Assembly (NCBI RefSeq): GCF_040362765.1
Contig: NZ_BAABWK010000002.1
Location: 62,001-126,000 of the forward strand
Length of the DNA: 64,000 nt
Direction of reading: 5' to 3'
Source: Pyruvatibacter sp. HU-CL02332
GTDB lineage: Bacteria; Pseudomonadota; Alphaproteobacteria; CGMCC-115125
The position numbers and the translations under genes were made by a program. Below the pieces are notes generated by a model, which was not told the origin of the DNA, did no database searches, and worked only from the letters and a program-made list of their open reading frames with translations. This document shows positions 1-64,000 of the stretch, piece after piece; the stretch's first letter is position 1; every line of letters starts with the position of its first letter.

Positions 1-1801
1 GGACCAACAGATCCGCATACCGACGAATGGGTGATGTGAAATGCGCATAGCGTTGCAGGTTCAACCCGAAGTGCCCAAGGTTCTCAGGGTTGTATTCTGC
101 TTGAGCCATGGATCGCAGCACGACTTCACTGACCATGTCGGAGGTTTCGGTATCGGCGGCGCTTTCAAGAATACGGTTGAGATGGCCGGGCTTGATAACT
201 GCGCCACGGGGTATGGACATATCCAGTGTCTGCAGAAACTCCGCCAGCGCCGTCAGCTTTTCAGGGGAGGGTGCATCATGGATCCGATACACTACCGGCG
301 CCTTCTTGCTCTCAAGGGTTTCGGCAGCGCACACGTTCGCTGAAATCATGAACGCCTCAATAAGGCGCATGCTGTCGAGCCGCTCCACGTCGCGAATTTG
401 CGCGATGTGGCCATCGGGGCCCATTTCAATTTTTCGTTCTGGCAAATCAAGCGCGAGGGGCGCTCGTTTTTCCTGAGCGCGTGTGATCGCCTCATAGGCT
501 TGATAGAGCGGCACGATGACGTTTTGTGTCAGTGCGTCGGGTACATCAGATTCAACATCTGATGTCAGGCTGTCATACGCTCGTTGGGCCTGCTGATAGG
601 ACAGCTTGGCAGCTGAGCGCATGATGGCGCGCATGAACTCATGGCTCTTCTTGTTGCCATGCTTATCAAACACCATGCGAACCGCGATGCAGGGGCGGTC
701 TTCACCCTCAACAAGCGAACACAGATTGTTTGAAATGCGTTCAGGCAACATAGGAATGACGCGGTCAGGGAAGTAGGCCGAGTTGCCGCGCTTTTCAGCA
801 TCGCGGTCCAGTGCAGAGCCCGGGCGGACGTAACCTGCGACGTCGGCAATGGCTACGATAACTTCGAAACCGCCTTTGTTGTTCTGTTCTTCGCTGGGTG
901 TTGCCCAGACCGCATCATCGTGATCGCGCGCATCTGCCGGGTCGATGGTGATTAGAGGAATGTCGCGAAGATCGGTTCGCCCGCGGGCGTTGGCAGGCTT
1001 TGCCGCTTCGGCTTCAGCAAGTGCTGCCGGGTCAAAGTCTACGGGAATACCCTGTTCATGCACGGCAATGAGGCTGATGGCGTGGGTGCCCTCGAGGGGA
1101 CCAAGTGACTTGATGACCTTTGCGGAGTGCCGGTGGTACTGGCGACCTGAAAGAACTTCTGCTTCAACCAGATCTTCAGGCTTTGCATCGGCGACATCGC
1201 TTGATGCAATCCGGTAATCGTTTCGTTCGCGTTTATCTACTGGTTCGAGGGTCCAGTCCTTGCCTGGACCCGAGCGCAGGACACCGATGACGGTCTTGGC
1301 GCCATCCCCGAGTTTCTTGATGACACGGGCTTCGTAGTCAAAGCCTTCAGTTGCCTTGTTGAGCCGGGCGAGGACACGGTCACCAACGCCGAAACTACCA
1401 GGGTCCTTGTGACCTGCAGGTGCCAGAACGATTGTCGGTGGGTCTGTTTCTGCCGTCCAGTTGGCAGGCTTGGCGATCAGCTCTCCATCGGCATCGCGGT
1501 CCACAATGTCGACTACGCCAACCGGCGGAAGTTCGCCCACGCGGGTGAACTTTTTGTTGGACGCCTTTTCAAGAAGGCCTTCTTCTTCCATCTGCCGCAA
1601 CAAACCTTTCAGGGCTACGCGCTGCGGACCCTGAATGCGGAAGGCGCGAGCGATTTCGCGTTTGCCCGGAACGCCCTGATAGGTCGCCATGAACTCAAGG
1701 ACCTGGTCCTTAGTCGGCAAAAAGTTGGCAGACGCAGCTTTGGCTTTGCCGCGTTTTGCAGGTTTTTTCCGAGGGCGAGGGCTATTGGGTTTTTTGGCCA
1801 C
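1..1801 (-). CDS. rnr: Ribonuclease R, C-terminal part missing (cut by window edge)
   Basis: 3'-to-5' exoribonuclease of the RNB family that degrades structured RNA and takes part in tmRNA-linked decay. The reading frame is open from a GTG at 1801 to the window edge (600 codons). It starts with a basic Lys/Arg-rich segment, then a winged-helix region and an OB-fold region. The RNB catalytic signature DPADARDHDDAV lies near 930-960 and is followed by LPERISNNLCSL; HFTSPIRRYADLLV is at the very edge. The expected C-terminal S1 domain lies outside the window. The GTG directly follows the topA stop (TAAGTG, no gap), so translation is probably coupled to topA. No good Shine-Dalgarno sequence is visible. 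The start is inferred from frame and context. Confidence 0.95.
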   Translation of the reverse strand, partial: MAKKPNSPRPRKKPAKRGKAKAASANFLPTKDQVLEFMATYQGVPGKREIARAFRIQGPQRVALKGLLRQMEEEGLLEKASNKKFTRVGELPPVGVVDIVDRDADGELIAKPANWTAETDPPTIVLAPAGHKDPGSFGVGDRVLARLNKATEGFDYEARVIKKLGDGAKTVIGVLRSGPGKDWTLEPVDKRERNDYRIASSDVADAKPEDLVEAEVLSGRQYHRHSAKVIKSLGPLEGTHAISLIAVHEQGIPVDFDPAALAEAEAAKPANARGRTDLRDIPLITIDPADARDHDDAVWATPSEEQNNKGGFEVIVAIADVAGYVRPGSALDRDAEKRGNSAYFPDRVIPMLPERISNNLCSLVEGEDRPCIAVRMVFDKHGNKKSHEFMRAIMRSAAKLSYQQAQRAYDSLTSDVESDVPDALTQNVIVPLYQAYEAITRAQEKRAPLALDLPERKIEMGPDGHIAQIRDVERLDSMRLIEAFMISANVCAAETLESKKAPVVYRIHDAPSPEKLTALAEFLQTLDMSIPRGAVIKPGHLNRILESAADTETSDMVSEVVLRSMAQAEYNPENLGHFGLNLQRYAHFTSPIRRYADLLV

Positions 1802-4522
1802 TTAGGAATCGTCTGACGACGTATCGGCTGTTTCATCAGCCTTTGGTGACGCGGATTTGGCCTTGGCTTTGGTTTTAGCTTTAGCCTTTGTTTTCGCCTT
1901 GGCTTTGGTTTTTGACTTCGCCTTCGCCTTCGCCTTCGCCTTCGTTTTGGTTTTCGCCTTGCTCTTGGCTTTTGTCTTTGCCTTCGACTTTGCCTTGGGT
2001 TTCTTCTTGCCGGACTTGGCAGCTTTTTCAGCCACAAGCTCGACGGCACGCTCAAGTGTCAGATCATCAAGGTCGATGCTCTTGGGCAGCGTGGCGTTGA
2101 TCTTGGCGTGCTTGATGTAAGCGCCATAGCGGCCATCGAGAACCTGCACGGGACCGTCATCATCAGGGTGCTTGCCCAAATCCTTGAGGACTTTTGCCTG
2201 ATTGCGGCCACCTCCACGCTGGGCTTTCTGCGCAATCGCATCTACGGCGCGGTTGATGCCGACGTCGAAAACTTCTTCGATGCTATCCAGATTGGCGTAT
2301 TTGCCGTCGTGCAGCACAAACGGGCCGTAGCGGCCCAGACCGGCAGTAATCATCTTGCCGGACTCAGGATGCAAGCCGACGTCGCGCGGCAGGGACAGCA
2401 GCTTGAGTGCATAGTCGAAATCCACGTCGCCCTTGTCCATGCCCTTGGGAATGCCCGAGCGCTTGGGCTTTTCATTCTCTTCGGTTTTCTCACCCAGCTG
2501 GATGTAGGGACCAAATCGGCCGCTCTTTAGTGTGACTGCAAGTCCGGTTTCGGGGTCAGTGCCGAGTTCCTTGTCGCCCCCGGCTGCATCCTGTGCGCTG
2601 TCGCCGGCCATGGGCCGCGTGAACTTGCATTCGGGATAGTTGGAACAGCCGATGAAGGCACCGAACCGGCCGGTCTTGATTGACAGCTGGCCGGCACCAC
2701 AGGTTGGGCAGAGGCGAGGGTCCGAGCCGTCACCCTTGTCAGGGAACACGTGATGGCCGAGCACGTCATTCAGTGTGTCGAGCACTTCGGTGATGCGCAG
2801 CTCTTTCGTGTCGTCCACGGCGGCAATGAAATCTCGCCAGAAATCCTTCAGGACGTCGCGCCAATCCATCTCGCCGGCTGAGATTGAATCGAGCTGCTCT
2901 TCGAGGCCGGCCGTAAAGTCATACTGGACGTAGCGATTGAAGAATTTTTCAAGGAACGCTGTAACAACGCGGCCCTTGTCTTCAGGCATGAACCGGTTGC
3001 GGTCCATGTGCACGTATTCACGATCCCTCAGTGTGCTGAGAGTTGACGCATATGTTGATGGGCGACCGATGCCGAGTTCTTCCATCCGGCGCACCAAAGA
3101 CGCTTCGGTGAAGCGGGGTGGGGGCTCGGTAAAGTGCTGGTCGGCATTGACGGCTACCGTCTTTGGTTTTTCGCCTTCGGACAATTTGGGCAGACGGTTG
3201 CCATCCTCGTCGCCTTCTGAATCATCCACGCCTTCCTGATAAAGGGTCAGGAAGCCATCAAAGGTGAGGACCGAGCCATTGGCGCGCATGCCAACGGAGC
3301 CGTCTTCATTTGTCATTTCCACGGTTGTGCGCTGGAAGGCAGCGCTTTCCATCTGACTGGCGATGGCGCGCTTCCAGATCAACTCATAAAGCTTGAGCTG
3401 CTCGTCACTGACGAATGTGCGGATGTCCTGGGGCGTCCGCGACAGGTCCGTTGGGCGGATTGCTTCGTGTGCTTCCTGCGCATTCTTTGCCTTGGTGCGA
3501 TAGATGCGCGGGCTGTCGGGCAGGTAGTTGGCACCAAACTGAGCCGTGATGGCATTGCGAGCATCGTCAATGGCCTCTGGCGTCATCTGCACACCATCGG
3601 TTCGCATATAGGTAATGAGACCAACCGTCTCGCCACCGATGTCTTCACCCTCGTAAAGGCGTTGGGCGACCTGCATCGTTCGCGAGGCGTTGAAGCCGAG
3701 TTTGCGTGACGCTTCTTGTTGCAGTGTGGATGTGGTGAAGGGAGCCGGCGGATTCCGCTTGGCGGGCTTGGCTTCCACAGAGGCAACAGTAAGAAGTGAG
3801 TTCTTGACCGCGGCTTCGGCCTCGCGGGCCAGCGTTTCGTTGGCCAGATCGAATTTGTCGAGCTTCTTGCCGTTGAAGTTGGTCAGGCGCGCGTTGAACG
3901 CTTCACCGCTTTCATTCGTCATATCTGCGGCGATTGACCAGTATTCCTGCGGCTTAAACTGATCGATTTCCATCTCGCGGGACACGATCAGACGTAGTGC
4001 CACGGATTGTACCCGGCCAGCAGATCGGGAGCCGGGCAGCTTGCGCCACAGGACCGGCGACAGGTTGAAGCCCACCAGGTAGTCCAGTGCACGGCGGGCT
4101 TTGTAAGCCTCGACCAGGTCATTATCGAGCTCGCGGCCATTTTCCATGGCTTCAAGGATCGACTTCTTGGTAACGGCGTTGAAGACAACGCGCTCCACCG
4201 GCATGTCCTTGAGCACTTTCTTCTGCTTGAGCATATCAAGCACATGCCAGGAGATAGCTTCGCCTTCGCGGTCGGGGTCAGTCGCCAGAATCAGCTTGTC
4301 GGCGCCTTTGACGGCAGTCTCGATGGCTCGTATCTGCTTTTTTGAGCTGGGAGAGACCTCCCACTTCATATCGAAGTCGTGCTCCGGGTCCACGGACCCG
4401 TCTTTCGGCGGTAGATCACGCACATGACCGTATGAAGCCAGGACTGTGAAGTCCTTGCCCAGGTACTTGTTGATGGTCTTGGCCTTGGCCGGGGATTCTA
4501 CGATTACGACGTTATTGACCAC
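1802..4522 (-). CDS. topA: DNA topoisomerase I with Lys/Ala-rich tail
   Basis: Type IA topoisomerase that relaxes negative supercoils by single-strand cleavage and passage. The 906-aa protein opens with a Toprim domain (VIVESPAKAKTI; acidic DPDREGEAI). The catalytic tyrosine sits in GLITYMRTDG near residue 310. A four-Cys zinc ribbon (CPTCGAGQL...CSNYPEC) follows near residues 595-620, then Toprim-C-type repeats with the RFGPYIQLG/RYGPFVLHDG pattern. The last ~85 residues include a low-complexity run of KAK/KSK/KTK units, a feature of many alphaproteobacterial TopA proteins that probably binds DNA non-specifically. The start is GTG at 4522. A candidate -35 hexamer TTGACA (minus strand, 4639-4644) lies upstream. 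rnr follows with no gap. Confidence 0.97.
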   Translation of the reverse strand: MVNNVVIVESPAKAKTINKYLGKDFTVLASYGHVRDLPPKDGSVDPEHDFDMKWEVSPSSKKQIRAIETAVKGADKLILATDPDREGEAISWHVLDMLKQKKVLKDMPVERVVFNAVTKKSILEAMENGRELDNDLVEAYKARRALDYLVGFNLSPVLWRKLPGSRSAGRVQSVALRLIVSREMEIDQFKPQEYWSIAADMTNESGEAFNARLTNFNGKKLDKFDLANETLAREAEAAVKNSLLTVASVEAKPAKRNPPAPFTTSTLQQEASRKLGFNASRTMQVAQRLYEGEDIGGETVGLITYMRTDGVQMTPEAIDDARNAITAQFGANYLPDSPRIYRTKAKNAQEAHEAIRPTDLSRTPQDIRTFVSDEQLKLYELIWKRAIASQMESAAFQRTTVEMTNEDGSVGMRANGSVLTFDGFLTLYQEGVDDSEGDEDGNRLPKLSEGEKPKTVAVNADQHFTEPPPRFTEASLVRRMEELGIGRPSTYASTLSTLRDREYVHMDRNRFMPEDKGRVVTAFLEKFFNRYVQYDFTAGLEEQLDSISAGEMDWRDVLKDFWRDFIAAVDDTKELRITEVLDTLNDVLGHHVFPDKGDGSDPRLCPTCGAGQLSIKTGRFGAFIGCSNYPECKFTRPMAGDSAQDAAGGDKELGTDPETGLAVTLKSGRFGPYIQLGEKTEENEKPKRSGIPKGMDKGDVDFDYALKLLSLPRDVGLHPESGKMITAGLGRYGPFVLHDGKYANLDSIEEVFDVGINRAVDAIAQKAQRGGGRNQAKVLKDLGKHPDDDGPVQVLDGRYGAYIKHAKINATLPKSIDLDDLTLERAVELVAEKAAKSGKKKPKAKSKAKTKAKSKAKTKTKAKAKAKAKSKTKAKAKTKAKAKTKAKAKSASPKADETADTSSDDS
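1835..2012 (-). repeat. Low-complexity Lys/Ala-coding repeat in topA
   Basis: Short degenerate units reading AAG-GCG/AAG-GCC/AAA-ACC on the minus strand encode the (KA/KS/KT)n tail of TopA. Such tracts can change length by slippage. Both strands appear open in several frames here, which creates spurious overlapping reading frames. Confidence 0.8.
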
Positions 4523-4879
4523 GCAAACCTCAAACTCGGGTCGGCGCAGATGCGCCGGTATTGGGGAGGGAGACCCTACCGTTATTCAAAAAGTGGGCTC
4601 CGATTCGTCGCGACAACATGGTGTTGGAAGTGGCGAGGTGTCAAATGGGCGCCGGGATTGGTTTTTAAATTAGGTAATTCGACACCAAATAGGTGCAGGT
4701 TCGTTGGCAACTGTCATTAAAATGAAATGTATCGTTGATTGCACGCTAAACGTGTGTTGTCATACGTCGTATGACCGCCTTACTTATACCCCTAGGTTGT
4801 AGTGGGATATGTAGGCTACGGTCTGGGGGTGGATGGCTGAAGACAGCCATTAAGGTTAAGAAAAAGAACGGGTGAAGCC
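4523..4879. other. Intergenic region between topA and a small hypothetical gene
   Basis: This 357-bp divergent spacer has no credible gene. It should hold the topA promoter (minus strand) and the promoter of the small plus-strand gene at 4880. The clearest structure is a perfect 8-1-8 inverted repeat at 4759-4775, listed separately. The middle part (about 4650-4760) is AT-richer than the flanking genes, as expected for promoters. Confidence 0.6.
4757..4785 (+). promoter_or_regulatory. Putative promoter overlapped by a perfect palindrome
   Basis: The inverted repeat GTCATACG-T-CGTATGAC (4759-4775) has 8-bp perfect arms around one base. It overlaps a possible -35 (TTGTCA, 4757-4762), with a weak -10 (TTACTT, 4780-4785) after a 17-bp spacer. 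A dimeric repressor, for example of the TetR or GntR type, would fit such a site. The regulator is unknown. The palindrome is directly visible; promoter and operator roles are inference. Confidence 0.45.
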
Positions 4880-5104
4880 TTGAACGATAACTCAGAAATC
4901 AGTGTCGGAGACGACCAGCAGCAAACTGCAGCATATGTGTTTGATATGTTGATTGGTCTTAGTTCTGCTGCGCGTCAGACGGATTTGACGTTCCTGGCCT
5001 ATTTGCTGGAAATGGCAGGGAGCGAAGCGTCCCGTGTTGCTGAAGGCAAAAACTCAAAAGGCAAATCAGCACCCAGCCCACGTGCGAAGCGGGCTGCCCG
5101 CTAA
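4880..5104 (+). CDS. Small conserved-type hypothetical protein (74 aa)
   Basis: The start is TTG at 4880, the first possible start after an in-frame stop at 4838, with a purine-rich GGGTGAAG just upstream. The N-terminal half is acidic (NDNSEISVGDDQQQ). The centre, YVFDMLIGLSSAARQTDLTFLAYLLEMA, looks like a short helical pair. The tail is basic (PRAKRAAR). Small proteins with this YxxDML...LAYLLEMA layout are common in alphaproteobacteria and have no assigned function. The gene converges on dprA with a 13-bp gap. Confidence 0.7.
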   Translation: MNDNSEISVGDDQQQTAAYVFDMLIGLSSAARQTDLTFLAYLLEMAGSEASRVAEGKNSKGKSAPSPRAKRAAR

Positions 5105-5117
5105 GTCTGACTTTCTG

Positions 5118-6269
5118 TCATTCAGCTGACACGCCACCTCCGGGATGACGGGTGGCCTGTCCACCTATCTCCAACTCCAGAACAGCAGCCGAGACGGCCG
5201 CGATGTGGATGCCGCTGAGCCGTGCCAGATCGTCGATCTGGATTGGCGTTGGACTCAGCAATTCCAAAATTGCTTCGGTAACGGCCTGAGGATTGTTTTC
5301 GGGTTCATTGCTTTCATATGCGGGTGCTGCTTCCACTGAGTGCGAAGTGGCCGAGGCAAATGGAAACGTCATACCCGCTGGATCGTTGAACTGGGATTCT
5401 ATGCCTTCCAGAACATCCTCAGGGGTTTGAACAAGCGTTGCGCCGTTGCGCAGCAGCCCATTGGTCCCCTGTGCACGCTGATCCAGTGGCGAGCCAGGGA
5501 CAGCAAAGACCTCGCGGCCTTGTTCCAAGGCAAAGCGGGCGGTGATCAGCGATCCAGATCTTGCCGCGGCTTCTATGACAACCACCCCCGCAGACATGCC
5601 TGAGATCAGCCGGTTTCGACGGGGAAAGAACCGCGCTATGGGCTCTGCATCAAACGGCATTTCGGACACCACAGCGCCAAGTTCCGCGATATGGTGATAG
5701 AGGTCGGTGTTTTCCTTTGGATAGATGCGATTGATGCCACCGGCTGTGACCGCGACGGTCCCGGTCTCGAGGCTGGCCTTATGCGCATAGGTATCGACCC
5801 CACGGGCAAGACCCGATGAGATGGTCACGCCATGCCGCCCAAGGCCCTGAGCCATGAGGTCTGCCATCTTTCGGCCGGATGCAGATGCGTTGCGCGCTCC
5901 GACAATGCCAATTGTTCTTGCGGATGCAATCGACGCATCGCCCATGACTGTCAAAAAGGGTGGGGGCGATTCAACTTGTGCCAACAAGGGTGGGTAGCCG
6001 GACTGGCCGATAGCGACAGGCTTTGCACCGTACTTGTCAATTTGCTCCAGCTCACGGGCGGCATCGCTCTCAGTGGCGAGCTTTACCGTTCGCCGACGTC
6101 CGCGACGGGCAAGTTCGGGAAGGGCCCGGAGTGCCTCTGCAGCGCTGCCATATTTGGACAACAGGCCCCAAAACGTATGCGGCCCAATATTCTGTGAACG
6201 GATTAAACGTAGCCAGTCAACGAGCTCGGGGGTGCTCTGCGGCGTTTGCCAAGGTGCCCCGATGCTCAT
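5118..6269 (-). CDS. dprA: DNA-processing protein DprA
   Basis: DprA (Smf) binds incoming single-stranded DNA and loads RecA during natural transformation; it is also widespread in species not known to be competent. The Rossmann-like core is clear: GIVGARNASASGRKMA, then SSGLARGVDTYAHKASL, FFPRRNRLISGMSAGVVVIEA and the SGSLITARFALEQGREVFAVPG block. The C-terminus (about 60 residues after a variable linker) looks like the DprA winged helix. The ATG at 6269 is preferred over a longer in-frame start at 6332 because the latter would run well into plsY. With this start the gene begins 7 nt after the plsY stop, so the pair is an operon. Confidence 0.95.
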   Translation of the reverse strand: MSIGAPWQTPQSTPELVDWLRLIRSQNIGPHTFWGLLSKYGSAAEALRALPELARRGRRRTVKLATESDAARELEQIDKYGAKPVAIGQSGYPPLLAQVESPPPFLTVMGDASIASARTIGIVGARNASASGRKMADLMAQGLGRHGVTISSGLARGVDTYAHKASLETGTVAVTAGGINRIYPKENTDLYHHIAELGAVVSEMPFDAEPIARFFPRRNRLISGMSAGVVVIEAAARSGSLITARFALEQGREVFAVPGSPLDQRAQGTNGLLRNGATLVQTPEDVLEGIESQFNDPAGMTFPFASATSHSVEAAPAYESNEPENNPQAVTEAILELLSPTPIQIDDLARLSGIHIAAVSAAVLELEIGGQATRHPGGGVSAE

Positions 6270-6276
6270 GGTTGCG

Positions 6277-6915
6277 TTACGCCTCTTCTGCAGTCTTCTT
6301 CTTGGCGCCGATACGCGGCTCTTCTCCGGCAAGGATGCGTTGGATGTTGTCCTTGTGTCGGATGAAAATCAGCACGGCATAGAAGACGGCGAACGGGATG
6401 ATCAGCCAATGGTCCGCATACCAGAAATATGCGGGTGCCAATGCGGCCGCCACCAGGGCGGACAATGAAGAGATGCGTGTCACAGCGGCTGTGACCAGCC
6501 AGGTGGCGCAGGCTGCCAGCCCGATGGGGAAGCTGAGGGCGAGGGTAAGGCCGAGGAACGTTGCAACGCCTTTGCCCCCTTTGAAGCCAAGCCAGACGGG
6601 GAAGATGTGCCCTACAAAGGCAGCAGTACCTGCCAGAACCGCCATTGTGTCGCCTGCGACGTAGCGGGCGATGAGCACAGCGACTGCGCCCTTTGCACCA
6701 TCTGCAATAAGCGTTGCTGCAGCCACCCAGCGATTGCCGGTGCGCAGAACGTTTGTTGCGCCGATGTTGCCCGAGCCAACAGACCGGATATCTCCGAGGC
6801 CGGCCATGCGGGTGAAAACCAGCCCGAAGGGAATGGACCCGAGGAGATAACCGAAGGCCAGCGCCATGGCGTAGTAGGGGGCTGAGTACTCTATGGAGAT
6901 TGGATCAATAAGCAT
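6277..6915 (-). CDS. plsY: Glycerol-3-phosphate acyltransferase PlsY
   Basis: Inner-membrane enzyme that uses acyl-phosphate (from PlsX) to acylate glycerol-3-phosphate, the first step of phosphatidic acid synthesis. The 212-aa protein has the PlsY signatures GYLLGSIPFGLVFTR, SGNIGATNVLRTGNR and GHIFPVWLGFKGGKGVAT, and about five hydrophobic segments. It lies upstream of dprA on the same strand and 42 bp downstream of pyrC', so a pyrB-pyrC'-plsY-dprA transcript is plausible. Confidence 0.96.
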   Translation of the reverse strand: MLIDPISIEYSAPYYAMALAFGYLLGSIPFGLVFTRMAGLGDIRSVGSGNIGATNVLRTGNRWVAAATLIADGAKGAVAVLIARYVAGDTMAVLAGTAAFVGHIFPVWLGFKGGKGVATFLGLTLALSFPIGLAACATWLVTAAVTRISSLSALVAAALAPAYFWYADHWLIIPFAVFYAVLIFIRHKDNIQRILAGEEPRIGAKKKTAEEA

Positions 6916-6957
6916 CAGACGGTTCCCTTGGCATGCGATGGGTGCATGCTCTTTTGT

Positions 6958-8241
6958 TTAAGCCTCGAACACGCTCTTGCCAGCAACAATGGTGCGCATC
7001 GCACGTCCCTGAAAGCGACGATCTTCATGGGCAGTGTTCTTGGATTTTGATCTCAGCGCATCTGCCTCGACAACCCAGGGCTTGCCCAGATCGATCAATA
7101 CCATATCAGCAGCCGCGCCGGATTTCAGATGCCCTGATGGCAACCCGAGGATGTCTGCCGGCTTTGATGTGATTGTTGCCAGCGCATCCGTCAGCGAAAT
7201 CTCGTCGTTGTGTACCCGTTCCAGCAGAACCGGCAGAAGTGTCTCAAGACCTACAGCGCCATAGGCAGCCTCGGCAAACGGGCGACGCTTGGCGTCCGTG
7301 TCTTGCGGATTGTGGCCTGACACAACGACATCAATGGTGCCGTCGATCAAACCGGCAAGGAGCGCCTGTCGATCGCTCTCGTCGCGCAGCGGCGGTGAGA
7401 GTTTGAAGAAGGTTCGATACTCGCCAATGTCTGTTTCGTTCAGTGACAGATGGTCCGCACTCACACCGCATGTGACAGGCAAGCCTTCTGCCTTGGCCTG
7501 GCGGATGACATCGACAGTTTCAGCACATGATACCTGGCTCACATGGTAGCGCCCGCCGGTCAGTGCCACGAGGCGCAGGTCGCGTTCCACAATGATGGTT
7601 TCAGCTTCTGCCGGGATGCTTGCAAGACCAAGTCGGGTGGATAGCTCGCCTTCATTCATGACGCCGGATGCGGCAAGGGATGGGTCTTCGGCGTGCTGAA
7701 CGATGAGACCGTCAAACAGTTTGGAATAGGTGAGGGCGCGTCTGAGCAGCTGCGCATCCATGACCGGGCGGATGCCATCGGTATAGGCAATGGCGCCGGC
7801 ATCCTTGAGGAGGCCGAACTCGGTCATCTCCGAGCCTTCAAGACCTTTGGTCAGGGCGGCCATGATCTCGATGTTGACACTGGCTGTGTCGCGGGCCCGG
7901 CGCATTACAAAGTCGACGATGGCGGCATCATCCACCACAGGGTTTGTGTTGGGCATCACCACCATGGTTGTGACGCCACCTGCCGCGGCGGCGCCGCTTG
8001 CTGTTGCCAGCGTCTCACGATGCTCTTCGCCGGGTTCACCCGTAAAGACGCGCATGTCGATGAGGCCGGGAGCCAGGACATGTCCACCGCAATCAATTGT
8101 CTCAACGCCGGCCGGAGCCCCCTGTGCGAAGAGGTGGCTGCCGAAATCCAGAATGTGCCCATTCTCAACCAGCACCGCACCCTTGGTATCAAGGCCGGAG
8201 GCTGGGTCGACCAGGCGCGCGTTTATGTAGGCAGTGGACAT
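6958..8241 (-). CDS. pyrC': Dihydroorotase-like protein, metal-site residues missing (PyrC')
   Basis: A 427-aa amidohydrolase-fold protein next to the aspartate transcarbamoylase gene. Its overall layout is that of type I dihydroorotase (GGVTTMVVMPNTNPV; KLSPPLRDESDRQAL). The HxH metal motif normally found at the end of strand 1 is replaced by Arg64 and Phe66 (IDMRVFTGEPG). The histidine of the usual HVST-like segment is Gln (YHVSQVS), and the usual TDHAPH is SGHNPQ, which loses the catalytic Asp. It is therefore almost certainly non-catalytic. Known PyrC' proteins act as structural partners of PyrB, which fits the 29-bp spacing here. An active dihydroorotase must be encoded elsewhere. Confidence 0.9.
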   Translation of the reverse strand: MSTAYINARLVDPASGLDTKGAVLVENGHILDFGSHLFAQGAPAGVETIDCGGHVLAPGLIDMRVFTGEPGEEHRETLATASGAAAAGGVTTMVVMPNTNPVVDDAAIVDFVMRRARDTASVNIEIMAALTKGLEGSEMTEFGLLKDAGAIAYTDGIRPVMDAQLLRRALTYSKLFDGLIVQHAEDPSLAASGVMNEGELSTRLGLASIPAEAETIIVERDLRLVALTGGRYHVSQVSCAETVDVIRQAKAEGLPVTCGVSADHLSLNETDIGEYRTFFKLSPPLRDESDRQALLAGLIDGTIDVVVSGHNPQDTDAKRRPFAEAAYGAVGLETLLPVLLERVHNDEISLTDALATITSKPADILGLPSGHLKSGAAADMVLIDLGKPWVVEADALRSKSKNTAHEDRRFQGRAMRTIVAGKSVFEA

Positions 8242-8270
8242 ATGGTGCTTCGGGTCCGAGTTTTTGTGGA

Positions 8271-9242
8271 CTACTGGTTTGGCAAATGGCGTGAGAGGGC
8301 GTCGAGCACGGCCATGCGAACGGCGACACCCATTTCCACCTGCTCACGAATGAGACTGCGGTCTACGTCGTCTGCAACAAGACTGTCGATTTCCACGCCG
8401 CGGTTCATTGGTCCGGGGTGCATCACCAGCGCCTCCGGTTTGGCGTAAGCGAGTTTTTCGTAGTCGAGGCCGTAGAGCCTGAAATATTCGCGTGTGGAGG
8501 GAATGAAAGATCCGGTCATGCGTTCCATTTGAATGCGGAGCATCATGACCACATCACACCCTTCAAGACCTTCGCGCATGGATGTGAAGGCGGTTGCGCC
8601 CAGCGCCTCGATGCCGCCGGGCATGAGGGTCGGCGGTCCGATCACCCGGACGCTGGCACCAAGTGCCGTCAGCAGATGAATGTTGGAGCGGGCTACGCGG
8701 CTGTGAAGTATGTCGCCGCATATGGCGATGCGAAGACCTTCGATGCGGCCAAGTCGTCGGCGGATGGTCAGGGCATCGAGCAGCGCTTGGGTCGGGTGTT
8801 CATGGGTGCCGTCACCGGCATTCACGACGCCGCAGCCGACCTTTTGAGACAGCAGCGCCACGGCACCGGAGTCCGGGTGGCGCACCACCAGCAGATCAGG
8901 GCGCATGGCATTGAGTGTCATGGCCGTATCGATCAGTGACTCGCCCTTTTTGATGGCGGAAGTCGAGACCGACATGTTCATGACGTCGGCGCCCAGTCGC
9001 TTGCCGGCCAGTTCAAACGAACTCTGTGTGCGGGTCGAGGCCTCAAAGAAGAGATTGATTTGCGTGCGACCGCGCAGGCTCGAAGACTTTTTGTCGACCT
9101 GACGGTTCTGCTCGACATACTCGTCGGCCAGGTCAAGAAGCGTGTTTATGTCTTGAAAAGATAGGCCCTGTATCCCCAGCAAATGACGGTGGGGAAAGGT
9201 CGCCTCGGGGCGGTCTTGGTTTCGATCTGGGAGCGCGTTCAT
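8271..9242 (-). CDS. pyrB: Aspartate carbamoyltransferase catalytic chain
   Basis: Condenses carbamoyl phosphate with aspartate in the second step of pyrimidine synthesis. The 323-aa chain carries the carbamoyl-phosphate loop [13 protein letters not shown], the [14 protein letters not shown] segment with the second-subunit Ser/Lys site, the HPTQALLD motif and the [10 protein letters not shown] signature near the C-terminus. No pyrI is adjacent. In the class that uses PyrC', PyrB assembles with the inactive dihydroorotase encoded next to it. Confidence 0.97.
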
Positions 9243-9300
9243 CGAAAGCGGAGTTTATAGATATTGCGGAGAGATACTGCAAGTATCGCTCTGAGGTGTT

Positions 9301-10227
9301 TCAGCCAAGCAACCAGATCATTGCTGGCATAGTTACCATGGCGGCAAGCGTGGACGCAGTAATGAGGCTGGCCATGAGCGGTGCATCGCCGCCCAGCTGG
9401 CGTGCCAGGACATAGGATGCAGTGGCGCCGGGTACAGCGCCGCACAGGATGGCCACCATACGGGCCACCCCATCCACACCAAAAACCCAGCACCAGCCAG
9501 CCATAAGCAGGGGCATTGCGATCAGGCGCAGGGTGGTTGTGAAGGCGATGGGGACACGTTGAGCGGATAGCTGAGACAGATCGAGGCCCGCTCCGACAGC
9601 CAGCAGCCCGAGTGCCAGGGCCGCGCGCCCCAGAATATCAACACCGCTCAGCAGGGGGGCCCAAAGGCCGATGCCGGACGCGTTGAGAAAGATGCCGACC
9701 GCACAGGCAATGACTAGCGGGTTGCGGATGAGCAATTTGCCCAGAAGGCGGAAGCTTGCGGGATCATCGCCCGCATAGCGCATGAGAATGAACACACACA
9801 GCACATTGACGGTGGGCACGAGCACGCCAATGCCGACTGCTGCGAGCGCCAGGCCTTCGGTGCCAAAAAGAGCAAAGCTTGCAGCAAGGCCGACGAAGCT
9901 GTTCCAGCGGGTCGCGCCCTGAAAGATGCTGGTGAAGGCCGGACCACTTTGGCCCATAGGTCCTGAGATGACGGGGCGCAGGGCAATCAGGATAAGGGAC
10001 ATCGTGAACAGGCCCGCAAACAATGCGGCGGCCATGTTGGGCACGGGAATGTTGGAGAAGTCCGCAGACACGAGGGAATGGACAAGCAAGGCGGGGAAAA
10101 GAATGAAATAGGTGACCCTGTCCAGCGGTACCCAGAATTCCTCGCCGGGAAACCCGATGCGCTTGACGTAGGCACCCAGCGCAATGACCAGGAAGACCGG
10201 GATGAGGGCGTAAATGGTTTCAATCAT
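9301..10227 (-). CDS. AEC-family (auxin efflux carrier-like) permease
   Basis: A 308-aa very hydrophobic protein with about ten transmembrane segments. It starts with the family-typical IYALIPVFLVIALGAYVKRIGF and has FILFPALLVHSLVSADF, a GATRWNSFVGLA segment and a PGATASYVLA segment. AEC carriers in bacteria export or exchange small organic acids such as malate or malonate, but substrate cannot be read from sequence. It lies 58 bp upstream of pyrB on the same strand. That gap holds a short 6-3-6 hairpin (9273-9287) without a T-run. Confidence 0.88.
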   Translation of the reverse strand: MIETIYALIPVFLVIALGAYVKRIGFPGEEFWVPLDRVTYFILFPALLVHSLVSADFSNIPVPNMAAALFAGLFTMSLILIALRPVISGPMGQSGPAFTSIFQGATRWNSFVGLAASFALFGTEGLALAAVGIGVLVPTVNVLCVFILMRYAGDDPASFRLLGKLLIRNPLVIACAVGIFLNASGIGLWAPLLSGVDILGRAALALGLLAVGAGLDLSQLSAQRVPIAFTTTLRLIAMPLLMAGWCWVFGVDGVARMVAILCGAVPGATASYVLARQLGGDAPLMASLITASTLAAMVTMPAMIWLLG

Positions 10228-10342
10228 GGGCGCACCGAGGCCTTTATTGGAAGCTGTTGGCGATTGATGCCTGCAGCCTAAATTCGGCCCTCTTTTCGGG
10301 GCGATGTTGGATCATCTTGAGTTTCAGTCATAGGTGAAATCC

Positions 10343-10801
10343 ATGCCGACTACGAGTCATGCCAGCGATGCGTCAGACACCCATTGGCGGGATCGTCTTT
10401 CCTACCTGACGTCCGGGGACGTCGATCTGCCTCTTCTGGTCCAGAAGCTCTCGCTTGGCGGCTTGGAACATTGGGAACCCGGCCATGTGCGCAAGGTGTG
10501 GGCGCTGGAGCCTGATTTTCTCAATGCCGAGGGATTCTTGTTTGGCGGGTACTACGGCGTGCTGGCCGATCAGGTGGCCACGTTTGCCGCGATGACCGTT
10601 CTTGGCGATGAGGAAGTAATGCGGACGGCCAGCCTGCATGTGGATTATTATCGTCCAACTGCAAAAGGGCCGCTTACCCTGACCGGGAACGTCACGAACA
10701 AGTCCTCAAGTCTCTTGCATGTGGAGATCGATTTCATGAGGCCGGATGGAAAACTGGCCGCCCGCGCACAGGCGGTCTTCGCGCTCAGGGCCGCAACTTA
10801 A
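10343..10801 (+). CDS. PaaI-type hotdog thioesterase
   Basis: A 152-aa hotdog-fold protein. The segment around LFGGYYGVLADQVATFAAMTVLG matches the helix and active-site region of PaaI/YigI-like acyl-CoA thioesterases, followed by TASLHVDYYRPTAKGPLTLTGNV. Substrate is unknown. The ATG at 10343 is chosen over a GTG at 10334 because an AGG (10332-10334) sits 8 nt before it as Shine-Dalgarno. The gene is divergent from the AEC permease (115-bp spacer). Its stop overlaps that of ruvX, the four bases TTAA being shared between strands. Confidence 0.85.
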   Translation: MPTTSHASDASDTHWRDRLSYLTSGDVDLPLLVQKLSLGGLEHWEPGHVRKVWALEPDFLNAEGFLFGGYYGVLADQVATFAAMTVLGDEEVMRTASLHVDYYRPTAKGPLTLTGNVTNKSSSLLHVEIDFMRPDGKLAARAQAVFALRAAT

Positions 10802-11274
10802 ATTCCCTGCAGCCGGTCCAGGGCACCTTGCAGAATGAAGTTGGCAGCCATTGCGTCGATGACTTCAGCGCGGCGGCGGCGGGAGGTGTCGATACTGATG
10901 AGCTCCCTTTCCACCGCGGCTGTAGACAGGCGTTCATCCCAGAGGAGAACCGGCAGGTCGAGCTCCCTTGAGAGATTTCTACCGAAAGTACGGCTCGACT
11001 GGGCACGGGGACCGGACGTGCCGTCCATATTGATGGGAAGGCCCATGACCAGGCCTGAAGTCTGGCGTTCGTTGATGAGTTCGCGAAGTTCTGCCAGGCC
11101 AACTGTAAATTTGCCGCGTTTGAGCGTTTTTACCGGGGACGCGATCCGCCGATCCGGGTCACTTGTGGCAACGCCTATGGTTTTGGTGCCCAGATCAAGG
11201 CCCAACAGGCCGCCTATGGGGGGCAGGGCTGCGGCAAACTCGACGGCATCTTCTGTGATCACGGAATGGGGCAC
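10798..11274 (-). CDS. ruvX: YqgF/RuvX family pre-16S rRNA nuclease / resolvase-like protein
   Basis: RNase H-like protein (158 aa) of the YqgF family, implicated in 16S rRNA 5'-end maturation; an older assignment is putative Holliday-junction resolvase. The motifs GLLGLDLGTKTIGVATSD (first acidic residue), GLPINMDGT, LLWDERLST (second acidic site) and DAMAANFILQGALD are present. It is transcribed away from gatC; the two starts are separated by a 167-bp promoter region. Confidence 0.95.
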   Translation of the reverse strand: MPHSVITEDAVEFAAALPPIGGLLGLDLGTKTIGVATSDPDRRIASPVKTLKRGKFTVGLAELRELINERQTSGLVMGLPINMDGTSGPRAQSSRTFGRNLSRELDLPVLLWDERLSTAAVERELISIDTSRRRRAEVIDAMAANFILQGALDRLQGI

Positions 11275-11441
11275 TTTTCAGGTCAGAAAGTCAGCTGCGG
11301 CTTAAGGTTGAAGCGTCTTGTACGTTACGGCTATGTTCCGCGCCACTCTTACTCCTTTGCAGGACCCCTTGAGGTGAGTCGGTGTGCCGTCCTTTTTCGG
11401 GTGGCATTGGCCGGATCACAAGCAGTTGGAAACCAAGTTTT

Positions 11442-11729
11442 ATGTCAGTCGATGCGGCTACCGTCCGCAAGATCGCGATGCTCTCGCGGATTGCCATTAC
11501 GGACGAAGAAGTACCCCCGCTGGTGGGTGAGTTGAACCAGATACTGGATTGGGTGGAGCAGCTCAGCGAAGTGGATACGGATGGGGTCATGCCCATGACG
11601 TCCGTTGCCGATATCACAGCTCCCCTGCGGACCGATGCCATTACAGACGGCCAGAAGGAAGCGGCTGTGCTGCACAATGCTCCTGACGCACGTGAGGGGC
11701 ACTTTACCGTGCCTAAGGTGGTGGAATGA
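11442..11729 (+). CDS. gatC: Aspartyl/glutamyl-tRNA amidotransferase subunit C
   Basis: Small subunit (95 aa) that wraps around GatA and helps join it to GatB. The sequence [42 protein letters not shown] is typical. The ATG at 11442 gives the canonical N-terminus; a longer in-frame start at 11382 adds an unrelated 20 residues. It overlaps gatA by 4 nt (ATGA). The complex converts misacylated Glu-tRNA(Gln) and Asp-tRNA(Asn) to the correct amides. Confidence 0.96.
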
Positions 11730-13204
11730 GCCAGCTCACTGATCTTGATATTGCCGGTGCGCGTGACGCGCTGGCCAAGGGAGAGTGTTCGTCCGAAGAA
11801 CTGACGAGCGCCTACCTTGAAGCAATTGATGCCGCCAAGGCGCTGAATGCATTCATCACGGTGTTGCCCGGCAAGGCCGTTGAGATGGCCAAGGAATCTG
11901 ACGCCCGTCGCAAGGCCGGTGAGGTTGGTGCTCTTGAAGGTGTGCCGCTGGCCATCAAAGATCTTTTCTGCACAGAAGGGGTTCTTACGACTGCGGCCAG
12001 CCATATCCTCGATGGATTTACCCCGCCCTATGAGAGCACGGTGACCGCCAATCTCTGGGGGCAGGGCGCCGTCCTGCTTGGCAAGACCAATCTTGACGAG
12101 TTCGCCATGGGCTCGTCAAACGAGACGTCCTACTACGGGCCTGTGCGCAATCCCTGGACGCTTGATGGTGCTGATGCTGGTCTTGTGCCTGGTGGGTCGT
12201 CTGGTGGGTCTGCAGCGGCTGTTGCCGCAAACCTGTGTGCCGGCGCAACCGGCACGGATACAGGTGGATCGATCCGTCAGCCAGCCGCATTGACCGGCAC
12301 AGTCGGCATGAAGCCAACCTATGGACGCTGCTCACGCTGGGGCACCATTGCGTTTGCCTCTTCGCTGGATCAGGCAGGCCCGATGACGCGGACCGTGCGG
12401 GATGCGGCCATCATGCTGGGTGCGATGGCGGGGCATGACCCCAAAGATTCCACCAGCATTGATACGCCGGTGCCGGACTATGAAGCGGCTCTTGAGGGAG
12501 GCGTGAAAGGCCTGACAGTCGGTGTGCCGGATGAATACCGCATCGACGGCATGCCGAAGGAAATTGAAGACCTCTGGCAGCAGGGTATTGAATGGCTGAA
12601 GGCGCAGGGTGCTGAGGTGAAGACTGTCAGCCTTAAGCGCACCAAATACGCGTTGCCGACTTACTACATCGTGGCGCCAGCGGAAGCATCGTCAAACCTG
12701 GCTCGGTATGATGGCGTTCGCTATGGCTTGCGTGTGCCGGGTGACGACATTACCGGCATGTATGAGAACACCCGCGCTGAAGGTTTCGGCGCGGAAGTGA
12801 AGCGCCGCATTCTGATCGGTACCTATGTGCTGTCTGCTGGCTATTACGATGCGTATTATCTGCAGGCACAGAAAGTCCGGACCCTGATTGCTCAGGACTT
12901 TGCTGAAGCGTTCTCAGACGTGGATCTAATCCTGACACCGACGGCGCCGGAGCCGGCCTTTGGCATTGGCACCAAGACGGATGATCCGTTGAGCATGTAT
13001 CTTAATGATGTGTTCACGGTCCCAGCCAGCCTTGCCGGGTTGCCAGGCATATCTGTGCCATCGGGCATGTCGGCGAGCGGTTTGCCTTTGGGCTTGCAGC
13101 TCATTGGCAAGGCATTTGATGAAGAAACAGTCCTGCGCGGCGGCTACGCCCTTGAGCAGGCTGCGGGCTTTACAGGCAAGCCCAGCCCGTGGTGGAGGTC
13201 GTAA
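11726..13204 (+). CDS. gatA: Aspartyl/glutamyl-tRNA amidotransferase subunit A
   Basis: Amidase-signature subunit (492 aa) that releases ammonia from glutamine for GatB. The Ser-cisSer-Lys triad region is intact: LAIKDLF (Lys), [14 protein letters not shown] (cis-Ser) and [14 protein letters not shown] (nucleophile Ser). This is followed by the diagnostic [14 protein letters not shown] and [14 protein letters not shown]. It is translationally coupled to gatC (4-nt overlap) and to gatB (TAATG). Confidence 0.98.
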
Positions 13205-14667
13205 TGGCGGAAGCAGAAGCAAAGCTGGTCGAAGGAGCAACGGGCTCCTGGGAAGTCATCATTGGCATCGAGTGCCATGCGCAGGTGGCGTCAAACTCTA
13301 AACTGTTCTCAGGAGCTGCGACCGAGTTTGGGGCTGAGCCCAACAGTCAGGTGAGCCTCGTGGACGCGGCGATGCCGGGCATGTTGCCGGTACTCAATGA
13401 GTATTGCGTGGAGCAGGCCGTTCGTACGGGACTGGGGCTTGGGTCTGAAATCAACAAGCGCTCTGTCTTTGCGCGAAAGAACTACTTCTATCCGGACCTG
13501 CCGCAGGGCTACCAGATTTCACAGTTCGAGCTGCCAATTGTTGGTGAGGGCGAGGTCATCCTCGATCTTGCTGAAGGCATCCAGCGGACTGTTGGGATTG
13601 AGCGTCTGCATCTGGAGCAGGACGCAGGCAAGAGCATTCACGATCAGGACCCTGCTTTGTCTTTCGTTGACCTGAACCGGTCAGGTGTTGCCCTGATGGA
13701 AATTGTCTCCAAGCCGGACATGCGTTCTGCCGAAGAGGCGCAGGCCTTCTTGAAGAAGCTGCGGACCATCGTGCGCTATCTGGGAACGTGCGACGGCAAT
13801 ATGGAGCAGGGCTCCATGCGTGGCGACATCAACGTATCTGTCCGCCGCCCCGGCGAGCCGCTTGGTACTCGTGCCGAAATCAAGAACGTGAACTCGTTCC
13901 GGTTTGTAGGGCAGGCAGTTGACTATGAAGTCGGTCGTCAGATTGACCTCATAGAGGACGGCGGCGAAGTGCTGCAGGAAACGCGGCTGTTTGACCCGCG
14001 TTCCGGTGAGACCCGCTCCATGCGCTCCAAGGAAGAAGCACATGACTATCGCTACTTCCCTGATCCCGATCTTTTGCCGCTGGTGCTGACAGATGAGTTC
14101 ATTGATGGCATCCGCGCAACGTTGCCGGAGATGCCGGATCAGAAGAAGGCCCGCTTTGTTGAGCAGTTTGGGCTGAAGCCTTACGACGCTGGCGTCCTTG
14201 CCGGTGACAAGGCGTCTTCGGACTTCTTCGAGAAGGTGGCTGAAGGGCGTGAGGCACGTCTGGTTGCCAATTGGGTAACTGGTGAGTTCTTTGGGTCGCT
14301 CAACAAGCTGGGCGTGGAGATTGAAGACTCGCCCATCAGTGCTGATGACCTTGGTGAACTCATTGATCTGATTTCCGATGACACGATCTCCGGGCGTATT
14401 GCCAAGGATGTGTTTGAAATCATGCTCGAGACGGGCGATGCGCCGGGCAAGATTGTTGAAGAAAAAGGTCTCAAGCAGGTCACGGATACAGGGGCCATTG
14501 AAGCCATTGTTGATGAAGTGATTGCTCAGAACCCGGACAAAGTAGCTGAAGTCAAAGAGAAACCGAAGCTTGCGGGCTGGTTTGTCGGTCAGGTCATGAA
14601 GGCCAGCCAGGGAAAGGCAAACCCAGCAGCTGTAAACAAGATTCTGGCGGAGAAGCTCGGCCTTTAA
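13204..14667 (+). CDS. gatB: Aspartyl/glutamyl-tRNA amidotransferase subunit B
   Basis: Kinase/transamidase subunit (487 aa) that activates the tRNA-bound carboxylate and binds tRNA. It begins with [13 protein letters not shown]. It contains [43 protein letters not shown] and [11 protein letters not shown] helical domain and a C-terminal YqeY-like tail ([24 protein letters not shown]) follow. The ATG at 13204 shares a base with the gatA stop (TAATG). A GTG at 13189 would add five residues and overlap gatA. Confidence 0.98.
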
Positions 14668-14699
14668 CGGCTGGCTCCTTCTTCTGCACAAAAAATATG

Positions 14700-14761
14700 A
14701 CCGCCGGGTATGACCTGCTACTCTTGTGACAAGAGGGCCGGTTGATCCGGCGGTTTTGTTT
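14700..14761 (+). terminator. Terminator or attenuator-like structure between gatB and a small exported protein gene
   Basis: An outer stem can form between ACCGCCGG (14700-14707) and CCGGCGGT (14747-14754). It encloses a perfect 7-1-7 hairpin CTCTTGT-G-ACAAGAG (14721-14735). Alternatively GCCGG (14737-14741) can pair with CCGGC (14747-14751), with a TTGAT loop. Both end at TTTTGTTT. The two pairings are mutually exclusive. The structure ends directly before the Shine-Dalgarno GGGAG (14762-14766) of the next gene, so it could be the gatB terminator or a control leader. Confidence 0.5.
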
Positions 14762-14772
14762 GGGAGTAGACA

Positions 14773-15117
14773 ATGCGCAAGTTGGCACTGTTGGTGATGG
14801 CGGCCCTGTTCATCAGTGGGCCTGCTCTGGCGGGTATTGAAAAGATCAAGGCTCTGCATGATGACCATGAACGCCCTCGGCCATTGATCAAGGCCCCGGT
14901 CACGACACTTGATGCCCCCGGCGAGATATTTGCTGTTATTGGTGGCGACTATGGTTTTGTGCTGTTTGATGCTGGCGGTGCGGAGCTTGCCACGTTTGAT
15001 GATAGTCAGGATGCGGTTGGTTTTGCCATCAAACCGGGGCGCTACAAGGTCATCCCCAACATCGAAGGTGATGTGCATCACCATCAGTTTATTGAGGTGC
15101 TGATAAAGACTCATTGA
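14773..15117 (+). CDS. Small exported hypothetical protein
   Basis: A 114-aa protein with a clear Sec signal peptide (MRKLALLVMAALFISGPALA, cleavage after ALA near residue 20). The mature part has beta-rich spacing (EIFAVIGGDYGFVLFDAGGAEL, FAIKPGRYKVIPN) and a His-rich end (VHHHQF). I do not recognise the family. A strong Shine-Dalgarno (GGGAG, 6 nt before ATG) and an intrinsic terminator right after the gene mark it as a stand-alone transcription unit. Confidence 0.75.
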   Translation: MRKLALLVMAALFISGPALAGIEKIKALHDDHERPRPLIKAPVTTLDAPGEIFAVIGGDYGFVLFDAGGAELATFDDSQDAVGFAIKPGRYKVIPNIEGDVHHHQFIEVLIKTH

Positions 15118-15141
15118 GTCTGTGCGCCCAGCAACCATATG

Positions 15142-15173
15142 AGCCTCGCTGCACAAAGCAGCGGGGCTTTTTT
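15142..15173 (+). terminator. Intrinsic terminator after the small exported protein gene
   Basis: The stem AGCCTCGCTG (15142-15151) pairs with CAGCGGGGCT (15159-15168), with one T-G pair and a 7-nt loop, and runs into six T residues. It lies 25 bp after the stop at 15117. Confidence 0.88.
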
Positions 15174-15205
15174 ATAAAGGCCGACAGATATCGGGGAGAG
15201 ACACG

Positions 15206-15844
15206 ATGATCGATTTTTACACCTGGACAACGCCCAATGGCCGCAAGGTTTCCATCATGCTGGAAGAGACCGGTCTGGAGTACACAACGCATCCGGTGGA
15301 CATCAGTAATGACGAACAATTTGCGCCGGACTTTCTCAAGATTAGTCCGAACAATCGCATTCCAGCGATTGTCGATCAAAAGGGTGACGGCGGGCCAGTC
15401 TCGGTTTTTGAATCCGGTGCCATTCTCATCTATTTGGCCGAAAAGACCGGACAGTTTTTGCCGGCCTCAGGTCCAAAGCGGGCAAAGGCGCTTGAATGGC
15501 TTATGTGGCAGATGGGCGGCATTGGGCCGATGATGGGGCAGGCGAGCCACTTCGTGAATTCTGCGCCAGAGCAAATTCCTTACGCCATTGACCGCTATCT
15601 CAGCGAAAGTGCGCGGCTTATCGGTATTTTGGACAAGCAGCTGGCGGACAACGAGTTTGTGGCAGGCGACTATTCCATTGCGGATATGGCCATTTACCCC
15701 TGGGTTTCTGTTGGCTTCGATATCATCAGCAAAGCCAAGGCCGACATCGTTGGCGAGGGGGCTAACTGTAGCCGCTGGTTGGCAGCGAATGCTGCCCGAC
15801 CTGCAGTTGAAAAGGGAATGAATGTGCCTCCTGCACAGTCCTGA
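15206..15844 (+). CDS. Glutathione S-transferase family protein (YfcG-like)
   Basis: A 212-aa two-domain GST. The thioredoxin-fold half begins FYTWTTPNGRKVSIMLEETGLEY, close in pattern to Nu-class YfcG/YghU disulfide-bond oxidoreductases (TPNG...K in place of a catalytic Tyr/Ser). It has the cis-Pro NNRIPAIVD and the ESGAILIYLAEKTG glutathione-binding motif. The C-terminal half is all-alpha with FVAGDYSIADMAIYPW. Probably a glutathione-dependent reductase; substrate unknown. Confidence 0.88.
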   Translation: MIDFYTWTTPNGRKVSIMLEETGLEYTTHPVDISNDEQFAPDFLKISPNNRIPAIVDQKGDGGPVSVFESGAILIYLAEKTGQFLPASGPKRAKALEWLMWQMGGIGPMMGQASHFVNSAPEQIPYAIDRYLSESARLIGILDKQLADNEFVAGDYSIADMAIYPWVSVGFDIISKAKADIVGEGANCSRWLAANAARPAVEKGMNVPPAQS

Positions 15845-16138
15845 CCTGATTTTCCCTGTATTTCCACGCCTGGACAGCAGGCCGGAACGTCGCTGGAAAA
15901 CGCGCAGTTCTGCGGTTGAGATCTCAGGGTGTGACTTTTGAGTCGCCCCTGAGTCTCAAAAAGAACCGACTCTTTCATCGCATTTGAATCGTTTAACTCA
16001 TTGTTTAGACGAGCACGCCAGATTTGATCTGCAAGCGTACGCAAAGTCGTGCGCGTGATGCCGGGGGGCATCGCTGGCTTGGGTCCAAGAACTGGATATC
16101 TGGCTTTGCAGGTTTAAGAGCGATGGCAGGAGGAATTC
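15845..16138. other. Non-coding spacer between GST and Sel1 genes
   Basis: This 294-bp spacer has no convincing gene. It contains a TTTTGAG...CTCAAAA stem (about 15937-15962) without a T-run and an imperfect CtrA-like pattern TTAA-N7-TTTA at 15993-16007. The Sel1 gene promoter should be here. Confidence 0.4.
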
Positions 16139-16411
16139 ATGGCTCGTGTGGAACTTGACGATCTGAAGCGGTTTGAACTGGCAGCCGAGAAGGGCACTAG
16201 CGGAGCGCTTTATAATCTGGGGCTGATTTTCTCAGTGGGAAAAGGCGTGGAGCCTGATCTCGTGACAGCGCATAAGTGGTTCAATCTGGCGGCGCTTCGC
16301 GGCTCCTCAGAGGCCAAGGATCAGCGCAAGGAATTGTCTGACATGATGTCTGCGGCGGAAATTGCCGAGGCCCAGCGTCAGGCCCGCGAATGGATGGCCT
16401 CGCACGCCTAA
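16139..16411 (+). CDS. Sel1-repeat small protein
   Basis: A 90-aa protein with one clear Sel1/TPR-like unit: GTSGALYNLGLIFSVGKGVEPDLVTAHKWFNLAALRGSSEAK. A C-terminal helix follows (MSAAEIAEAQRQAREWM). Such short Sel1 proteins are common in alphaproteobacteria and probably act as protein-interaction modules. No signal peptide is present, so it is cytosolic. The Shine-Dalgarno AGGAGGAATTC before the ATG is the strongest in the region, which suggests high expression. Confidence 0.85.
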   Translation: MARVELDDLKRFELAAEKGTSGALYNLGLIFSVGKGVEPDLVTAHKWFNLAALRGSSEAKDQRKELSDMMSAAEIAEAQRQAREWMASHA

Positions 16412-16567
16412 GGGCGCGATTTCAGCCATCTTTTACAGCATGGCAGCAGGCGGATTTGCGCCTGTTGACGATTTGCCATCCCATAAGGCATGACTTTTCG
16501 CTCCGCAGGCGCTGCGCATTTTGTGCTCGCCTGCGTTGTTGCGTTTAATGCCCATTGCGAGGATGCC

Positions 16568-17431
16568 ATGCCGGATCAAGTCGAAAACCTTTTGAGCCTG
16601 CTTGATCTCGAGCCCATCGAGGTCAACCTGTTCCGCGGTGAAAGTCCGGCGGATTCCTGGCAGCGGGTCTTTGGTGGTCAGGTTATCGGCCAGGCCCTGA
16701 TGGCGGCCCAGCGCACCGTGGAAGACGACCGGCACTGCCACTCGCTTCATGCCTATTTCATTCGGCCCGGCGATCCCAAGGTTCCCATCGTCTATGAGGT
16801 TGATCGCTCGCGGGACGGACGTAGCTTCACCACGCGGCGGGTGATTGCCATTCAACACGGCAAGCAGATCTTCAATATGGCTGCATCCTTCCATGCCTTT
16901 GAAGAGGGCTTTGATCATCAATTCCCGATGCCGGATGTGCCGGGTCCGGATGATTTGCCGTCTGAGCTGGACATGCGGGCGGCGGTTGTGGATCGCGTGC
17001 CAAAATCCATGCGGGATCGGTTTTTGCGCCCTCGGCCGATTGAGCAGCGCTTTGTGGAGCCGCCCAGCTATTTTGATGCGGAGAAACGTGAACCTGTGAG
17101 CCACGTCTGGTTCCGGGCTGTGTCGCCCATCGGGGATGACGTGGCGCAGCACCAGTGCGTGCTTGCCTACATGTCGGACATGACGCTTCTGGACACCTGC
17201 ATTATGCCGCACGGTGTCAGCTGGATGGATGGGAAGGTGCAGTCAGCGTCGCTTGATCACGCGATGTGGTTTCACCGGTCCTTCAAGGCCGATGAATGGC
17301 TGCTCTATGCGCAGGACGCCCCATCTGCGTCGTTCGCACGCGGCTTTAACCGAGGCAACATCTTCACGCAGGATGGCGTGCTGGTCGCCTCGGTTACGCA
17401 GGAAGGTTTGATCCGCCCGACAGGCCGCTAG
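16568..17431 (+). CDS. tesB: Acyl-CoA thioesterase II
   Basis: Double-hotdog thioesterase (287 aa) that hydrolyses medium/long acyl-CoA esters. It has FGGQVIGQALMAAQRTV in the first hotdog. The second holds the catalytic Asp in SLDHAMWFHR, a Ser/Thr position in DAPSASFARG and the Gln in VASVTQEGLIR. The ATG at 16568, preceded by GCGAGGA, matches family length; the in-frame start at 16490 would add 26 unrelated residues. The gene converges on mscL with a 9-bp gap. Confidence 0.95.
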   Translation: MPDQVENLLSLLDLEPIEVNLFRGESPADSWQRVFGGQVIGQALMAAQRTVEDDRHCHSLHAYFIRPGDPKVPIVYEVDRSRDGRSFTTRRVIAIQHGKQIFNMAASFHAFEEGFDHQFPMPDVPGPDDLPSELDMRAAVVDRVPKSMRDRFLRPRPIEQRFVEPPSYFDAEKREPVSHVWFRAVSPIGDDVAQHQCVLAYMSDMTLLDTCIMPHGVSWMDGKVQSASLDHAMWFHRSFKADEWLLYAQDAPSASFARGFNRGNIFTQDGVLVASVTQEGLIRPTGR

Positions 17432-17440
17432 GTGTGATGG

Positions 17441-17863
17441 CTAGCTGCGCTGCGTCTTGAGGAGGTCTCTGATTTCCTCAAGCAGAACCTCTTCGCGTGG
17501 TGGTGCGGGATCTTCCTTCGGTGCTTCCTCTTCGGCTTTCTTCATCTTGTTGATGGAACGCACGATTAGGAACACCACCCAGGCCACGATAAGGAATGAG
17601 ATCACGGCGTTGATGAACAGGCCGTAGTTCAGCGTGGCGGCGCCGGCTTCGGTTGCCGATGCCAGGGACTCGTAGGATTTGCCGTCGAGCGACACAAAGA
17701 GCGACGAGAAGTCCACACCCGCCAAAATGAGCCCGATGGGCGGCATGACGACGTCGTTGACCAGTGATTTGACGATGGCAGTGAAAGCGCTGCCGATCAC
17801 GATACCGACCGCAAGATCAATGACATTGCCGCGCGCAATGAAATCCCTGAATTCCTTGAACAT
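17441..17863 (-). CDS. mscL: Large-conductance mechanosensitive channel
   Basis: Pentameric inner-membrane channel that opens under membrane tension and protects against hypo-osmotic shock. The 140-aa protein begins FKEFRDFIARGNVIDLAVGIVIGSAFTAIVKSLVNDVVMPPIG (TM1, pore-lining), has a periplasmic loop, TM2 (LFINAVISFLIVAWVVFLIV) and a charged C-terminal helix. The ATG at 17863 is preferred because AGGGGGAG (17871-17878) is correctly spaced from it and not from the ATG at 17869. Confidence 0.96.
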   Translation of the reverse strand: MFKEFRDFIARGNVIDLAVGIVIGSAFTAIVKSLVNDVVMPPIGLILAGVDFSSLFVSLDGKSYESLASATEAGAATLNYGLFINAVISFLIVAWVVFLIVRSINKMKKAEEEAPKEDPAPPREEVLLEEIRDLLKTQRS

Positions 17864-18038
17864 ATGCATCTCCCCCTGGCGTGTGCTCAGAATCACCGCC
17901 GACGCTGGCGGTTTTGGGAGTATGCACCTGATGTGTATGGGGCCGAAAATGGCCACTTGCGCCGATTGTGTGAAAACGGCGTTGGAAAACCGTAATTCAT
18001 GGTTGAAATCGTAAGATTTCCCGCGTATCCCCGGCGGT

Positions 18039-18129
18039 GGAGAGGTGGCCGAGTGGTCGAAGGCGCTCCCCTGCTAAGGGAGTATACGTCAAAAGCGTAT
18101 CGAGGGTTCGAATCCCTTCCTCTCCGCCA
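18039..18129 (+). tRNA. tRNA-Ser (anticodon GCU)
   Basis: A class II tRNA with acceptor stem GGAGAGG/CCTCTCC, anticodon stem CTCCC/GGGAG with loop CTGCTAA (anticodon GCT at 18073-18075), a long variable arm (TATACGTCAAAAGCGTAT), T-loop TTCGAAT and an encoded CCA (18127-18129). It reads AGC and AGU serine codons. It stands alone, and tonB converges on it. Confidence 0.98.
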
Positions 18130-18166
18130 TTCCCCTTAGATGAACTGTTGGTCTTTTGTGCTGTGC

Positions 18167-18976
18167 TTATCGGAGCGCAAAGGCAATCGGTACTGTGACC
18201 TGGAAAGTGGTCTGTGGTGGCGCAGGGAAGGGCGCTGCCTTTTGCACCATCCGTTTTGCTGCCCTGTCCAGCGCAAAGTGTCCGGAACTTCTTGTGACCC
18301 GGGCGCTTGTCAGGCTTCCATTTGAGCCAATCGTCAACTCTATGGAAGTGGTGCCCTGGTGCCCGGATCTGCGTGCTGAGGCAGGATAGGTCCTCTCAGC
18401 TTCTATGCGGGCTCTGACCACTGCCAGATACGCGTCGTAGCTCTGGGTGTGCGTGTCGATAGACCCACCGATGCCTGGCATTGCTGCCACAGCGCCTTCT
18501 CCAAGAGTTGGGGTAGCGTTGCTTGCCGCGGTTGCTGGCGCCGCATCTGAGCTGCGGGTATCTGGCTGTGTGGTTTGATCCCTAGGTGTGGCATCCGGTC
18601 GAGCGTCAGCTCTTGGCGGTGTGGCTATTGGCAGTCGAGGCGGGGTTCTTGGTTTGGGTGCTTTTTCTTGTCGTTTGGGTTTTGCTGGTGCTGGGGCGAT
18701 AGCGTCTGTGGTCAGGGGCTTTGTCGTTGGAGCCTCTGCCTCTTCAGCAACGATTTCTTCGGTCTCTGCCGGCTCCGGCTGGGCTGCAGGTGCGCCGCCA
18801 AGAGCAATGCTCATGGTGCCGATGATTTTCCCGCCGCCGCCGGATGATGCCGTGGGCTGTATGGCAAAGATGTAAGCAGCGGCCGCCAAGTGGCTGACTA
18901 GTGCAACGATGAGGGTCCATAGCCATAACTTGCCGAGCCTTGGTATGTGAGCGGCCTGCGCCGAAGGAGCTGTCAC
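18167..18976 (-). CDS. tonB: TonB energy transducer of the heme-uptake operon
   Basis: A 269-aa protein with one N-terminal membrane anchor (LWLWTLIVALVSHLAAAAYIFAI), a long Pro/Ala/Lys/Glu-rich periplasm-spanning linker and a C-terminal TonB domain (YPASARRSGHQGTTSIELTIGSNG...). The domain should contact the TonB box of the heme receptor and transmit the ExbB-ExbD force. It is the last gene of the operon and overlaps exbD2 by 4 nt. Confidence 0.92.
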   Translation of the reverse strand: MTAPSAQAAHIPRLGKLWLWTLIVALVSHLAAAAYIFAIQPTASSGGGGKIIGTMSIALGGAPAAQPEPAETEEIVAEEAEAPTTKPLTTDAIAPAPAKPKRQEKAPKPRTPPRLPIATPPRADARPDATPRDQTTQPDTRSSDAAPATAASNATPTLGEGAVAAMPGIGGSIDTHTQSYDAYLAVVRARIEAERTYPASARRSGHQGTTSIELTIGSNGSLTSARVTRSSGHFALDRAAKRMVQKAAPFPAPPQTTFQVTVPIAFALR

Positions 18977-19380
18977 CGCTCTGTCTCAATGGTCATGACC
19001 ACCGCGTGCTTTACGCCAGCGGCATCAGCGGCATTTAGAAGCTCGATGACGGTGGACGCCATCGCACGGCTGTCGGCTTTAATCGCGAGCTTCTTGTTTT
19101 GCGTGGCCGTTGAGGCCAGGAGGGCTTGAAGATCACTTTCGCCGAGTTGATTCCCAGACAGAACAACGTCACCGGCCCGAGTAACTGCAATTGTTGTAGG
19201 GGCTGCAGACTGGGTTTGCGGTTCAGCTCTAGTGGACTGGAGCGGTTCAAATCCTTCCGGCAGGGGCGTGTCGACGGCGCCTGCAATCATGAAAGCCAGC
19301 ACAAGAAGCAACACGATGTTGATGAGGGGCAGGGTGCTGTCTGGGCCGTGCCGCGTATGAGAGCTGCGCAATGACCTCAT
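18973..19380 (-). CDS. exbD2: ExbD-like protein with Asp-to-Asn change in the transmembrane helix
   Basis: A 135-aa ExbD/TolR paralogue with one transmembrane helix and a periplasmic domain (NKKLAIKADSRAMASTVIELLNAADAAGVKHAVVMT). The helix reads TLPLINIVLLLVLAFMI. The Asp that is otherwise invariant (Asp25 in E. coli ExbD) is Asn21, codon AAC at 19318-19320. It should therefore not support proton transfer by itself. It sits between a normal ExbD (19377-19790) and TonB, with 4-nt overlaps on both sides. Confidence 0.88.
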   Translation of the reverse strand: MRSLRSSHTRHGPDSTLPLINIVLLLVLAFMIAGAVDTPLPEGFEPLQSTRAEPQTQSAAPTTIAVTRAGDVVLSGNQLGESDLQALLASTATQNKKLAIKADSRAMASTVIELLNAADAAGVKHAVVMTIETER

Positions 19381-19790
19381 TGGTTTGGTCCCTGCTTGTC
19401 GATGCGAACATTTGTTATGTCTTCGTGCGTCAACGCTTCCAGAAGGCTGATGACAGGCTGGATCGCCGTGCCTTCGAGTGGACGCAAAATAACCGTCTGT
19501 CCCTCTGACAAGGTCCTGGCGGCTTCAGAGGCTGCGTCCGGCGCGTCCGCAACTGGGCGTCCATTGATTGTCACGGTGTTGTTTGCATCTACCGTGATGA
19601 CCAGTGGGGCAAGATCGGTGGTTTGCTCATCAAGGGATGCTTGGGGACGCATTTCCACCTCCCTCCAGGTGGCAAACTGAGACACAAGCATGAAGAACAC
19701 GAGCAGGATGAAAACCACGTCGATGAGCGGTGTCAGGCTCAGGACGACGCGCGCGCGGCCTTTGCTAAGAGTGATTGCCTCACTGCTCAT
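19377..19790 (-). CDS. exbD: ExbD proton-channel subunit
   Basis: A 137-aa ExbD with the functional Asp24 in TPLIDVVFILLVFFMLV and the typical periplasmic domain (VTINGRPV; GTAIQPVISLLEALTHEDITNVRI). With ExbB it forms the proton-driven motor that energises TonB. It lies 8 bp downstream of exbB. Confidence 0.92.
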   Translation of the reverse strand: MSSEAITLSKGRARVVLSLTPLIDVVFILLVFFMLVSQFATWREVEMRPQASLDEQTTDLAPLVITVDANNTVTINGRPVADAPDAASEAARTLSEGQTVILRPLEGTAIQPVISLLEALTHEDITNVRIDKQGPNQ

Positions 19791-19798
19791 GGTGTCGG

Positions 19799-20485
19799 TT
19801 ACTCAGCCGCCATGCGCAACGGGTTTCTGACGGGGGCAGCTTGGGCCAGAGATTCCCCGATCAGGCATTCCGCTTCATCAGCAAAGCGCGTCAGGCGACC
19901 TTCAAACCAACCGTGAGCCAGCGTGGCTGGAATGGCGACAACGAGGCCGGCTGCGGTAGTGAGCAAGGCTATCCAGATGCCACCGGACAGCAGGCTGGGA
20001 TCAACGGTGCTGGCGGCATTTTCCAGAGCTTGAAAGGCGCCGATCATGCCAATGACGGTTCCCAGAAGTCCAATCAGAGGGCTAAGCATTGCGATCATGC
20101 CAAGAGTGCCAAGCCCACCTTCGAGCGGGCGCATGATCGTTCGGGCGGCGCGGCGTCCAGCGTCCTCGGCAAAACTGCGGTCTGCATCATGGGTTTCAAT
20201 CGCGTTCTGTGTGGCCGTCTTGATGATGCCAAGCCCACCACCACGCGCATGGCTTCCCATGCGGGCAATTGAAAACTGAACGAGTTTGGCAAGGACGAGC
20301 GCCATCATCACAACCGACAGGATCGCCAGTAGCCACAGCACCGGACCTCCAACAGTCAGGAAATCGACTATGGCTGTCGTTGGCTGCTCAATACCCTGAG
20401 GGCTGATGGTCGGAAGCAACGCTGCTGCCTCGACGGTTGCATGACCTTCAGGCAATGCAGTGGCTGATGTAACTGTCTCATCCAT
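19799..20485 (-). CDS. exbB: ExbB / MotA-TolQ family motor protein
   Basis: A 228-aa protein with three hydrophobic segments: WLLAILSVVMMALVLAKLV; MIAMLSPLIGLLGTVIGMIGAF with the family GLLGTVxGMI signature; and GIWIALLTTAAGLVVAIPATLAH. It forms the pentameric part of the TonB motor. It lies 16 bp downstream of hmuV, which makes this a motor dedicated to heme uptake. Confidence 0.93.
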   Translation of the reverse strand: MDETVTSATALPEGHATVEAAALLPTISPQGIEQPTTAIVDFLTVGGPVLWLLAILSVVMMALVLAKLVQFSIARMGSHARGGGLGIIKTATQNAIETHDADRSFAEDAGRRAARTIMRPLEGGLGTLGMIAMLSPLIGLLGTVIGMIGAFQALENAASTVDPSLLSGGIWIALLTTAAGLVVAIPATLAHGWFEGRLTRFADEAECLIGESLAQAAPVRNPLRMAAE

Positions 20486-20501
20486 GGGTGCTGTCCGGTT
20501 T

Positions 20502-21335
20502 CTATTGAGCTGCGACGCTGGAGGTTGTTGCTCGGGCCGGGCTGTGGCCGGTCGGCAAAATCAGATGACGGTTGCTGTCCGCATCAAAGACGCGCCTGAC
20601 CTGGAGGCCGAAGACCTCTTCGATGAGGTCGGGCATCAACACGTTGTCAGGTGTCCCTAGGGCGGCCAGGCTGCCTTGGGAAAGCACAGCCACACGGTCC
20701 GCATAGAGGGCCGCAAGATTGAGGTCGTGTACCACAGCGACGACACCTGCTCCTTCGCCGGCCAGTTCCTTGGCGAGATGGAGCGTTGCGTGCTGGTGTG
20801 CGAGATCGAGACTTGCCGTTGGTTCATCGAGCAGCAGGTATCGCGGCGTCACGCTACCGGCTTGCCGCCAGCTTTGCGTGAGGACACGGGCTAGCTGGAC
20901 GCGCTGCTGCTCACCGCCGGACAATCGCGTGTAGGGACGGTCTGTCAGGGCTGTGACGTCGGTTGCGTTCATGCCCCATGTAATGGCGGCATTGTCTGCA
21001 TCGTGGTCTGCTTCGTCCCTGAAGGGATCACGACCCATGGCAACAACGTCCCGGACTTTGAACGGGAAGGTGAGGGAGGCATGCTGCGGCATCAATGAAC
21101 GGTGGCGTGCAAGTGCTGCAGCCGACATCTCTTTGATAGGTATTCCATTGATGGATGCAGTGCCGTGCTCAGGGTCCATCTCACCACTGAGAACACGCAA
21201 CAAGGTTGATTTTCCTGCGCCATTGGGACCGACAATGACGAGGACTTCACCGGGCAATATGCGTAGTGAAATGTCCTGAAGGACCGGACGCCCTGACAGG
21301 CTGACGGACAGTTGGTCTGCAACAAGAGCTACCAT
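20502..21335 (-). CDS. hmuV: Heme ABC transporter ATP-binding protein
   Basis: ATPase of the periplasm-to-cytoplasm heme importer (277 aa). Walker A is GPNGAGKSTLLR, the signature LSGGEQQRVQLARVL and Walker B RYLLLDEPTASLD; the switch His is in VVHDLNLAALYADR. It overlaps hmuU by 7 nt. Confidence 0.95.
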   Translation of the reverse strand: MVALVADQLSVSLSGRPVLQDISLRILPGEVLVIVGPNGAGKSTLLRVLSGEMDPEHGTASINGIPIKEMSAAALARHRSLMPQHASLTFPFKVRDVVAMGRDPFRDEADHDADNAAITWGMNATDVTALTDRPYTRLSGGEQQRVQLARVLTQSWRQAGSVTPRYLLLDEPTASLDLAHQHATLHLAKELAGEGAGVVAVVHDLNLAALYADRVAVLSQGSLAALGTPDNVLMPDLIEEVFGLQVRRVFDADSNRHLILPTGHSPARATTSSVAAQ

Positions 21336-22405
21336 GCTGCGCCATCCCGTCCTGCCCGCCGCAGAAGCCAGAGGAAGAAGGGAGCACCCAGGAGAGCTGT
21401 CAGAATGCCAATGGGAAGTTCGGCGGGCGGTGCGAGGTTACGTGCAGCAACATCAGCCCACAATAGCAGTGCCGCACCACCTAGGACCGATGAGGGCAGG
21501 AGAATGCGATGGTCCGGCCCGATCACCAGGCGCAACAGATGTGGGACCACAATACCCACAAATCCAATCATGCCGCTGACAGCAACGGCTGCGCCCACAC
21601 CTGCTGCCACCAGAACAACGGCCATGTTCTTGAACCGATCGACGGAGAGGCCCAGAGAGGCAGCTTCTCGCTCGCCCAGTAAGATGAGATTGAGATTGCG
21701 GGTCAGCATGGGGACGGCTGCCAGCATCAGGCCCATGAGAATGAGGGCAGGGATGATGGCCGCCCATGTGGCGCTTCCGAGACTGCCCAGCATCCAGAAA
21801 TTGATGGCACGCAATTGCTCGTCATTGCTGATGAACATCATCAGGCCCATGAGAGCGCTGCCGATGGCCGTGACAGCGATTCCTGCCAGCAGCATGGTCA
21901 GCACAGGTGTTTGTCCGCCAATACGGGCAATGGCCATGACGGCCAAAGTGGCGACAAGACCGCCAAGAAATGCGGTGACCGGCAAAATGTAGAGTAGGCC
22001 AACACCGACGAAAGACACCATGCCGCCAAGAGCAATGGTTGCAACGGCGGCCGCGCCTGCGCCGGCTGAGACGCCAATGATGGATGGCTCTGCAAGCGGG
22101 TTGCGAAACAGGGCCTGAAGAACGGCTCCGGCAACCGCCAGGGTTGCGCCGACGGCTATGCCGAGAACGACACGGGGACCTCGGACGTCCAGAGTAATGG
22201 TGCGGGCAACTGGATCCTCAGTGCGCGCACCGGTGAGGGCACCCCATAGTTCTGATGTCAAAGTTGCAAGAGACAGGTCTGCAGAGCCGGATGTGAGGCC
22301 CGCAACAGCTCCTGTGATGGCCAGAAATGCCAGCAGGGGCAGAAACAATGCGTCTTTAAGCGCATTTGCTTTCGCGGGCGCAACGAGGGGCACAGCATGG
22401 GTCAC
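21329..22405 (-). CDS. hmuU: Heme ABC transporter permease
   Basis: FecCD-family permease (358 aa, about ten helices). Family marks include DVRGPRVVLGIAVGATLAVAGAVLQALFRNPLAEPSIIGVSAGA, MLLAGIAVTAI and GFVGIVVPHLLRLVIGPDHR. It forms the dimeric channel with HmuV ATPases. It starts 2 nt after the hmuT stop. Confidence 0.95.
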   Translation of the reverse strand: MTHAVPLVAPAKANALKDALFLPLLAFLAITGAVAGLTSGSADLSLATLTSELWGALTGARTEDPVARTITLDVRGPRVVLGIAVGATLAVAGAVLQALFRNPLAEPSIIGVSAGAGAAAVATIALGGMVSFVGVGLLYILPVTAFLGGLVATLAVMAIARIGGQTPVLTMLLAGIAVTAIGSALMGLMMFISNDEQLRAINFWMLGSLGSATWAAIIPALILMGLMLAAVPMLTRNLNLILLGEREAASLGLSVDRFKNMAVVLVAAGVGAAVAVSGMIGFVGIVVPHLLRLVIGPDHRILLPSSVLGGAALLLWADVAARNLAPPAELPIGILTALLGAPFFLWLLRRAGRDGAAW

Positions 22406-22407
22406 GT

Positions 22408-23361
22408 TCAGATTCCTGTGAGGGTCAAGCGACCAGATGGCGCCTGTTCGCGCCCGGCGAGGGGAATATCTGCATCGGGATGAAAGATATCCGCCAGATC
22501 AGCAATGGCTTGCGGTGTGCGAGGACCAAAGCCGAGTAGATACAGGCTGTCGGCAACAATGATGTGACCTTCACGTCCGGCTGTGGTTTTAGAGATCACG
22601 TCAATCTCAGCAAGGGCTTCGGGGCCACCCAGAGCCATGACCACGTGACTGGGGATCAGGATGAAGTCCGGATCCGCGGCAAGCACCGGCTCAAGTGATA
22701 GCGGCTTGTAGCCGTCCAGAGTGGGCAGGGCGAGGCGCCCGCCAGCCAAGGTGATAACCGCTTCCGCGGCCGTATTAGTGCCTGCACCAAGAAGAGGGCC
22801 TGCACCGGCATTGAGGACGAGGAGGACCGAGGGCTTGCCCGTCGTAGGAACGGCGTCTGCTAGTTCATTGAACTGTGCGGTTACGGTTGCTGCGAATTCG
22901 CGTGCATTGCTTGCATTGCCCGCGGCTGCGCCGACGGTTTCAATGAGGTTGCTCACTCCATCTGGTGTCCATGGTGTGCCCACTTCGACAACAGTCAGAT
23001 CAGCGCTTTTGATCTGCTCAACAGCGGCCGCCGGACCAGCCCCTTCGCCCAATAGAATGAGGTCGGGGCGCATGCCCAGCACACCTTCGGCTGATAGCTG
23101 GCGCAGATAGCCTACTTTTGGCAATGCCTGTGCTTCGGCCGGATACATGCTGGTGGTATCGGCCGCGAGCACCTTGCTGCCCAGCCCAAGAGCAAAGAGG
23201 GTTTCTGTTACGGCTCCACCGACAGAGACAATTCTCTCCGAAGCTTGCAGCGCTTCTGCCCGGGCATCCGGTGACGTCCCAGCCAGAAGCGCTGCGCCTC
23301 CCCCAAAAATGAGCGCTGCTGCAAGGAGCAAGCTGGTTTTATCGCCTGCAAGTTTGGCCAT
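22408..23361 (-). CDS. hmuT: Periplasmic heme-binding protein
   Basis: Cluster A substrate-binding protein (317 aa) with an N-terminal signal segment (LLLAAALIFGGGAALLAG) and a mature domain beginning RIVSVGGAVTETLFALGLGSKVLAAD. The TTSMYPAEA segment holds a Tyr that is a likely heme ligand, as in HmuT/ShuT. It hands heme from the receptor to HmuUV. It overlaps the hmuS stop by one base (ATGA). Confidence 0.93.
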   Translation of the reverse strand: MAKLAGDKTSLLLAAALIFGGGAALLAGTSPDARAEALQASERIVSVGGAVTETLFALGLGSKVLAADTTSMYPAEAQALPKVGYLRQLSAEGVLGMRPDLILLGEGAGPAAAVEQIKSADLTVVEVGTPWTPDGVSNLIETVGAAAGNASNAREFAATVTAQFNELADAVPTTGKPSVLLVLNAGAGPLLGAGTNTAAEAVITLAGGRLALPTLDGYKPLSLEPVLAADPDFILIPSHVVMALGGPEALAEIDVISKTTAGREGHIIVADSLYLLGFGPRTPQAIADLADIFHPDADIPLAGREQAPSGRLTLTGI

Positions 23362-24419
23362 CAGGCAGCAACTCCCTGACCAAGCACACCGTCGGTTATC
23401 AACTGACGCCAGTCGTCACGTTCTGTCTGGCCAGGTTTACGCTCTCCGAAGAACTGCACCATCATGTCGCCATTGGCGTCGTAGATTTCTACTGACGTAA
23501 CATCGCCATCGACAGTTGGTTTGCGAACGACCCAAGCGCTGGCGACAAGGTCTGTGCGCAAATGCAGATTGAAGCCGTCGTCCAGTACGTTGATCCACGG
23601 CCCCATCGGCTCAATGCGAACAACAGGGCCGGTGTGAATCTGGATGCAGCCTTTGTTGCCGACAAAAGCCATAATCGGCGCGCCGCGTTCTGCGGCTGTG
23701 TTTAGTACGCGCTGAACAGCGTCTAGCGGGGCCTGCTGAGCAAATCGACCTTCAGCCAGTCTGAGTGCCTGCTGGCGTCCCACTTTGTATTTGCGCAGGA
23801 GCGGGAAGAAGTCGTGGGTGTCCTTGAGGTGAGTCCATTCCTGCAGCAGGCACTCATGGTCGATTTCACTGTCCGGCTTATCCGCCGGAGCAACGGGAAC
23901 AGGTCCCGTTTCAATTAGGGCGGACTGGTCTTCGTGTGTGAAACGTTTGACGAGAGCATCATATGCCTCGTCATTGCTTTCCGAGCGCATGTAGACCTTG
24001 TGCACAGCCGAGCCGTCGAGATCGAAGAACTGAAGGCTGCGGCGTGGACCTGAGCGTGTGTCTTCATCCACGGCAAAGCCAAAGTGCCAGCGACCAAGGA
24101 AGAGGCGCAGGTCGATATCGTGGTTGAGGACGATGCCGCCATGGGCGCCAAAGTCCATGTTGGCGTATTCGCCGACTTTCTCGTGCACCACGCCTTCGTT
24201 GCGGGTGAGGGCCATAACTTCGCCTAGGTCACCAAACGCAGTGATGACTTCCGACCATGGTCCAGCGAGGCGCGTGGCCGTTTTGCCAAGACCTGAACAG
24301 ACCAGCTCAGCTTCTGAGATGCCAAGCTCGGTAGCAACGTCGCGGGCCCGCAGCTTGGGTGATTTCTCCCTAAGCTTGGCAACGCGAGCATGGAGATCAG
24401 AAACTGAGTTGTCCGTCAT
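23361..24419 (-). CDS. hmuS: Cytoplasmic heme-handling protein HmuS
   Basis: HmuS/HemS/ShuS-family protein (352 aa) with the internal two-fold repeat typical of the family: repeat 1 around LGEVMALTRNEGVVHEKVGEYANMDF, repeat 2 around RGAPIMAFVGNKGCIQIHTGPVVRI. These proteins bind incoming heme and either store it or break it down. The ATG at 24419 is chosen because the longer frame to 24653 would run 191 nt into the receptor gene. It follows hmuR after 43 bp. Confidence 0.93.
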   Translation of the reverse strand: MTDNSVSDLHARVAKLREKSPKLRARDVATELGISEAELVCSGLGKTATRLAGPWSEVITAFGDLGEVMALTRNEGVVHEKVGEYANMDFGAHGGIVLNHDIDLRLFLGRWHFGFAVDEDTRSGPRRSLQFFDLDGSAVHKVYMRSESNDEAYDALVKRFTHEDQSALIETGPVPVAPADKPDSEIDHECLLQEWTHLKDTHDFFPLLRKYKVGRQQALRLAEGRFAQQAPLDAVQRVLNTAAERGAPIMAFVGNKGCIQIHTGPVVRIEPMGPWINVLDDGFNLHLRTDLVASAWVVRKPTVDGDVTSVEIYDANGDMMVQFFGERKPGQTERDDWRQLITDGVLGQGVAA

Positions 24420-24462
24420 TTTGGTTCTCCTGAAGAGTGATCGCTGAGATCGTGTTGGGTGG

Positions 24463-26694
24463 TTACCAGGCAAGGCGATAGCTGACATCAACGAGGACAC
24501 TGCGGCCTTCTTCGAGCGTCTCGGAGGAGACGCGCTGGTATTCTTCGTCAAAGAGGTTTTCGGCAGTGACGCCGATGCTGAAGCCGGAAAGGACACCTTC
24601 TTCTGCCCGCCAGCGGCCATAGACCTCATGCACCTGATAGGATTTGCGGTCATTTGCCGTCACAGTCCCGCCATCATGCTTGTCAGCGACAGTTGCCTGC
24701 CAGCCGATGAAGCTGTCGATTTCTGGAAGTTTCAGGCGAAGGTCTGCTGTGAGCTGGTCGGGCTGTTCAACGCCGATGGGGTCACCGGTCGCCTTGTTCT
24801 TGGTGTCCATGGTGCTGCCTGCCAGCGTCACGCGAATGCGCGAAGAGTCGTAGCTGGTCTCAAGCTCAAAGCCGTCTAGCTCCGCGCTTGCGACATTCAC
24901 AATCTGCGTGGTGCCGCCACAGCCGTTGGGGTCCACGGTGATTGAGACGAATGCCCGGCACGTGAACCCTGGAACCAGAATTGGCGCTGGGAAGAACTGC
25001 GGGTTTGTCGTGTCCGCGGTTTGCGTCACCTGGGTGGTGAGGAAGTTCTCTCCCTTGATGGAGTAGTACCCGCCCTTGGCCTGCAGGACATCGCCTTCAC
25101 CAAACACATTTTCGAACTCGACCCCAAGACCGCCTTCCCACGTATCCGTGGACTGTGGCTTGAGCGTTGTGTTCGTAATAAAGGTGTTAAAGCCGACGAT
25201 GGCATTCGTTGCGGTGAAAACCGGGAAGTGAGTTCCTGTCGGGAACAGTTCGTCCAGCCGCGGTGCACGGAATGCTTCTGCATAGGAGCCGTAGACAAAA
25301 CCCCATTCAGTTGGGGCAAACCTCACACTGACTTTAGGGGAGAGCTGGTTGTCTTCGGTCTTGTTACCGGCGCTATCTGCACTATCAAAGTTGTCATAGC
25401 GGAAGCCTGGTGTGACGGTGAGCTCAGATCCCTCAAGCCCAAGAAGGTCATAGAAGCTGAACGCGGACTGGGCAAAAATCCCGTAGAATTGCTGGTCGCC
25501 AGTCACCACGCCGCCGCGAACGCCGCCGTTGAGAGCACCTTCAGCATCTTCCGTGTAGAAATCGAGACCAACAGTAAGGGACAGGTCGATGTCGTCGGCC
25601 AGTGCGAAGTTACTGGTGTTGTCGGCGTTGAAGCCAAATGTAGTGAGTTTGCGCTCCTGCAACTGATTGGCCTGGGTGCCGGTGAGGTTCTTCTCGTCAA
25701 CGCTGCTGGTTGTCCGATAGACGGTGACTTCTGCATCAAGAACAGGATTGGTGGGCGGATTGAAGAAGAAGCCGCCAGATATGGTTTCTGAATCGATGTT
25801 CTTGTCAGCAAGCGTGCCAGCGGCCGCTTGCCCGTTGTTGGGCTCGCGGGCGTCGTTGCGGAAACGGTTCCAGCCCAAGCGGACGCCGGAGCTTTCGTTT
25901 TCCCTGAACTCACCGCGAACAAAGCCGGACAGAATATCGTCTTCGGAGTCCAGTTTAACGTCATTGCCAAGACGGACATCGTAGGAGCGGCGGCGGACGA
26001 TGCCGGCGGTGACATCCGTCATGTCGCTGGGACGCCAGGCGCCTACGATGCGCTGTGCAAATTCGTCATTGCCTGATCGATAGGAGAGGCCAACGCGACC
26101 GCCAATTGTCTGGTCATCTTTAAGAAAATCATCAGCGGTGAGAGTGCGCAGAGCAATGATGCCACCTGTGCCACCTGACCCATACAGGGCGGAGCTTGAT
26201 CCCCGCACGACTTCAGCTTCACCCAAAAACGCTGGATCAATGAAGGCGCGGCCGTCATGTCCGGATACGAAATTCTGTCGGGCACCATCAAGCGTGACGA
26301 TAACGTCCGGTCCTGAAAAGCCACGGATTGTGGGTACTTCGCCTGTGCGGCGCGGGCCACCGAAGCTGGTAACGCCGGGAATATCGTCAAACAGATCGTC
26401 CAGGCTTGCGGGGATTTCGTCGGCAATTTCCTTAGCGCCTTTGACGGTTACCAGTCCGGGGACATCAAACGCCTTCATCGGGCTGCGCGTGGCTGTCACA
26501 CTGATGGGGGCGGAGCGGACCGTTGTAGGCGCCTGTGTGCTGTCCGATTCCTGAGCGTTTGCGGCTCCCAGGGCCATGGCTAGGGTTGCCATGGCCAGTG
26601 GTGCAGCTCCGCCAAAGCGATGTAGAGCGGTTGTGCTCTTGAGCACTGTTGCGAGACGCATGGACCTGTTGGTCTGGAAAATATTTTCGGACAC
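24463..26694 (-). CDS. hmuR: TonB-dependent heme/hemoglobin receptor
   Basis: Outer-membrane gated beta-barrel (743 aa). It has a signal region, a TonB-box-like start (SAPISVTATRSPMKAFDVPG), a plug domain (IPGVTSFGGPRRTGEVPTIRGFSGPDVIVTLDGARQNF; VVRGSSSALYGSGGTGG) and a barrel ending in VSYRLAW. The heme-receptor FRAP motif is present (YAEAFRAPRLDELFP) with a nearby His (GTHFP) and an NPDL-like NTTLKPQ. The start is either GTG at 26694 or ATG at 26661; the latter gives a more standard signal peptide. First gene of the nine-gene operon. Confidence 0.93.
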   Translation of the reverse strand: MSENIFQTNRSMRLATVLKSTTALHRFGGAAPLAMATLAMALGAANAQESDSTQAPTTVRSAPISVTATRSPMKAFDVPGLVTVKGAKEIADEIPASLDDLFDDIPGVTSFGGPRRTGEVPTIRGFSGPDVIVTLDGARQNFVSGHDGRAFIDPAFLGEAEVVRGSSSALYGSGGTGGIIALRTLTADDFLKDDQTIGGRVGLSYRSGNDEFAQRIVGAWRPSDMTDVTAGIVRRRSYDVRLGNDVKLDSEDDILSGFVRGEFRENESSGVRLGWNRFRNDAREPNNGQAAAGTLADKNIDSETISGGFFFNPPTNPVLDAEVTVYRTTSSVDEKNLTGTQANQLQERKLTTFGFNADNTSNFALADDIDLSLTVGLDFYTEDAEGALNGGVRGGVVTGDQQFYGIFAQSAFSFYDLLGLEGSELTVTPGFRYDNFDSADSAGNKTEDNQLSPKVSVRFAPTEWGFVYGSYAEAFRAPRLDELFPTGTHFPVFTATNAIVGFNTFITNTTLKPQSTDTWEGGLGVEFENVFGEGDVLQAKGGYYSIKGENFLTTQVTQTADTTNPQFFPAPILVPGFTCRAFVSITVDPNGCGGTTQIVNVASAELDGFELETSYDSSRIRVTLAGSTMDTKNKATGDPIGVEQPDQLTADLRLKLPEIDSFIGWQATVADKHDGGTVTANDRKSYQVHEVYGRWRAEEGVLSGFSIGVTAENLFDEEYQRVSSETLEEGRSVLVDVSYRLAW

Positions 26695-26720
26695 TCTGTT
26701 ACCCCCTGCGGGCCTACCCG

Positions 26721-26751
26721 CATATAATACTTAGACTCAATCGCAATAAAT
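26721..26751 (-). promoter_or_regulatory. Putative hmuR promoter with Fur-like half-site
   Basis: On the minus strand the sequence reads ATTTATTGCGATTGAGTCTAAG (26730-26751), closely followed by a possible -10 TATTAT. TTGCGATT-G-AGTC resembles one good and one degenerate half of the TGCGAAT-N-ATTCGCA-type Fur boxes known from alphaproteobacteria. Binding here would block the promoter. Inference from similarity only. Confidence 0.4.
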
Positions 26752-26806
26752 ATTGGCACTTATCCGGGGAAAAATGCCGCCGGATGTCTTCAATGGGAGA
26801 TTTGTA

Positions 26807-26827
26807 TATTGCGAGTCACTTGCAATA
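26807..26827. promoter_or_regulatory. Fur-like palindrome upstream of heme operon
   Basis: TATTGCGAG-TCA-CTTGCAATA is a 9-3-9 inverted repeat with a single mismatch. Its core TGCGAGT-C-ACTTGCA has the 7-1-7 geometry of an iron-responsive Fur box. It lies about 113 bp upstream of the hmuR GTG. Iron repression of the operon is inferred. Confidence 0.5.
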
Positions 26828-27073
26828 ACAAGCGCAAAATTGGGTGTTACCGATTAATAGGCGCTGTGATCGCGTGAGCGATGGGGCAGTTTGTAACGAG
26901 CCATTTGGTCGGAAAGCACAATTGGTTGTGGAATCGCAATGCCTCTTGGGCCCGATTTGGTTCGCCGCGCGTCTTCCGGAAACTTGTAATTTATGGTGCT
27001 CCGGAACCACGGGCGTTGTCTGGCGATACGGTATGTGTTGGCCGGGCGACGTGTCGAATGTAGACGAGGTTCG

Positions 27074-29323
27074 TTACAGGTTTTTGCCCCGCAGTCGTAA
27101 GGCATTGGCTATCACCGAGACGGAGCTGAGACTCATGGCACCGGCTGCGATCATTGGGCTTAGCAACAGGCCAAACCATGGAAAGAGAATGCCAGCTGCA
27201 ATTGGCACGCCCAGCGTGTTGTAGCCAAACGCGAAAAACAGGTTCTGCCTGATGTTTCCCATGGTGGCCCGGCTCAGGGTGAAAGCCTTTTCGAGATTGA
27301 CAAGGTCCCCCGACACCAGGGTAACGCCGGCGCTCTCCATGGCTACGTCTGTTCCTGTGCCCATGGCGATGCCGACGTCTGCCTGAGCAAGAGCCGGCGC
27401 GTCATTGATCCCGTCACCGGCCATTGCCACAGTCGCGCCTGCGCGTTGAAGCGTCTCGATGATCTTGTGTTTGTCCGCAGGCATCACGTCCGCATGGATT
27501 TCATCGATGTCAAGCTGCTGCGCGATGCTTTGTGCCGTCGCATCGCTGTCACCAGTCAACATGATGAGGCGCAGACCGGCACCACGAAGGGCCGTGAGGG
27601 CTGTAGGTGTGCTGGCCTTGATAGGGTCGGCGACGCCAATGAGGCCTGCGGGCTTTCGGTCAATGCTCACGAACATGACGGTCTGACCCTGACGACGGTA
27701 AGCCTCGGCGTCGGAGGCCCATGTCGGGTCCACCTCAAACATGCCTTCCATGAGCGTCTTGTTGCCGATGGCAACATGCCGACCATCGACGATCCCTGTG
27801 ACACCCTGTCCCGTGATGGACTGGAAGTCCGCGGCGTTGTTCAAAGAAATGTTTCTGCTGGTTGCGCCCTGAACGATTGATGCGGCCAACGGGTGTTCGC
27901 TGGCTTGTTCCACTGATGCGACGAAGTGCAGGAAGTCGGCCTCTGCAATGGATTCCGATGGCAGGACGGCAACGAGTTCCGGGCGGCCGAGTGTCAGGGT
28001 TCCGGTCTTGTCGAAGACGACTGTATCCACTTTCTCCAGGGTCTCCAGCGCTTCCGCATCCTTGATCAGAATTCCGTTCTGCGCGCCTTTGCCCATGCCC
28101 ACCATGATTGACATGGGGGTTGCCAGCCCAAGCGCACAGGGGCAGGCGATGATCAGCACGGCAACTGCGTTGATAAGACCGTAGGCCATGGCCGGTTCAG
28201 GTCCCCAGATTGACCAGACAACAAAAGATATAATTGCGACGGCAATGACCGCGGGTACGAACAAAGCCGCCACGGTGTCTGCCAGCCGCTGAATGGGTGC
28301 GCGGCTGCGTTGGGCGTCTGCCACCATGTGGACAATCTGCGACAGGAGCGTGTCTTCGCCGACGCGCGTGGCCTGCATGGTGAAGCCGCCAGCCTGATTG
28401 ACGGTGCCGCCAATGACCGTGTCGCCATTGCTTTTTTGAACCGGCAAGGGCTCGCCGGTGACCATGGATTCATCAATGGTGCTGCGACCTTCATTGATGG
28501 TGCCGTCTACCGGGATCTTGTCTCCGGGTTTGACCCTCAGCATGTCGCCAGCTGAAAGGGCATCAAGCGGCACATCCTGTTCACTGCCGTCAGATGCAAT
28601 GCGGCGTGCGCTGGGCGGCTCCAGTTGCAGAAGGGCTCGGATGGCGCCGGACGTGGCGCTGCGGGCACGTAGTTCAAGCACCTGGCCGAGGAGAACAAGC
28701 GTCGTGATGACGGCAGCGGCTTCGTAATAAACGGCAACGCTCCCATCGGCCGCCTGAAAGGCTGTCGGGAAAGCGTCAGGGGCAAAGGTCGCAATCACGC
28801 TGAAGGTGAAGGCGACGGAAACGCCCAGTCCGATCAGTGTAAACATGTTGAGATTCATGGTGCGAACGGACTGGATGCCGCGGACGAAGAACGGCCATCC
28901 GCCCCACATGACGACGGGCGTCGCAAGGGCCAACTGGATCCATTGCCCGGTAGCCGCGCTGAACATTCCGTCGAACGGCCTGCCGGGAATAAGGTCGCCC
29001 ATGGCAAGGATGAACAGGGGTGCTGTAAAGAGGAGGCTGACCCAAAAACGCCGGGTCATGTCATCGAGTTCGGTTGTGTCTTCCTCCAGCGAGGGGAGGC
29101 CTTCGGACTCCAGCGCCATACCGCAAAGGGGGCAGGTCCCCGGTGCAGGCTGCCGAACATCCAGATGCATCGGACAGGTGTAGACAGTGCCACTGAAGCC
29201 AATGGGAACAGTGTCGTATTGGCCCGGAGCAACGTCCAGATTTGCTGGGGCTGAACCACAGCAATCCGAGTGGGCTTCGTCTGGACGTGTCGGCTCTGGC
29301 GCGCGAGATGTTGACTGGTTCAT
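27074..29323 (-). CDS. copA: Copper(I)-exporting P-type ATPase
   Basis: P1B-1 ATPase (749 aa) that pumps Cu(I) to the periplasm. It has no HMA domain. Instead it has a Cys pair (residues 21-22) and a short heavy-metal-binding domain (YTCPMH...[11 protein letters not shown], residues 48-71). The transmembrane metal site CPC is at 394-396, the phosphorylated Asp438 in DKTGTLT, and the late helices carry the YN and MSLSS residues typical of Cu(I) transport. A CueR-type operator lies 57 bp upstream of the start, and cueR is the next gene upstream. Confidence 0.95.
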
Positions 29324-29379
29324 GTTTCCCCAAGTCTTTAAGGCATGTCGGGACAGGACCCGATTTAACTAGGACTTTG

Positions 29380-29404
29380 GACGTTCCAGTTACGGGAAGG
29401 TCAA
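29380..29404 (-). promoter_or_regulatory. CueR-type operator/promoter of copA
   Basis: The inverted repeat GACCTTCC-N7-GGAACGTC (minus strand; arms 29395-29402 and 29380-29387) has one mismatch. It starts with the -35 TTGACC (29399-29404) and leads to a 19-bp spacer. This is the signature of MerR-family activators, which untwist an over-long spacer. The -10 after 19 bp is weak (CAAAGT). The operator sits between cueR and copA. Confidence 0.8.
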
Positions 29405-29443
29405 GGGCATAGCGAGACCAAAGGAAGAACCGGTAGATTTGCC

Positions 29444-29833
29444 TCAGGCTTTGGAAAGATCGTCGAGGATAGGGCAGTCCGGCCGATTGTTGCCCCGACA
29501 GTTTTTGGCCAGATGCAGGAGCGTGTTGGCCATGGCCTCGAGCTCTGCGCTCTTTGCGCGCAGTTCCTCCACATGGGTCATCGCCAGCGCTTTCACGTCA
29601 GCGCTCGCCCGGTCGCGGTCCTGCCACAGGGTGAGGAGCTGGGTGACTTCCTTGACGGAGAAACCAAGGCCACGGGCACGGCGAATGAAGCGCAGCGTAT
29701 GGATTTCCTGATCGCCATACACCCGGTAGCCCGCATCACTCCGGTCCGCTTCAGGAATGAGGCCGATACTCTCATAGTAGCGGATGTTCTTGGCGGTAAC
29801 GCCAGATGCTTTTGCTGCTTCACCGATATTCAT
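29444..29833 (-). CDS. cueR: Copper-responsive MerR-family activator
   Basis: A 129-aa regulator: MerR winged helix (MNIGEAAKASGVTAKNIRYYESIGLI), coiled-coil dimer helix and a metal loop with Cys112 and Cys120 (NCRGNNRPDCPIL), the same positions as in E. coli CueR; no third metal Cys as in zinc or mercury sensors. The ATG at 29833 gives the canonical N-terminus; the longer frame from 29878 adds 15 residues. It should activate copA through the operator at 29380-29404. Confidence 0.93.
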   Translation of the reverse strand: MNIGEAAKASGVTAKNIRYYESIGLIPEADRSDAGYRVYGDQEIHTLRFIRRARGLGFSVKEVTQLLTLWQDRDRASADVKALAMTHVEELRAKSAELEAMANTLLHLAKNCRGNNRPDCPILDDLSKA

Positions 29834-29884
29834 GTTGCAGAGGTTAGTCCTTGTGACATGGCTGAGGCGGAGCGACACGCGTCG

Positions 29885-30733
29885 TCAGGCGGCCCGCTCT
29901 GAAATAGTGGTCCGGTGTAGAAGGCGGTCGTAGCCATCATAGCCACCGCTGGCACGATGCAGGAGACACCGGTTGTCCCACATGACCAGCATGTTGGGTT
30001 TCCATTTATGCTGGTACACAAACTTGTCCTGCGTTTGGTGCTGATAAAGGCGCATGAGCAGATCATCGCTCTGCTCCTTACTCATGCCCTTGAAGCCCTG
30101 AATGTACCCAATGGTTGAGAAGAGAGCAGGGCGGCCTGTTTCCGTATGCGGACGAACAAGGGGATGTTCGTTCTTGAGGCGTGCTTCCTCTGAGCTGATG
30201 ATCCGCATGCTGCGATCGGTTTCTTCGTCCTTGTCCTGCCCATACATGCCGTCAGGGGCGTAGGCAGCCTCTGCTGAATGGATGGCAACGACGCCCTCGA
30301 TCTCAGATTTGAGGTCGTCTGGCAGGTGGTCATAGGCCATGTGTTGATTGGCAAAATAAGTGTCGCCGCCTTCGGGGGGGATGGTCAGACCCATGAGGCA
30401 TGTAGCGATGGGCGGCTTCTCCTGGAAGCTCCAGTCGGTGTGCCAGCCCTCTGCAAACAGAGGAGACGTTTCGTCGGCACGGCGCATGATGGCGGCGATG
30501 TTTTCACGGCCATCAATGGGGGCGAAAAACGGGTCATGGCCAAAGTCGCCAAAATAGAGGGTGAAGCGTTCAAGGTCGTCGTCGCTCATGGGCTGGTCAG
30601 GAAACACCAAGACGTGATGCTCGAGCCAGGCTGAGCGTATCTGGGCGATGCTTTCGGCATCCAGCGGTTTGGTCAGGTCCACGCCCGTTGCATAGGCTCC
30701 GCACGCCTGTCCGGTGGGTTTGATGTCCAGCAT
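29885..30733 (-). CDS. TauD/TfdA family 2-oxoglutarate dioxygenase
   Basis: Non-heme Fe(II) enzyme (282 aa). The facial triad is visible: His and Asp in GWHTDWSFQEKPP and the distal His in CLLHRASGGYDGYDR. The following HRTTI has the Arg that binds 2-oxoglutarate. Members act on taurine, phenoxyacetates, alkylsulfates and other small acids; the substrate is not predictable here. The ATG at 30733 with Shine-Dalgarno GGAGG eight bases upstream is preferred over a start at 30820. It lies 51 bp upstream of cueR on the same strand. Confidence 0.9.
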   Translation of the reverse strand: MLDIKPTGQACGAYATGVDLTKPLDAESIAQIRSAWLEHHVLVFPDQPMSDDDLERFTLYFGDFGHDPFFAPIDGRENIAAIMRRADETSPLFAEGWHTDWSFQEKPPIATCLMGLTIPPEGGDTYFANQHMAYDHLPDDLKSEIEGVVAIHSAEAAYAPDGMYGQDKDEETDRSMRIISSEEARLKNEHPLVRPHTETGRPALFSTIGYIQGFKGMSKEQSDDLLMRLYQHQTQDKFVYQHKWKPNMLVMWDNRCLLHRASGGYDGYDRLLHRTTISERAA

Positions 30734-30808
30734 GGCGATATCCTCCGTTTTATATTTGCGGCAAGTGTGCCTGTTTCTTGCGTGGATGTCATCGGATAGG
30801 CTTGTCAC

Positions 30809-31228
30809 ATGGGACAGCAAGTCACCTCGTTTGAAAGTGTTATGGCCGGGTATCCGCCAAAGTTGCGGCCGGTCATGAAAAAACTGCGTAAGCTCGTTCG
30901 CGATGTCGCTAGTTCCAACGCGGATATCGGCGAGTTAGTGGAAACGCTGAAGTGGGGGCAGCCGTCGTTTCTCCCCAAGCGTCCCAAGGTCGGCACGACC
31001 GTGCGGATGGATGCGGTGAGCGAAAAACCAGCGCGGGTGGCCTTCTATTTTCATTGCCAGACATCGCTGGTGGAGACGTTCCGCGAGCTTTATCCCGACA
31101 CGCTGAGTTTTGAGGGCAACCGCGCGATTGTGCTGGACGCCTCAAAGCCACTGCCTGAGGCCGAGCTTCGGCACTGCCTCGAGATGGCGCTGACCTATCA
31201 CAAGGCAAAGCGCAGCAGGGCTGCCTAG
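30809..31228 (+). CDS. DUF1801 (YdhG-like) domain protein
   Basis: A 139-aa soluble protein. Family marks are YPPKLRPVMKKLRKLV, ETLKWGQPSF and VAFYFHCQTSLVETFRELYPDTLSFEGNRAI. The fold is of the YdhG/SufE-associated DUF1801 group and the biochemical role is unknown. It is divergent from the dioxygenase (75-bp spacer). Its stop shares CTAG with the stop of the convergent NSS transporter gene. Confidence 0.85.
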   Translation: MGQQVTSFESVMAGYPPKLRPVMKKLRKLVRDVASSNADIGELVETLKWGQPSFLPKRPKVGTTVRMDAVSEKPARVAFYFHCQTSLVETFRELYPDTLSFEGNRAIVLDASKPLPEAELRHCLEMALTYHKAKRSRAA

Positions 31229-32571
31229 AAGCCTAGGGCTTTCGACCAGATCAGCACTACAATGCCCAATGGGGCGATGTAGCTGAGGCAGAAACGCAGA
31301 TATTGTTTCACCCGACCATCCGGCAGGTCCGGCACGATGGCCCGGCTCACGAAAATGGCCATGCCTAGCCCGCTGATGGGAAGCAACCACGAAGATGTTG
31401 CCTGATCCAGGAAGTCGAACAAACTCAGGCCAAGGATGGAGATGCTGTCCCACACCGTCATGGATAGGGTCACAGCGGCACCGCCAATCCATGTGGCACC
31501 GGCGGCTATAAGGGTGGCGCTGCTGCCGCTCACATTGAGGGTCTCTTCCAGCCAGTGACGGGCAATGATCATCAAGGCGATGAGTGACGAGAAGGCCGCA
31601 AGCAACGTGGCGGTGAAGAACCCAAGGCCAAACAAATTGCCGTTGGGCAACAGGGTGAAGCCTTGCGGCAGGGCAATGAAGAGGAGGCCGGGCCCGCCAT
31701 TTGATTCCAGATTGAAGGCAAACACGATCGGGAAAATGATAAGGGCAGCGGCGACGGCTATGGCCGTATCCAGCAGGGCAACCGCGATCCCAAGGCGTGG
31801 GACATTTGCCCCATCGTCCAGATAGGCCCCGTAGATGAGCATGCCGCACATACCAACACTCAAAGTGAAGAAGGCATGGCCAAGCGCTTCTCCGAATGCA
31901 TCAACGGACAGGGCTGAAAAGTCGGGCTGAAACATGTAGGTGAATGCTTCAGCGAACTTGCCTGTGGTCGCTGCTACCATCACCAGCATTGCAAAGAGCA
32001 GGACCACAAAGAGTGGCGCGACGTAGCGCATGACGGACTGGATGCCGCCGGTCACGTCGTAATAGATGACGAGTCCGGCTGTGATGACGATGGCCGTTAC
32101 GGCACTAAGCTGAAGGGTTGGGTCTGCCAGCATGGCGGAGAAGGCATCAGCCCCTGTGCGGGCGGCATCGCCGCCGAGCACGGCTTGTGCGAAGTCCAGG
32201 GTGTAGATTCCGACCCAGCCTGACACGACGCTGTAAAACGCGAGAATCATGACGGCAATGATGGCGCCAAGGGCACCCAGCCCGCCCCAGAGCCGTGACA
32301 TCGCTTTTTCCTTGGCGACCCGCAGGAATGCGCTGGCGGGAAACTCGCCGCCCTTGCGACCGACAAATACTTCACCAATCAGCAGCGGTGCCCCCAAACC
32401 AATGAGGCATGCCAGATAAAGCAGGACGAACGCGCCACCCCCGTTTTCCCCTACGATATATGGGAACTTCCATATGTTGCCGAGGCCAACAGCCGAGCCG
32501 GACGCGGCGAACACAAACATCAGCCTGGAAGACCAATGGGGACGGGCTGGTGCGATGGACGATGCGGTCAT
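31225..32571 (-). CDS. Sodium:neurotransmitter symporter (NSS/SNF) family transporter
   Basis: A 448-aa LeuT-fold secondary transporter with about 11-12 helices. TM1 has the diagnostic FVFAASGSAVGLGNIWKFPYIVGENGGGAFVLLYL, where the unwound part binds Na+ and substrate. Bacterial members carry amino acids such as Leu, Ala, Trp or Tyr. It is divergent from the amidohydrolase (112-bp spacer), so it may import a substrate or product related to that enzyme. That link is inference only. Confidence 0.93.
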   Translation of the reverse strand: MTASSIAPARPHWSSRLMFVFAASGSAVGLGNIWKFPYIVGENGGGAFVLLYLACLIGLGAPLLIGEVFVGRKGGEFPASAFLRVAKEKAMSRLWGGLGALGAIIAVMILAFYSVVSGWVGIYTLDFAQAVLGGDAARTGADAFSAMLADPTLQLSAVTAIVITAGLVIYYDVTGGIQSVMRYVAPLFVVLLFAMLVMVAATTGKFAEAFTYMFQPDFSALSVDAFGEALGHAFFTLSVGMCGMLIYGAYLDDGANVPRLGIAVALLDTAIAVAAALIIFPIVFAFNLESNGGPGLLFIALPQGFTLLPNGNLFGLGFFTATLLAAFSSLIALMIIARHWLEETLNVSGSSATLIAAGATWIGGAAVTLSMTVWDSISILGLSLFDFLDQATSSWLLPISGLGMAIFVSRAIVPDLPDGRVKQYLRFCLSYIAPLGIVVLIWSKALGF

Positions 32572-32683
32572 TGTGGGAGCTTTTCACCGGGCGGTTGTCA
32601 TCAGAGCGTTTTTATTGGTGGCGATGCGTGCCACAGTTCAACAAAGAATAGCCGATAAATGCGTTTAAGGGGCAAGCGGACAA

Positions 32684-34504
32684 ATGGAACAGTCAGGGAC
32701 AATTGACGGCGTGCGGAGCGTATCCGCCAAAAGCGGTTGCGGTAGTCATCATACAAAGACGACAGATCTGTTTGGATGTCCGTGCTGCGCGCCGGTTCTG
32801 GGTGAGCTTGGTCTTCTGTCTTTGCCTCATATGGCAGCGTCTGCCAATGCGCTGGCCTGGAAGAACGAGAACCTGGGCGTGCCACCACAGGCCGTGGGGC
32901 TGACGATCTTCACCAATGCGACTGTGATCACGGCCGATGCCGATTTCTCAGTTGCAGAAGCGCTGGCAATCGACGGCGACAAAATTCTTGCGGTCGGATC
33001 ACTGGATGATGTGAAGGCCAGTGTTCCTGATACTGCAACCATTGTTGATGCAGGCGGCAAAACCATTTTGCCCGGCTTCATCGAGCCGCATATGCACTTT
33101 TTCCCCATCGCCATGCTTAGCCGGTTTGAAGATGTGGGCGCGGTCAATTGTCCGACCGTTGCATCGGTGCTGGATCGGGTGGGCGAGCTGGCGAAGTCTG
33201 CCAAAGAGGGTGAGTGGATTATCGGGCGGCAGTTTGATCCGTCTCTTCAGGATGGTCCCGATGCGATCACCTGCGAGATGCTTGACCCGGTCACTGGCGA
33301 CACGCCCTGTCTGTTGTTCAATGCATCGCTCCACATTGCCTACTGTAACTCGGCGGCGTTCAAGATTGCCGGTCTATCTGCGGGGACGCCGGATCCTGAG
33401 GGTGCAGCCTTTGGACGCAATGCGGATGGGTCTCTCAATGGTGTGTGTCAGGGCGGGCCTGCCTTTGGTCAGGTGCTGGCGCACAACCTTGCTGCCATGG
33501 CATTGGACGACGTTCCTGCTGCCTGCAAGCATGTGTGCGAACGGGCCAATCAGGTTGGCATCACCACATTCTGCGACCAGGGGGCGGGCAGCTTTCAGGG
33601 CGCCAATGAGCTGGCGGCGTTCGACGCGTTTGCCGAGAGTGGCCATATGACTACGCGGTTGCGCTATTCGCTGTTTGGCAGCTTTGCGGATACCTGGGAC
33701 AAGACTGACGTGTCATTCGGACAGGGTAATTCCTACGCCCGCGCCACCGGGTGGAAGATTGTGTCCGATGGGTCCAATCAGGGCCGCACGGGTCTCCAGC
33801 GTGAGCCTTATCTGGGCCGTGAGGATAAAGGGCTGGCCTATGTTGCAGCCGATGACCTCAAGCAGCAGGTGACCCAGCGAGCGCTGGAAGGTTGGCAGGT
33901 GGTGGTTCATGCTAATGGCGACCAGGCGATTGACAACACACTCGATGCCTTTGAAGCCGCCTATGAAGCCGGTGCACCGCGCGACATGCGGTACCGGATT
34001 GAGCATTGCTCGGTGCTGCATGACGAACAGATTGGCCGCATCAAGAAACTCGGTCTGTCACCCAGTTTTCTGATTGGCCACATTTATTACTGGGCGAAAG
34101 CATTCAGGGATGAAGTGTTTGGGCCTGAGAAAGCCAATCTGCTGGGACGGGCCCGGTCGTGTCAGGACGCAGACATTCCCTGGACGATGCACTCCGATGA
34201 ACCGGTGTCGGAGATGGGTCCGCTTCGCTGCATAGAGAACGCGGTCACTCGTAAAATGTGGAAAGAACCTTCATCCACTCTCAATGCGGATGAACGGGTG
34301 ACTGTTGAGGAGGCTATTTTGTCCATCACGCGGGTGGCGGCATGGCAGTGCCACTCCGACCATGAAGTGGGGTCGCTGGAAGTTGGCAAATACGCCGATT
34401 TCGTGGTTCTCGACAATGATCCGCGCAAGGTGCCGGAAACCGAGATTTCGCAGATCAAAGTCCTTGAGACTTGGTCCGGGGGACGTCAGGTGTATGCGAG
34501 CTGA
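32684..34504 (+). CDS. YtcJ-like metal-dependent amidohydrolase with Cys/His-rich N-terminus
   Basis: A 606-aa amidohydrolase-superfamily enzyme of the YtcJ/AepA group (DUF3362-like barrel). It has FIEPHMHFFPIA (HxH site), HANGDQAIDNTLDAFE, RIEHCSVLHDEQIGRI and MHSDEPVSEMGP (catalytic Asp), followed by the small beta domain (VGSLEVGKYADFVVLDNDPRKV). No signal peptide. The first 50 residues carry a Cys/His cluster (Cys19, His22, His23, Cys32, Cys34, Cys35), unusual for the group. Natural substrate unknown. The ATG at 32684 has AAGGGG upstream; a second in-frame ATG at 32831 would drop the cluster but has no ribosome site. Confidence 0.85.
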   Translation: MEQSGTIDGVRSVSAKSGCGSHHTKTTDLFGCPCCAPVLGELGLLSLPHMAASANALAWKNENLGVPPQAVGLTIFTNATVITADADFSVAEALAIDGDKILAVGSLDDVKASVPDTATIVDAGGKTILPGFIEPHMHFFPIAMLSRFEDVGAVNCPTVASVLDRVGELAKSAKEGEWIIGRQFDPSLQDGPDAITCEMLDPVTGDTPCLLFNASLHIAYCNSAAFKIAGLSAGTPDPEGAAFGRNADGSLNGVCQGGPAFGQVLAHNLAAMALDDVPAACKHVCERANQVGITTFCDQGAGSFQGANELAAFDAFAESGHMTTRLRYSLFGSFADTWDKTDVSFGQGNSYARATGWKIVSDGSNQGRTGLQREPYLGREDKGLAYVAADDLKQQVTQRALEGWQVVVHANGDQAIDNTLDAFEAAYEAGAPRDMRYRIEHCSVLHDEQIGRIKKLGLSPSFLIGHIYYWAKAFRDEVFGPEKANLLGRARSCQDADIPWTMHSDEPVSEMGPLRCIENAVTRKMWKEPSSTLNADERVTVEEAILSITRVAAWQCHSDHEVGSLEVGKYADFVVLDNDPRKVPETEISQIKVLETWSGGRQVYAS

Positions 34505-34592
34505 GGCTTACAAATTGGGGCTGGCCAAGGCAGGCCGGGTCAGGTCATAAAGACCCACTATTTCTAATGATTTGCAGGCATTTGATTGATTC

Positions 34593-35210
34593 ATGACGCA
34601 GATATCCGATCTTTTTACGCGCAATCGCCTTTGGGCGGACCGCATCAAGGAAATCAATCCAAACTTCTTCAGCACGCTGGCAGAACAGCAGTCTCCGGAG
34701 TTCTTGTGGATTGGGTGTGCGGATAGCCGCGTGCCGGCCAATGAGATTGTTGATCTGCCTCCCGGGGGCGTTTTTGTTCACCGGAACATTGCCAATGTTG
34801 TGGTGCCGTCGGATCTCAATTGCCTGTCGGTTATTCAGTATGCGGTTGAAGTATTGCAGGTGAAGCACGTCATTGTGTGTGGGCACTATGGCTGCGGTGG
34901 CGTAAAGGCATCGCTCGATGATGCGGATCACGGCCTCATTGACAACTGGCTGCATCACATTCGTGACGTTGCACGGCTTCATCATGAAGATTTTGATGAT
35001 GGCATGAGCGAAGAAGAGCGGGTCAACAAGTTGTGCGAGCTCAATGTGATTGAGCAGGTCCGCAATGTGGCCAACACAACAATCCTCCGGCACGCATGGG
35101 AGCGTGGCGGGACGGTTGAAGTGCATGGTTGGGTCTACTCGATCGCCGACGGCATCGTGAAAGGCCTGTGCACCCACACAGCAGATGGTCTCAAGGACGA
35201 TGCTGCCTAG
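34593..35210 (+). CDS. can: Beta-class carbonic anhydrase
   Basis: Zinc enzyme (205 aa) interconverting CO2 and bicarbonate. Zinc ligands are Cys42, His98 and Cys101, with the Asp44/Arg46 dyad (GCADSRVPANE; CGHYGCGGV), all at the positions of E. coli Can. No export signal, so cytoplasmic. Directly downstream (51 bp) is a bestrophin-like anion channel, which makes a bicarbonate-handling unit likely. Confidence 0.96.
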   Translation: MTQISDLFTRNRLWADRIKEINPNFFSTLAEQQSPEFLWIGCADSRVPANEIVDLPPGGVFVHRNIANVVVPSDLNCLSVIQYAVEVLQVKHVIVCGHYGCGGVKASLDDADHGLIDNWLHHIRDVARLHHEDFDDGMSEEERVNKLCELNVIEQVRNVANTTILRHAWERGGTVEVHGWVYSIADGIVKGLCTHTADGLKDDAA

Positions 35211-35261
35211 GGCAGCCTCAAGGGCTGCCTGATCTGACGACCGTATACCGGAGCAACCACC

Positions 35262-36290
35262 ATGTATGTCCGCCGCAATATCCGAATTGCGCATGTCTTC
35301 AATGACTCCTGGCGCTTTCTGCTTCTTGTTGGTGTCTGGTCAGCCCTGATTGTCTATTGCTTTGAGTTTTTGGGGTGGGAATTTCTGGCGGTACCGTTTC
35401 TACCGGTATCGACCATCGGCATCGCCGTTGCGCTCTATCTCGGGTTCAAGAGCAACTCGTCATATGCGCGTTGGTGGGAAGCCCGGAAGATCTGGGGTGC
35501 GATTATCAATGACAGTCGCAGCTGGGGAAATCTGGTCTGCCACTTGATCCATGATGACAATGGACGTGTTGACCATGGGGCTCAGCTGGATTTGATGCGC
35601 CGGCATATTGCCTGGGTCAACGCCCTGGCGTTTCAGCTGCGAACCACGACGCGCCTGCGCATCAAACAACGCACCCGTATTTTCGATTTCCGCCGCGACA
35701 TGGACGATCACGCGTTCCATCAGCGCAAGGAAAGCTACCTGCGCTATCTCGAGCAGGAAGAAGTTGATGTCGTCGAGAAATGCGGGAACCCGGCGACCCA
35801 GATCATGCGGCTGCAGGGCGCAGATGTACGTGACCTGGCGCTTGAAGGACAGCTCGACCCGATCCGCGAAGTGTCGATGATGGACATGATCACGCGCTTC
35901 TATGACAGCCAGGGCAAGGCGGAACGCATCGACAAAACGCCATTCCCCCGACAGATCGCGTTTTTCGGGACGGTTTTCACATGGCTGTTTGTCATCCTGC
36001 TGCCGTTTGGGTTTCTGGACGCCTTTCAGGGTGAGGTTGAGACACACGCGCTCAGCCAGTTGATGGGGCAAGAGTACATGTTTGTGCTCGTTCCCTTCAC
36101 CATGCTCATCTCATGGGTGTTTTATGTGATGGAGAAGGTAAGTGACTCGACTGAGGACCCGTTTGAGGGTGGGGTACATGACGTACCTGTGTCGGCCATC
36201 TCCACAACAATTGAGATTGATCTCAAGCAGATGATCGGCATGGATGATGTGCCTGAGCCGCTGAAACCCATCGGCGACGTATTGTACTGA
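35262..36290 (+). CDS. Bestrophin-like anion channel protein
   Basis: A 342-aa bestrophin/UPF0187 family membrane protein. It has an N-terminal signature NDSWRFLLLVGVWSALIVYCFEFLGWEF, VSTIGIAVALYLGFKSNSSYARWWEARKIWGAIINDSRSW (pore helix and neck region) and further hydrophobic segments near FPRQIAFFGTVFTWLFVILLPFGFLDAF and FVLVPFTMLISWVFYVME. It ends with the family DPFEGG...ISTTIEIDLKQM motif. Bestrophins conduct chloride and bicarbonate. Pairing with carbonic anhydrase suggests bicarbonate as the relevant ion here (inference). Confidence 0.92.
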   Translation: MYVRRNIRIAHVFNDSWRFLLLVGVWSALIVYCFEFLGWEFLAVPFLPVSTIGIAVALYLGFKSNSSYARWWEARKIWGAIINDSRSWGNLVCHLIHDDNGRVDHGAQLDLMRRHIAWVNALAFQLRTTTRLRIKQRTRIFDFRRDMDDHAFHQRKESYLRYLEQEEVDVVEKCGNPATQIMRLQGADVRDLALEGQLDPIREVSMMDMITRFYDSQGKAERIDKTPFPRQIAFFGTVFTWLFVILLPFGFLDAFQGEVETHALSQLMGQEYMFVLVPFTMLISWVFYVMEKVSDSTEDPFEGGVHDVPVSAISTTIEIDLKQMIGMDDVPEPLKPIGDVLY

Positions 36291-36395
36291 TTTGGTCACT
36301 GATCCGCAGGCGGATTAACACACCATTTACCATTTGCGCGCAGAGTTTTGCGAACGACGAATATGGGTTCGTGCGAAAAACTTGCGTGAGGGCAC

Positions 36396-36794
36396 ATGGC
36401 GTTCTGCCAGTTGGCGTATGTGAGTGATGTGAGCGGGGCGAATGGGTGTTATCACCCTGATGATCTCACCCACCTTGTCGCCTGCGCCCGGCGCAATAAT
36501 GTGCGTGACGGCATTACCGGCATTCTGCTGACAGGCAATCGGGGCTTCATTCAGGTGATTGAAGGCCCGCGGATGGCCGTCCTGTCCTTGTTTGACAGGC
36601 TCGAGAGTGATCCTCGGCACGAAAACCTCATTCTGCTCCACAAGGGTGATGCGCAGTTGAGGGCTTTTCCCGAGACGCCATTGTCTTTGAGCAAAGCCAG
36701 CCCGGACACCATCCACCAGCTTGAGTCAGCTCTGCCATCCCTGGGAACAGGTCTGTGTGCCAAGCTGACGACCGAGGCAGCCAGCCTCGTTTAG
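36396..36794 (+). CDS. BLUF-domain blue-light photoreceptor, single domain
   Basis: A 132-aa protein that is one BLUF (FAD-binding blue-light) domain with a short tail. The flavin-switch residues are present: Tyr8 (QLAYVS), Asn35 (RRNNVRDGITG) and Gln53 (FIQVIEGP). The usual Trp/Met pair on beta-strand 5 is absent (FPETPLS replaces the FxxWxM pattern). It has no attached output domain, so it must signal through a partner. It follows bestrophin after 105 bp and converges on the PBP-like gene. Confidence 0.9.
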   Translation: MAFCQLAYVSDVSGANGCYHPDDLTHLVACARRNNVRDGITGILLTGNRGFIQVIEGPRMAVLSLFDRLESDPRHENLILLHKGDAQLRAFPETPLSLSKASPDTIHQLESALPSLGTGLCAKLTTEAASLV

Positions 36795-36810
36795 CGGTGC
36801 CGTGACACGC

Positions 36811-37923
36811 TTACTTTGAAAGTGGAATGCAGGCTGCACCGGCTGCTTTGAGCTGGGTGCAAATGCTGCGTGCGGTTGCTTCATCCACGCCAAGATACTT
36901 GGCACGGTAGAGCGTTCCCGTGGCGCGCTGCAGCGGCTCAACCCGTGTGGTGGCCTGAGCGAGCTGGGGTGAAATCTTTGTCGCAGCTGAAAGCTGTGCC
37001 TTGGCTGCAGCTTCCGTCGAAAAGGCGCCAAGCTGAACACCCCAATTTCCAGTGACGATGGCAGCGGTGTTTGTCGGGGCCGGTGTTGCTGTGGTTGCTA
37101 CCGGCGCAGGGGCGGGAGCAAGCTTGTTGGCCTTGGCCGCATTCAGTGAGGTGACGATAAGCTGATCAGCATTTGCCGCATTGGTAGCGTTCCAGACCAC
37201 GGCAATGACATCACGGTCGCCCGCTTTTCCCGTCTTGGCGCGATTGACCTTAGGCGTGACATTTGAACCGGCGGTGCTCGCTGAGCTATTGCCGGAGAGG
37301 GCGCTCAGGAAGTTGCGAGGCCCCTGATAGGTGATGCCTTTCCAAGCGAAACTTGTGCCGACAAGCCCCTTGGCCCGCTCCGGGAATGTGCGCATGAGGG
37401 CCAGCGAGAACTGAATCATGTCGCGCGGCGTTGAGAACTGCTTGGGGTGAGGCGCACCTGAGATGTTGACGAAGCTTGTCTGTGTGAGGCCAAGCTCTTT
37501 GGCCTTTTCGTTCATCATGGCCACAAAGCGCACTTCGGAGCCTGCCAGGAATTCGGCAAGAACTGCTGCTGCGTCATTGGCGGATGCTGCAAGGACTGCG
37601 TCCAGTGCATCGCCGGCCGTGATGGTGTCAAAGTGATCAAGGCCGAGTTTTGGTTGTGGCTGCTGGATGGCTGTCCCGGTCACGAAGATGTTTGTGGTTG
37701 GTTTGACGGTGCCTTTTTCAAACGCTTCAAACATCAAATAGATGGTCATGAGCTTGGGAAGGGCGGCTGCGTGCTGGCGGTTATCTGCATTATCGGCAAG
37801 CAGGACGTCTCCGTTTCGGGCGTCAATTACCACCGCTGAGGCGGCGGCATGGGCTGCTGAAGAGGCCGAAAAGCCTGCAAATCCGAGCAAAACTGCAAAA
37901 GCGCAAGATGCGAAAGCACGCAT
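36811..37923 (-). CDS. D-Ala-D-Ala carboxypeptidase-like SPOR protein, active-site Ser missing
   Basis: A 370-aa exported protein: signal peptide (MRAFASCAFAVLLGFAGFSASSAAHA), a PBP5-like peptidase S11 domain and a C-terminal SPOR domain (about residues 294-370: WGVQLGAFSTEAAAKAQL...CTQLKAAGAACIPL) that binds septal peptidoglycan. The SxN (Ser114-Ala-Asn116) and KTG (230-232) motifs are intact. The SxxK motif reads ALPK: Ala54 (codon GCC, 37762-37764) replaces the catalytic serine. It is therefore probably a non-enzymatic peptidoglycan binder. The ATG at 37923 fits a signal peptide better than GTG at 37965. Divergent from a second SPOR gene. Confidence 0.88.
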   Translation of the reverse strand: MRAFASCAFAVLLGFAGFSASSAAHAAASAVVIDARNGDVLLADNADNRQHAAALPKLMTIYLMFEAFEKGTVKPTTNIFVTGTAIQQPQPKLGLDHFDTITAGDALDAVLAASANDAAAVLAEFLAGSEVRFVAMMNEKAKELGLTQTSFVNISGAPHPKQFSTPRDMIQFSLALMRTFPERAKGLVGTSFAWKGITYQGPRNFLSALSGNSSASTAGSNVTPKVNRAKTGKAGDRDVIAVVWNATNAANADQLIVTSLNAAKANKLAPAPAPVATTATPAPTNTAAIVTGNWGVQLGAFSTEAAAKAQLSAATKISPQLAQATTRVEPLQRATGTLYRAKYLGVDEATARSICTQLKAAGAACIPLSK

Positions 37924-38117
37924 GGCTAAATTTCCTGTTCTAGGCCAAATCGTCTGGTCACACACAGTTTACGGCTTAACCTTACAATCCGCTTAAGACG
38001 GAATTCAGGCGAATTGCAGGCAACGGTCATGCCTCAATTGTTCCTTATTCTGGCAACACTTCCTTTACCCCGTTCGTCGAGCATAGGCCCTGTAATTTCA
38101 TTGCGGGGAGAGGCCCC

Positions 38118-38732
38118 ATGTTCGCTCAGATGACCACACACTCCATGTCGAGCCTGCTGACACGGCTGCTATCCAATCGTGAAGCGCTGAATACGGCGCT
38201 TGCTGGACTGCTGCTTGTTGCCCTTGTGCTGGGTATGTCCGGCAAGGCGCAGGCCGAGGAAGTCGTTGATGATCTGGGCAGCTACGACCGCGAAATGCTT
38301 ACGTCACTGATTGAAGCTGTGATTGCGGCGGATGAAGGCGACATGATCGTGACAGCGGCCATTCCCGATGCCTCTGCGCCAGCGTCCAGCCCGCGGAGCA
38401 TCATTCCATCCCGCCGTGCGGACATCGCTGGAAGTGCCATTGGCAGCCAGCCTGTTGCGGCGTCACCAGTTGATCCTGGCTTTGCCTTGCAGCTTGGCTC
38501 TTTTGCTTCAGCTGAAAATGCCCAGCGCGGGTTTGAGCAGGCCAACACCAAGTATGGTTCAACGCTCGCCAGCAATACGCTTTATGTGCAGCCGATTGAT
38601 CTTGGTGAGCGCGGTGTTTTCCATCGCCTTCGTATTGGCGGCTTTGAGAGCATGCCTCAGGCATCTGCGGCGTGTACCACCCTTGGGATTGAAGCAGCTG
38701 ACTGCATGATTGTTTCTGCCATGATGCAGTAA
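38118..38732 (+). CDS. Membrane-anchored or exported SPOR-domain protein
   Basis: A 204-aa protein with a hydrophobic N-terminal segment (ALAGLLLVALVLGMSGKAQA, either an anchor or a signal peptide with AQA cleavage), a variable acidic linker and a C-terminal SPOR domain (GFALQLGSFASAENAQRGFEQ...VFHRLRIGGFESMPQASAAC). SPOR domains recognise glycan strands denuded by amidases at the division site. The gene shares a 194-bp divergent promoter region with the PBP-like SPOR gene. GGGGAGAGG precedes the ATG. Confidence 0.85.
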   Translation: MFAQMTTHSMSSLLTRLLSNREALNTALAGLLLVALVLGMSGKAQAEEVVDDLGSYDREMLTSLIEAVIAADEGDMIVTAAIPDASAPASSPRSIIPSRRADIAGSAIGSQPVAASPVDPGFALQLGSFASAENAQRGFEQANTKYGSTLASNTLYVQPIDLGERGVFHRLRIGGFESMPQASAACTTLGIEAADCMIVSAMMQ

Positions 38733-38736
38733 TGAT

Positions 38737-38877
38737 CTAGCTCAGGGCCTCAGGTAGTTTTGCCCTAAGCTCTTCACAGACTGATTTGAATTCGCCGTCA
38801 TTGCCCATGGGGCAGTGGCGGCGTATTTCTTTGTGCAGTGAGGGGGTCTTTTCATGTCGACGTCTGAACAACCACAT
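38737..38877 (-). CDS. Possible 46-aa small ORF in the gap before the APC permease gene
   Basis: An open frame from ATG at 38877 to TAG at 38737 reads MWLFRRRHEKTPSLHKEIRR... and ends ...GEFKSVCEELRAKLPEALS. The C-terminal half is a charged amphipathic helix and its wobble bases look gene-like. It fills the whole gap, ending 4 bp from the convergent SPOR stop. Against it: no Shine-Dalgarno before the ATG, and the first eight codons overlap the 5' end of the APC gene on the other strand. It may be a real small gene, a remnant or chance. Confidence 0.25.
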   Translation of the reverse strand: MWLFRRRHEKTPSLHKEIRRHCPMGNDGEFKSVCEELRAKLPEALS

Positions 38878-40086
38878 CTGAGGCGGGCGCTTGGTCCGGT
38901 GCTGCTGACGCTCTATGGCATTGGCGTCACCATCGGGGCAGGTATCTATGTGCTGGTGGGGGAGGTTGCAGCGGTTGCAGGCATGGCGGCGCCGATTGCA
39001 TTCATGCTGGCGGGTGTCCTGGCAGGCCTTTCAGCTTTTTCATACGCGGAGCTTTCTACGCAGTTTCCGCTTGCAGGCGGTGAAGCCAGCTATGTGAGCC
39101 ATGCCTTTGCCATGCCCTGGTTGACGACGACCACGGGACTCCTGGTGGCGTTTTCGGGCATCACGTCCTCAGCAGCGGTGCTGCTGGGGTTTGTCGGATA
39201 TCTCAATGAACTGGTGGCAGTGCCGGGGTGGGTTGCGCTGGTGGGGGTAATTTCACTTCTAGCCGTCATCACATTCTGGGGCGTGTCCCAGTCCCTCATC
39301 GTCGTTGCTGTCACAACGCTGATTGAGATTGGCGGGTTACTGCTTGTCATTGGGGCTGGACTCCCTGTTCTTGAAAACCTTCCAGCGGCCTTGCCTGATA
39401 TCTGGCCAGGGATGAACGAGCTAGTGTGGGTGCTGGTCGTGTCCTCAAGCGTGCTGGCTTTCTTCGCTTTCATCGGCTTTGAAGACATTGTGAACATGGC
39501 GGAAGAGGTGAGGTCGCCAAGCAGGACTTTGCCAATTGCCATCATTACTACGTTGGCCGTCAGCACACTGCTCTATGTTCTGCTGACGACGATCTCGGTT
39601 TTGATCATTGAACCCGGGGAACTTGGATCCAGCGATGCGCCGCTCGCGCATGTGTTCGAGGCCAGCGGGGGTAATCCGGCTATTCTCAGTTCCATTGCCA
39701 TTCTGGCGGTTGTAAACGGGGCTTTGATCCAGATGATAATGGCGTCGCGGTTGCTCTATGGCATGGCGCAGCTTGATCGGTTGCCGCAAATTCTGGCGCA
39801 TGTGAATCCCGTCACGCGAACACCTGATGTGGCAATCATAGGCGTGGCTCTGATCGTGCTGGTGTTTGCCTTGACACTGCCAATTGCCGAGCTGGCGTCC
39901 TATGCGAGCTTTGCTGTGCTGGCCGTGTTTGCGATTGCCAATGTTGCGTTGCTGGCATTGCGTCGCTCAAAGGACTACGGCACACCGCCGTTCAAAGTGT
40001 ATCTCATCGTGCCGGTTCTTGGCGCGGGTGCCAGTCTGGCATTACTCGGCTTTGGTCTTGCGCAGCGCTTAGGTCTCATCGGGTGA
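38854..40086 (+). CDS. APC-superfamily amino acid permease
   Basis: A 410-aa integral membrane protein with about 11-12 helices. The start is typical: LRRALGPVLLTLYGIGVTIGAGIYVLVGEVAA, where the broken TM1 GIGVTIGAGIY binds substrate. FSYAELSTQFPLAGGEASYV and the TM6 region FFAFIGFEDIVNMAEEVRSPSRTLPIAI follow. It is shorter than CAT-type members with a C-terminal extension. Substrate is probably a neutral or cationic amino acid. Confidence 0.92.
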   Translation: MSTSEQPHLRRALGPVLLTLYGIGVTIGAGIYVLVGEVAAVAGMAAPIAFMLAGVLAGLSAFSYAELSTQFPLAGGEASYVSHAFAMPWLTTTTGLLVAFSGITSSAAVLLGFVGYLNELVAVPGWVALVGVISLLAVITFWGVSQSLIVVAVTTLIEIGGLLLVIGAGLPVLENLPAALPDIWPGMNELVWVLVVSSSVLAFFAFIGFEDIVNMAEEVRSPSRTLPIAIITTLAVSTLLYVLLTTISVLIIEPGELGSSDAPLAHVFEASGGNPAILSSIAILAVVNGALIQMIMASRLLYGMAQLDRLPQILAHVNPVTRTPDVAIIGVALIVLVFALTLPIAELASYASFAVLAVFAIANVALLALRRSKDYGTPPFKVYLIVPVLGAGASLALLGFGLAQRLGLIG

Positions 40087-40101
40087 GGCTTGATGTGGCC
40101 T

Positions 40102-42237
40102 CTACTGGGTTGCTGGCACTGGCACAGAGGCGGGTGGGGCTGAAGGCACAACACCGGCGCGATGCAGATCCTGAATGAGCTTCACATTCACGGGGCCACC
40201 GGCAAGACGTGCGCGATACACCTGTGTGTTTTCCAAAACGCGCTGAACGTAGTTGCGGGTCTCGGAGAAGGGGATCTGCTCCACCCAGTCAATGGGGTCG
40301 ATGCCCGGTGTGCGCGGGTCGCCATAGGTAGCGATCCATTCATTCACACGGCCGCCACCTGCGTTGTAGGCGGCAATGGTCAGAATGTAGGACCCTCCGA
40401 ACTCATCCAGCAGGTCACCCAGATGGGTGATGCCGATCTGGGCGTTGTAGGTGGGGTCTGTCAGCAGGCGGGACTTGCTGTAGGGCAGGCCATAGGCGTT
40501 GGCCGTCCGTTTCGCAGTACCTGGCATCAGCTGCATAAGGCCACGAGCGCCGGCATGGCTGACGGCCTGCGGGTTGAATTCACTTTCCTGACGAGAAATG
40601 CCGAATGCCAATGCCCGTTCCACAGGTGAGCCAGCCGACGGCACGTTCGGGAGGGCGTTTGTGGGATACGCAAAGTCAGGAAGCTCAATTCCTTTTCGCG
40701 ACGCAATCTTGGCAGTGCGGACAGCGAGGTTCGGACGTCCGGCGATGCGCAGCCAGTTGGCCATGGCTTCCAGGTCGCCAGCATCCGTCAGGTAGCGGGA
40801 CAGATGATAGAAGAAGGCAGTTACGAGACGCTCTTCACCAAGGGCGTTGAGCATCTTCATGGCAGCGACAGCACTGGAGGTGTTGAACGTCGCTGGCGCT
40901 TTGCGTCCTTCAGAGATGATGTTGATGGTGTTGATACCACCCAGCAGCGACTGGCGCGCCAGTTGGCCGTAGAAGGTGGTGTCGTGTTCCGACGCGCGCT
41001 GATAGTAGAAGCCGGCATCTTCCTTGCGACCGTCGGCCTGCGCCGCGCGTCCGGCCCAATATTCTGCACGGGCCTTGCTGATCGGCGTCTTCACATTGGC
41101 TGCAAGGGTGCGGAAGTGGAAGTAAGCCTTGGTGGGATCATTGAGGAACCGCAAGGCAATCCAACCTGCCAGCCATTCGCCTTCGGCAAATGATACGCCG
41201 GATGACATGCCGTGGTTGCGCACCAGGTCATAGGCCGTGCGGAAGTCTCTTTCCTTCAGCAGACGTCGTGCGTGCAGATGGCGCTCGCGCCAGAACTCGT
41301 CCGGGCGGACCATTTCTTCACCGGTTGTCGGTGCGCGCAAAATGAGGGGGACAGCATCGTTCGGCGCACCATTGCGTCGCCGCCAGCGGGCGCGTTCGAG
41401 CAGCAATCCGGGATTGTTGGCCAGGTTGGCCGGGACGGCATTTACGGCGCCATCTACGCCAGCGCTGCGTCTGGCCAGCCGGATGCGGGCTTCAGCGAGT
41501 GCGGCATGGTCCGCTCCGACAAGCGATGCCATTTGCCGGGCATCGGTGGCGTCCTTGTCCCACAACAGCCTGTCGAGACGGGCAATGTGATCCTCGCGGC
41601 GCAGGGTATTACGATGCTGGCGGATGATCTGGGCTTCACGGGTGCTCTCAAAGTCATGCTCAATCCAGCCGGCGCGGACCATGTCGCGTCCCCGCTCTGT
41701 ATCCCCAGCTTCGATTAGAGCTTCACCAAAACGGATCTTGCCGTCGCCGGTGATCGGAGGGTTCAGATCAAACCAGGACAGGATGGAGCCGGTATCCGGG
41801 CGCTCGGCGAGCAAAGCCTCTTCGGCGCGGCGCTCCAGCCGGTCGCGGCGTGGCCAGTCCTGATTGGCGTTCAGGAAGGTCGTGATCTCAATACTGCTGG
41901 CGCCGGAGTTCTTGTCCTGGAGCTCAAGCCAGCGAATGATCTTTGATGCTGTCTGGTCCTTGATGCGTGTTGCTGTTGTCCGGGCTGTGACCCAGTCGCC
42001 GGATTGCGCGTCTGACAGCGCGGACTGGACCAGCGCATAATCTGCGTAGGTCAGGTTCAGGCCGGGAAGGGGAACTGTCGCGTTTGGATCAACGGCAGGG
42101 GGAGCAGGCCGCTGCGCGGGGACTGCCTGTGTATTGCCTGTCAGGGCTCCCAAAGGGACCAGTAAGGCGGCGAGTGCCACGCTGCGAAGGAATGAGCCAA
42201 ACAGGCGAGGAGAGCGGGCAGTCAAAGATGGCATCAT
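40102..42237 (-). CDS. slt: Soluble lytic murein transglycosylase
   Basis: Periplasmic muramidase-like enzyme (711 aa) that cleaves glycan strands with 1,6-anhydro ring formation. A signal segment (FLRSVALAALLVPLGALTG) is followed by a long superhelical alpha domain, then the SLT catalytic domain: FGISRQESEFNPQAVSHAGARGLMQLMPGTAK (catalytic Glu in RQESEF) and TIAAYNAGGGRVNEW. A proline-rich tail ends the protein. It converges on the APC gene with a 15-bp gap. Confidence 0.94.
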   Translation of the reverse strand: MMPSLTARSPRLFGSFLRSVALAALLVPLGALTGNTQAVPAQRPAPPAVDPNATVPLPGLNLTYADYALVQSALSDAQSGDWVTARTTATRIKDQTASKIIRWLELQDKNSGASSIEITTFLNANQDWPRRDRLERRAEEALLAERPDTGSILSWFDLNPPITGDGKIRFGEALIEAGDTERGRDMVRAGWIEHDFESTREAQIIRQHRNTLRREDHIARLDRLLWDKDATDARQMASLVGADHAALAEARIRLARRSAGVDGAVNAVPANLANNPGLLLERARWRRRNGAPNDAVPLILRAPTTGEEMVRPDEFWRERHLHARRLLKERDFRTAYDLVRNHGMSSGVSFAEGEWLAGWIALRFLNDPTKAYFHFRTLAANVKTPISKARAEYWAGRAAQADGRKEDAGFYYQRASEHDTTFYGQLARQSLLGGINTINIISEGRKAPATFNTSSAVAAMKMLNALGEERLVTAFFYHLSRYLTDAGDLEAMANWLRIAGRPNLAVRTAKIASRKGIELPDFAYPTNALPNVPSAGSPVERALAFGISRQESEFNPQAVSHAGARGLMQLMPGTAKRTANAYGLPYSKSRLLTDPTYNAQIGITHLGDLLDEFGGSYILTIAAYNAGGGRVNEWIATYGDPRTPGIDPIDWVEQIPFSETRNYVQRVLENTQVYRARLAGGPVNVKLIQDLHRAGVVPSAPPASVPVPATQ

Positions 42238-42540
42238 TTCTACCAGACTGGAGAAGGTGGTTGGGGATCAGCAGACCGTATTCGCCAGTCTAACCGTGAT
42301 TTGTGTCGTATGGGCGATGCTTTTTATGAATGTGATCGGGCGATTGATCGCAGGCCGGTTTGTGGGAGCAGGGCTTGATAAAGCAATGCAGCATTTGCAT
42401 ATGAGCTAACCTCCTCAGATCAGAGCCAGATCAGACATTGCGGCATGGGACGCGTTCACATAATGTCCGCGCCCGCACCTCATAATGAGGTAACCCGCGC
42501 TGCATCTGCGCCTTCTTTAGTTTTTCCAGGGACCAGACCG
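42238..42540. other. Divergent spacer slt/dapA
   Basis: A 303-bp region with no supported gene. A frame to 42445 upstream of dapA is open but unlike the family, so it is treated as leader. The main structure is a perfect 7-1-7 palindrome at 42477-42491, listed separately. Confidence 0.5.
42477..42491. promoter_or_regulatory. Perfect palindrome upstream of dapA
   Basis: ACCTCAT-A-ATGAGGT has 7-bp perfect arms and a one-base centre, about 50 bp before the dapA ATG. The position suits an operator or an mRNA 5' hairpin. The right arm contains GAGGT, similar to a ribosome-binding core, but it is too far from the ATG. Function is unknown. Confidence 0.4.
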
Positions 42541-43419
42541 ATGTTTAAAGGCTCAATTGTCGCTCTCATCACACCATTTGATGGTGAGAATGTGGACGAG
42601 AAAGCGCTGCGCGGTCTTGTGGACTGGCATGTGGACCAGGGCACGCACGGCATTGTGCCCTGTGGCACGACCGGTGAAAGCCCGACACTGAGCCATGACG
42701 AGCACAAGCGCGTGGTGGAGATCGTCGTTGAGCAGGCTGCCGGTCGCGTCCCCATCATGGCGGGTACCGGCTCGAACGCGACTGCTGAAGCCATTGAGTT
42801 CACCCAGCACGCCGCAAAGGTCGGTGCGCAGGGCGCTCTGGTTGTGACGCCGTATTACAACAAGCCGTCTCAGGAAGGGCTGTATCAGCACTATCTTGCC
42901 GTGGCGGACAGTGCTGACATTCCCGTGTTCATTTACAATGTGCCATCACGCAGTGTTGTGGACATGAGTGTTGACACAATGGCGCGGCTGGCAGAGCACA
43001 AAAACATTGTCGGTGTGAAGGATGCGACGGCTGAACTTGATCGGGTCATGCTGACGCGCGCTGCCATCGGCCCGGACTTCATTCAGCTGACCGGTGAAGA
43101 TGCCTCCGCACTCGCACACCATGCGATGGGCGGTGTGGGTTGCATTTCTGTGACCGCCAATGTGGCGCCTGCTGCCTGTGCTGAGTTTCAGAATGCCTGC
43201 ATGGCCAAGGACTATGACCGCGCACGGGAAATCCAGGATCGTCTGATCGGTGTTCATGAGGCCATGTTCTGTGAAACGAGCCCTGCGCCGGTCACTTATG
43301 GATGCAGTCTGCTGGGTCTTGCGCCGAACACGGTACGCTTGCCGTTGGTGACCGCGTCTGCGGCGGCAGAAGCGCAGGTGCGTGAAGCCATGTCCAAAGC
43401 CGGGCTTCTCAATAGCTGA
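42541..43419 (+). CDS. dapA: 4-hydroxy-tetrahydrodipicolinate synthase
   Basis: Condenses pyruvate with aspartate semialdehyde in lysine/diaminopimelate synthesis. The 292-aa TIM-barrel has GTTGESPTLS (Thr pair), the catalytic Tyr in IYNVPSRSVVD and the Schiff-base Lys in GVKDATAELDR. The ATG at 42541 gives the canonical start FKGSIVALITPF; an in-frame ATG at 42445 would add 32 atypical residues. smpB follows after 27 bp. Confidence 0.96.
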   Translation: MFKGSIVALITPFDGENVDEKALRGLVDWHVDQGTHGIVPCGTTGESPTLSHDEHKRVVEIVVEQAAGRVPIMAGTGSNATAEAIEFTQHAAKVGAQGALVVTPYYNKPSQEGLYQHYLAVADSADIPVFIYNVPSRSVVDMSVDTMARLAEHKNIVGVKDATAELDRVMLTRAAIGPDFIQLTGEDASALAHHAMGGVGCISVTANVAPAACAEFQNACMAKDYDRAREIQDRLIGVHEAMFCETSPAPVTYGCSLLGLAPNTVRLPLVTASAAAEAQVREAMSKAGLLNS

Positions 43420-43446
43420 TTTTAGTCAGCATCAGGATCAAATCTC

Positions 43447-43929
43447 ATGGCAGCGAAAAAGAAAGGGGCGTCGGTACAGCACAAGGTGGCTGCTGAAAAC
43501 CGTAAGGCGCGCCATGCCTATGAGATTGGTGACACGATGGAAACCGGTGTGATGCTGCAAGGCACCGAGGTTAAGTCCCTGCGTGATGGCCGGTCCAACA
43601 TCGCGGAAAGCTATGCTTCCATTGAAAATGGTGAGTTGTGGCTCATCAACAGCTACATCCCCATCTACAACGCTGCGAGCCGTTTCAACCATGCGCCGCG
43701 TCGCCCGCGCAAACTGCTGGTGCATGCCCGCGAACTTGCAAAGCTGCATGCGGCTGTCCAGCGTGATGGCATGACGCTGGTGCCGCTCAAGCTCTATTTC
43801 AATGACAAAGGCCGGGCAAAACTCGAACTTGCGATTGCCAAGGGGCGCAAGGCCCACGACAAGCGCGAGGCGGACAAGAAGCGTGACTGGCAGCGCGACA
43901 AGGCGCGGATCATGCGCGAACGCGGTTAG
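43447..43929 (+). CDS. smpB: SsrA-binding protein SmpB
   Basis: Binds tmRNA and brings it to stalled ribosomes (trans-translation). The 160-aa OB-fold protein has [39 protein letters not shown] and the basic tail [22 protein letters not shown] that inserts into the mRNA channel. It follows dapA, a frequent order in alphaproteobacteria. Its stop overlaps the stop of the convergent glycosylase gene (TTAG). Confidence 0.97.
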
Positions 43930-44612
43930 GCCTTTTCAGGCTGGCGTTTCAGATCATCCGTGATCTGAGCAAATACGTCTTCAAACATCTCTTCGGTAAG
44001 GCGGCCGGTGTTCGTGTTGTAGCGAGAGCAATGATAGCTGTCGTACATCACAAGGCCGTCCAGCTCATGTCGGCTGGCGTGTCCAAACGGATGATCGGCC
44101 AACCGGTAGCCGCCCATACGCAAAACACTTTCATGGGCGATACGGCCCAGAGCCAGCATGTGGGTGATCTTTGGCAGCGCCTTAATACGCCCGACCAGGA
44201 ATGCTCGGCAGGTATGGATTTCAGCTGTTGTCGGCTTGTTCTGCGGCGGCACACATCTCACGGCATTGGTGATCATGGCATCGTGGAGCGTCAGTCCATC
44301 GTCCGGGCGGGCGTCATATCTGCCTTGTGTGAAGCCAAATTTTGTCAGCGTCGCGTAAAGCAGGTCTCCGGCATAGTCGCCGGTGAAGGGGCGGGCCGTC
44401 TTGTTGGCACCCTGTAGCCCCGGGGCAAGCCCAACAATCAGGAGGCGGGCCTCTGGGTCGCCGAAGGATTCGACGGGGCCGTTGTGCCAGTCGGGGTGTT
44501 TTGCTCGATTTTCTTCATGAAACGCCACGAGCCGCGGACAATGCGGGCAGTCGTAGGGCGGTTCGGCGACGGGCGTGATGTCCGGAATGTTTTTGCTTGA
44601 TGCGCGACTCAT
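43926..44612 (-). CDS. Family 5 uracil-DNA glycosylase (UDGb-type)
   Basis: A 228-aa Fe-S DNA repair enzyme. Motif 1 is [22 protein letters not shown], characteristic of family 5 (no polar Asn/Asp in the usual place), and motif 2 is [15 protein letters not shown]. Four cysteines expected for the [4Fe-4S] cluster are seen: two in CPHCPRL near residues 22-25, then [16 protein letters not shown]. UDGb enzymes remove uracil and other deaminated bases. Distinct from the family 1 Ung. Confidence 0.9.
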
Positions 44613-44620
44613 GCGCGATC

Positions 44621-45232
44621 CTAACCGGCTTCTGCTTCGTCCTCATAGTCGTAGTAGTCGTCATCGTCCTCAGCTGCATCGTCCTGCAGAGGACGGACAT
44701 TGCCGTTGCCGCGCCCGATGAGATTTTGAAGCGTCTGCAGTTCAATGAACGTGTCTGCCTGACGCCGCAATTCATCAGCGATCATTGGTGGTTGTGACTT
44801 GATGGTGGAAATGACCGTGACACGGACGCCTTTTCGCTGAACGGCTTCAACAAGGGAGCGGAAGTCGCCATCGCCTGAAAACAGGATCATGTGCTCGATA
44901 TGCTCGGCCATCTCCATGGCATCGACGGCAATCTCGATGTCCATATTGCCCTTGATGCGCCGGCGGCCCTGGCTGTCGGTAAACTCTTTGGTGGGCTTGG
45001 TCACCATGGTGTAGCCGTTGTAATCGAGCCAATCGATCAACGGTCGCAACGGCGAATATTCAGCATCTTCGTTCAGGGCCGTGTAGTAGAAGGCCCGGAT
45101 AAGATTCACCCGCCCTGTAAATTCCTCTAGCAAGCGCTTGTAGTCGATTTCGAAATCAAGCGCCTTGGTGGCGGAATAAAGGTTGGCACCATCTATGAAC
45201 AAGGCGGTGCGGTCCGTTGGTTTTAACTGCAC
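44621..45232 (-). CDS. NYN-domain (LabA/DUF88) protein
   Basis: A PIN-like NYN domain protein of about 203 aa. The acidic metal sites are visible: ALFIDGANLY, KGNMDIEIAVDAME and FSGDGDFRSLVEAVQRKGVRVTVIS. The tail is strongly acidic (DDAAEDDDDYYDYEDEAE). NYN proteins are likely RNases; LabA homologues have regulatory roles. I prefer GTG at 45232, with GGAG nine bases upstream; a TTG at 45238 is the longer option. The gap to the glycosylase gene is 8 bp, so the two may be cotranscribed. Confidence 0.88.
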   Translation of the reverse strand: MQLKPTDRTALFIDGANLYSATKALDFEIDYKRLLEEFTGRVNLIRAFYYTALNEDAEYSPLRPLIDWLDYNGYTMVTKPTKEFTDSQGRRRIKGNMDIEIAVDAMEMAEHIEHMILFSGDGDFRSLVEAVQRKGVRVTVISTIKSQPPMIADELRRQADTFIELQTLQNLIGRGNGNVRPLQDDAAEDDDDYYDYEDEAEAG

Positions 45233-45344
45233 GGGCAAAGGCTCCGGATCAAAAAAATTTGGCTGTTACATTGGAGAACAGCGAGTATTCGCAAGGAGTT
45301 AGGGTGATTTTGGCCGAGGTAAAGGGCTTGGGAGACACAAATCT

Positions 45345-45884
45345 GTGATTAATGAAGCTGCATTTGTGGCCTTTGGCGCAAACCTGCCAGGACCAGCCGG
45401 TTCTCCCCTGGATACCTTTCGTGCAGCAGCCGCTCTGCTGGCTCGCCGCGGTGTTCATTTCACCGAAGCTTCGTCGGTTTACGCGAGTGATCCCTGGGGT
45501 GGAATACGTCAGCCGGTTTTTCTCAATGGCGTGTGGGAAATTCGGACGGTGCTTTCGCCTCACCAGCTGATGGTCACTTTGTTGGACGTTGAGCGTCAGC
45601 TGGGCCGTCGCCGGCGGGTCCGCTGGGGGCCAAGGGTGATTGATCTGGATTTACTGGCCTTTGGCGCACGGTCAGGCAGCTGGCAGTCAGGGCCGGCCGG
45701 CCGGGGCGCAATGGTTGATCTGGAGCTGCCGCATCCCCGCATGGGGGATCGGGCGTTTGTGCTGCTGCCATTGGCCGAGATCGCACCGATGTTCAAGCCC
45801 TGGGGTGATGAGCACTGCACTGTGTCCCAGATGGCAGAAAAACTGCCAATCCGGGAGCGTTTCACGATCCGGCGGCAGGGGTGA
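45345..45884 (+). CDS. folK: 2-amino-4-hydroxy-6-hydroxymethyldihydropteridine pyrophosphokinase
   Basis: Transfers pyrophosphate from ATP to 6-hydroxymethyl-dihydropterin in folate synthesis. The 179-aa protein has FVAFGANLPGP, SSVYASDPWGGIRQPVFLNGV and the signature RRVRWGPRVIDLDLLAFG, then LPHPRMGDRAFVLLPLAEIAP. Start codon is GTG at 45345. It is divergent from the NYN gene. No folB or folP is adjacent. Confidence 0.95.
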   Translation: MINEAAFVAFGANLPGPAGSPLDTFRAAAALLARRGVHFTEASSVYASDPWGGIRQPVFLNGVWEIRTVLSPHQLMVTLLDVERQLGRRRRVRWGPRVIDLDLLAFGARSGSWQSGPAGRGAMVDLELPHPRMGDRAFVLLPLAEIAPMFKPWGDEHCTVSQMAEKLPIRERFTIRRQG

Positions 45885-46107
45885 GCCCTATCGCTCAATC
45901 TGGCAAAATCCCCTTTGGAACCCTTGCGTTTGTGCAGTGCAGCGGTTAGGAGAGGGGTTCGGAAAAACCATTGCCTTGCCTTGCGGCGACCCCAATGCGC
46001 TCAGGGCCAAGGTTTACGCGTCTCGATTTTCAGGTCTGCGGCATCGCGTTGTTCGCTGAACCCGGGTCTGTAGAGGCGGCGCATACTGGACTTTTTAGGA
46101 GACTTAC

Positions 46108-46542
46108 ATGGCTCGCGTTACCGTTGAAGACTGCATCGACAAGGTTCCAAACCGGTTTGAACTGGTTCTCCTGTCATCGCGCCGGGCACGTTCCATGTCC
46201 TCTGGTGCGGCTCTGACGATTGACCGCGACAACGACAAGAACCCGGTTGTTGCTCTTCGCGAGATTGCAGAAGAAACCGTTGATTGCGCTGATCTGCGTG
46301 AAGACGTGATTGCTGGTCTGCAGCGCCACGCCATGACGGAAGCCAGCGAAGACCTCCCCGAAGATGATGATGCTGTGCCCCTTCAGCTGGGTATGGAATC
46401 TCGCGCCGACGACATGCCGGCGGGTGACAACTTCGGTAGCCGCGAAATGAGCGACGAAGACATGCTGCGTGCCCTGCATGATGCAGGTGAGAAAACAGCA
46501 GAACGCCCGGCAGGCACTGATGAGGAATACCCGGACCTCTAG
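46108..46542 (+). CDS. rpoZ: RNA polymerase omega subunit
   Basis: Promotes assembly of RNA polymerase by binding beta-prime. The 144-aa protein has the conserved [55 protein letters not shown], followed by an acidic extension seen in alphaproteobacteria. Shine-Dalgarno TAGGAG is upstream of the ATG. It overlaps or abuts rel; the pairing fits the known link of omega with ppGpp. Confidence 0.97.
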
Positions 46543-48889
46543 GCCCAAAAAACCACCGGCCAAAAGCCGCGCCATCGACGCTGGGTCTGTTGAGACCAAC
46601 GGCGCTGTTGGTGTGAATCCGGTTGTCGCTGACATCGACAAACCTGTTCTGCCTGCTACCCCAGATCGCAAGTACCGCCCCATGATCCGCCAGTATGAGT
46701 TGGTAGAGCGGGTGAAAGCCTATTATCCATCCGTGGACGAAGGGCTGCTCAATCGCGCCTACGTCTATGCGATGAAGATGCATGGGTCGCAGACCCGCGC
46801 CTCCGGCGATCCCTATTTCTCTCATCCTCTGGAAGTCGCAGGGCTTCTTACAGATCTCAAGCTTGATCCAGCGACCATCGTGACCGCGCTGTTGCATGAC
46901 ACGATTGAAGACACGGATGCGACGCATGCGGAGATTGCTGATCTCTTCGGTGAGGAGATTGCCCAGCTTGTTGACGGTGTGACCAAGCTCACCCGGCTTG
47001 AGTTGACCAGCGAAGAAACAAAGCAGGCTGAAAACTTCCGAAAACTCATTCTGGCGATCTCGAAAGATGTGCGCGTCCTGCTGGTGAAGCTTGCAGACCG
47101 TCTGCACAATATGCGGACGCTAGAGCACATCAAGAAGTCCACCACGCGGCACCGGATCGCTCAGGAAACGATGGATATCTATGCGCCGCTTGCGGGCCGG
47201 ATGGGGATGCAGAGCTTCCGCGATGAACTGGAAGACCTGTCCTTTGCCGTTCTGCAGCCCGAAGCCCGTCAGGCTGTAAAGGCGCGACTTGATCAGCGGC
47301 AGGAAAGCAGCCGCGAGCTTGTTAAACGCATCGCGGACGAAATCAAGAAACGGCTGGCGGAAGTCGGCATCGAGGCCTGGGTGTCGGGCCGCACCAAGAA
47401 GGCGCATTCCATCTGGAAGAAGATGGAGCGCAAATCCATTTCGCTTGAACAACTGTCTGACATCTATGGCTTCCGGGTCGTGGTGGATTCCGTAGATGAC
47501 TGCTATCGCGCGCTGGGCATTTTACATTCCACATGGCCGGTCGTGCCTGGGCGCTTCAAGGATTACATCTCAACGCCCAAAGGCAACAACTACCGCTCCA
47601 TCCACACCACCGTGGTGGGACCTGAACGTGAGCGTGTGGAGATGCAGATCCGCACGCTTGAAATGCATGAGGTGGATGAATACGGCGTGGCGGCGCACTG
47701 GTTCTACAAGGACTATGTCGAGAACGGGCCGAAGAAGAACATTGCCGCTTCTGACGAACTCGTTGCGCCGTTCCGCTGGCTGCGACAGGTGGTTGAGCTG
47801 CTGGAACACGGCGCGACACCAGAAGAATTCCTCGAGCATACAAAGCTTGAGATGTTTCAGGATCAGGTCTTCTGCTTCACACCTAAAGGCCGGCTGATCG
47901 CGCTGCCGCGCGGTGCCACTCCCATTGATTTTGCCTATGCGGTGCATACGGACATTGGCGATAGATGCGTCGGGGCGCAGGTCAATGGACGCCATGTGCC
48001 CTTGCGCTCGGCGCTGCGCAATGGTGATGAAGTTGAGATCATCGCCACCGAACAGCAGGTGCCACCGCCGGGCTGGGAAGACATCGTCAAGACGGGTAAA
48101 GCCCGCGCTTCCATTCGTGCGCATCGGCGGCGCGCAGAGCGTGGGGAGCATATCCGGCTGGGACGCGGCATCGTTGAAGCTGCATTGCGGGCGGAAGGTC
48201 TGCCGCGCGATGAGGCTGCTCTGGAAGTTGCCCTGCATGACATGCAGACAGTCTCGCTCGACAATCTGTTTGAACAGGTCGGACGATCCACCTTGAGTGT
48301 GGACAGTGTCGTGCAGATCATGACCAAGCACTTCACGCCGGAAACGGTGTCGCGACGACCAAAGATCAAAGGTGCAAAGGTTGCGGCAGCAGCCGGCAAG
48401 GCCCGTCAGGAAGGCAGCGTGCCGCGTCGCCGTCCGGATGCTGTGCCGATCACGGGAGCGGGACCGGGCACCGGTGTTACCCTGTCCGATGTTTCCATGC
48501 CGATCCCGGGAGACCGGGTTGTGGGCATTGTCCAGCAAGGCCGGGGGGTTGAAGTCTTCAGGATCGACAGTCCATCACTTGCTGAATTTGATGATGAACC
48601 GGACCGGTGGATTGACCTTGCCTGGGATATTGATCCGGAAGAACACAGGCTGTTTCCAGCCCGGGTCATTCTGACCTTGGCCAACACGCCGGGTGCACTT
48701 GGTGAAGTCGCGACCATTACCGGCAAATACGGCGCGAACATTGAAAACCTGATCACCACGGACCGCAAATCCGACTTCTACGAAATGGTGGTGGATATTG
48801 GTGTTGAGGGTGCAAAGCATCTCGAACGCCTGCTGACCGGTCTGCGGGCGCTTAAATGCGTGTCTGCCGCAACCCGGGTCTACGGATAG
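46520..48889 (+). CDS. rel: Bifunctional (p)ppGpp synthetase/hydrolase
   Basis: Long RSH protein that makes and degrades the stringent-response alarmone. Domain order: HD hydrolase ([23 protein letters not shown] intact), synthetase ([37 protein letters not shown] with the RxKD motif of bifunctional enzymes), TGS ([27 protein letters not shown]), a helical region and a C-terminal ACT domain. The family-typical start is ATG 46682 ([15 protein letters not shown]), but the frame is open upstream; ATG 46520 is used here and overlaps rpoZ by 23 nt. The true start is uncertain. Confidence 0.93.
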
Positions 48890-48930
48890 GGCTATTTGCA
48901 GTCGCCTTCCGGTTTGCTATTCAGCGACCC

Positions 48931-49533
48931 ATGACAGATTCAACTCTCAGCCTAGATCAGGTCCTTGATGAATTTCGGGCCGCCGGTGCCCTGCTTCAGG
49001 GGCATTTCGTTCTTTCGTCAGGTCGTCACTCAGATACCTATCTTGAGAAGAACAAGGTCTTCATGGACCCGGCCCGAACCGAAAAACTTGCATCCGCGCT
49101 GGCGGCAAAAGTGCGGGCTCAAGTCGATGGCACAATTGATGTGGTCGTCGCGCCTGCGGTTGGCGGCATCATTCCCGGCTACGAGATGGCCCGACAGCTT
49201 GGCCTGCGCTCCATGTTTACAGAGCGCGAAGACGGCAAATTTGTCTTCCGGCGCAATTTTGTCCTCAAGCCCGGCGAGCGGGTCTTGATGGTGGAAGATA
49301 TTGTGACCACCGGCCTGTCCTCGCGTGAGTGCCTTGCGGCTATCCGCGAAGCAGGGGGTAACCCTGTTGCTGCTGCATGCTTTGTGGATCGGTCAGGCGG
49401 CAAGGCGGACCTTGGCGTTCCACTTGTGCCGCTGGCTCAGCTTGATGTGCCTAGCTACGCACCGGACGAGCTGCCGGAGGCCCTGGCGGCCATTCCTGCT
49501 GTGAAACCTGGAAGCCGTAACCTCAAGGCCTAG
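48931..49533 (+). CDS. pyrE: Orotate phosphoribosyltransferase
   Basis: Transfers the PRPP ribose-phosphate to orotate in pyrimidine synthesis. The 200-aa protein has [33 protein letters not shown] and the PRPP-binding loop [15 protein letters not shown]. The ATG at 48931 is canonical; an upstream frame to 48856 would overlap rel. It follows rel by 41 bp. Confidence 0.96.
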
Positions 49534-49619
49534 GCCTCAGCCCGCGTCTTGGGAGATGCATGGCTGGACAGCGCGCTGCGAACTTTACTTTGGGGGCCGG
49601 GCGCACCATTTTTGAGCCT

Positions 49620-50387
49620 ATGAGCACCAAAACACTTCGCCTTGGCGTCAATATCGATCATGTGGCCACCATCCGTAATGCGCGGGGTGGGCAGCATCCC
49701 GACCCTGTACGCGCTGCCGAGATTGCGGCCAAAGCGGGAGCCGACGGGATAACAGCCCATCTGCGCGAGGATCGGCGGCATATTTCCGACGGTGATATTG
49801 ACCGACTGATGGATAATCTTGAGCTGCCGCTCAATCTTGAAATGGCCGCGACGGAAGAGATGCTTGAAATTGCGCTCAAGCATAAGCCCCATGCCTGTTG
49901 CCTTGTTCCCGAGCGCCGGGAGGAGCTGACGACAGAAGGCGGACTTGATGCCGCTGCCCAGCACAATCAGCTGGCGCCCTATGTGAGCGAGCTTGTTCAC
50001 GCCAAGATCCGGGTTTCCCTGTTCGTCAATCCGGATCGGGTGCAGCTTGCGGTTGCCAAGGCCATGGGCGCCCAGGTGGTTGAACTTCACACAGGCTCAT
50101 ATTGCGATGCCTTGAATGATGGTGACCAGGAGAAGGCAGCAGGGGAACTTGCGCGGCTTCAGCAGGCTGCCCGTGAAGGCAACGATATGGGTCTGGAAAT
50201 GCATGCAGGCCATGGCATCACATTTGATGGTGTCGGCGCGATTGCAGCGATACCTGAGCTGGTTGAACTCAACATTGGTCACTTCCTGATCGGCGAGGCG
50301 ATTTTTGGCGGGCTTGATTCAACCATCCGGCGCATGCGGGCCATGATGGATCAGGCACGTGCGTCCTCGACGACGGCAATTGCGTGA
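49620..50387 (+). CDS. pdxJ: Pyridoxine 5'-phosphate synthase
   Basis: Closes the pyridine ring of vitamin B6 from 1-deoxyxylulose 5-phosphate and 3-amino-2-oxopropyl phosphate. The 255-aa TIM barrel has [67 protein letters not shown] and the C-terminal [15 protein letters not shown] 49620 is the family start. ATG 49560 has a better ribosome site (GGGAG) and would add 20 residues, so the start is uncertain. acpS follows by 7 bp. Confidence 0.96.
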
Positions 50388-50394
50388 GGCTGAT

Positions 50395-50799
50395 ATGATC
50401 CTTGGTATCGGAAATGACCTGATCGACATCCGCCGCATCGAAAAGACGCTTGAGCGGTTTGGTGATCGTTTTATCCAGCGGATTTTTACTGACATTGAGC
50501 AGGCCAAATCTGAGCGCCGCCTGCAACGGGCTGCGTCCTATGCAAAACGGTTTGCGGCCAAGGAGGCCTGTTCAAAGGCGCTTGGCACTGGTCTGCGACA
50601 GGGAACATTCTGGCGAGACATGGGTGTTGCCAATCTGCGCAGTGGCAAGCCGACCATGGTGTTGACTGGCGGTGCCCTGGGCCATCTTGAACGCATGACC
50701 CCCGATGGCATGGTGGCGCAGATTGATCTGACGATCACCGATGACATGCCTCTGGCTCAGGCCATTGTGATCATCTCTGCGGTCCCGGTAAAGAGCTGA
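50395..50799 (+). CDS. acpS: Holo-[acyl-carrier-protein] synthase
   Basis: Adds the 4'-phosphopantetheine arm to ACP. The 134-aa trimeric enzyme has [32 protein letters not shown] (Mg site Asp8) and [19 protein letters not shown] (catalytic Glu). The ATG at 50395 is the family start, and the upstream frame would overlap pdxJ. trhO begins one base after its stop. Confidence 0.96.
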
Positions 50800-50800
50800 T

Positions 50801-51751
50801 ATGAGTACCGGTATGACTGAAACCAACTCACCCTACAAAGTCGCAGCGCTGTATCATTTTGCGGTTGTTGATGATCCCGCTGGCCTGCGGCCAGACATTA
50901 CGGACGTCTGCAAATCAAACGGACTCATGGGGACCATTCTTCTGGCCCCTGAAGGCATCAACGGAACTGTTGCCGGCACGCCTGACGGGATAGACAAGAC
51001 GATTGCCTATCTGAAATCACTGCCACAGTTCACGGGCCTTGAGGTCAAGTACTCTGCTGCTACGGAAATGCCGTTCCTGCGTATGAAGGTTCGTCTCAAG
51101 AAAGAGATCGTGACCATGGGGGTGGACGGCATCGATGCTGCGCGCGCCAAGGGCGAGTATGTGGACCCGCTCGCATGGAATGAGATGATCGGTGACCCGG
51201 ATACGATCGTTATCGATACGCGCAATGCGTATGAGGTTGCGATCGGCACTTTTGAGGGCGCGATTAATCCGGATACGGAGACATTCCGTGACTTCCCAAC
51301 CTGGTTTGATGATTTTGCCAAGAACCTTCGCAAGGACACAGGCGAGCAGCCAAAGATTGCGATGTTCTGCACCGGCGGCATCCGCTGCGAGAAAGCAACG
51401 GCCTATGTGAAGGCACAGGGCTTTGATGATGTGCATCACCTCAAGGGCGGCATCCTCAAATATCTTGAAAATGTGCCTGAAGAAGACAGCAGCTGGAACG
51501 GGGACTGCTTTTTGTTCGATCAACGCGTGGCAGTCGGCCATGGGTTGAAAGAAAGCGATTATGGGCAGTGCTACGCGTGCCGCATGCCTCTCAATCCTGA
51601 GGAGCGAGCTTCGGACAAATATGTCCACGGGGAATCCTGCCCACATTGCTTTGATACAAAAACCGCCGAGCAGCGGGAGCGTTATCGGGAGCGTCAGCGT
51701 CAGGTGAATCAGGCCGCACAGGAAGGCCGCAAGCATCTGGGGTCGCGATGA
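50801..51751 (+). CDS. trhO: tRNA uridine(34) hydroxylase (rhodanese-like)
   Basis: YceA/UPF0176-family enzyme that oxygen-dependently makes 5-hydroxyuridine at tRNA position 34. The 316-aa protein has an N-terminal acylphosphatase-like part (GTILLAPEGINGTVAGTPDGIDKTIAYL), a rhodanese domain (VIDTRNAYEVAIGTFEGAINP; catalytic Cys in MFCTGGIRCEKATAYV) and a C-terminal Cys-rich zinc-like segment (CYACRMPL...CPHCFD). It overlaps the next gene by 4 nt. Confidence 0.93.
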   Translation: MSTGMTETNSPYKVAALYHFAVVDDPAGLRPDITDVCKSNGLMGTILLAPEGINGTVAGTPDGIDKTIAYLKSLPQFTGLEVKYSAATEMPFLRMKVRLKKEIVTMGVDGIDAARAKGEYVDPLAWNEMIGDPDTIVIDTRNAYEVAIGTFEGAINPDTETFRDFPTWFDDFAKNLRKDTGEQPKIAMFCTGGIRCEKATAYVKAQGFDDVHHLKGGILKYLENVPEEDSSWNGDCFLFDQRVAVGHGLKESDYGQCYACRMPLNPEERASDKYVHGESCPHCFDTKTAEQRERYRERQRQVNQAAQEGRKHLGSR

Positions 51752-52386
51752 GCGCAGACCCGATCCTCTTTAGTTTTCGGCGTTGCCCCTATGCGATGCG
51801 GGCACGTATGGCCCTGCTTGTCAGCGAGACCCCTGTGCGGCTGCGTGAGGTGGTGCTGCGCGACAAACCTGAAGAGATGATCGAAGTCTCACCAAAAGCG
51901 ACGGTGCCGGTGTTACTGCCGGAGGAAGGCCGCGTCATCGATGAGAGCCTCGCCATCATGCTGTGGGCGCTGGAGCGGAACGACCCTCATGATTGGCTGG
52001 ACAATCAGCAAGCCAGCCTGGACCTGATCCAGGAAGCAGATAGCGGGTTCAAGGACAAACTTGATCGCTACAAATACCCGACGCGCTACGAGGGTGTGGA
52101 TCCGATCGAACAGCGCGATTCCGGTGTCATGTTCCTCAAGAAACTGGATGAGATGATTGCCCCTGAAGGGCAATTGCTTGGCGCCGAACCGCGCCTCGCT
52201 GACCATGCCATCTTCCCGTTTGTCCGGCAGTTCGCCAATACGGATCGGGAGTGGTTTGACGCGTTGCCACTGCCCGCATTGCAGAAGTGGCTGGAAGGGC
52301 ATCTGGCATCTGATCTGTTTGCCACCACCATGACCAAGTATCCGCAGTGGAAGAGTGGTGATCCGGAGCCTCTCTTCGCCAGTTAA
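51748..52386 (+). CDS. Glutathione S-transferase family protein
   Basis: A 212-aa GST-fold protein. The thioredoxin half begins FSFRRCPYAMRARMALLVSETPVRL, with a Cys-Pro-Tyr active-site motif as in glutaredoxin-like or omega/YibF-like GSTs. It has KATVPVLLPEEGRVIDESLAIMLWAL (cis-Pro and glutathione site). The C-terminal half is helical. A Cys-type GST favours thiol-disulfide or deglutathionylation chemistry. It is coupled to trhO by a 4-nt overlap (ATGA). Confidence 0.85.
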   Translation: MSADPILFSFRRCPYAMRARMALLVSETPVRLREVVLRDKPEEMIEVSPKATVPVLLPEEGRVIDESLAIMLWALERNDPHDWLDNQQASLDLIQEADSGFKDKLDRYKYPTRYEGVDPIEQRDSGVMFLKKLDEMIAPEGQLLGAEPRLADHAIFPFVRQFANTDREWFDALPLPALQKWLEGHLASDLFATTMTKYPQWKSGDPEPLFAS

Positions 52387-52550
52387 ATTGGGCGTAAAGA
52401 CCTCAAAACATTGCGATTCCGCTGGATTGCGGCTATCAGCGCCACATATATGGCAATTCTTCATGCTATTCGGGCACAATTGACCGAATCCGGCATGAGG
52501 CTCCATTGGGCAGCGCGATGCCTGACAGAGTGGGTGGAAAGCTTGTGAGC

Positions 52551-53303
52551 ATGACGGATAAGACGAATTCGGTGCAGTCCAGCGGTGTGATGGAAACCAT
52601 GCGCACAGTTGGCTATGCGCTGCTGATTGCGCTGATCATCCGGGCATTGCTGTTTCAGCCGTTTTCAATTCCCTCCGGCTCCATGCTCTCGACGTTGCTG
52701 ATCGGGGATTACCTGTTCGTCTCCAAATATGCCTATGGCTATTCGAAGCATTCATTGCCTTTCAGCCCGCCATTGTTCTCTGGTCGTATTCTGGGCGGTG
52801 AGCCTGAGCGGGGAGATGTTGCGGTTTTCAAACTGCCGACCGACGGACGCACGGATTACATCAAGCGCGTGATCGGCCTGCCGGGCGATCGTATCCAGAT
52901 GCGTGACGGCCAGCTATTCATCAATGATGAAGGTGTGCCGCGTGAGCGGGTCGAAGACTTTGTGGAAGAAGACCGGTTCGGCAATATCCGCCGGGTGGCG
53001 CGCTACCGCGAGACGCTGTCGAACGGCCGCAGCTACCTGACGCTGGATCAGGTGCGCGGCAGTTCCGGCGACAATACGGGCGTCTTCACGGTACCGGCCG
53101 GGCATTTCTTCATGATGGGTGACAACCGGGATAACAGTCAGGACAGCCGGGTGCCAGGCGCTGTGGGCTATGTACCATTCGAAAACCTGGTGGGTCGTGC
53201 CGAGTTCATTTTCTATTCGACGGATGGCTCTGCGCGGTTCTGGGAATTCTGGCAGTGGCCTAGCGTGACACGCTGGGGCCGCATCGGGCAGGGCGTCAAT
53301 TGA
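52551..53303 (+). CDS. lepB: Signal peptidase I
   Basis: Inner-membrane Ser/Lys protease that removes Sec signal peptides. The 250-aa protein has one N-terminal membrane segment (TVGYALLIALIIRALLFQPF), catalytic Ser44 in IPSGSMLSTLL, Lys105 in YIKRVIGLPGD and the box E GHFFMMGDNRDNSQDSR. The usual Pro after PSGSM(L/M) is Ser here. The ATG at 52551 is the best supported; in-frame starts at 52506 and 52518 add short unrelated tails. rnc overlaps its stop. Confidence 0.96.
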   Translation: MTDKTNSVQSSGVMETMRTVGYALLIALIIRALLFQPFSIPSGSMLSTLLIGDYLFVSKYAYGYSKHSLPFSPPLFSGRILGGEPERGDVAVFKLPTDGRTDYIKRVIGLPGDRIQMRDGQLFINDEGVPRERVEDFVEEDRFGNIRRVARYRETLSNGRSYLTLDQVRGSSGDNTGVFTVPAGHFFMMGDNRDNSQDSRVPGAVGYVPFENLVGRAEFIFYSTDGSARFWEFWQWPSVTRWGRIGQGVN

Positions 53304-54025
53304 CGCGCAAGCCATCCACAATGGGTAAGAGTGCTGATCAAAAGACAGCCGATGACCCAGCCGCGTTGGCAAGACAACTTCAGCACAGCTTCAAAAACCC
53401 TGACCTGCTAGAGCGTGCACTGACGCATGCCAGTGCGACGCCGGCGTCAGGACCTGACAATGAACGCATGGAGTTTCTCGGCGACCGTGTGCTTGGGCTG
53501 GTGATTGCGGACGCCCTACTAACCCGATTTCCCTCAGCGCCTGAAGGTGAGATGGCGCCACGTCTCAACAAGCTTGTGCGTCGCGAAACATGCGCGGATG
53601 TCGCCCGTGACCTTGAGCTTGGCCGCTATCTTCATCTGGCACCAGCTGAAGTTGCCCAGGGCGGACGGGACAAGACAGCCATACTTGCCAATGCCATGGA
53701 GGCTGTGATTGCGGCGCTCTACATGGATGGCGGGCTGGAGCCATCTCGTGCATTTATTCTCAATGCGTGGGACAAGGCATTTGATGCGGTTGCGCAGATA
53801 CCGCGTGATGCCAAAACCCTTTTGCAGGAACGCCTGCATGCCATGGGTCAATCGCACCCGAAATACACGGTGGTGGGTCAGGCGGGCTCTGACCATGCGC
53901 CTGTGTTTGATGTGGAAGTTCATGCCGGTGACGCAGGTGTTGCGCGCGGCAAAGGCTCCTCGAAACGCAATGCCGAGCAAGCTGCTGCAGCGGAATTGCT
54001 GAGCCAACTGGAAGAAAATGAATGA
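53300..54025 (+). CDS. rnc: Ribonuclease III
   Basis: Double-strand-specific endoribonuclease that processes rRNA and mRNA. The 241-aa protein has the endonuclease signature NERMEFLGDRVLGLVIADALL, a second acidic site in ANAMEAVIAALYMDGG and a C-terminal dsRBD (DAKTLLQERLHAMGQSHPKYTVV...GKGSSKRNAEQAAAAELL). The TTG at 53300 overlaps the lepB stop (TTGA) and allows coupling; ATG at 53321 is the alternative. It overlaps era by 4 nt. Confidence 0.96.
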   Translation: MTRKPSTMGKSADQKTADDPAALARQLQHSFKNPDLLERALTHASATPASGPDNERMEFLGDRVLGLVIADALLTRFPSAPEGEMAPRLNKLVRRETCADVARDLELGRYLHLAPAEVAQGGRDKTAILANAMEAVIAALYMDGGLEPSRAFILNAWDKAFDAVAQIPRDAKTLLQERLHAMGQSHPKYTVVGQAGSDHAPVFDVEVHAGDAGVARGKGSSKRNAEQAAAAELLSQLEENE

Positions 54026-54939
54026 GTGAAGAGACTGGCACCAGCAAAGCGGGCTTTGTCGCGCTGATAGGAGCCCCAAACGCGGGCAAGTCGACACTGC
54101 TCAACCAGCTGATCGGTCAGAAGCTGGCGATCGTCACCCACAAGGCGCAGACGACGCGTACGCGTATCCGTGGCATCACCATGGAAGGCAAGAGCCAGAT
54201 CGTGTTTGTGGACACCCCGGGCATCTTCACGCCGAAGCGCCGCCTCGACAAAGCCATGGTGGCTGCGGCCTGGGGTGGGGCGGATGATGCTGATGTCACG
54301 GCGCTGATCGTGGACGCCAAACGGACGCGACCGGACCATGAAGGCTTCATAGCCATTCTGGAAAGTCTGGCCGGCGCAAAGCATCCCTGTCTGCTGGTCC
54401 TCAACAAAGTGGATGAGGCGCCAAGGGAACGGCTGATGGAGCTGGCTGCTGTGGCCAACGAGAAGGCGACGTTTGCCGACACCTTCATGATTTCCGCCCT
54501 GAACGGCAGCGGGGTTGCTGATCTTCGGGCCCGTCTTGGTGCCATGATGCCTGAGGGGCCTTATCTCTATCCCGAAGATCAGGTTGCTGATCTGTCGCAG
54601 CGGGTTCTGGCGTCAGAAATCACGCGTGAGAAGCTGTTTCTGCGGATGCATGACGAACTGCCATACGCGACCACAGTTGAGACCGAAGGCTGGACCGTCA
54701 AGAAGGACGGGTCGATCAAGATTGATCAGGTGGTTTATGTGGAGCGTCCGGGCCAGAAGGGCATTGTGCTGGGCAAGGGCGGGGCCGCGATCAAGGAAAT
54801 TGGGAAACAGGCCCGTCAGGACATTGAAGAGGCGCTGGATATCAAGGCGCATCTCTTCCTGTTTGTGAAAGTGCGTGAGAAGTGGGGTGATGATCCGGAG
54901 AGATACCGGATGATGGGGCTGGATTTCCCTGGCAAGTAG
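54022..54939 (+). CDS. era: GTPase Era
   Basis: Essential 30S-assembly GTPase (305 aa). G1 GAPNAGKSTLLNQL, switch TTRTRIRGI, G3 DTPGIF, G4 LNKVDEAP and G5 SALNG are present. The C-terminal KH domain holds VYVERPGQKGIVLGKGGAAIKEIGKQAR. lepB-rnc-era form a tight translation-coupled block. Confidence 0.98.
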   Translation: MSEETGTSKAGFVALIGAPNAGKSTLLNQLIGQKLAIVTHKAQTTRTRIRGITMEGKSQIVFVDTPGIFTPKRRLDKAMVAAAWGGADDADVTALIVDAKRTRPDHEGFIAILESLAGAKHPCLLVLNKVDEAPRERLMELAAVANEKATFADTFMISALNGSGVADLRARLGAMMPEGPYLYPEDQVADLSQRVLASEITREKLFLRMHDELPYATTVETEGWTVKKDGSIKIDQVVYVERPGQKGIVLGKGGAAIKEIGKQARQDIEEALDIKAHLFLFVKVREKWGDDPERYRMMGLDFPGK

Positions 54940-55106
54940 GCCGCCTGTGTGAGGGGAAGTTTTCCACAGCGCGGGATAAGCCGGTGCATAGTCGCATTTT
55001 TGTTGTCATTCTGTCTCAGAGAGACTCGCTAAGCTATTGATTTTACTGAATTGCTCCATGCGACTCAGTTGTCAAATCCAGACAAATGACGGGAGTTGGA
55101 GCACCG

Positions 55107-55835
55107 ATGGACTGGTCCGATGAAGGCATCGTTCTGCACGTGCGCCCTCACGGCGAAAGCTCGGCCATTCTCGAGCTTCTGACACGGGATCATGGCCGTC
55201 ACATGGGACTGGTTCGGGGGGGAGGCTCCAAACGCATGCGCGGCGTGCTGCAGCCGGGAAACACGCTGAGCGTCACTTGGCGGGCACGGCTGCAGGAGCA
55301 TCTGGGGAATTATACCGCAGAGCCGGTGGCACAACGCGTGGCAACCGTGCTGGCGGATCGTCAGGCGCTCGCAGGTCTTACCTCATCGGCAGCGCTGGCG
55401 AGTGCTGTCCTGCCGGAACGCGAGGCACATCCGCGGGTGTATGACGGGCTGACCATTCTCCTGGATGCGCTTGATACCCCGGAAACCTGGCCGGCCATCT
55501 TGGTGCGCTGGGAGCTTGGCTTGCTTGAGGATCTCGGCTTTGGGCTTGATCTGTCAGCCTGTGCCCTAACCGGTGAGACGGAGAATCTGGCCTATGTCTC
55601 TCCACGATCCGGTCGTGCTGTCACCGCTGAAGCGGCCGGGACGTACAAGGAGCGGCTGCTACCGCTGCCCCCATTTTTGACCGGTGGCGGGCAGGCAAGT
55701 GCGGAGGATGTTCAGGACGGCCTGCGTTTGACCGGGTTTTTCCTGGAAAAGCGGGTTTTTGCGCCCTCGGACAAGCAATTGCCAGTGCCGCGTATCGGGC
55801 TTGCTGAGGCCCTTGCCGCCACTGAGGGGCGCTAG
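55107..55835 (+). CDS. recO: DNA repair protein RecO
   Basis: RecFOR pathway protein that helps RecA load on SSB-coated DNA. The 242-aa protein has an N-terminal OB fold (MDWSDEGIVLHVRPHGESSAILELLTRDHGRHMGLVRGG) and a helical C-terminal domain (RWELGLLEDLGFGLDLSACALTGETENLAYVSPRSGRAV). The zinc cysteines of some RecO proteins are mostly absent. ATG 55107 has GGAG upstream and the canonical start. The 167-bp spacer after era may hold a promoter. Its stop shares CTAG with the convergent gene. Confidence 0.95.
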   Translation: MDWSDEGIVLHVRPHGESSAILELLTRDHGRHMGLVRGGGSKRMRGVLQPGNTLSVTWRARLQEHLGNYTAEPVAQRVATVLADRQALAGLTSSAALASAVLPEREAHPRVYDGLTILLDALDTPETWPAILVRWELGLLEDLGFGLDLSACALTGETENLAYVSPRSGRAVTAEAAGTYKERLLPLPPFLTGGGQASAEDVQDGLRLTGFFLEKRVFAPSDKQLPVPRIGLAEALAATEGR

Positions 55836-56125
55836 CTGCCGCTGATTGTTGCGCCCACGAGGGCCACAAAGGCCATCATCGCAAACAGGGCAGTTCCGGC
55901 GTAGAGCGGGGTGTTGGTCACGCTGCGTTTTGTCAGTTGGACCTGTCGCCAGGGGACGACCAGTATTGCGGGCAGAATAAGAAGCGTTCCTGCGCCTCCG
56001 GCCAGTTTTGCCGCGGTTTCAGCGGTCAGCGCGAAGCTAGACTGAGGGATGCCATAGCTCGCCAGCGCCGCCGTCAGCAGCGCTGCAACGGCCATGAACA
56101 GCCAGTATTGTCGGTTGGAGATCAT
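55832..56125 (-). CDS. Small membrane protein of unknown function
   Basis: A 97-aa protein with three hydrophobic segments: YWLFMAVAALLTAALASYGI, LAGGAGTLLILPAILVVPW and YAGTALFAMMAFVALVGATI. The middle has a short polar linker (RQVQLTKRSVTNTP). I do not recognise the family. It is transcribed away from the AT-rich patch and converges on recO. Confidence 0.65.
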   Translation of the reverse strand: MISNRQYWLFMAVAALLTAALASYGIPQSSFALTAETAAKLAGGAGTLLILPAILVVPWRQVQLTKRSVTNTPLYAGTALFAMMAFVALVGATISGS

Positions 56126-56415
56126 CTGAGACCTGACCAGTTCCGCGTTTTCTGCAGGATGGCGGCGCTTGACCGCACGTGCGGTGCATGCGACCGGCTA
56201 CAGTATACAGATTAGCTCGATTCGGGACACAGAACGCTTTGCCGCGAGTATCTGTGTGGGTCGTCGGAACACCGTATTCCTAGGTGGAGGGATACGTAGT
56301 AATTGAGTGTTGTGAAGGGGCCAATCTATAGCGACACACAACGGTCTCAGACATCATTTTGGGCATGTTTGGTGGACCGCCAGTAAGTACAATTTGGCCT
56401 TAGGTTGGTTGGCAA

Positions 56416-56682
56416 ATGATTGGGGCGGTTCTTGCGGGTTTGAACTTGCTCTCGATTTTACCAGGAGTAGTTTTTGTTCTTGTAAAATATCGTGAGTGGA
56501 AGAGAGAAGAGCAAAATGCGGAACGTGGTTTCTTAGACTTCTATTTTAGAATAATCACGGAGCCTGAAAAAAGTCCTCTTTTAGACAAAGGAAAAGAGCA
56601 AGCTACGCCATGGATTCCATATGTTCTTTGGTTTGTTTTCGTGAACTTTGTGATGATTGTTTATGTGGTCATTTCGGTTTAG
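56416..56682 (+). CDS. Orphan small membrane protein in an AT-rich patch
   Basis: An 88-aa protein with a hydrophobic N-terminus (MIGAVLAGLNLLSILPGVVFVLVKYREWK), a charged middle (KREEQNAERGF; EPEKSPLLDKGKEQ) and a C-terminal membrane helix (WIPYVLWFVFVNFVMIVYVVISV). Both ends are in the membrane, so a hairpin topology is likely. The codon choice (TTA, ATA, AGA, AAA) and low GC differ strongly from all neighbours, which suggests recent acquisition or a remnant. Function unknown. The next gene, parC, starts 42 bp later. Confidence 0.6.
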   Translation: MIGAVLAGLNLLSILPGVVFVLVKYREWKREEQNAERGFLDFYFRIITEPEKSPLLDKGKEQATPWIPYVLWFVFVNFVMIVYVVISV

Positions 56683-56724
56683 GTGGAGATTCAATGGTGA
56701 TTCAAGTTACGGCGCAGCAATCAC

Positions 56725-58986
56725 ATGAGTAAACCCACGACACCACCCGAAGACGCCCGCCCGATTGCCCTGCGAGAGGCGCTTGAAGAGCGGTATCTGG
56801 CCTATGCCCTGTCCACCATTACCCAGCGTGCGCTGCCGGACGTGCGGGACGGGCTGAAGCCAGTTCAGCGGCGGCTTCTGTTCGCCATGCGGCAACTCAA
56901 GCTGGACCCCAATACGGGCTTCAAGAAATGCGCTCGTGTGGTGGGTGAAGTCATTGGCCGCTACCACCCCCATGGTGACCAGTCGATTTATGACGCGCTG
57001 GTGCGGCTCGCTCAGGATTTTGCCCAGCGCTACCCGATGGTTGAAGGTCAGGGCAACTTCGGAAACATCGACGGCGATAACGCTGCCGCCATGCGATACA
57101 CCGAAAGCCGGATGACCGAGGTCGCCCGGTTGATGCTTGACGGCCTTGATGAAGACACTGTCGATTTTCGCGATACCTATGACGGCGAAGACGAAGAACC
57201 GGTGGTTCTGCCGGGCGCCTTTCCCAATCTGCTGGCAAATGGCACAACCGGGATTGCTGTTGGTATGGCGACCTCCATTCCACCGCACAATGCAGCGGAA
57301 CTGGTGGACGCGTCGCTGCATCTCATCAAGCAGCCCAATGCGCGCGATGAAACGCTGCTAAAATATGTGCCGGGGCCTGACTTTCCCACCGGCGGCGTAT
57401 TGATTGAGCCGGCTGAGAACATAGCCGAGGCGTATCGGACCGGGCGCGGGTCCTTCCGACTGCGCGCGCGCTGGACACGTGAAGACACGGGGCGGGGCGG
57501 CTATCAAATCGTCGTCACCGAGATGCCGTATCAGGTTCAAAAGGCGCGGCTGATCGAGCGGGTTGCTGATCTGCTGCAGGCCAAGAAGCTGCCGCTGCTC
57601 GGAGACATTCGCGATGAGTCCGCGGAAGACGTACGGCTGGTGCTGGAACCCAAAGTCCGGACGATTGATCCCGAAGTCCTGATGGAAAGTCTTTTTCGGG
57701 GAACCGACCTTGAGGTTCGTATCCCCCTCAACATGAATGTGTTGAGCGCCACGCAGGTCCCGCAGGTGATGAGCCTCAAGGACGTGCTGCGGGCCTTTCT
57801 TGACCATCGCCGGGTCGTGCTTCAGCGGCGGACGAATTTCCGGCTCGGCAAGATCGCCCACCGGCTGGAGGTTTTGGAAGGCTACCTTGCGGCCTATCTC
57901 AACCTTGATGAAGTGATCCGGATCATCCGTGAAGAGGATGAACCGAAGAAGGAACTGATCAAGGCTTTCAAGCTGACTGACGTTCAGGCTGAAGCCATTC
58001 TCAATATGCGGCTGCGTTCTTTGCGCAAGCTGGAAGAGATGGAAATCAAAGGCGAACACAAGGAACTGACGGCAGAGCGCAAGACGCTCAACGCCTTGAT
58101 GAAGTCTGAGACCAAGCAGTGGGAGACGATTTCCGGCGAGCTGAAGGAACTGAAAAAGACCTTCGGTCCCAAGACCGATATTGGCCGCCGTCGTACCGAG
58201 CTGACCGATGCGCCCGATGTGGATGAGGCAGCTGTTGTTGAAGAGCTGACGGTCAAGGAACCCATTACGGTCGTGTGCTCGGAAAGCGGCTGGATCCGCT
58301 CCATGAAGGGGCATACGGACGATACATCGACGCTCAAATACAAGACCGGGGACGGGCCGCGTTTCGCCGTCCATGCGCAATCCACAGACAAGATCATTCT
58401 GTTTGCCACCAATGGCCGGTTCTACACGCTGGATGCAGCCAAACTTCCCGGCGGTCGCGGTTTTGGTGAGCCCGTGTCTGTGATGGTTGATCTGGGCGAC
58501 GGTGAAACCATTGTGTCGTTGTTTGTGCACAAGCCGGGCAGACAATTGCTGGTGGCGTCACAAACGGGGTACGGGTTTGTTGTGCCGGAAGACGAGATCA
58601 TTGCCATGACCCGCAAGGGCAAGCAGACATTGAACCTGGCGTCAGGCGATGAAGCGCAAACCTGCGTCACTGCTGACGGGGACACGATTGCGGTCATGGG
58701 TGAAAACCGCAAATTGCTCTTGTTCCCACTGGAGCAGGTCAATCAGATGACCCGCGGACGCGGTGTGCGATTGCAGCGCTACAAGGATGGTGGCCTACGT
58801 CAGGCCAAGGTCTTCACGTTGAAGGAAGGCTTCCAGTGGCGCGATGGCGGGGGTCAGAAAACGATCGATGCCAAGGCGCTCAAGGATTGGCGCGGTGACC
58901 GTGCGCAGGCTGGGCGGTTGCCGCCGACCGGGTTCCCCAAACGCGACTGGATTACGTTTGACGGCTCGGTACAGAGCGAGCTGTAG
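56725..58986 (+). CDS. parC: DNA topoisomerase IV subunit A
   Basis: Type IIA topoisomerase subunit (753 aa) that unlinks daughter chromosomes with ParE. The catalytic Tyr125 sits in [11 protein letters not shown], and the region before it reads [20 protein letters not shown]. The C-terminal half has the ParC-type beta-pinwheel blades (e.g. [55 protein letters not shown]). Gln86 occupies the position of Ser83 of E. coli GyrA / Ser80 of ParC. The stop is 3 bp from that of the convergent gene. Confidence 0.96.
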
Positions 58987-58989
58987 TAC

Positions 58990-59478
58990 CTATTCGGCCG
59001 TAAAGCGATGAATGCGGTCATAGCCCCAGTAACGGACCATGAGCTGGTACTCGTCCCCTGAGGTGTAGCGGGCGGCATCCAGGGCAATCTCGTTGACGTC
59101 TTCCAGATAGGACTCTGGTGTCAGGTCAGCATTCATGACCACCTGTGCGCAGATTTCCTCAGGTTCACCCTGCACGAAGTTGCCGCCACGATCGGCCACA
59201 AACCAGCGATGGACGCGGCAGGGGGTTGAGGCTTCCAGCAGGATCGGGTCGTCCGTGTTGTTCTTGAGATTGACCGTGTAGCTGAACGGGACGTCGCCTT
59301 CGCGCGGCAGAATGACCTTCTCTGGGGCTGTGACCGTCAGGTGGACCGGGTCCTGATCCAACTCCAGCCAGCCCTGGCTGATGGCCACGGATACAATGCC
59401 TACAACCGCGATCATGATCAGCGTCGTTGCCATGTAGTTGGGGAGGCGCGGGCCGTCCGCTTTTTTGTCAATCGCCAT
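58990..59478 (-). CDS. Membrane-anchored protein of the TRAP operon, unknown function
   Basis: A 162-aa protein with one N-terminal helix (YMATTLIMIAVVGIVSVAISQGWL) and a periplasmic beta-rich domain (VHLTVTAPEKVILPREGDVPFSYTVNLKNNTDDPILLEASTPCRVHRWFV). Two Cys (in TPCRVHRW and EEICAQVV) could form a disulfide. The domain layout recalls BsuPI-like or Ig-like folds, but I cannot assign it. It follows the dctM gene by 18 bp and appears to be the fourth gene of the transporter operon. Confidence 0.75.
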   Translation of the reverse strand: MAIDKKADGPRLPNYMATTLIMIAVVGIVSVAISQGWLELDQDPVHLTVTAPEKVILPREGDVPFSYTVNLKNNTDDPILLEASTPCRVHRWFVADRGGNFVQGEPEEICAQVVMNADLTPESYLEDVNEIALDAARYTSGDEYQLMVRYWGYDRIHRFTAE

Positions 59479-59496
59479 GAAGTGTCTTCCTAGAAG

Positions 59497-61140
59497 TTAG
59501 CCGAACACGATTTCGGGCAGCCAAGTGGCGATCTCAGGGAACACCGACAATATGACCAGAGCAAGGAGCTGAATGATCACGAAAGGGATTGCGCCGCGAT
59601 AGATGTCGGTGGTCTTGACCTCGGGCGGTGCGACCCCACGCAGATAGAACAGCGCAAAGCCGAAGGGCGGGGTCAGGAACGATGTCTGCAGGTTGATGGC
59701 CATCATCACCCCGAGCCAGATGGGATCAACGCCCATCATCAGCAGGACCGGTGCCACCACCGGTACCACCACAAATGTGATTTCGATGAAGTCGAGGAAG
59801 AATCCTAAGAAGAACATCACCAGCATGACGATGATCATCGCGCCGACGACACCACCGGGCATCGAGTTCAGGAATTCGTGCACCGTATCGTCGCCACCAA
59901 GCCCTCGGAATACGAGGCTGAACAGGGCAGCGCCCACGAGGATGACAAACACCATCGACGTGATCTCGGTGGTGGTGCGCACCACCTGTCCCAGGCAGCC
60001 ATTGCTCAGGGTGCGGAGCAGGGACACATACATGCCCCAGGCAACGATCGCGCAAAGTATGTACGCCGCGCCACGGGCGATCTGCAGGGTCGAGCTGTCG
60101 GTGTTGAGCCCCAGGCGCAGGTCGAAATTTGACGTCAGGACAAAGAGGCCGAGAACGGATGCGGCTGCAAGAACCGGCGGCCAGATGCCGCCCATATGCG
60201 CCTTAGACAGCATGCGGATAATGCCGCCGCGCAGGGCAGGGGCATCGGTGTGGCCGGCGATATCGAGCAGGGGCTGGCGATATCCTGCCAGTAGCGTGGC
60301 GCCGACTGCGCCAACGGCAGCCGCTTCAGTCGGCGTGGCGACACCGGTCAGGATCGAACCAAGCACAGCAACAATCAGCAGGACCGGTGGAATGAGGGCC
60401 TGAAGGATGGGCCCCAGGCCCGGCTGGTTTGCCAGCTCTGACGCCTCTAAGGCAGGTGATGATGAGGGTTTGAAGAATGCCATCATCAATTGGTAGGTGA
60501 TGTAGAGACCCACCAGCATCAGACCGGGCAGCAGGGCCCCGGCAAACAGGTCACCTACGGACAGTGCATCGGGTGAAAAGTTGCCCATGGACAATTGGGC
60601 ATTCTGATAGGCGCTGGACATGACGTCGCCCAAGAGCACCAGCACGATGGACGGTGGAATGATCTGGCCAAGTGTCCCAGCGGCGGCAATTGATCCGGTG
60701 GCAAGGGCAGGGTCATAGCCACGCTTCAACATGGTGGGCAGGGAAAGCAGCCCCATGGTCACGACCGTTGCACCCACAATGCCGGTTGAAGCAGCAAGCA
60801 GGGCACCAACAATGGTGACTGAAATGCCAAGGCCGCCACGCATGGTGCCGAACAGGCGGCTCATGTTTTCCAGAAGCTCTTCGGCAACCTTGCTGCGCTC
60901 AAGCATCACGCCCATGAACACAAAGAGCGGCACTGCGATCAGTGTTTCATTGGTCATGGTTCCAAAAATGCGCTGTGGGAACGCACGCAGGAATGACAGG
61001 TCAAAGACGCCGAGCATCGCGCCCAGCACGGCAAAGATCAGTGCCGTGCCAGCCAGCGTGAAAGCGACGGGGAATCCTGCCAGCAAAAAGATGCACGCGG
61101 TTGCGAACATCGCAATGTCGAGAATGTCAGCAACGCCCAT
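59497..61140 (-). CDS. dctM: TRAP transporter large permease subunit
   Basis: DctM-family carrier (547 aa, about 12-14 helices). Family blocks are FMGVMLERSKVAEELLENMSRLFGTMRGGLGISV, GTLGQIIPPSIVLVLLGDV and GVATPTEAAAVGAVGA. It is longer than standard DctM (about 430 aa) because of an extra central segment (about residues 270-390) with two or three more helices, a form often found with TakP-like binding proteins. It shares TAATG with dctQ. Confidence 0.93.
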   Translation of the reverse strand: MGVADILDIAMFATACIFLLAGFPVAFTLAGTALIFAVLGAMLGVFDLSFLRAFPQRIFGTMTNETLIAVPLFVFMGVMLERSKVAEELLENMSRLFGTMRGGLGISVTIVGALLAASTGIVGATVVTMGLLSLPTMLKRGYDPALATGSIAAAGTLGQIIPPSIVLVLLGDVMSSAYQNAQLSMGNFSPDALSVGDLFAGALLPGLMLVGLYITYQLMMAFFKPSSSPALEASELANQPGLGPILQALIPPVLLIVAVLGSILTGVATPTEAAAVGAVGATLLAGYRQPLLDIAGHTDAPALRGGIIRMLSKAHMGGIWPPVLAAASVLGLFVLTSNFDLRLGLNTDSSTLQIARGAAYILCAIVAWGMYVSLLRTLSNGCLGQVVRTTTEITSMVFVILVGAALFSLVFRGLGGDDTVHEFLNSMPGGVVGAMIIVMLVMFFLGFFLDFIEITFVVVPVVAPVLLMMGVDPIWLGVMMAINLQTSFLTPPFGFALFYLRGVAPPEVKTTDIYRGAIPFVIIQLLALVILSVFPEIATWLPEIVFG

Positions 61141-61673
61141 TACATGAGCTCCGGTGGAGCTTCAGGGCTCGGTTCTTCGTGTCCCATCAGAATGCGGACG
61201 GAATGTGCGGCAAGAGACACGCCCTGAAGAGCAACGAGGCCGGCGAAAATGATGATCACCGTCTTGAGCAGATACACACCATGGATACCGCTTGTTTCCT
61301 TGGACCCTTCAAAAATCGCCCATGAATTGGATACGTACGGCCAGGCCAGCCAGGCAACGGCAATGCACATGGGCAGAAGGAAGAAGATCACGCCGAACAG
61401 ATCTGTCATGGCTTTACGTCGCGGCGTCGCTTCCCGGTAGAAGACATCGACCCGCACATGACCGTTGTGGAGCAGGGTGTACCCGGCGGCCAGCATGAAC
61501 AGGAATCCATGCATGTAGACGATCGATTCCTGCATCCAGATGGAGCCGATGCCGAAGACATAGCGCTGCACAACAATGACGAACTGCACGACAACCATGA
61601 TCAGGGCCAGCCACGAGACCGTGCGTCCGATCCGGTTGTTCAGTCCATCAATGAGGGCGATGAGGCGTGTCAC
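61140..61673 (-). CDS. dctQ: TRAP transporter small permease subunit
   Basis: DctQ-family four-helix membrane protein (177 aa): SWLALIMVVVQFVIVVQRYVFG, SIVYMHGFLFMLAAGYTLLHNGHVRVDVFY (family motif), FLLPMCIAVAWLAWPYVSNSW and a last helix (KTVIIIFAGLVALQGVSLAAH). GTG start. It lies 12 bp downstream of dctP. Confidence 0.92.
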   Translation of the reverse strand: MTRLIALIDGLNNRIGRTVSWLALIMVVVQFVIVVQRYVFGIGSIWMQESIVYMHGFLFMLAAGYTLLHNGHVRVDVFYREATPRRKAMTDLFGVIFFLLPMCIAVAWLAWPYVSNSWAIFEGSKETSGIHGVYLLKTVIIIFAGLVALQGVSLAAHSVRILMGHEEPSPEAPPELM

Positions 61674-61685
61674 GAGAGGTGCCGT

Positions 61686-62825
61686 CTAGCCTTCATTGCC
61701 GGTGCGCATGTTGACGTAGGCTTCTTCAGAGATGCGCGTCCAACGGATGGAGTTGTCCAGGTTCTCGCGGAAGCTTTTGTAGATGCGTCCGGCGATTTCG
61801 CTTTCCTTCGAGGCTTCTTCCAGCACAGTGGCAGAAGCATCGCGGAAACCTGCAAAAACCTCATCCGAGAATTTTTCAAGGATGACGCCATGGTCGCGCA
61901 GGAGCGTGTCCAGGGCGGCTGAGTTATTGTGGTTGAACTCGGCCAGGGTGTAGTCGTGCTCGGTGTGGCAGACATTCTGGATGATGCCCTGCTGTGACTT
62001 TGTGAGGCTCTCAAACACGTCCTTGTTGAAGACAGTCGCAAGGGCAGCACCGGGCTCATGGAAGCCGGGCCAGTAGTAGTATTTGGTGACTTTGTAAAAA
62101 CCCTGCGCCAGGTCGTTCCAGGGGCCGACCCATTCGGTTGCGTCGATGGCGCCGGTCTGCAGGGCCTGATAAATGTCCGGACCCGGAAGGCTGACGGCGG
62201 CGGCGCCGAGCTGACGGAGCACTTCGCCACCAAGACCCGGCATGCGGATCTTGAGGCCTTTCAAGTCTTCGAGGCTTTCAATGCGTTTGTTGAACCAACC
62301 GCCCATCTGCACGCCGGTATTGGCAGACAGAAAGCCCTTGAGGTTGAACTGGGCCGAGAGTTCGTCCCACAGCTCCTGTCCGCCACCGTGGTAGATCCAG
62401 GCGGTTAGTTCATTGGCCGTCATGCCGAAGGGGACAGCGGTAAAGAATGAGAACCCGACGGACTTGCCCTGCCAGTAGTACTCAGCCCCATTGTAGCAGT
62501 CAGCTGTGCCGGTGGAGACAGCGTCAAAGCACTCAAAGGCTGGGACCAGTTCACCGGCGGCGTAGACCTTGATGGAGACCTGGCCGTCGGTCGCGTCTTC
62601 AATGCGTTTGGCGACGCGTTCAGCGGATGTGCCCAGTCCTGGAAAATTCTTCTGCCAGGTCGTCACCATTTTCAACTTGCGCTTGCCGGTCAGAATGGCC
62701 GGGCTCGCAGGCGTTGTTTCTGTGCTGGCGGTCGTCGTTGAGGCGTTGTCACAGCCGGCAACAGCCAGCGTAGCGGCAGCGGCACCGGTAACGGCGGCGC
62801 CGGTCAGGAAATCCCTGCGTTTCAT
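61686..62825 (-). CDS. dctP: TRAP transporter substrate-binding protein (TakP-like)
   Basis: DctP-family binding protein (379 aa). The N-terminus has a Tat-type RRDFLTG motif and a lipobox ending at Cys25 (LAVAGC), so it is either a lipoprotein or an exported protein. The mature part has KLKMVTTWQKNFPGLGTSAERVAKRI, a binding Arg in KIRMPGLGGEVLRQLGA and DATEWVGPWNDLAQGFYKVTKYYYWPGFHEPG. This is the pattern of TakP-type proteins that bind 2-oxoacids or lactate, often with a metal ion. ATG 62825 has GGGGAG upstream. Confidence 0.93.
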   Translation of the reverse strand: MKRRDFLTGAAVTGAAAATLAVAGCDNASTTTASTETTPASPAILTGKRKLKMVTTWQKNFPGLGTSAERVAKRIEDATDGQVSIKVYAAGELVPAFECFDAVSTGTADCYNGAEYYWQGKSVGFSFFTAVPFGMTANELTAWIYHGGGQELWDELSAQFNLKGFLSANTGVQMGGWFNKRIESLEDLKGLKIRMPGLGGEVLRQLGAAAVSLPGPDIYQALQTGAIDATEWVGPWNDLAQGFYKVTKYYYWPGFHEPGAALATVFNKDVFESLTKSQQGIIQNVCHTEHDYTLAEFNHNNSAALDTLLRDHGVILEKFSDEVFAGFRDASATVLEEASKESEIAGRIYKSFRENLDNSIRWTRISEEAYVNMRTGNEG

Positions 62826-62882
62826 CTTAGTCTCCCCGGAGATATTTGACGCGCAGTATAGGGATGGGGAGGCGTGGCGCAA

Positions 62883-63662
62883 TCAGGCGTTGGAAGTGGT
62901 GTCAGACGGAGGTGCGAGGGGTGCCCAGCCATCCATGGTAAGGGCCTCCAGCGGCTGATATTTGGCCTTGTAGGCCATCTTCCGGCAGTCATCTATCCAG
63001 TAGCCCAGATAGACATAGGGCAGACCCATTTCGCGGGCTTTCTTCACATGATCCAAAATCATGTAGCTGCCCAGGCTGCGGGCTGATTCTGATGGGTCGA
63101 AAAAGCTGTACACCATGGACAGACCATCATCGATGACGTCCGTGACGGACGCGCCTACAAGCTTCTGGCGGCCCAGCGGTTCCTGGGTTTCATCGGTCAG
63201 GTCAGACCTGGTCCAGTATTCAAAAATGAGCGTGTCGACGGTGGTCTCTTCCACCATGGCGGAGAAGTCGTCCTCGTCCATGTCCGACATGCCGCCATTG
63301 GCGTGGCGATCCTGAAGGTAGGTGTGCAGCAACTCGAATTGGGGCTCGGTGGCAATCGGCTCACGGGGCACGCGTTCGAGATCCGTGTTCTTCTTGATGA
63401 TGCGGCGTTGAGACGTGGAGGGTGCAAATATATCGACGGGGATGCGAACAGAGACGCAGGCTGAACATCCATCGCAAGCGGGCTTGTAGGCAATGGTCTG
63501 GCTGCGCCTGAAACCGGCACCGGTGAGCATGGAATTGATCGTATTGGCGTCCACATCGAGGAGATGGGTGAACACCTTTCGCTCAAGCTTTCCTTCCAGA
63601 TACGGGCAGGGGGCTTCAGCGGTCAGATAAAATCGCGGGGCGGTTTTGCCCGGGTGTGTCAC
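62883..63662 (-). CDS. bpt: Aspartate/glutamate leucyltransferase (Bpt)
   Basis: Leucyl-tRNA-protein transferase of the ATE/Bpt family (259 aa) that attaches Leu to N-terminal Asp/Glu and marks proteins for ClpS-ClpAP degradation. It has PCPYLEGKLERKVFTHL, GFRRSQTIAYKPACDGCSACVSVRIPV (Cys motif) and the C-terminal SLGSYMILDHVKKAREMGLPYVYLGYWI. The start is GTG at 63662. It lies 57 bp upstream of dctP. Confidence 0.94.
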   Translation of the reverse strand: MTHPGKTAPRFYLTAEAPCPYLEGKLERKVFTHLLDVDANTINSMLTGAGFRRSQTIAYKPACDGCSACVSVRIPVDIFAPSTSQRRIIKKNTDLERVPREPIATEPQFELLHTYLQDRHANGGMSDMDEDDFSAMVEETTVDTLIFEYWTRSDLTDETQEPLGRQKLVGASVTDVIDDGLSMVYSFFDPSESARSLGSYMILDHVKKAREMGLPYVYLGYWIDDCRKMAYKAKYQPLEALTMDGWAPLAPPSDTTSNA

Positions 63663-63695
63663 GTAAGGCTCCGAGTCATGCAGGACATGGTCACT

Positions 63696-64000
63696 CTACA
63701 GACCATAATACCATGGTGCGAAGAGAGAAAAAGCAAGCCACAGAATGATCACCAGTGGCGCGCCTGCCTTCATAAAGTCCGAAAATTTGTAGTGACCCGG
63801 ACCAAGGACCAAGAGGTTGGTCTGGTAGCCCATGGGGGTGGCGAAAGAGCAGTTGGCCGCGAAGATCACAGCATAGACAAAGACCATAGGATCGACGCCT
63901 AGCCCGTTTGCCGTGCTGATGGCGATGGGTACAAACAGAACGGCGGTTGCGTTGTTGCTCAGGACGTTGGTGAGGATGGCCACCAGCAGGAAGAACACGG
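63696..64000 (-). CDS. SLC13/DASS-family permease, C-terminal fragment (cut by window edge)
   Basis: The last ~101 residues of an anion permease whose N-terminus is beyond 64000. It has NVLSNNATAVLFVPIAI (the second substrate/Na+-binding SNNATA motif) and the family block FATPMGYQTNLLVLGPGHYKFSDF, then a final membrane helix. The family carries dicarboxylates, sulfate and similar anions; which one cannot be judged from this part. Confidence 0.9.
   Translation of the reverse strand, partial: VFFLLVAILTNVLSNNATAVLFVPIAISTANGLGVDPMVFVYAVIFAANCSFATPMGYQTNLLVLGPGHYKFSDFMKAGAPLVIILWLAFSLFAPWYYGL

Follow-up and report, generated by a model that had tools for sequence, protein, structure and literature searches.

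Can a carboxypeptidase fold that has lost its catalytic serine still serve the cell, and if so, in what capacity? This question is raised by a divergent gene pair in a stretch of 64,000 nucleotides (the window), taken from a 3.4-Mb genome of three contigs (G000). One gene encodes a PBP5-like protein of the S11 type with Ala at the nucleophile position of the SxxK motif and a SPOR domain at its C-terminus, while the other gene encodes a second SPOR protein. According to the initial annotation, a domain that binds but does not cleave its substrate, fused to a septum-targeting domain, could sense or shield pentapeptide stems at the division site. Here, we ask how far the altered active site extends among related bacteria, what is left of the substrate pocket, and which role the conserved remainder may play.

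The Locus and Its Gene Products

The features of the locus are compiled in Table 1. Open reading frames and Pfam matches confirm the PBP5-like gene, its divergent SPOR neighbor and the gap between them as initially annotated. Likewise, residue 54 is indeed Ala (codon GCC, 37762-37764) at the position of the nucleophilic Ser. A second change within the motif, T to P, gives rise to the sequence ALPK. In the ORF list the gene begins with a GTG at 37965; we used the ATG at 37923 as the start codon, because Met-Arg at this place is common to all four orthologues described below.

Table 1. Features of the divergent SPOR locus, with positions in the window.
Feature	Position	Strand	Evidence
Putatively non-catalytic S11 (PBP5-like) and SPOR protein, 370 aa	36811..37923	-	ORF; Pfam; Met start in 4/4 orthologues
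S11 fold domain, residues ~27-247	37183..37845	-	Pfam PF00768; AlphaFold model compared with PBP5/PBP6 structures
Degenerate SxxK, A54-L-P-K57	37753..37764	-	Sequence; Ala in 4/4 genus orthologues
SxN, S114-A-N116	37576..37584	-	Present here; NAN in orthologue G002
Column in which active enzymes have KTG, residues 216-218 (here STA, box lost)	37270..37278	-	Three MAFFT modes; column table; AlphaFold
Out-of-register KTG string, residues 230-232, strand beta-4	37228..37236	-	Alignment and AlphaFold; KST in G002
C-terminal SPOR domain, residues 292-366	36826..37050	-	Pfam PF05036, E=8.3e-7
Divergent intergenic region, 194 bp	37924..38117	.	Blocks identical in 4/4 genomes: 37977-37989, 38052-38074
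Partner, 204-aa SPOR protein	38118..38732	+	Pfam SPOR; adjoins the Ala54 gene in 4/4 genus genomes

The Ala54 protein matches Peptidase_S11 with E=6.3e-41 (140.8 bits, cut-off 27.6) and SPOR with 29.7 bits (cut-off 21). Together with Beta-lactamase2, these are its only Pfam matches at E<=0.01; neither a PBP5_C nor a LytM domain was found in the Pfam scan. By eye, the N-terminus resembles a signal peptide.

Distribution of the Alanine Variant

Searches of the family and of the order both lead to the same four genomes, all of a single genus (Candidatus Phaeomarinobacter-like), and the gene is present in each of them (100, 96, 87, and 72% identity). All four orthologues read A-L-P-K. The initial annotation had named Ser in orthologues as evidence against its reading, and none of the four carries it; since the same Ala recurs in four of four genomes, it does not represent a sequencing error.

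Outside the genus, Ser occupies the nucleophile position in 190 of 191 S11 stretches. It was found in all 26 best relatives of the class, in all 79 non-congener loci among the best 80 of 439 relatives of a contig scan, and in 80 of 80 further S11 stretches of the class. No near-identical pairs occur across these three sets. A final set of six outside stretches contributes five with Ser, the sixth (G030:C6) being too damaged to be scored. The 80 further stretches are also intact in SxN without exception, and the KTG box is intact in all 67 of them that reach it, the other 13 ending before the box.

Damaged genes were observed among these relatives as well. Within the 1267 bases read of G030:C6 (L232), SxN and KTG are intact, an in-frame stop is present, and the SxxK region is unreadable in every frame. 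In G053:C59 (L233) the SxxK Ser and KTG lie in different frames, the frame changing after SxxK. Both broken S11-SPOR genes reflect either real decay or assembly errors. A further stretch, G005:C170 (L156), has an internal stop and is counted among those with Ser.

Orthologues of the Ala54 protein outside the genus were not found in the family, order, class-sample, and contig searches. Across 385 genomes of the class, the score drops from 531.6 bits for the weakest genus orthologue to 193.7 bits for the best outside protein among the matches listed, and a genus profile run against 59 genomes reveals a comparable break from 725.4 to 218.1. The contig scan, a method that reaches close relatives only, yielded a congener as the sole close match among the best 80 of 439 relatives. 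At the DNA level, the pattern A-L-[TP]-K-x-M-T, which is too specific to detect any other substitution of the Ser, occurs at 15 sites in 14 of the 385 class genomes, namely in these four genes and in 11 unrelated frames (10 sites for a reversed-pattern control). So far, this family comes from a single genus, represented by four genomes. In the tree, the four proteins form a monophyletic group (100/100) on a long branch of 3.32 changes per column, and the tree gives no firm position of this group among the S11-SPOR proteins of the class, nor does it firmly place its origin by duplication.

Fate of the Substrate Pocket

In active S11 enzymes, the KTG strand contacts the terminal carboxylate of the substrate. 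The initial annotation listed both SxN and KTG as retained, of which the first assignment holds in part and the second does not. SxN is present as SAN in the window protein and in two orthologues, and as NAN in G002. The KTG column of the active enzymes falls on residues 216-218 in all three MAFFT modes, where the four orthologues read STA, STA, GVA, and NLG, such that the Lys of the box is absent in every case. The KTG string that is visible in the window protein lies 14 residues downstream of the true box and aligns with the next strand.

For a broader view, we compared the four Ala54 proteins with 29 active relatives, i.e., the 26 from outside the genus and three intact paralogues from within it, leaving out a truncated copy of G003. 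There are 59 positions at which at least 90% of the active relatives agree, and 34 of them, including K57, N116, and D117, have remained the same throughout the four Ala54 proteins. The 25 positions not kept include P52, S54, L157, N203, G214, K216, G225, and R252, along with minor substitutions, e.g., L61I and M146L. Seven residues that are identical in 29 of 29 active relatives (P52, L157, N203, G214, G225, G245, and R252) are lost in four of four Ala54 proteins. Conversely, 57 positions are invariant among the four and have the same residue in at most one active relative.

A structure model of the window protein (AlphaFold, mean pLDDT 74.2) matches P. aeruginosa PBP5 with Z 28.8 over 243 residues and E. 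coli PBP6 with Z 28.7 over 232 residues. Ten-residue means of pLDDT reach at least 85 in 16 of 17 blocks between residues 31 and 200 and range from 44 to 84 over residues 201-260. No strand is modelled between 213 and 225, residues 214-221 fall below a pLDDT of 50, and the KTG string is part of a strand at 226-234 that lacks beta-3 before it. As a control, an active S11-SPOR relative (L020) was modelled from the same set of 33 sequences; here, KTG (191-193) lies within strand 187-195, i.e., beta-3, and two more strands follow. The model of the Ala54 protein is weaker precisely at the missing beta-3, and the alignments behind both models contain the sequences themselves, so that AlphaFold and alignment are not fully independent witnesses on the KTG box.

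The S11 fold is kept, whereas the pentapeptide pocket, as judged from its three motifs, seems to have been taken apart. This speaks against a role in sensing or shielding pentapeptides. In the form implied by the initial annotation, the S11 domain would bind D-Ala-D-Ala stems non-covalently and protect or report them at the septum. The Lys of SxxK and the Asn of SxN, kept in four of four proteins, and the Ser of SxN, kept in three of four, speak for such binding, and PBP6a has been suggested to act as a protector of the fifth D-Ala (PMC5596342). Against it stand the seven lost invariant residues, insofar as they line the pocket, the change to NAN in G002, and a variable loop of low confidence in place of the KTG strand. 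Moreover, the S44G variant of E. coli PBP5, altered in the catalytic Ser alone, is reported to be absent from midcell, where the authors tie the presence of the enzyme to pentapeptide binding and read the variant as not binding midcell pentapeptide (PMC5596342). Substrate binding as initially proposed thereby loses its footing, and with it the basis for sensing or shielding; we consider this role unlikely.

The retention of K57, N116, and D117 in all four proteins leaves room for residual or altered chemistry, and a repurposed enzyme with some other, non-serine activity on peptidoglycan would explain why these residues are invariant. However, position 54 offers no evident replacement nucleophile (Ala in four of four), the loop replacing the KTG box is variable, and the three residues may persist for reasons of stability. 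A repurposed enzyme therefore appears very improbable to us. By motif, the assignment as a pseudoenzyme is strongly supported, as none of the four orthologues has retained the nucleophile or the KTG box.

Selection on the Gene

Purifying selection on the protein is strong. Between G000 and G001, the closest and least saturated pair, dN/dS (Nei-Gojobori) amounts to 0.018 for the S11 core, 0.014 for SPOR, 0.137 for the linker, and 0.036 for the whole gene. For the same pair, whole-gene values of the intact paralogues are 0.036 (S11-SPOR) and 0.047 (Dac). Wider pairs are near saturation (pS 0.63 and 0.74) and give rough values of 0.05 and 0.041 for the S11 core, compared to 0.06 and 0.12 for SPOR.

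Such constraint on the S11 core is compatible neither with a decaying gene nor with a sequencing error. Catalytic motifs would be the expected first losses of a paralogue on its way out, and a defect of sequencing or assembly might mimic this state, but the four orthologues share their Ala, are free of stops, show dN/dS far below 1, and keep their synteny, which makes recent decay or error a highly remote explanation. Sequencing error and pseudogene formation were ruled out on account of the four orthologues and dN/dS.

The same values bear on the view that SPOR is the working part of the protein and the S11 domain a mere spacer. A spacer has no need of catalytic residues, this locus combines two adjacent SPOR genes, and in the closest pair SPOR is marginally tighter than the S11 core. 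Nevertheless, the constraint on the core is similar to that on SPOR, also in the wider, nearly saturated pairs, and the part that evolves loosely is the linker, which is a true spacer. We hold a spacer role of the S11 domain to be rather doubtful. The catalytic inactivity predicted by the initial annotation, in turn, agrees with the absence of nucleophile and KTG box from all four orthologues and with a fold under strong purifying selection.

Paralogues and SPOR Domains of the Genome

The initial annotation had proposed to look for an active paralogue elsewhere in the genome, and two further S11 genes are present, both of them intact. One is a Dac protein with SxxK, SGN, KTG, and PBP5_C; the other is of the S11-SPOR type with PASLTK, SAND, and KTG. 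In all four genomes of the genus, clpS adjoins the intact S11-SPOR paralogue, whose copy in G003 is truncated at the end of a contig. Likewise, clpS lies within about 1.5 kb of 13 of the 26 outside relatives. In contrast, no ClpS match was found in the flanks of the Ala54 gene at the four genus loci L004-L007 (about 1.5 kb, shorter for L006). This linkage is a trait of the intact members seen here and corresponds to no published criterion.

A scan of four intact relatives of the S11-SPOR type matched SPOR in each of them, twice with a score above the Pfam cut-off, and the genome has seven SPOR matches in total at E<=0.01. One of these matches directly precedes the intact Dac gene in the same orientation (G000:C2:403076-404212), an arrangement that would resemble an RlpA-DacA pair.

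SPOR domains are reported to bind glycan stripped of stem peptides, with a Gln and an arginine patch as contacts (PMC6895207). By eye, the Ala54 proteins keep the Q of VQLGAF, and their basic patch reads R-A-K in three cases and R-A-Q in G002. Four other SPOR domains out of the seven matches of the genome, the divergent neighbor and three more, carry R-x-R instead. Owing to the partly kept basic patch, glycan binding may be weak. Fusion to a septum-targeting domain, as initially annotated, holds at the level of the domain, i.e., by the Pfam match and motif comparison.

The Divergent Partner and Gene Neighborhood

The partner protein contains a hydrophobic stretch in its N-terminal part and SPOR at its C-terminus (E=3.6e-9, 37.3 bits). 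It was matched in 32 of 95 other genomes of the class, where all of the matches listed begin at residue 65 or later and leave the first 64 residues uncovered. The divergent arrangement is conserved throughout the genus with gaps of 194 bp (window genome), 206 bp (G001), 208 bp (G003), and 196 bp (G002). From its position, the partner probably belongs to the same regulon as the Ala54 gene.

Two blocks of 13 and 23 bp within the intergenic region are identical in four of four genomes, the rest of the region being variable. A sigma-70-type consensus was not found in this region, and the conserved blocks are possible sites of a regulator or of an alternative sigma factor.

In G001 and G002, the two genomes read more widely, the gene order carbonic anhydrase-bestrophin-BLUF-Ala54 gene-SPOR-amino acid permease-SLT-DHDPS is preserved. 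On the window, carbonic anhydrase, a bestrophin-type channel, and a BLUF blue-light sensor follow each other at 34593-36794 (+) according to Pfam; this row also occurs in G001, G002, and L019 and possibly serves a light-linked bicarbonate or anion function. On the other side, genes for a soluble lytic transglycosylase, DHDPS, and SmpB (Pfam) were observed near the SPOR pair at 40102-43929, the former two having the same location in G001 and G002. A single tRNA gene was found in the window, namely tRNA-Ser (gct) at 18039-18129 (+).

Putative Function and Relation to Known Systems

The Ala54 protein is a putative pseudoenzyme and a relative of the S11-SPOR carboxypeptidases of Alphaproteobacteria, which have the architecture of CrbA. 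CrbA of Caulobacter crescentus combines S11 with a C-terminal SPOR domain in the same order (SPOR construct 371-451; PMC10336132) and is described as a divisome-associated carboxypeptidase, whose deletion leads to an increase in pentapeptides (PMC6373972). The likeness is one of architecture, and it ends at the active site, where CrbA is a reported carboxypeptidase whereas the Ala54 protein lacks nucleophile and KTG box. On this account, we do not class the protein as a carboxypeptidase in spite of its CrbA-like architecture. The genomic context differs as well: clpS accompanies the intact S11-SPOR paralogue of the genus and 13 of 26 outside relatives, but was not found in the flanks read of the Ala54 gene.

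PBP5 and PBP6 of E. coli (DacA, DacC) and PBP5 of P. aeruginosa share the fold of the Ala54 protein, which differs from them in having neither the Ser of SxxK nor a KTG box nor PBP5_C, and in its SPOR C-terminus. In E. coli, PBP5 and PBP6a are reported to form homodimers, and inactive PBP5 S44G to change cell shape, although cells that lack PBP5 are only slightly impaired (PMC5596342).

In its logic, the protein may be compared to the LytM regulators DipM, EnvC, and NlpD, which combine an inactive hydrolase fold with a module that binds peptidoglycan and dock or regulate autolysins. These inactive folds are described as switches of wall cutting, the cases discussed being of the LytM fold (PMC10336132). 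The inactive LytM domain of DipM is reported to interact with SdpA, SdpB, AmiC, and CrbA, its degenerate groove being the predicted docking site of autolysins; in vitro, DipM binds SdpA, SdpB, AmiC, CrbA, and FtsN, as well as the SPOR domain of CrbA (PMC10336132). The analogy has its limits, as the fold of the Ala54 protein is S11 rather than LytM and its glycan binder is SPOR rather than LysM.

With these systems in mind, we lean slightly towards a conserved, genus-specific pseudoenzyme in which a SPOR-tethered, non-catalytic S11 module acts via protein contacts at the septum. In such a scheme, the protein would be exported, its SPOR domain would hold it on denuded septal (or polar) glycan, and the contacts of the S11 fold would turn it into a non-catalytic docking or regulatory module. 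SPOR could replace pentapeptide binding as the route to midcell. Candidate partners are the intact S11-SPOR paralogue, Dac, or another septal hydrolase; pairing with a paralogue is modelled on the homodimers of PBP5 and PBP6a, and docking of a hydrolase on the inactive LytM domain of DipM. More tentatively, the protein might be the S11 counterpart of the inactive LytM regulators, a SPOR-tethered factor that controls the intact S11-SPOR enzyme via S11-S11 contacts and is placed by denuded glycan after having lost pentapeptide binding.

In the open-licence literature searched, with terms that may miss some cases, no natural S11 or S11-SPOR protein of this inactive kind was found. While the S11-SPOR architecture is known from CrbA, its version with a predicted degenerate catalytic site appears to be new and is so far confined to one genus. 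In this marine genus, the look-alike fold probably serves binding or regulation at the division site and not catalysis. If so, the principle of the inactive hydrolase as a regulator would be extended to the carboxypeptidase branch, alongside intact S11 enzymes of the same genus. The work on S44G in E. coli suggests that non-catalytic roles of PBP5-like proteins matter (PMC5596342), and in a conserved PBP5-type fold devoid of catalysis, nature itself would have separated these roles from the catalytic ones.
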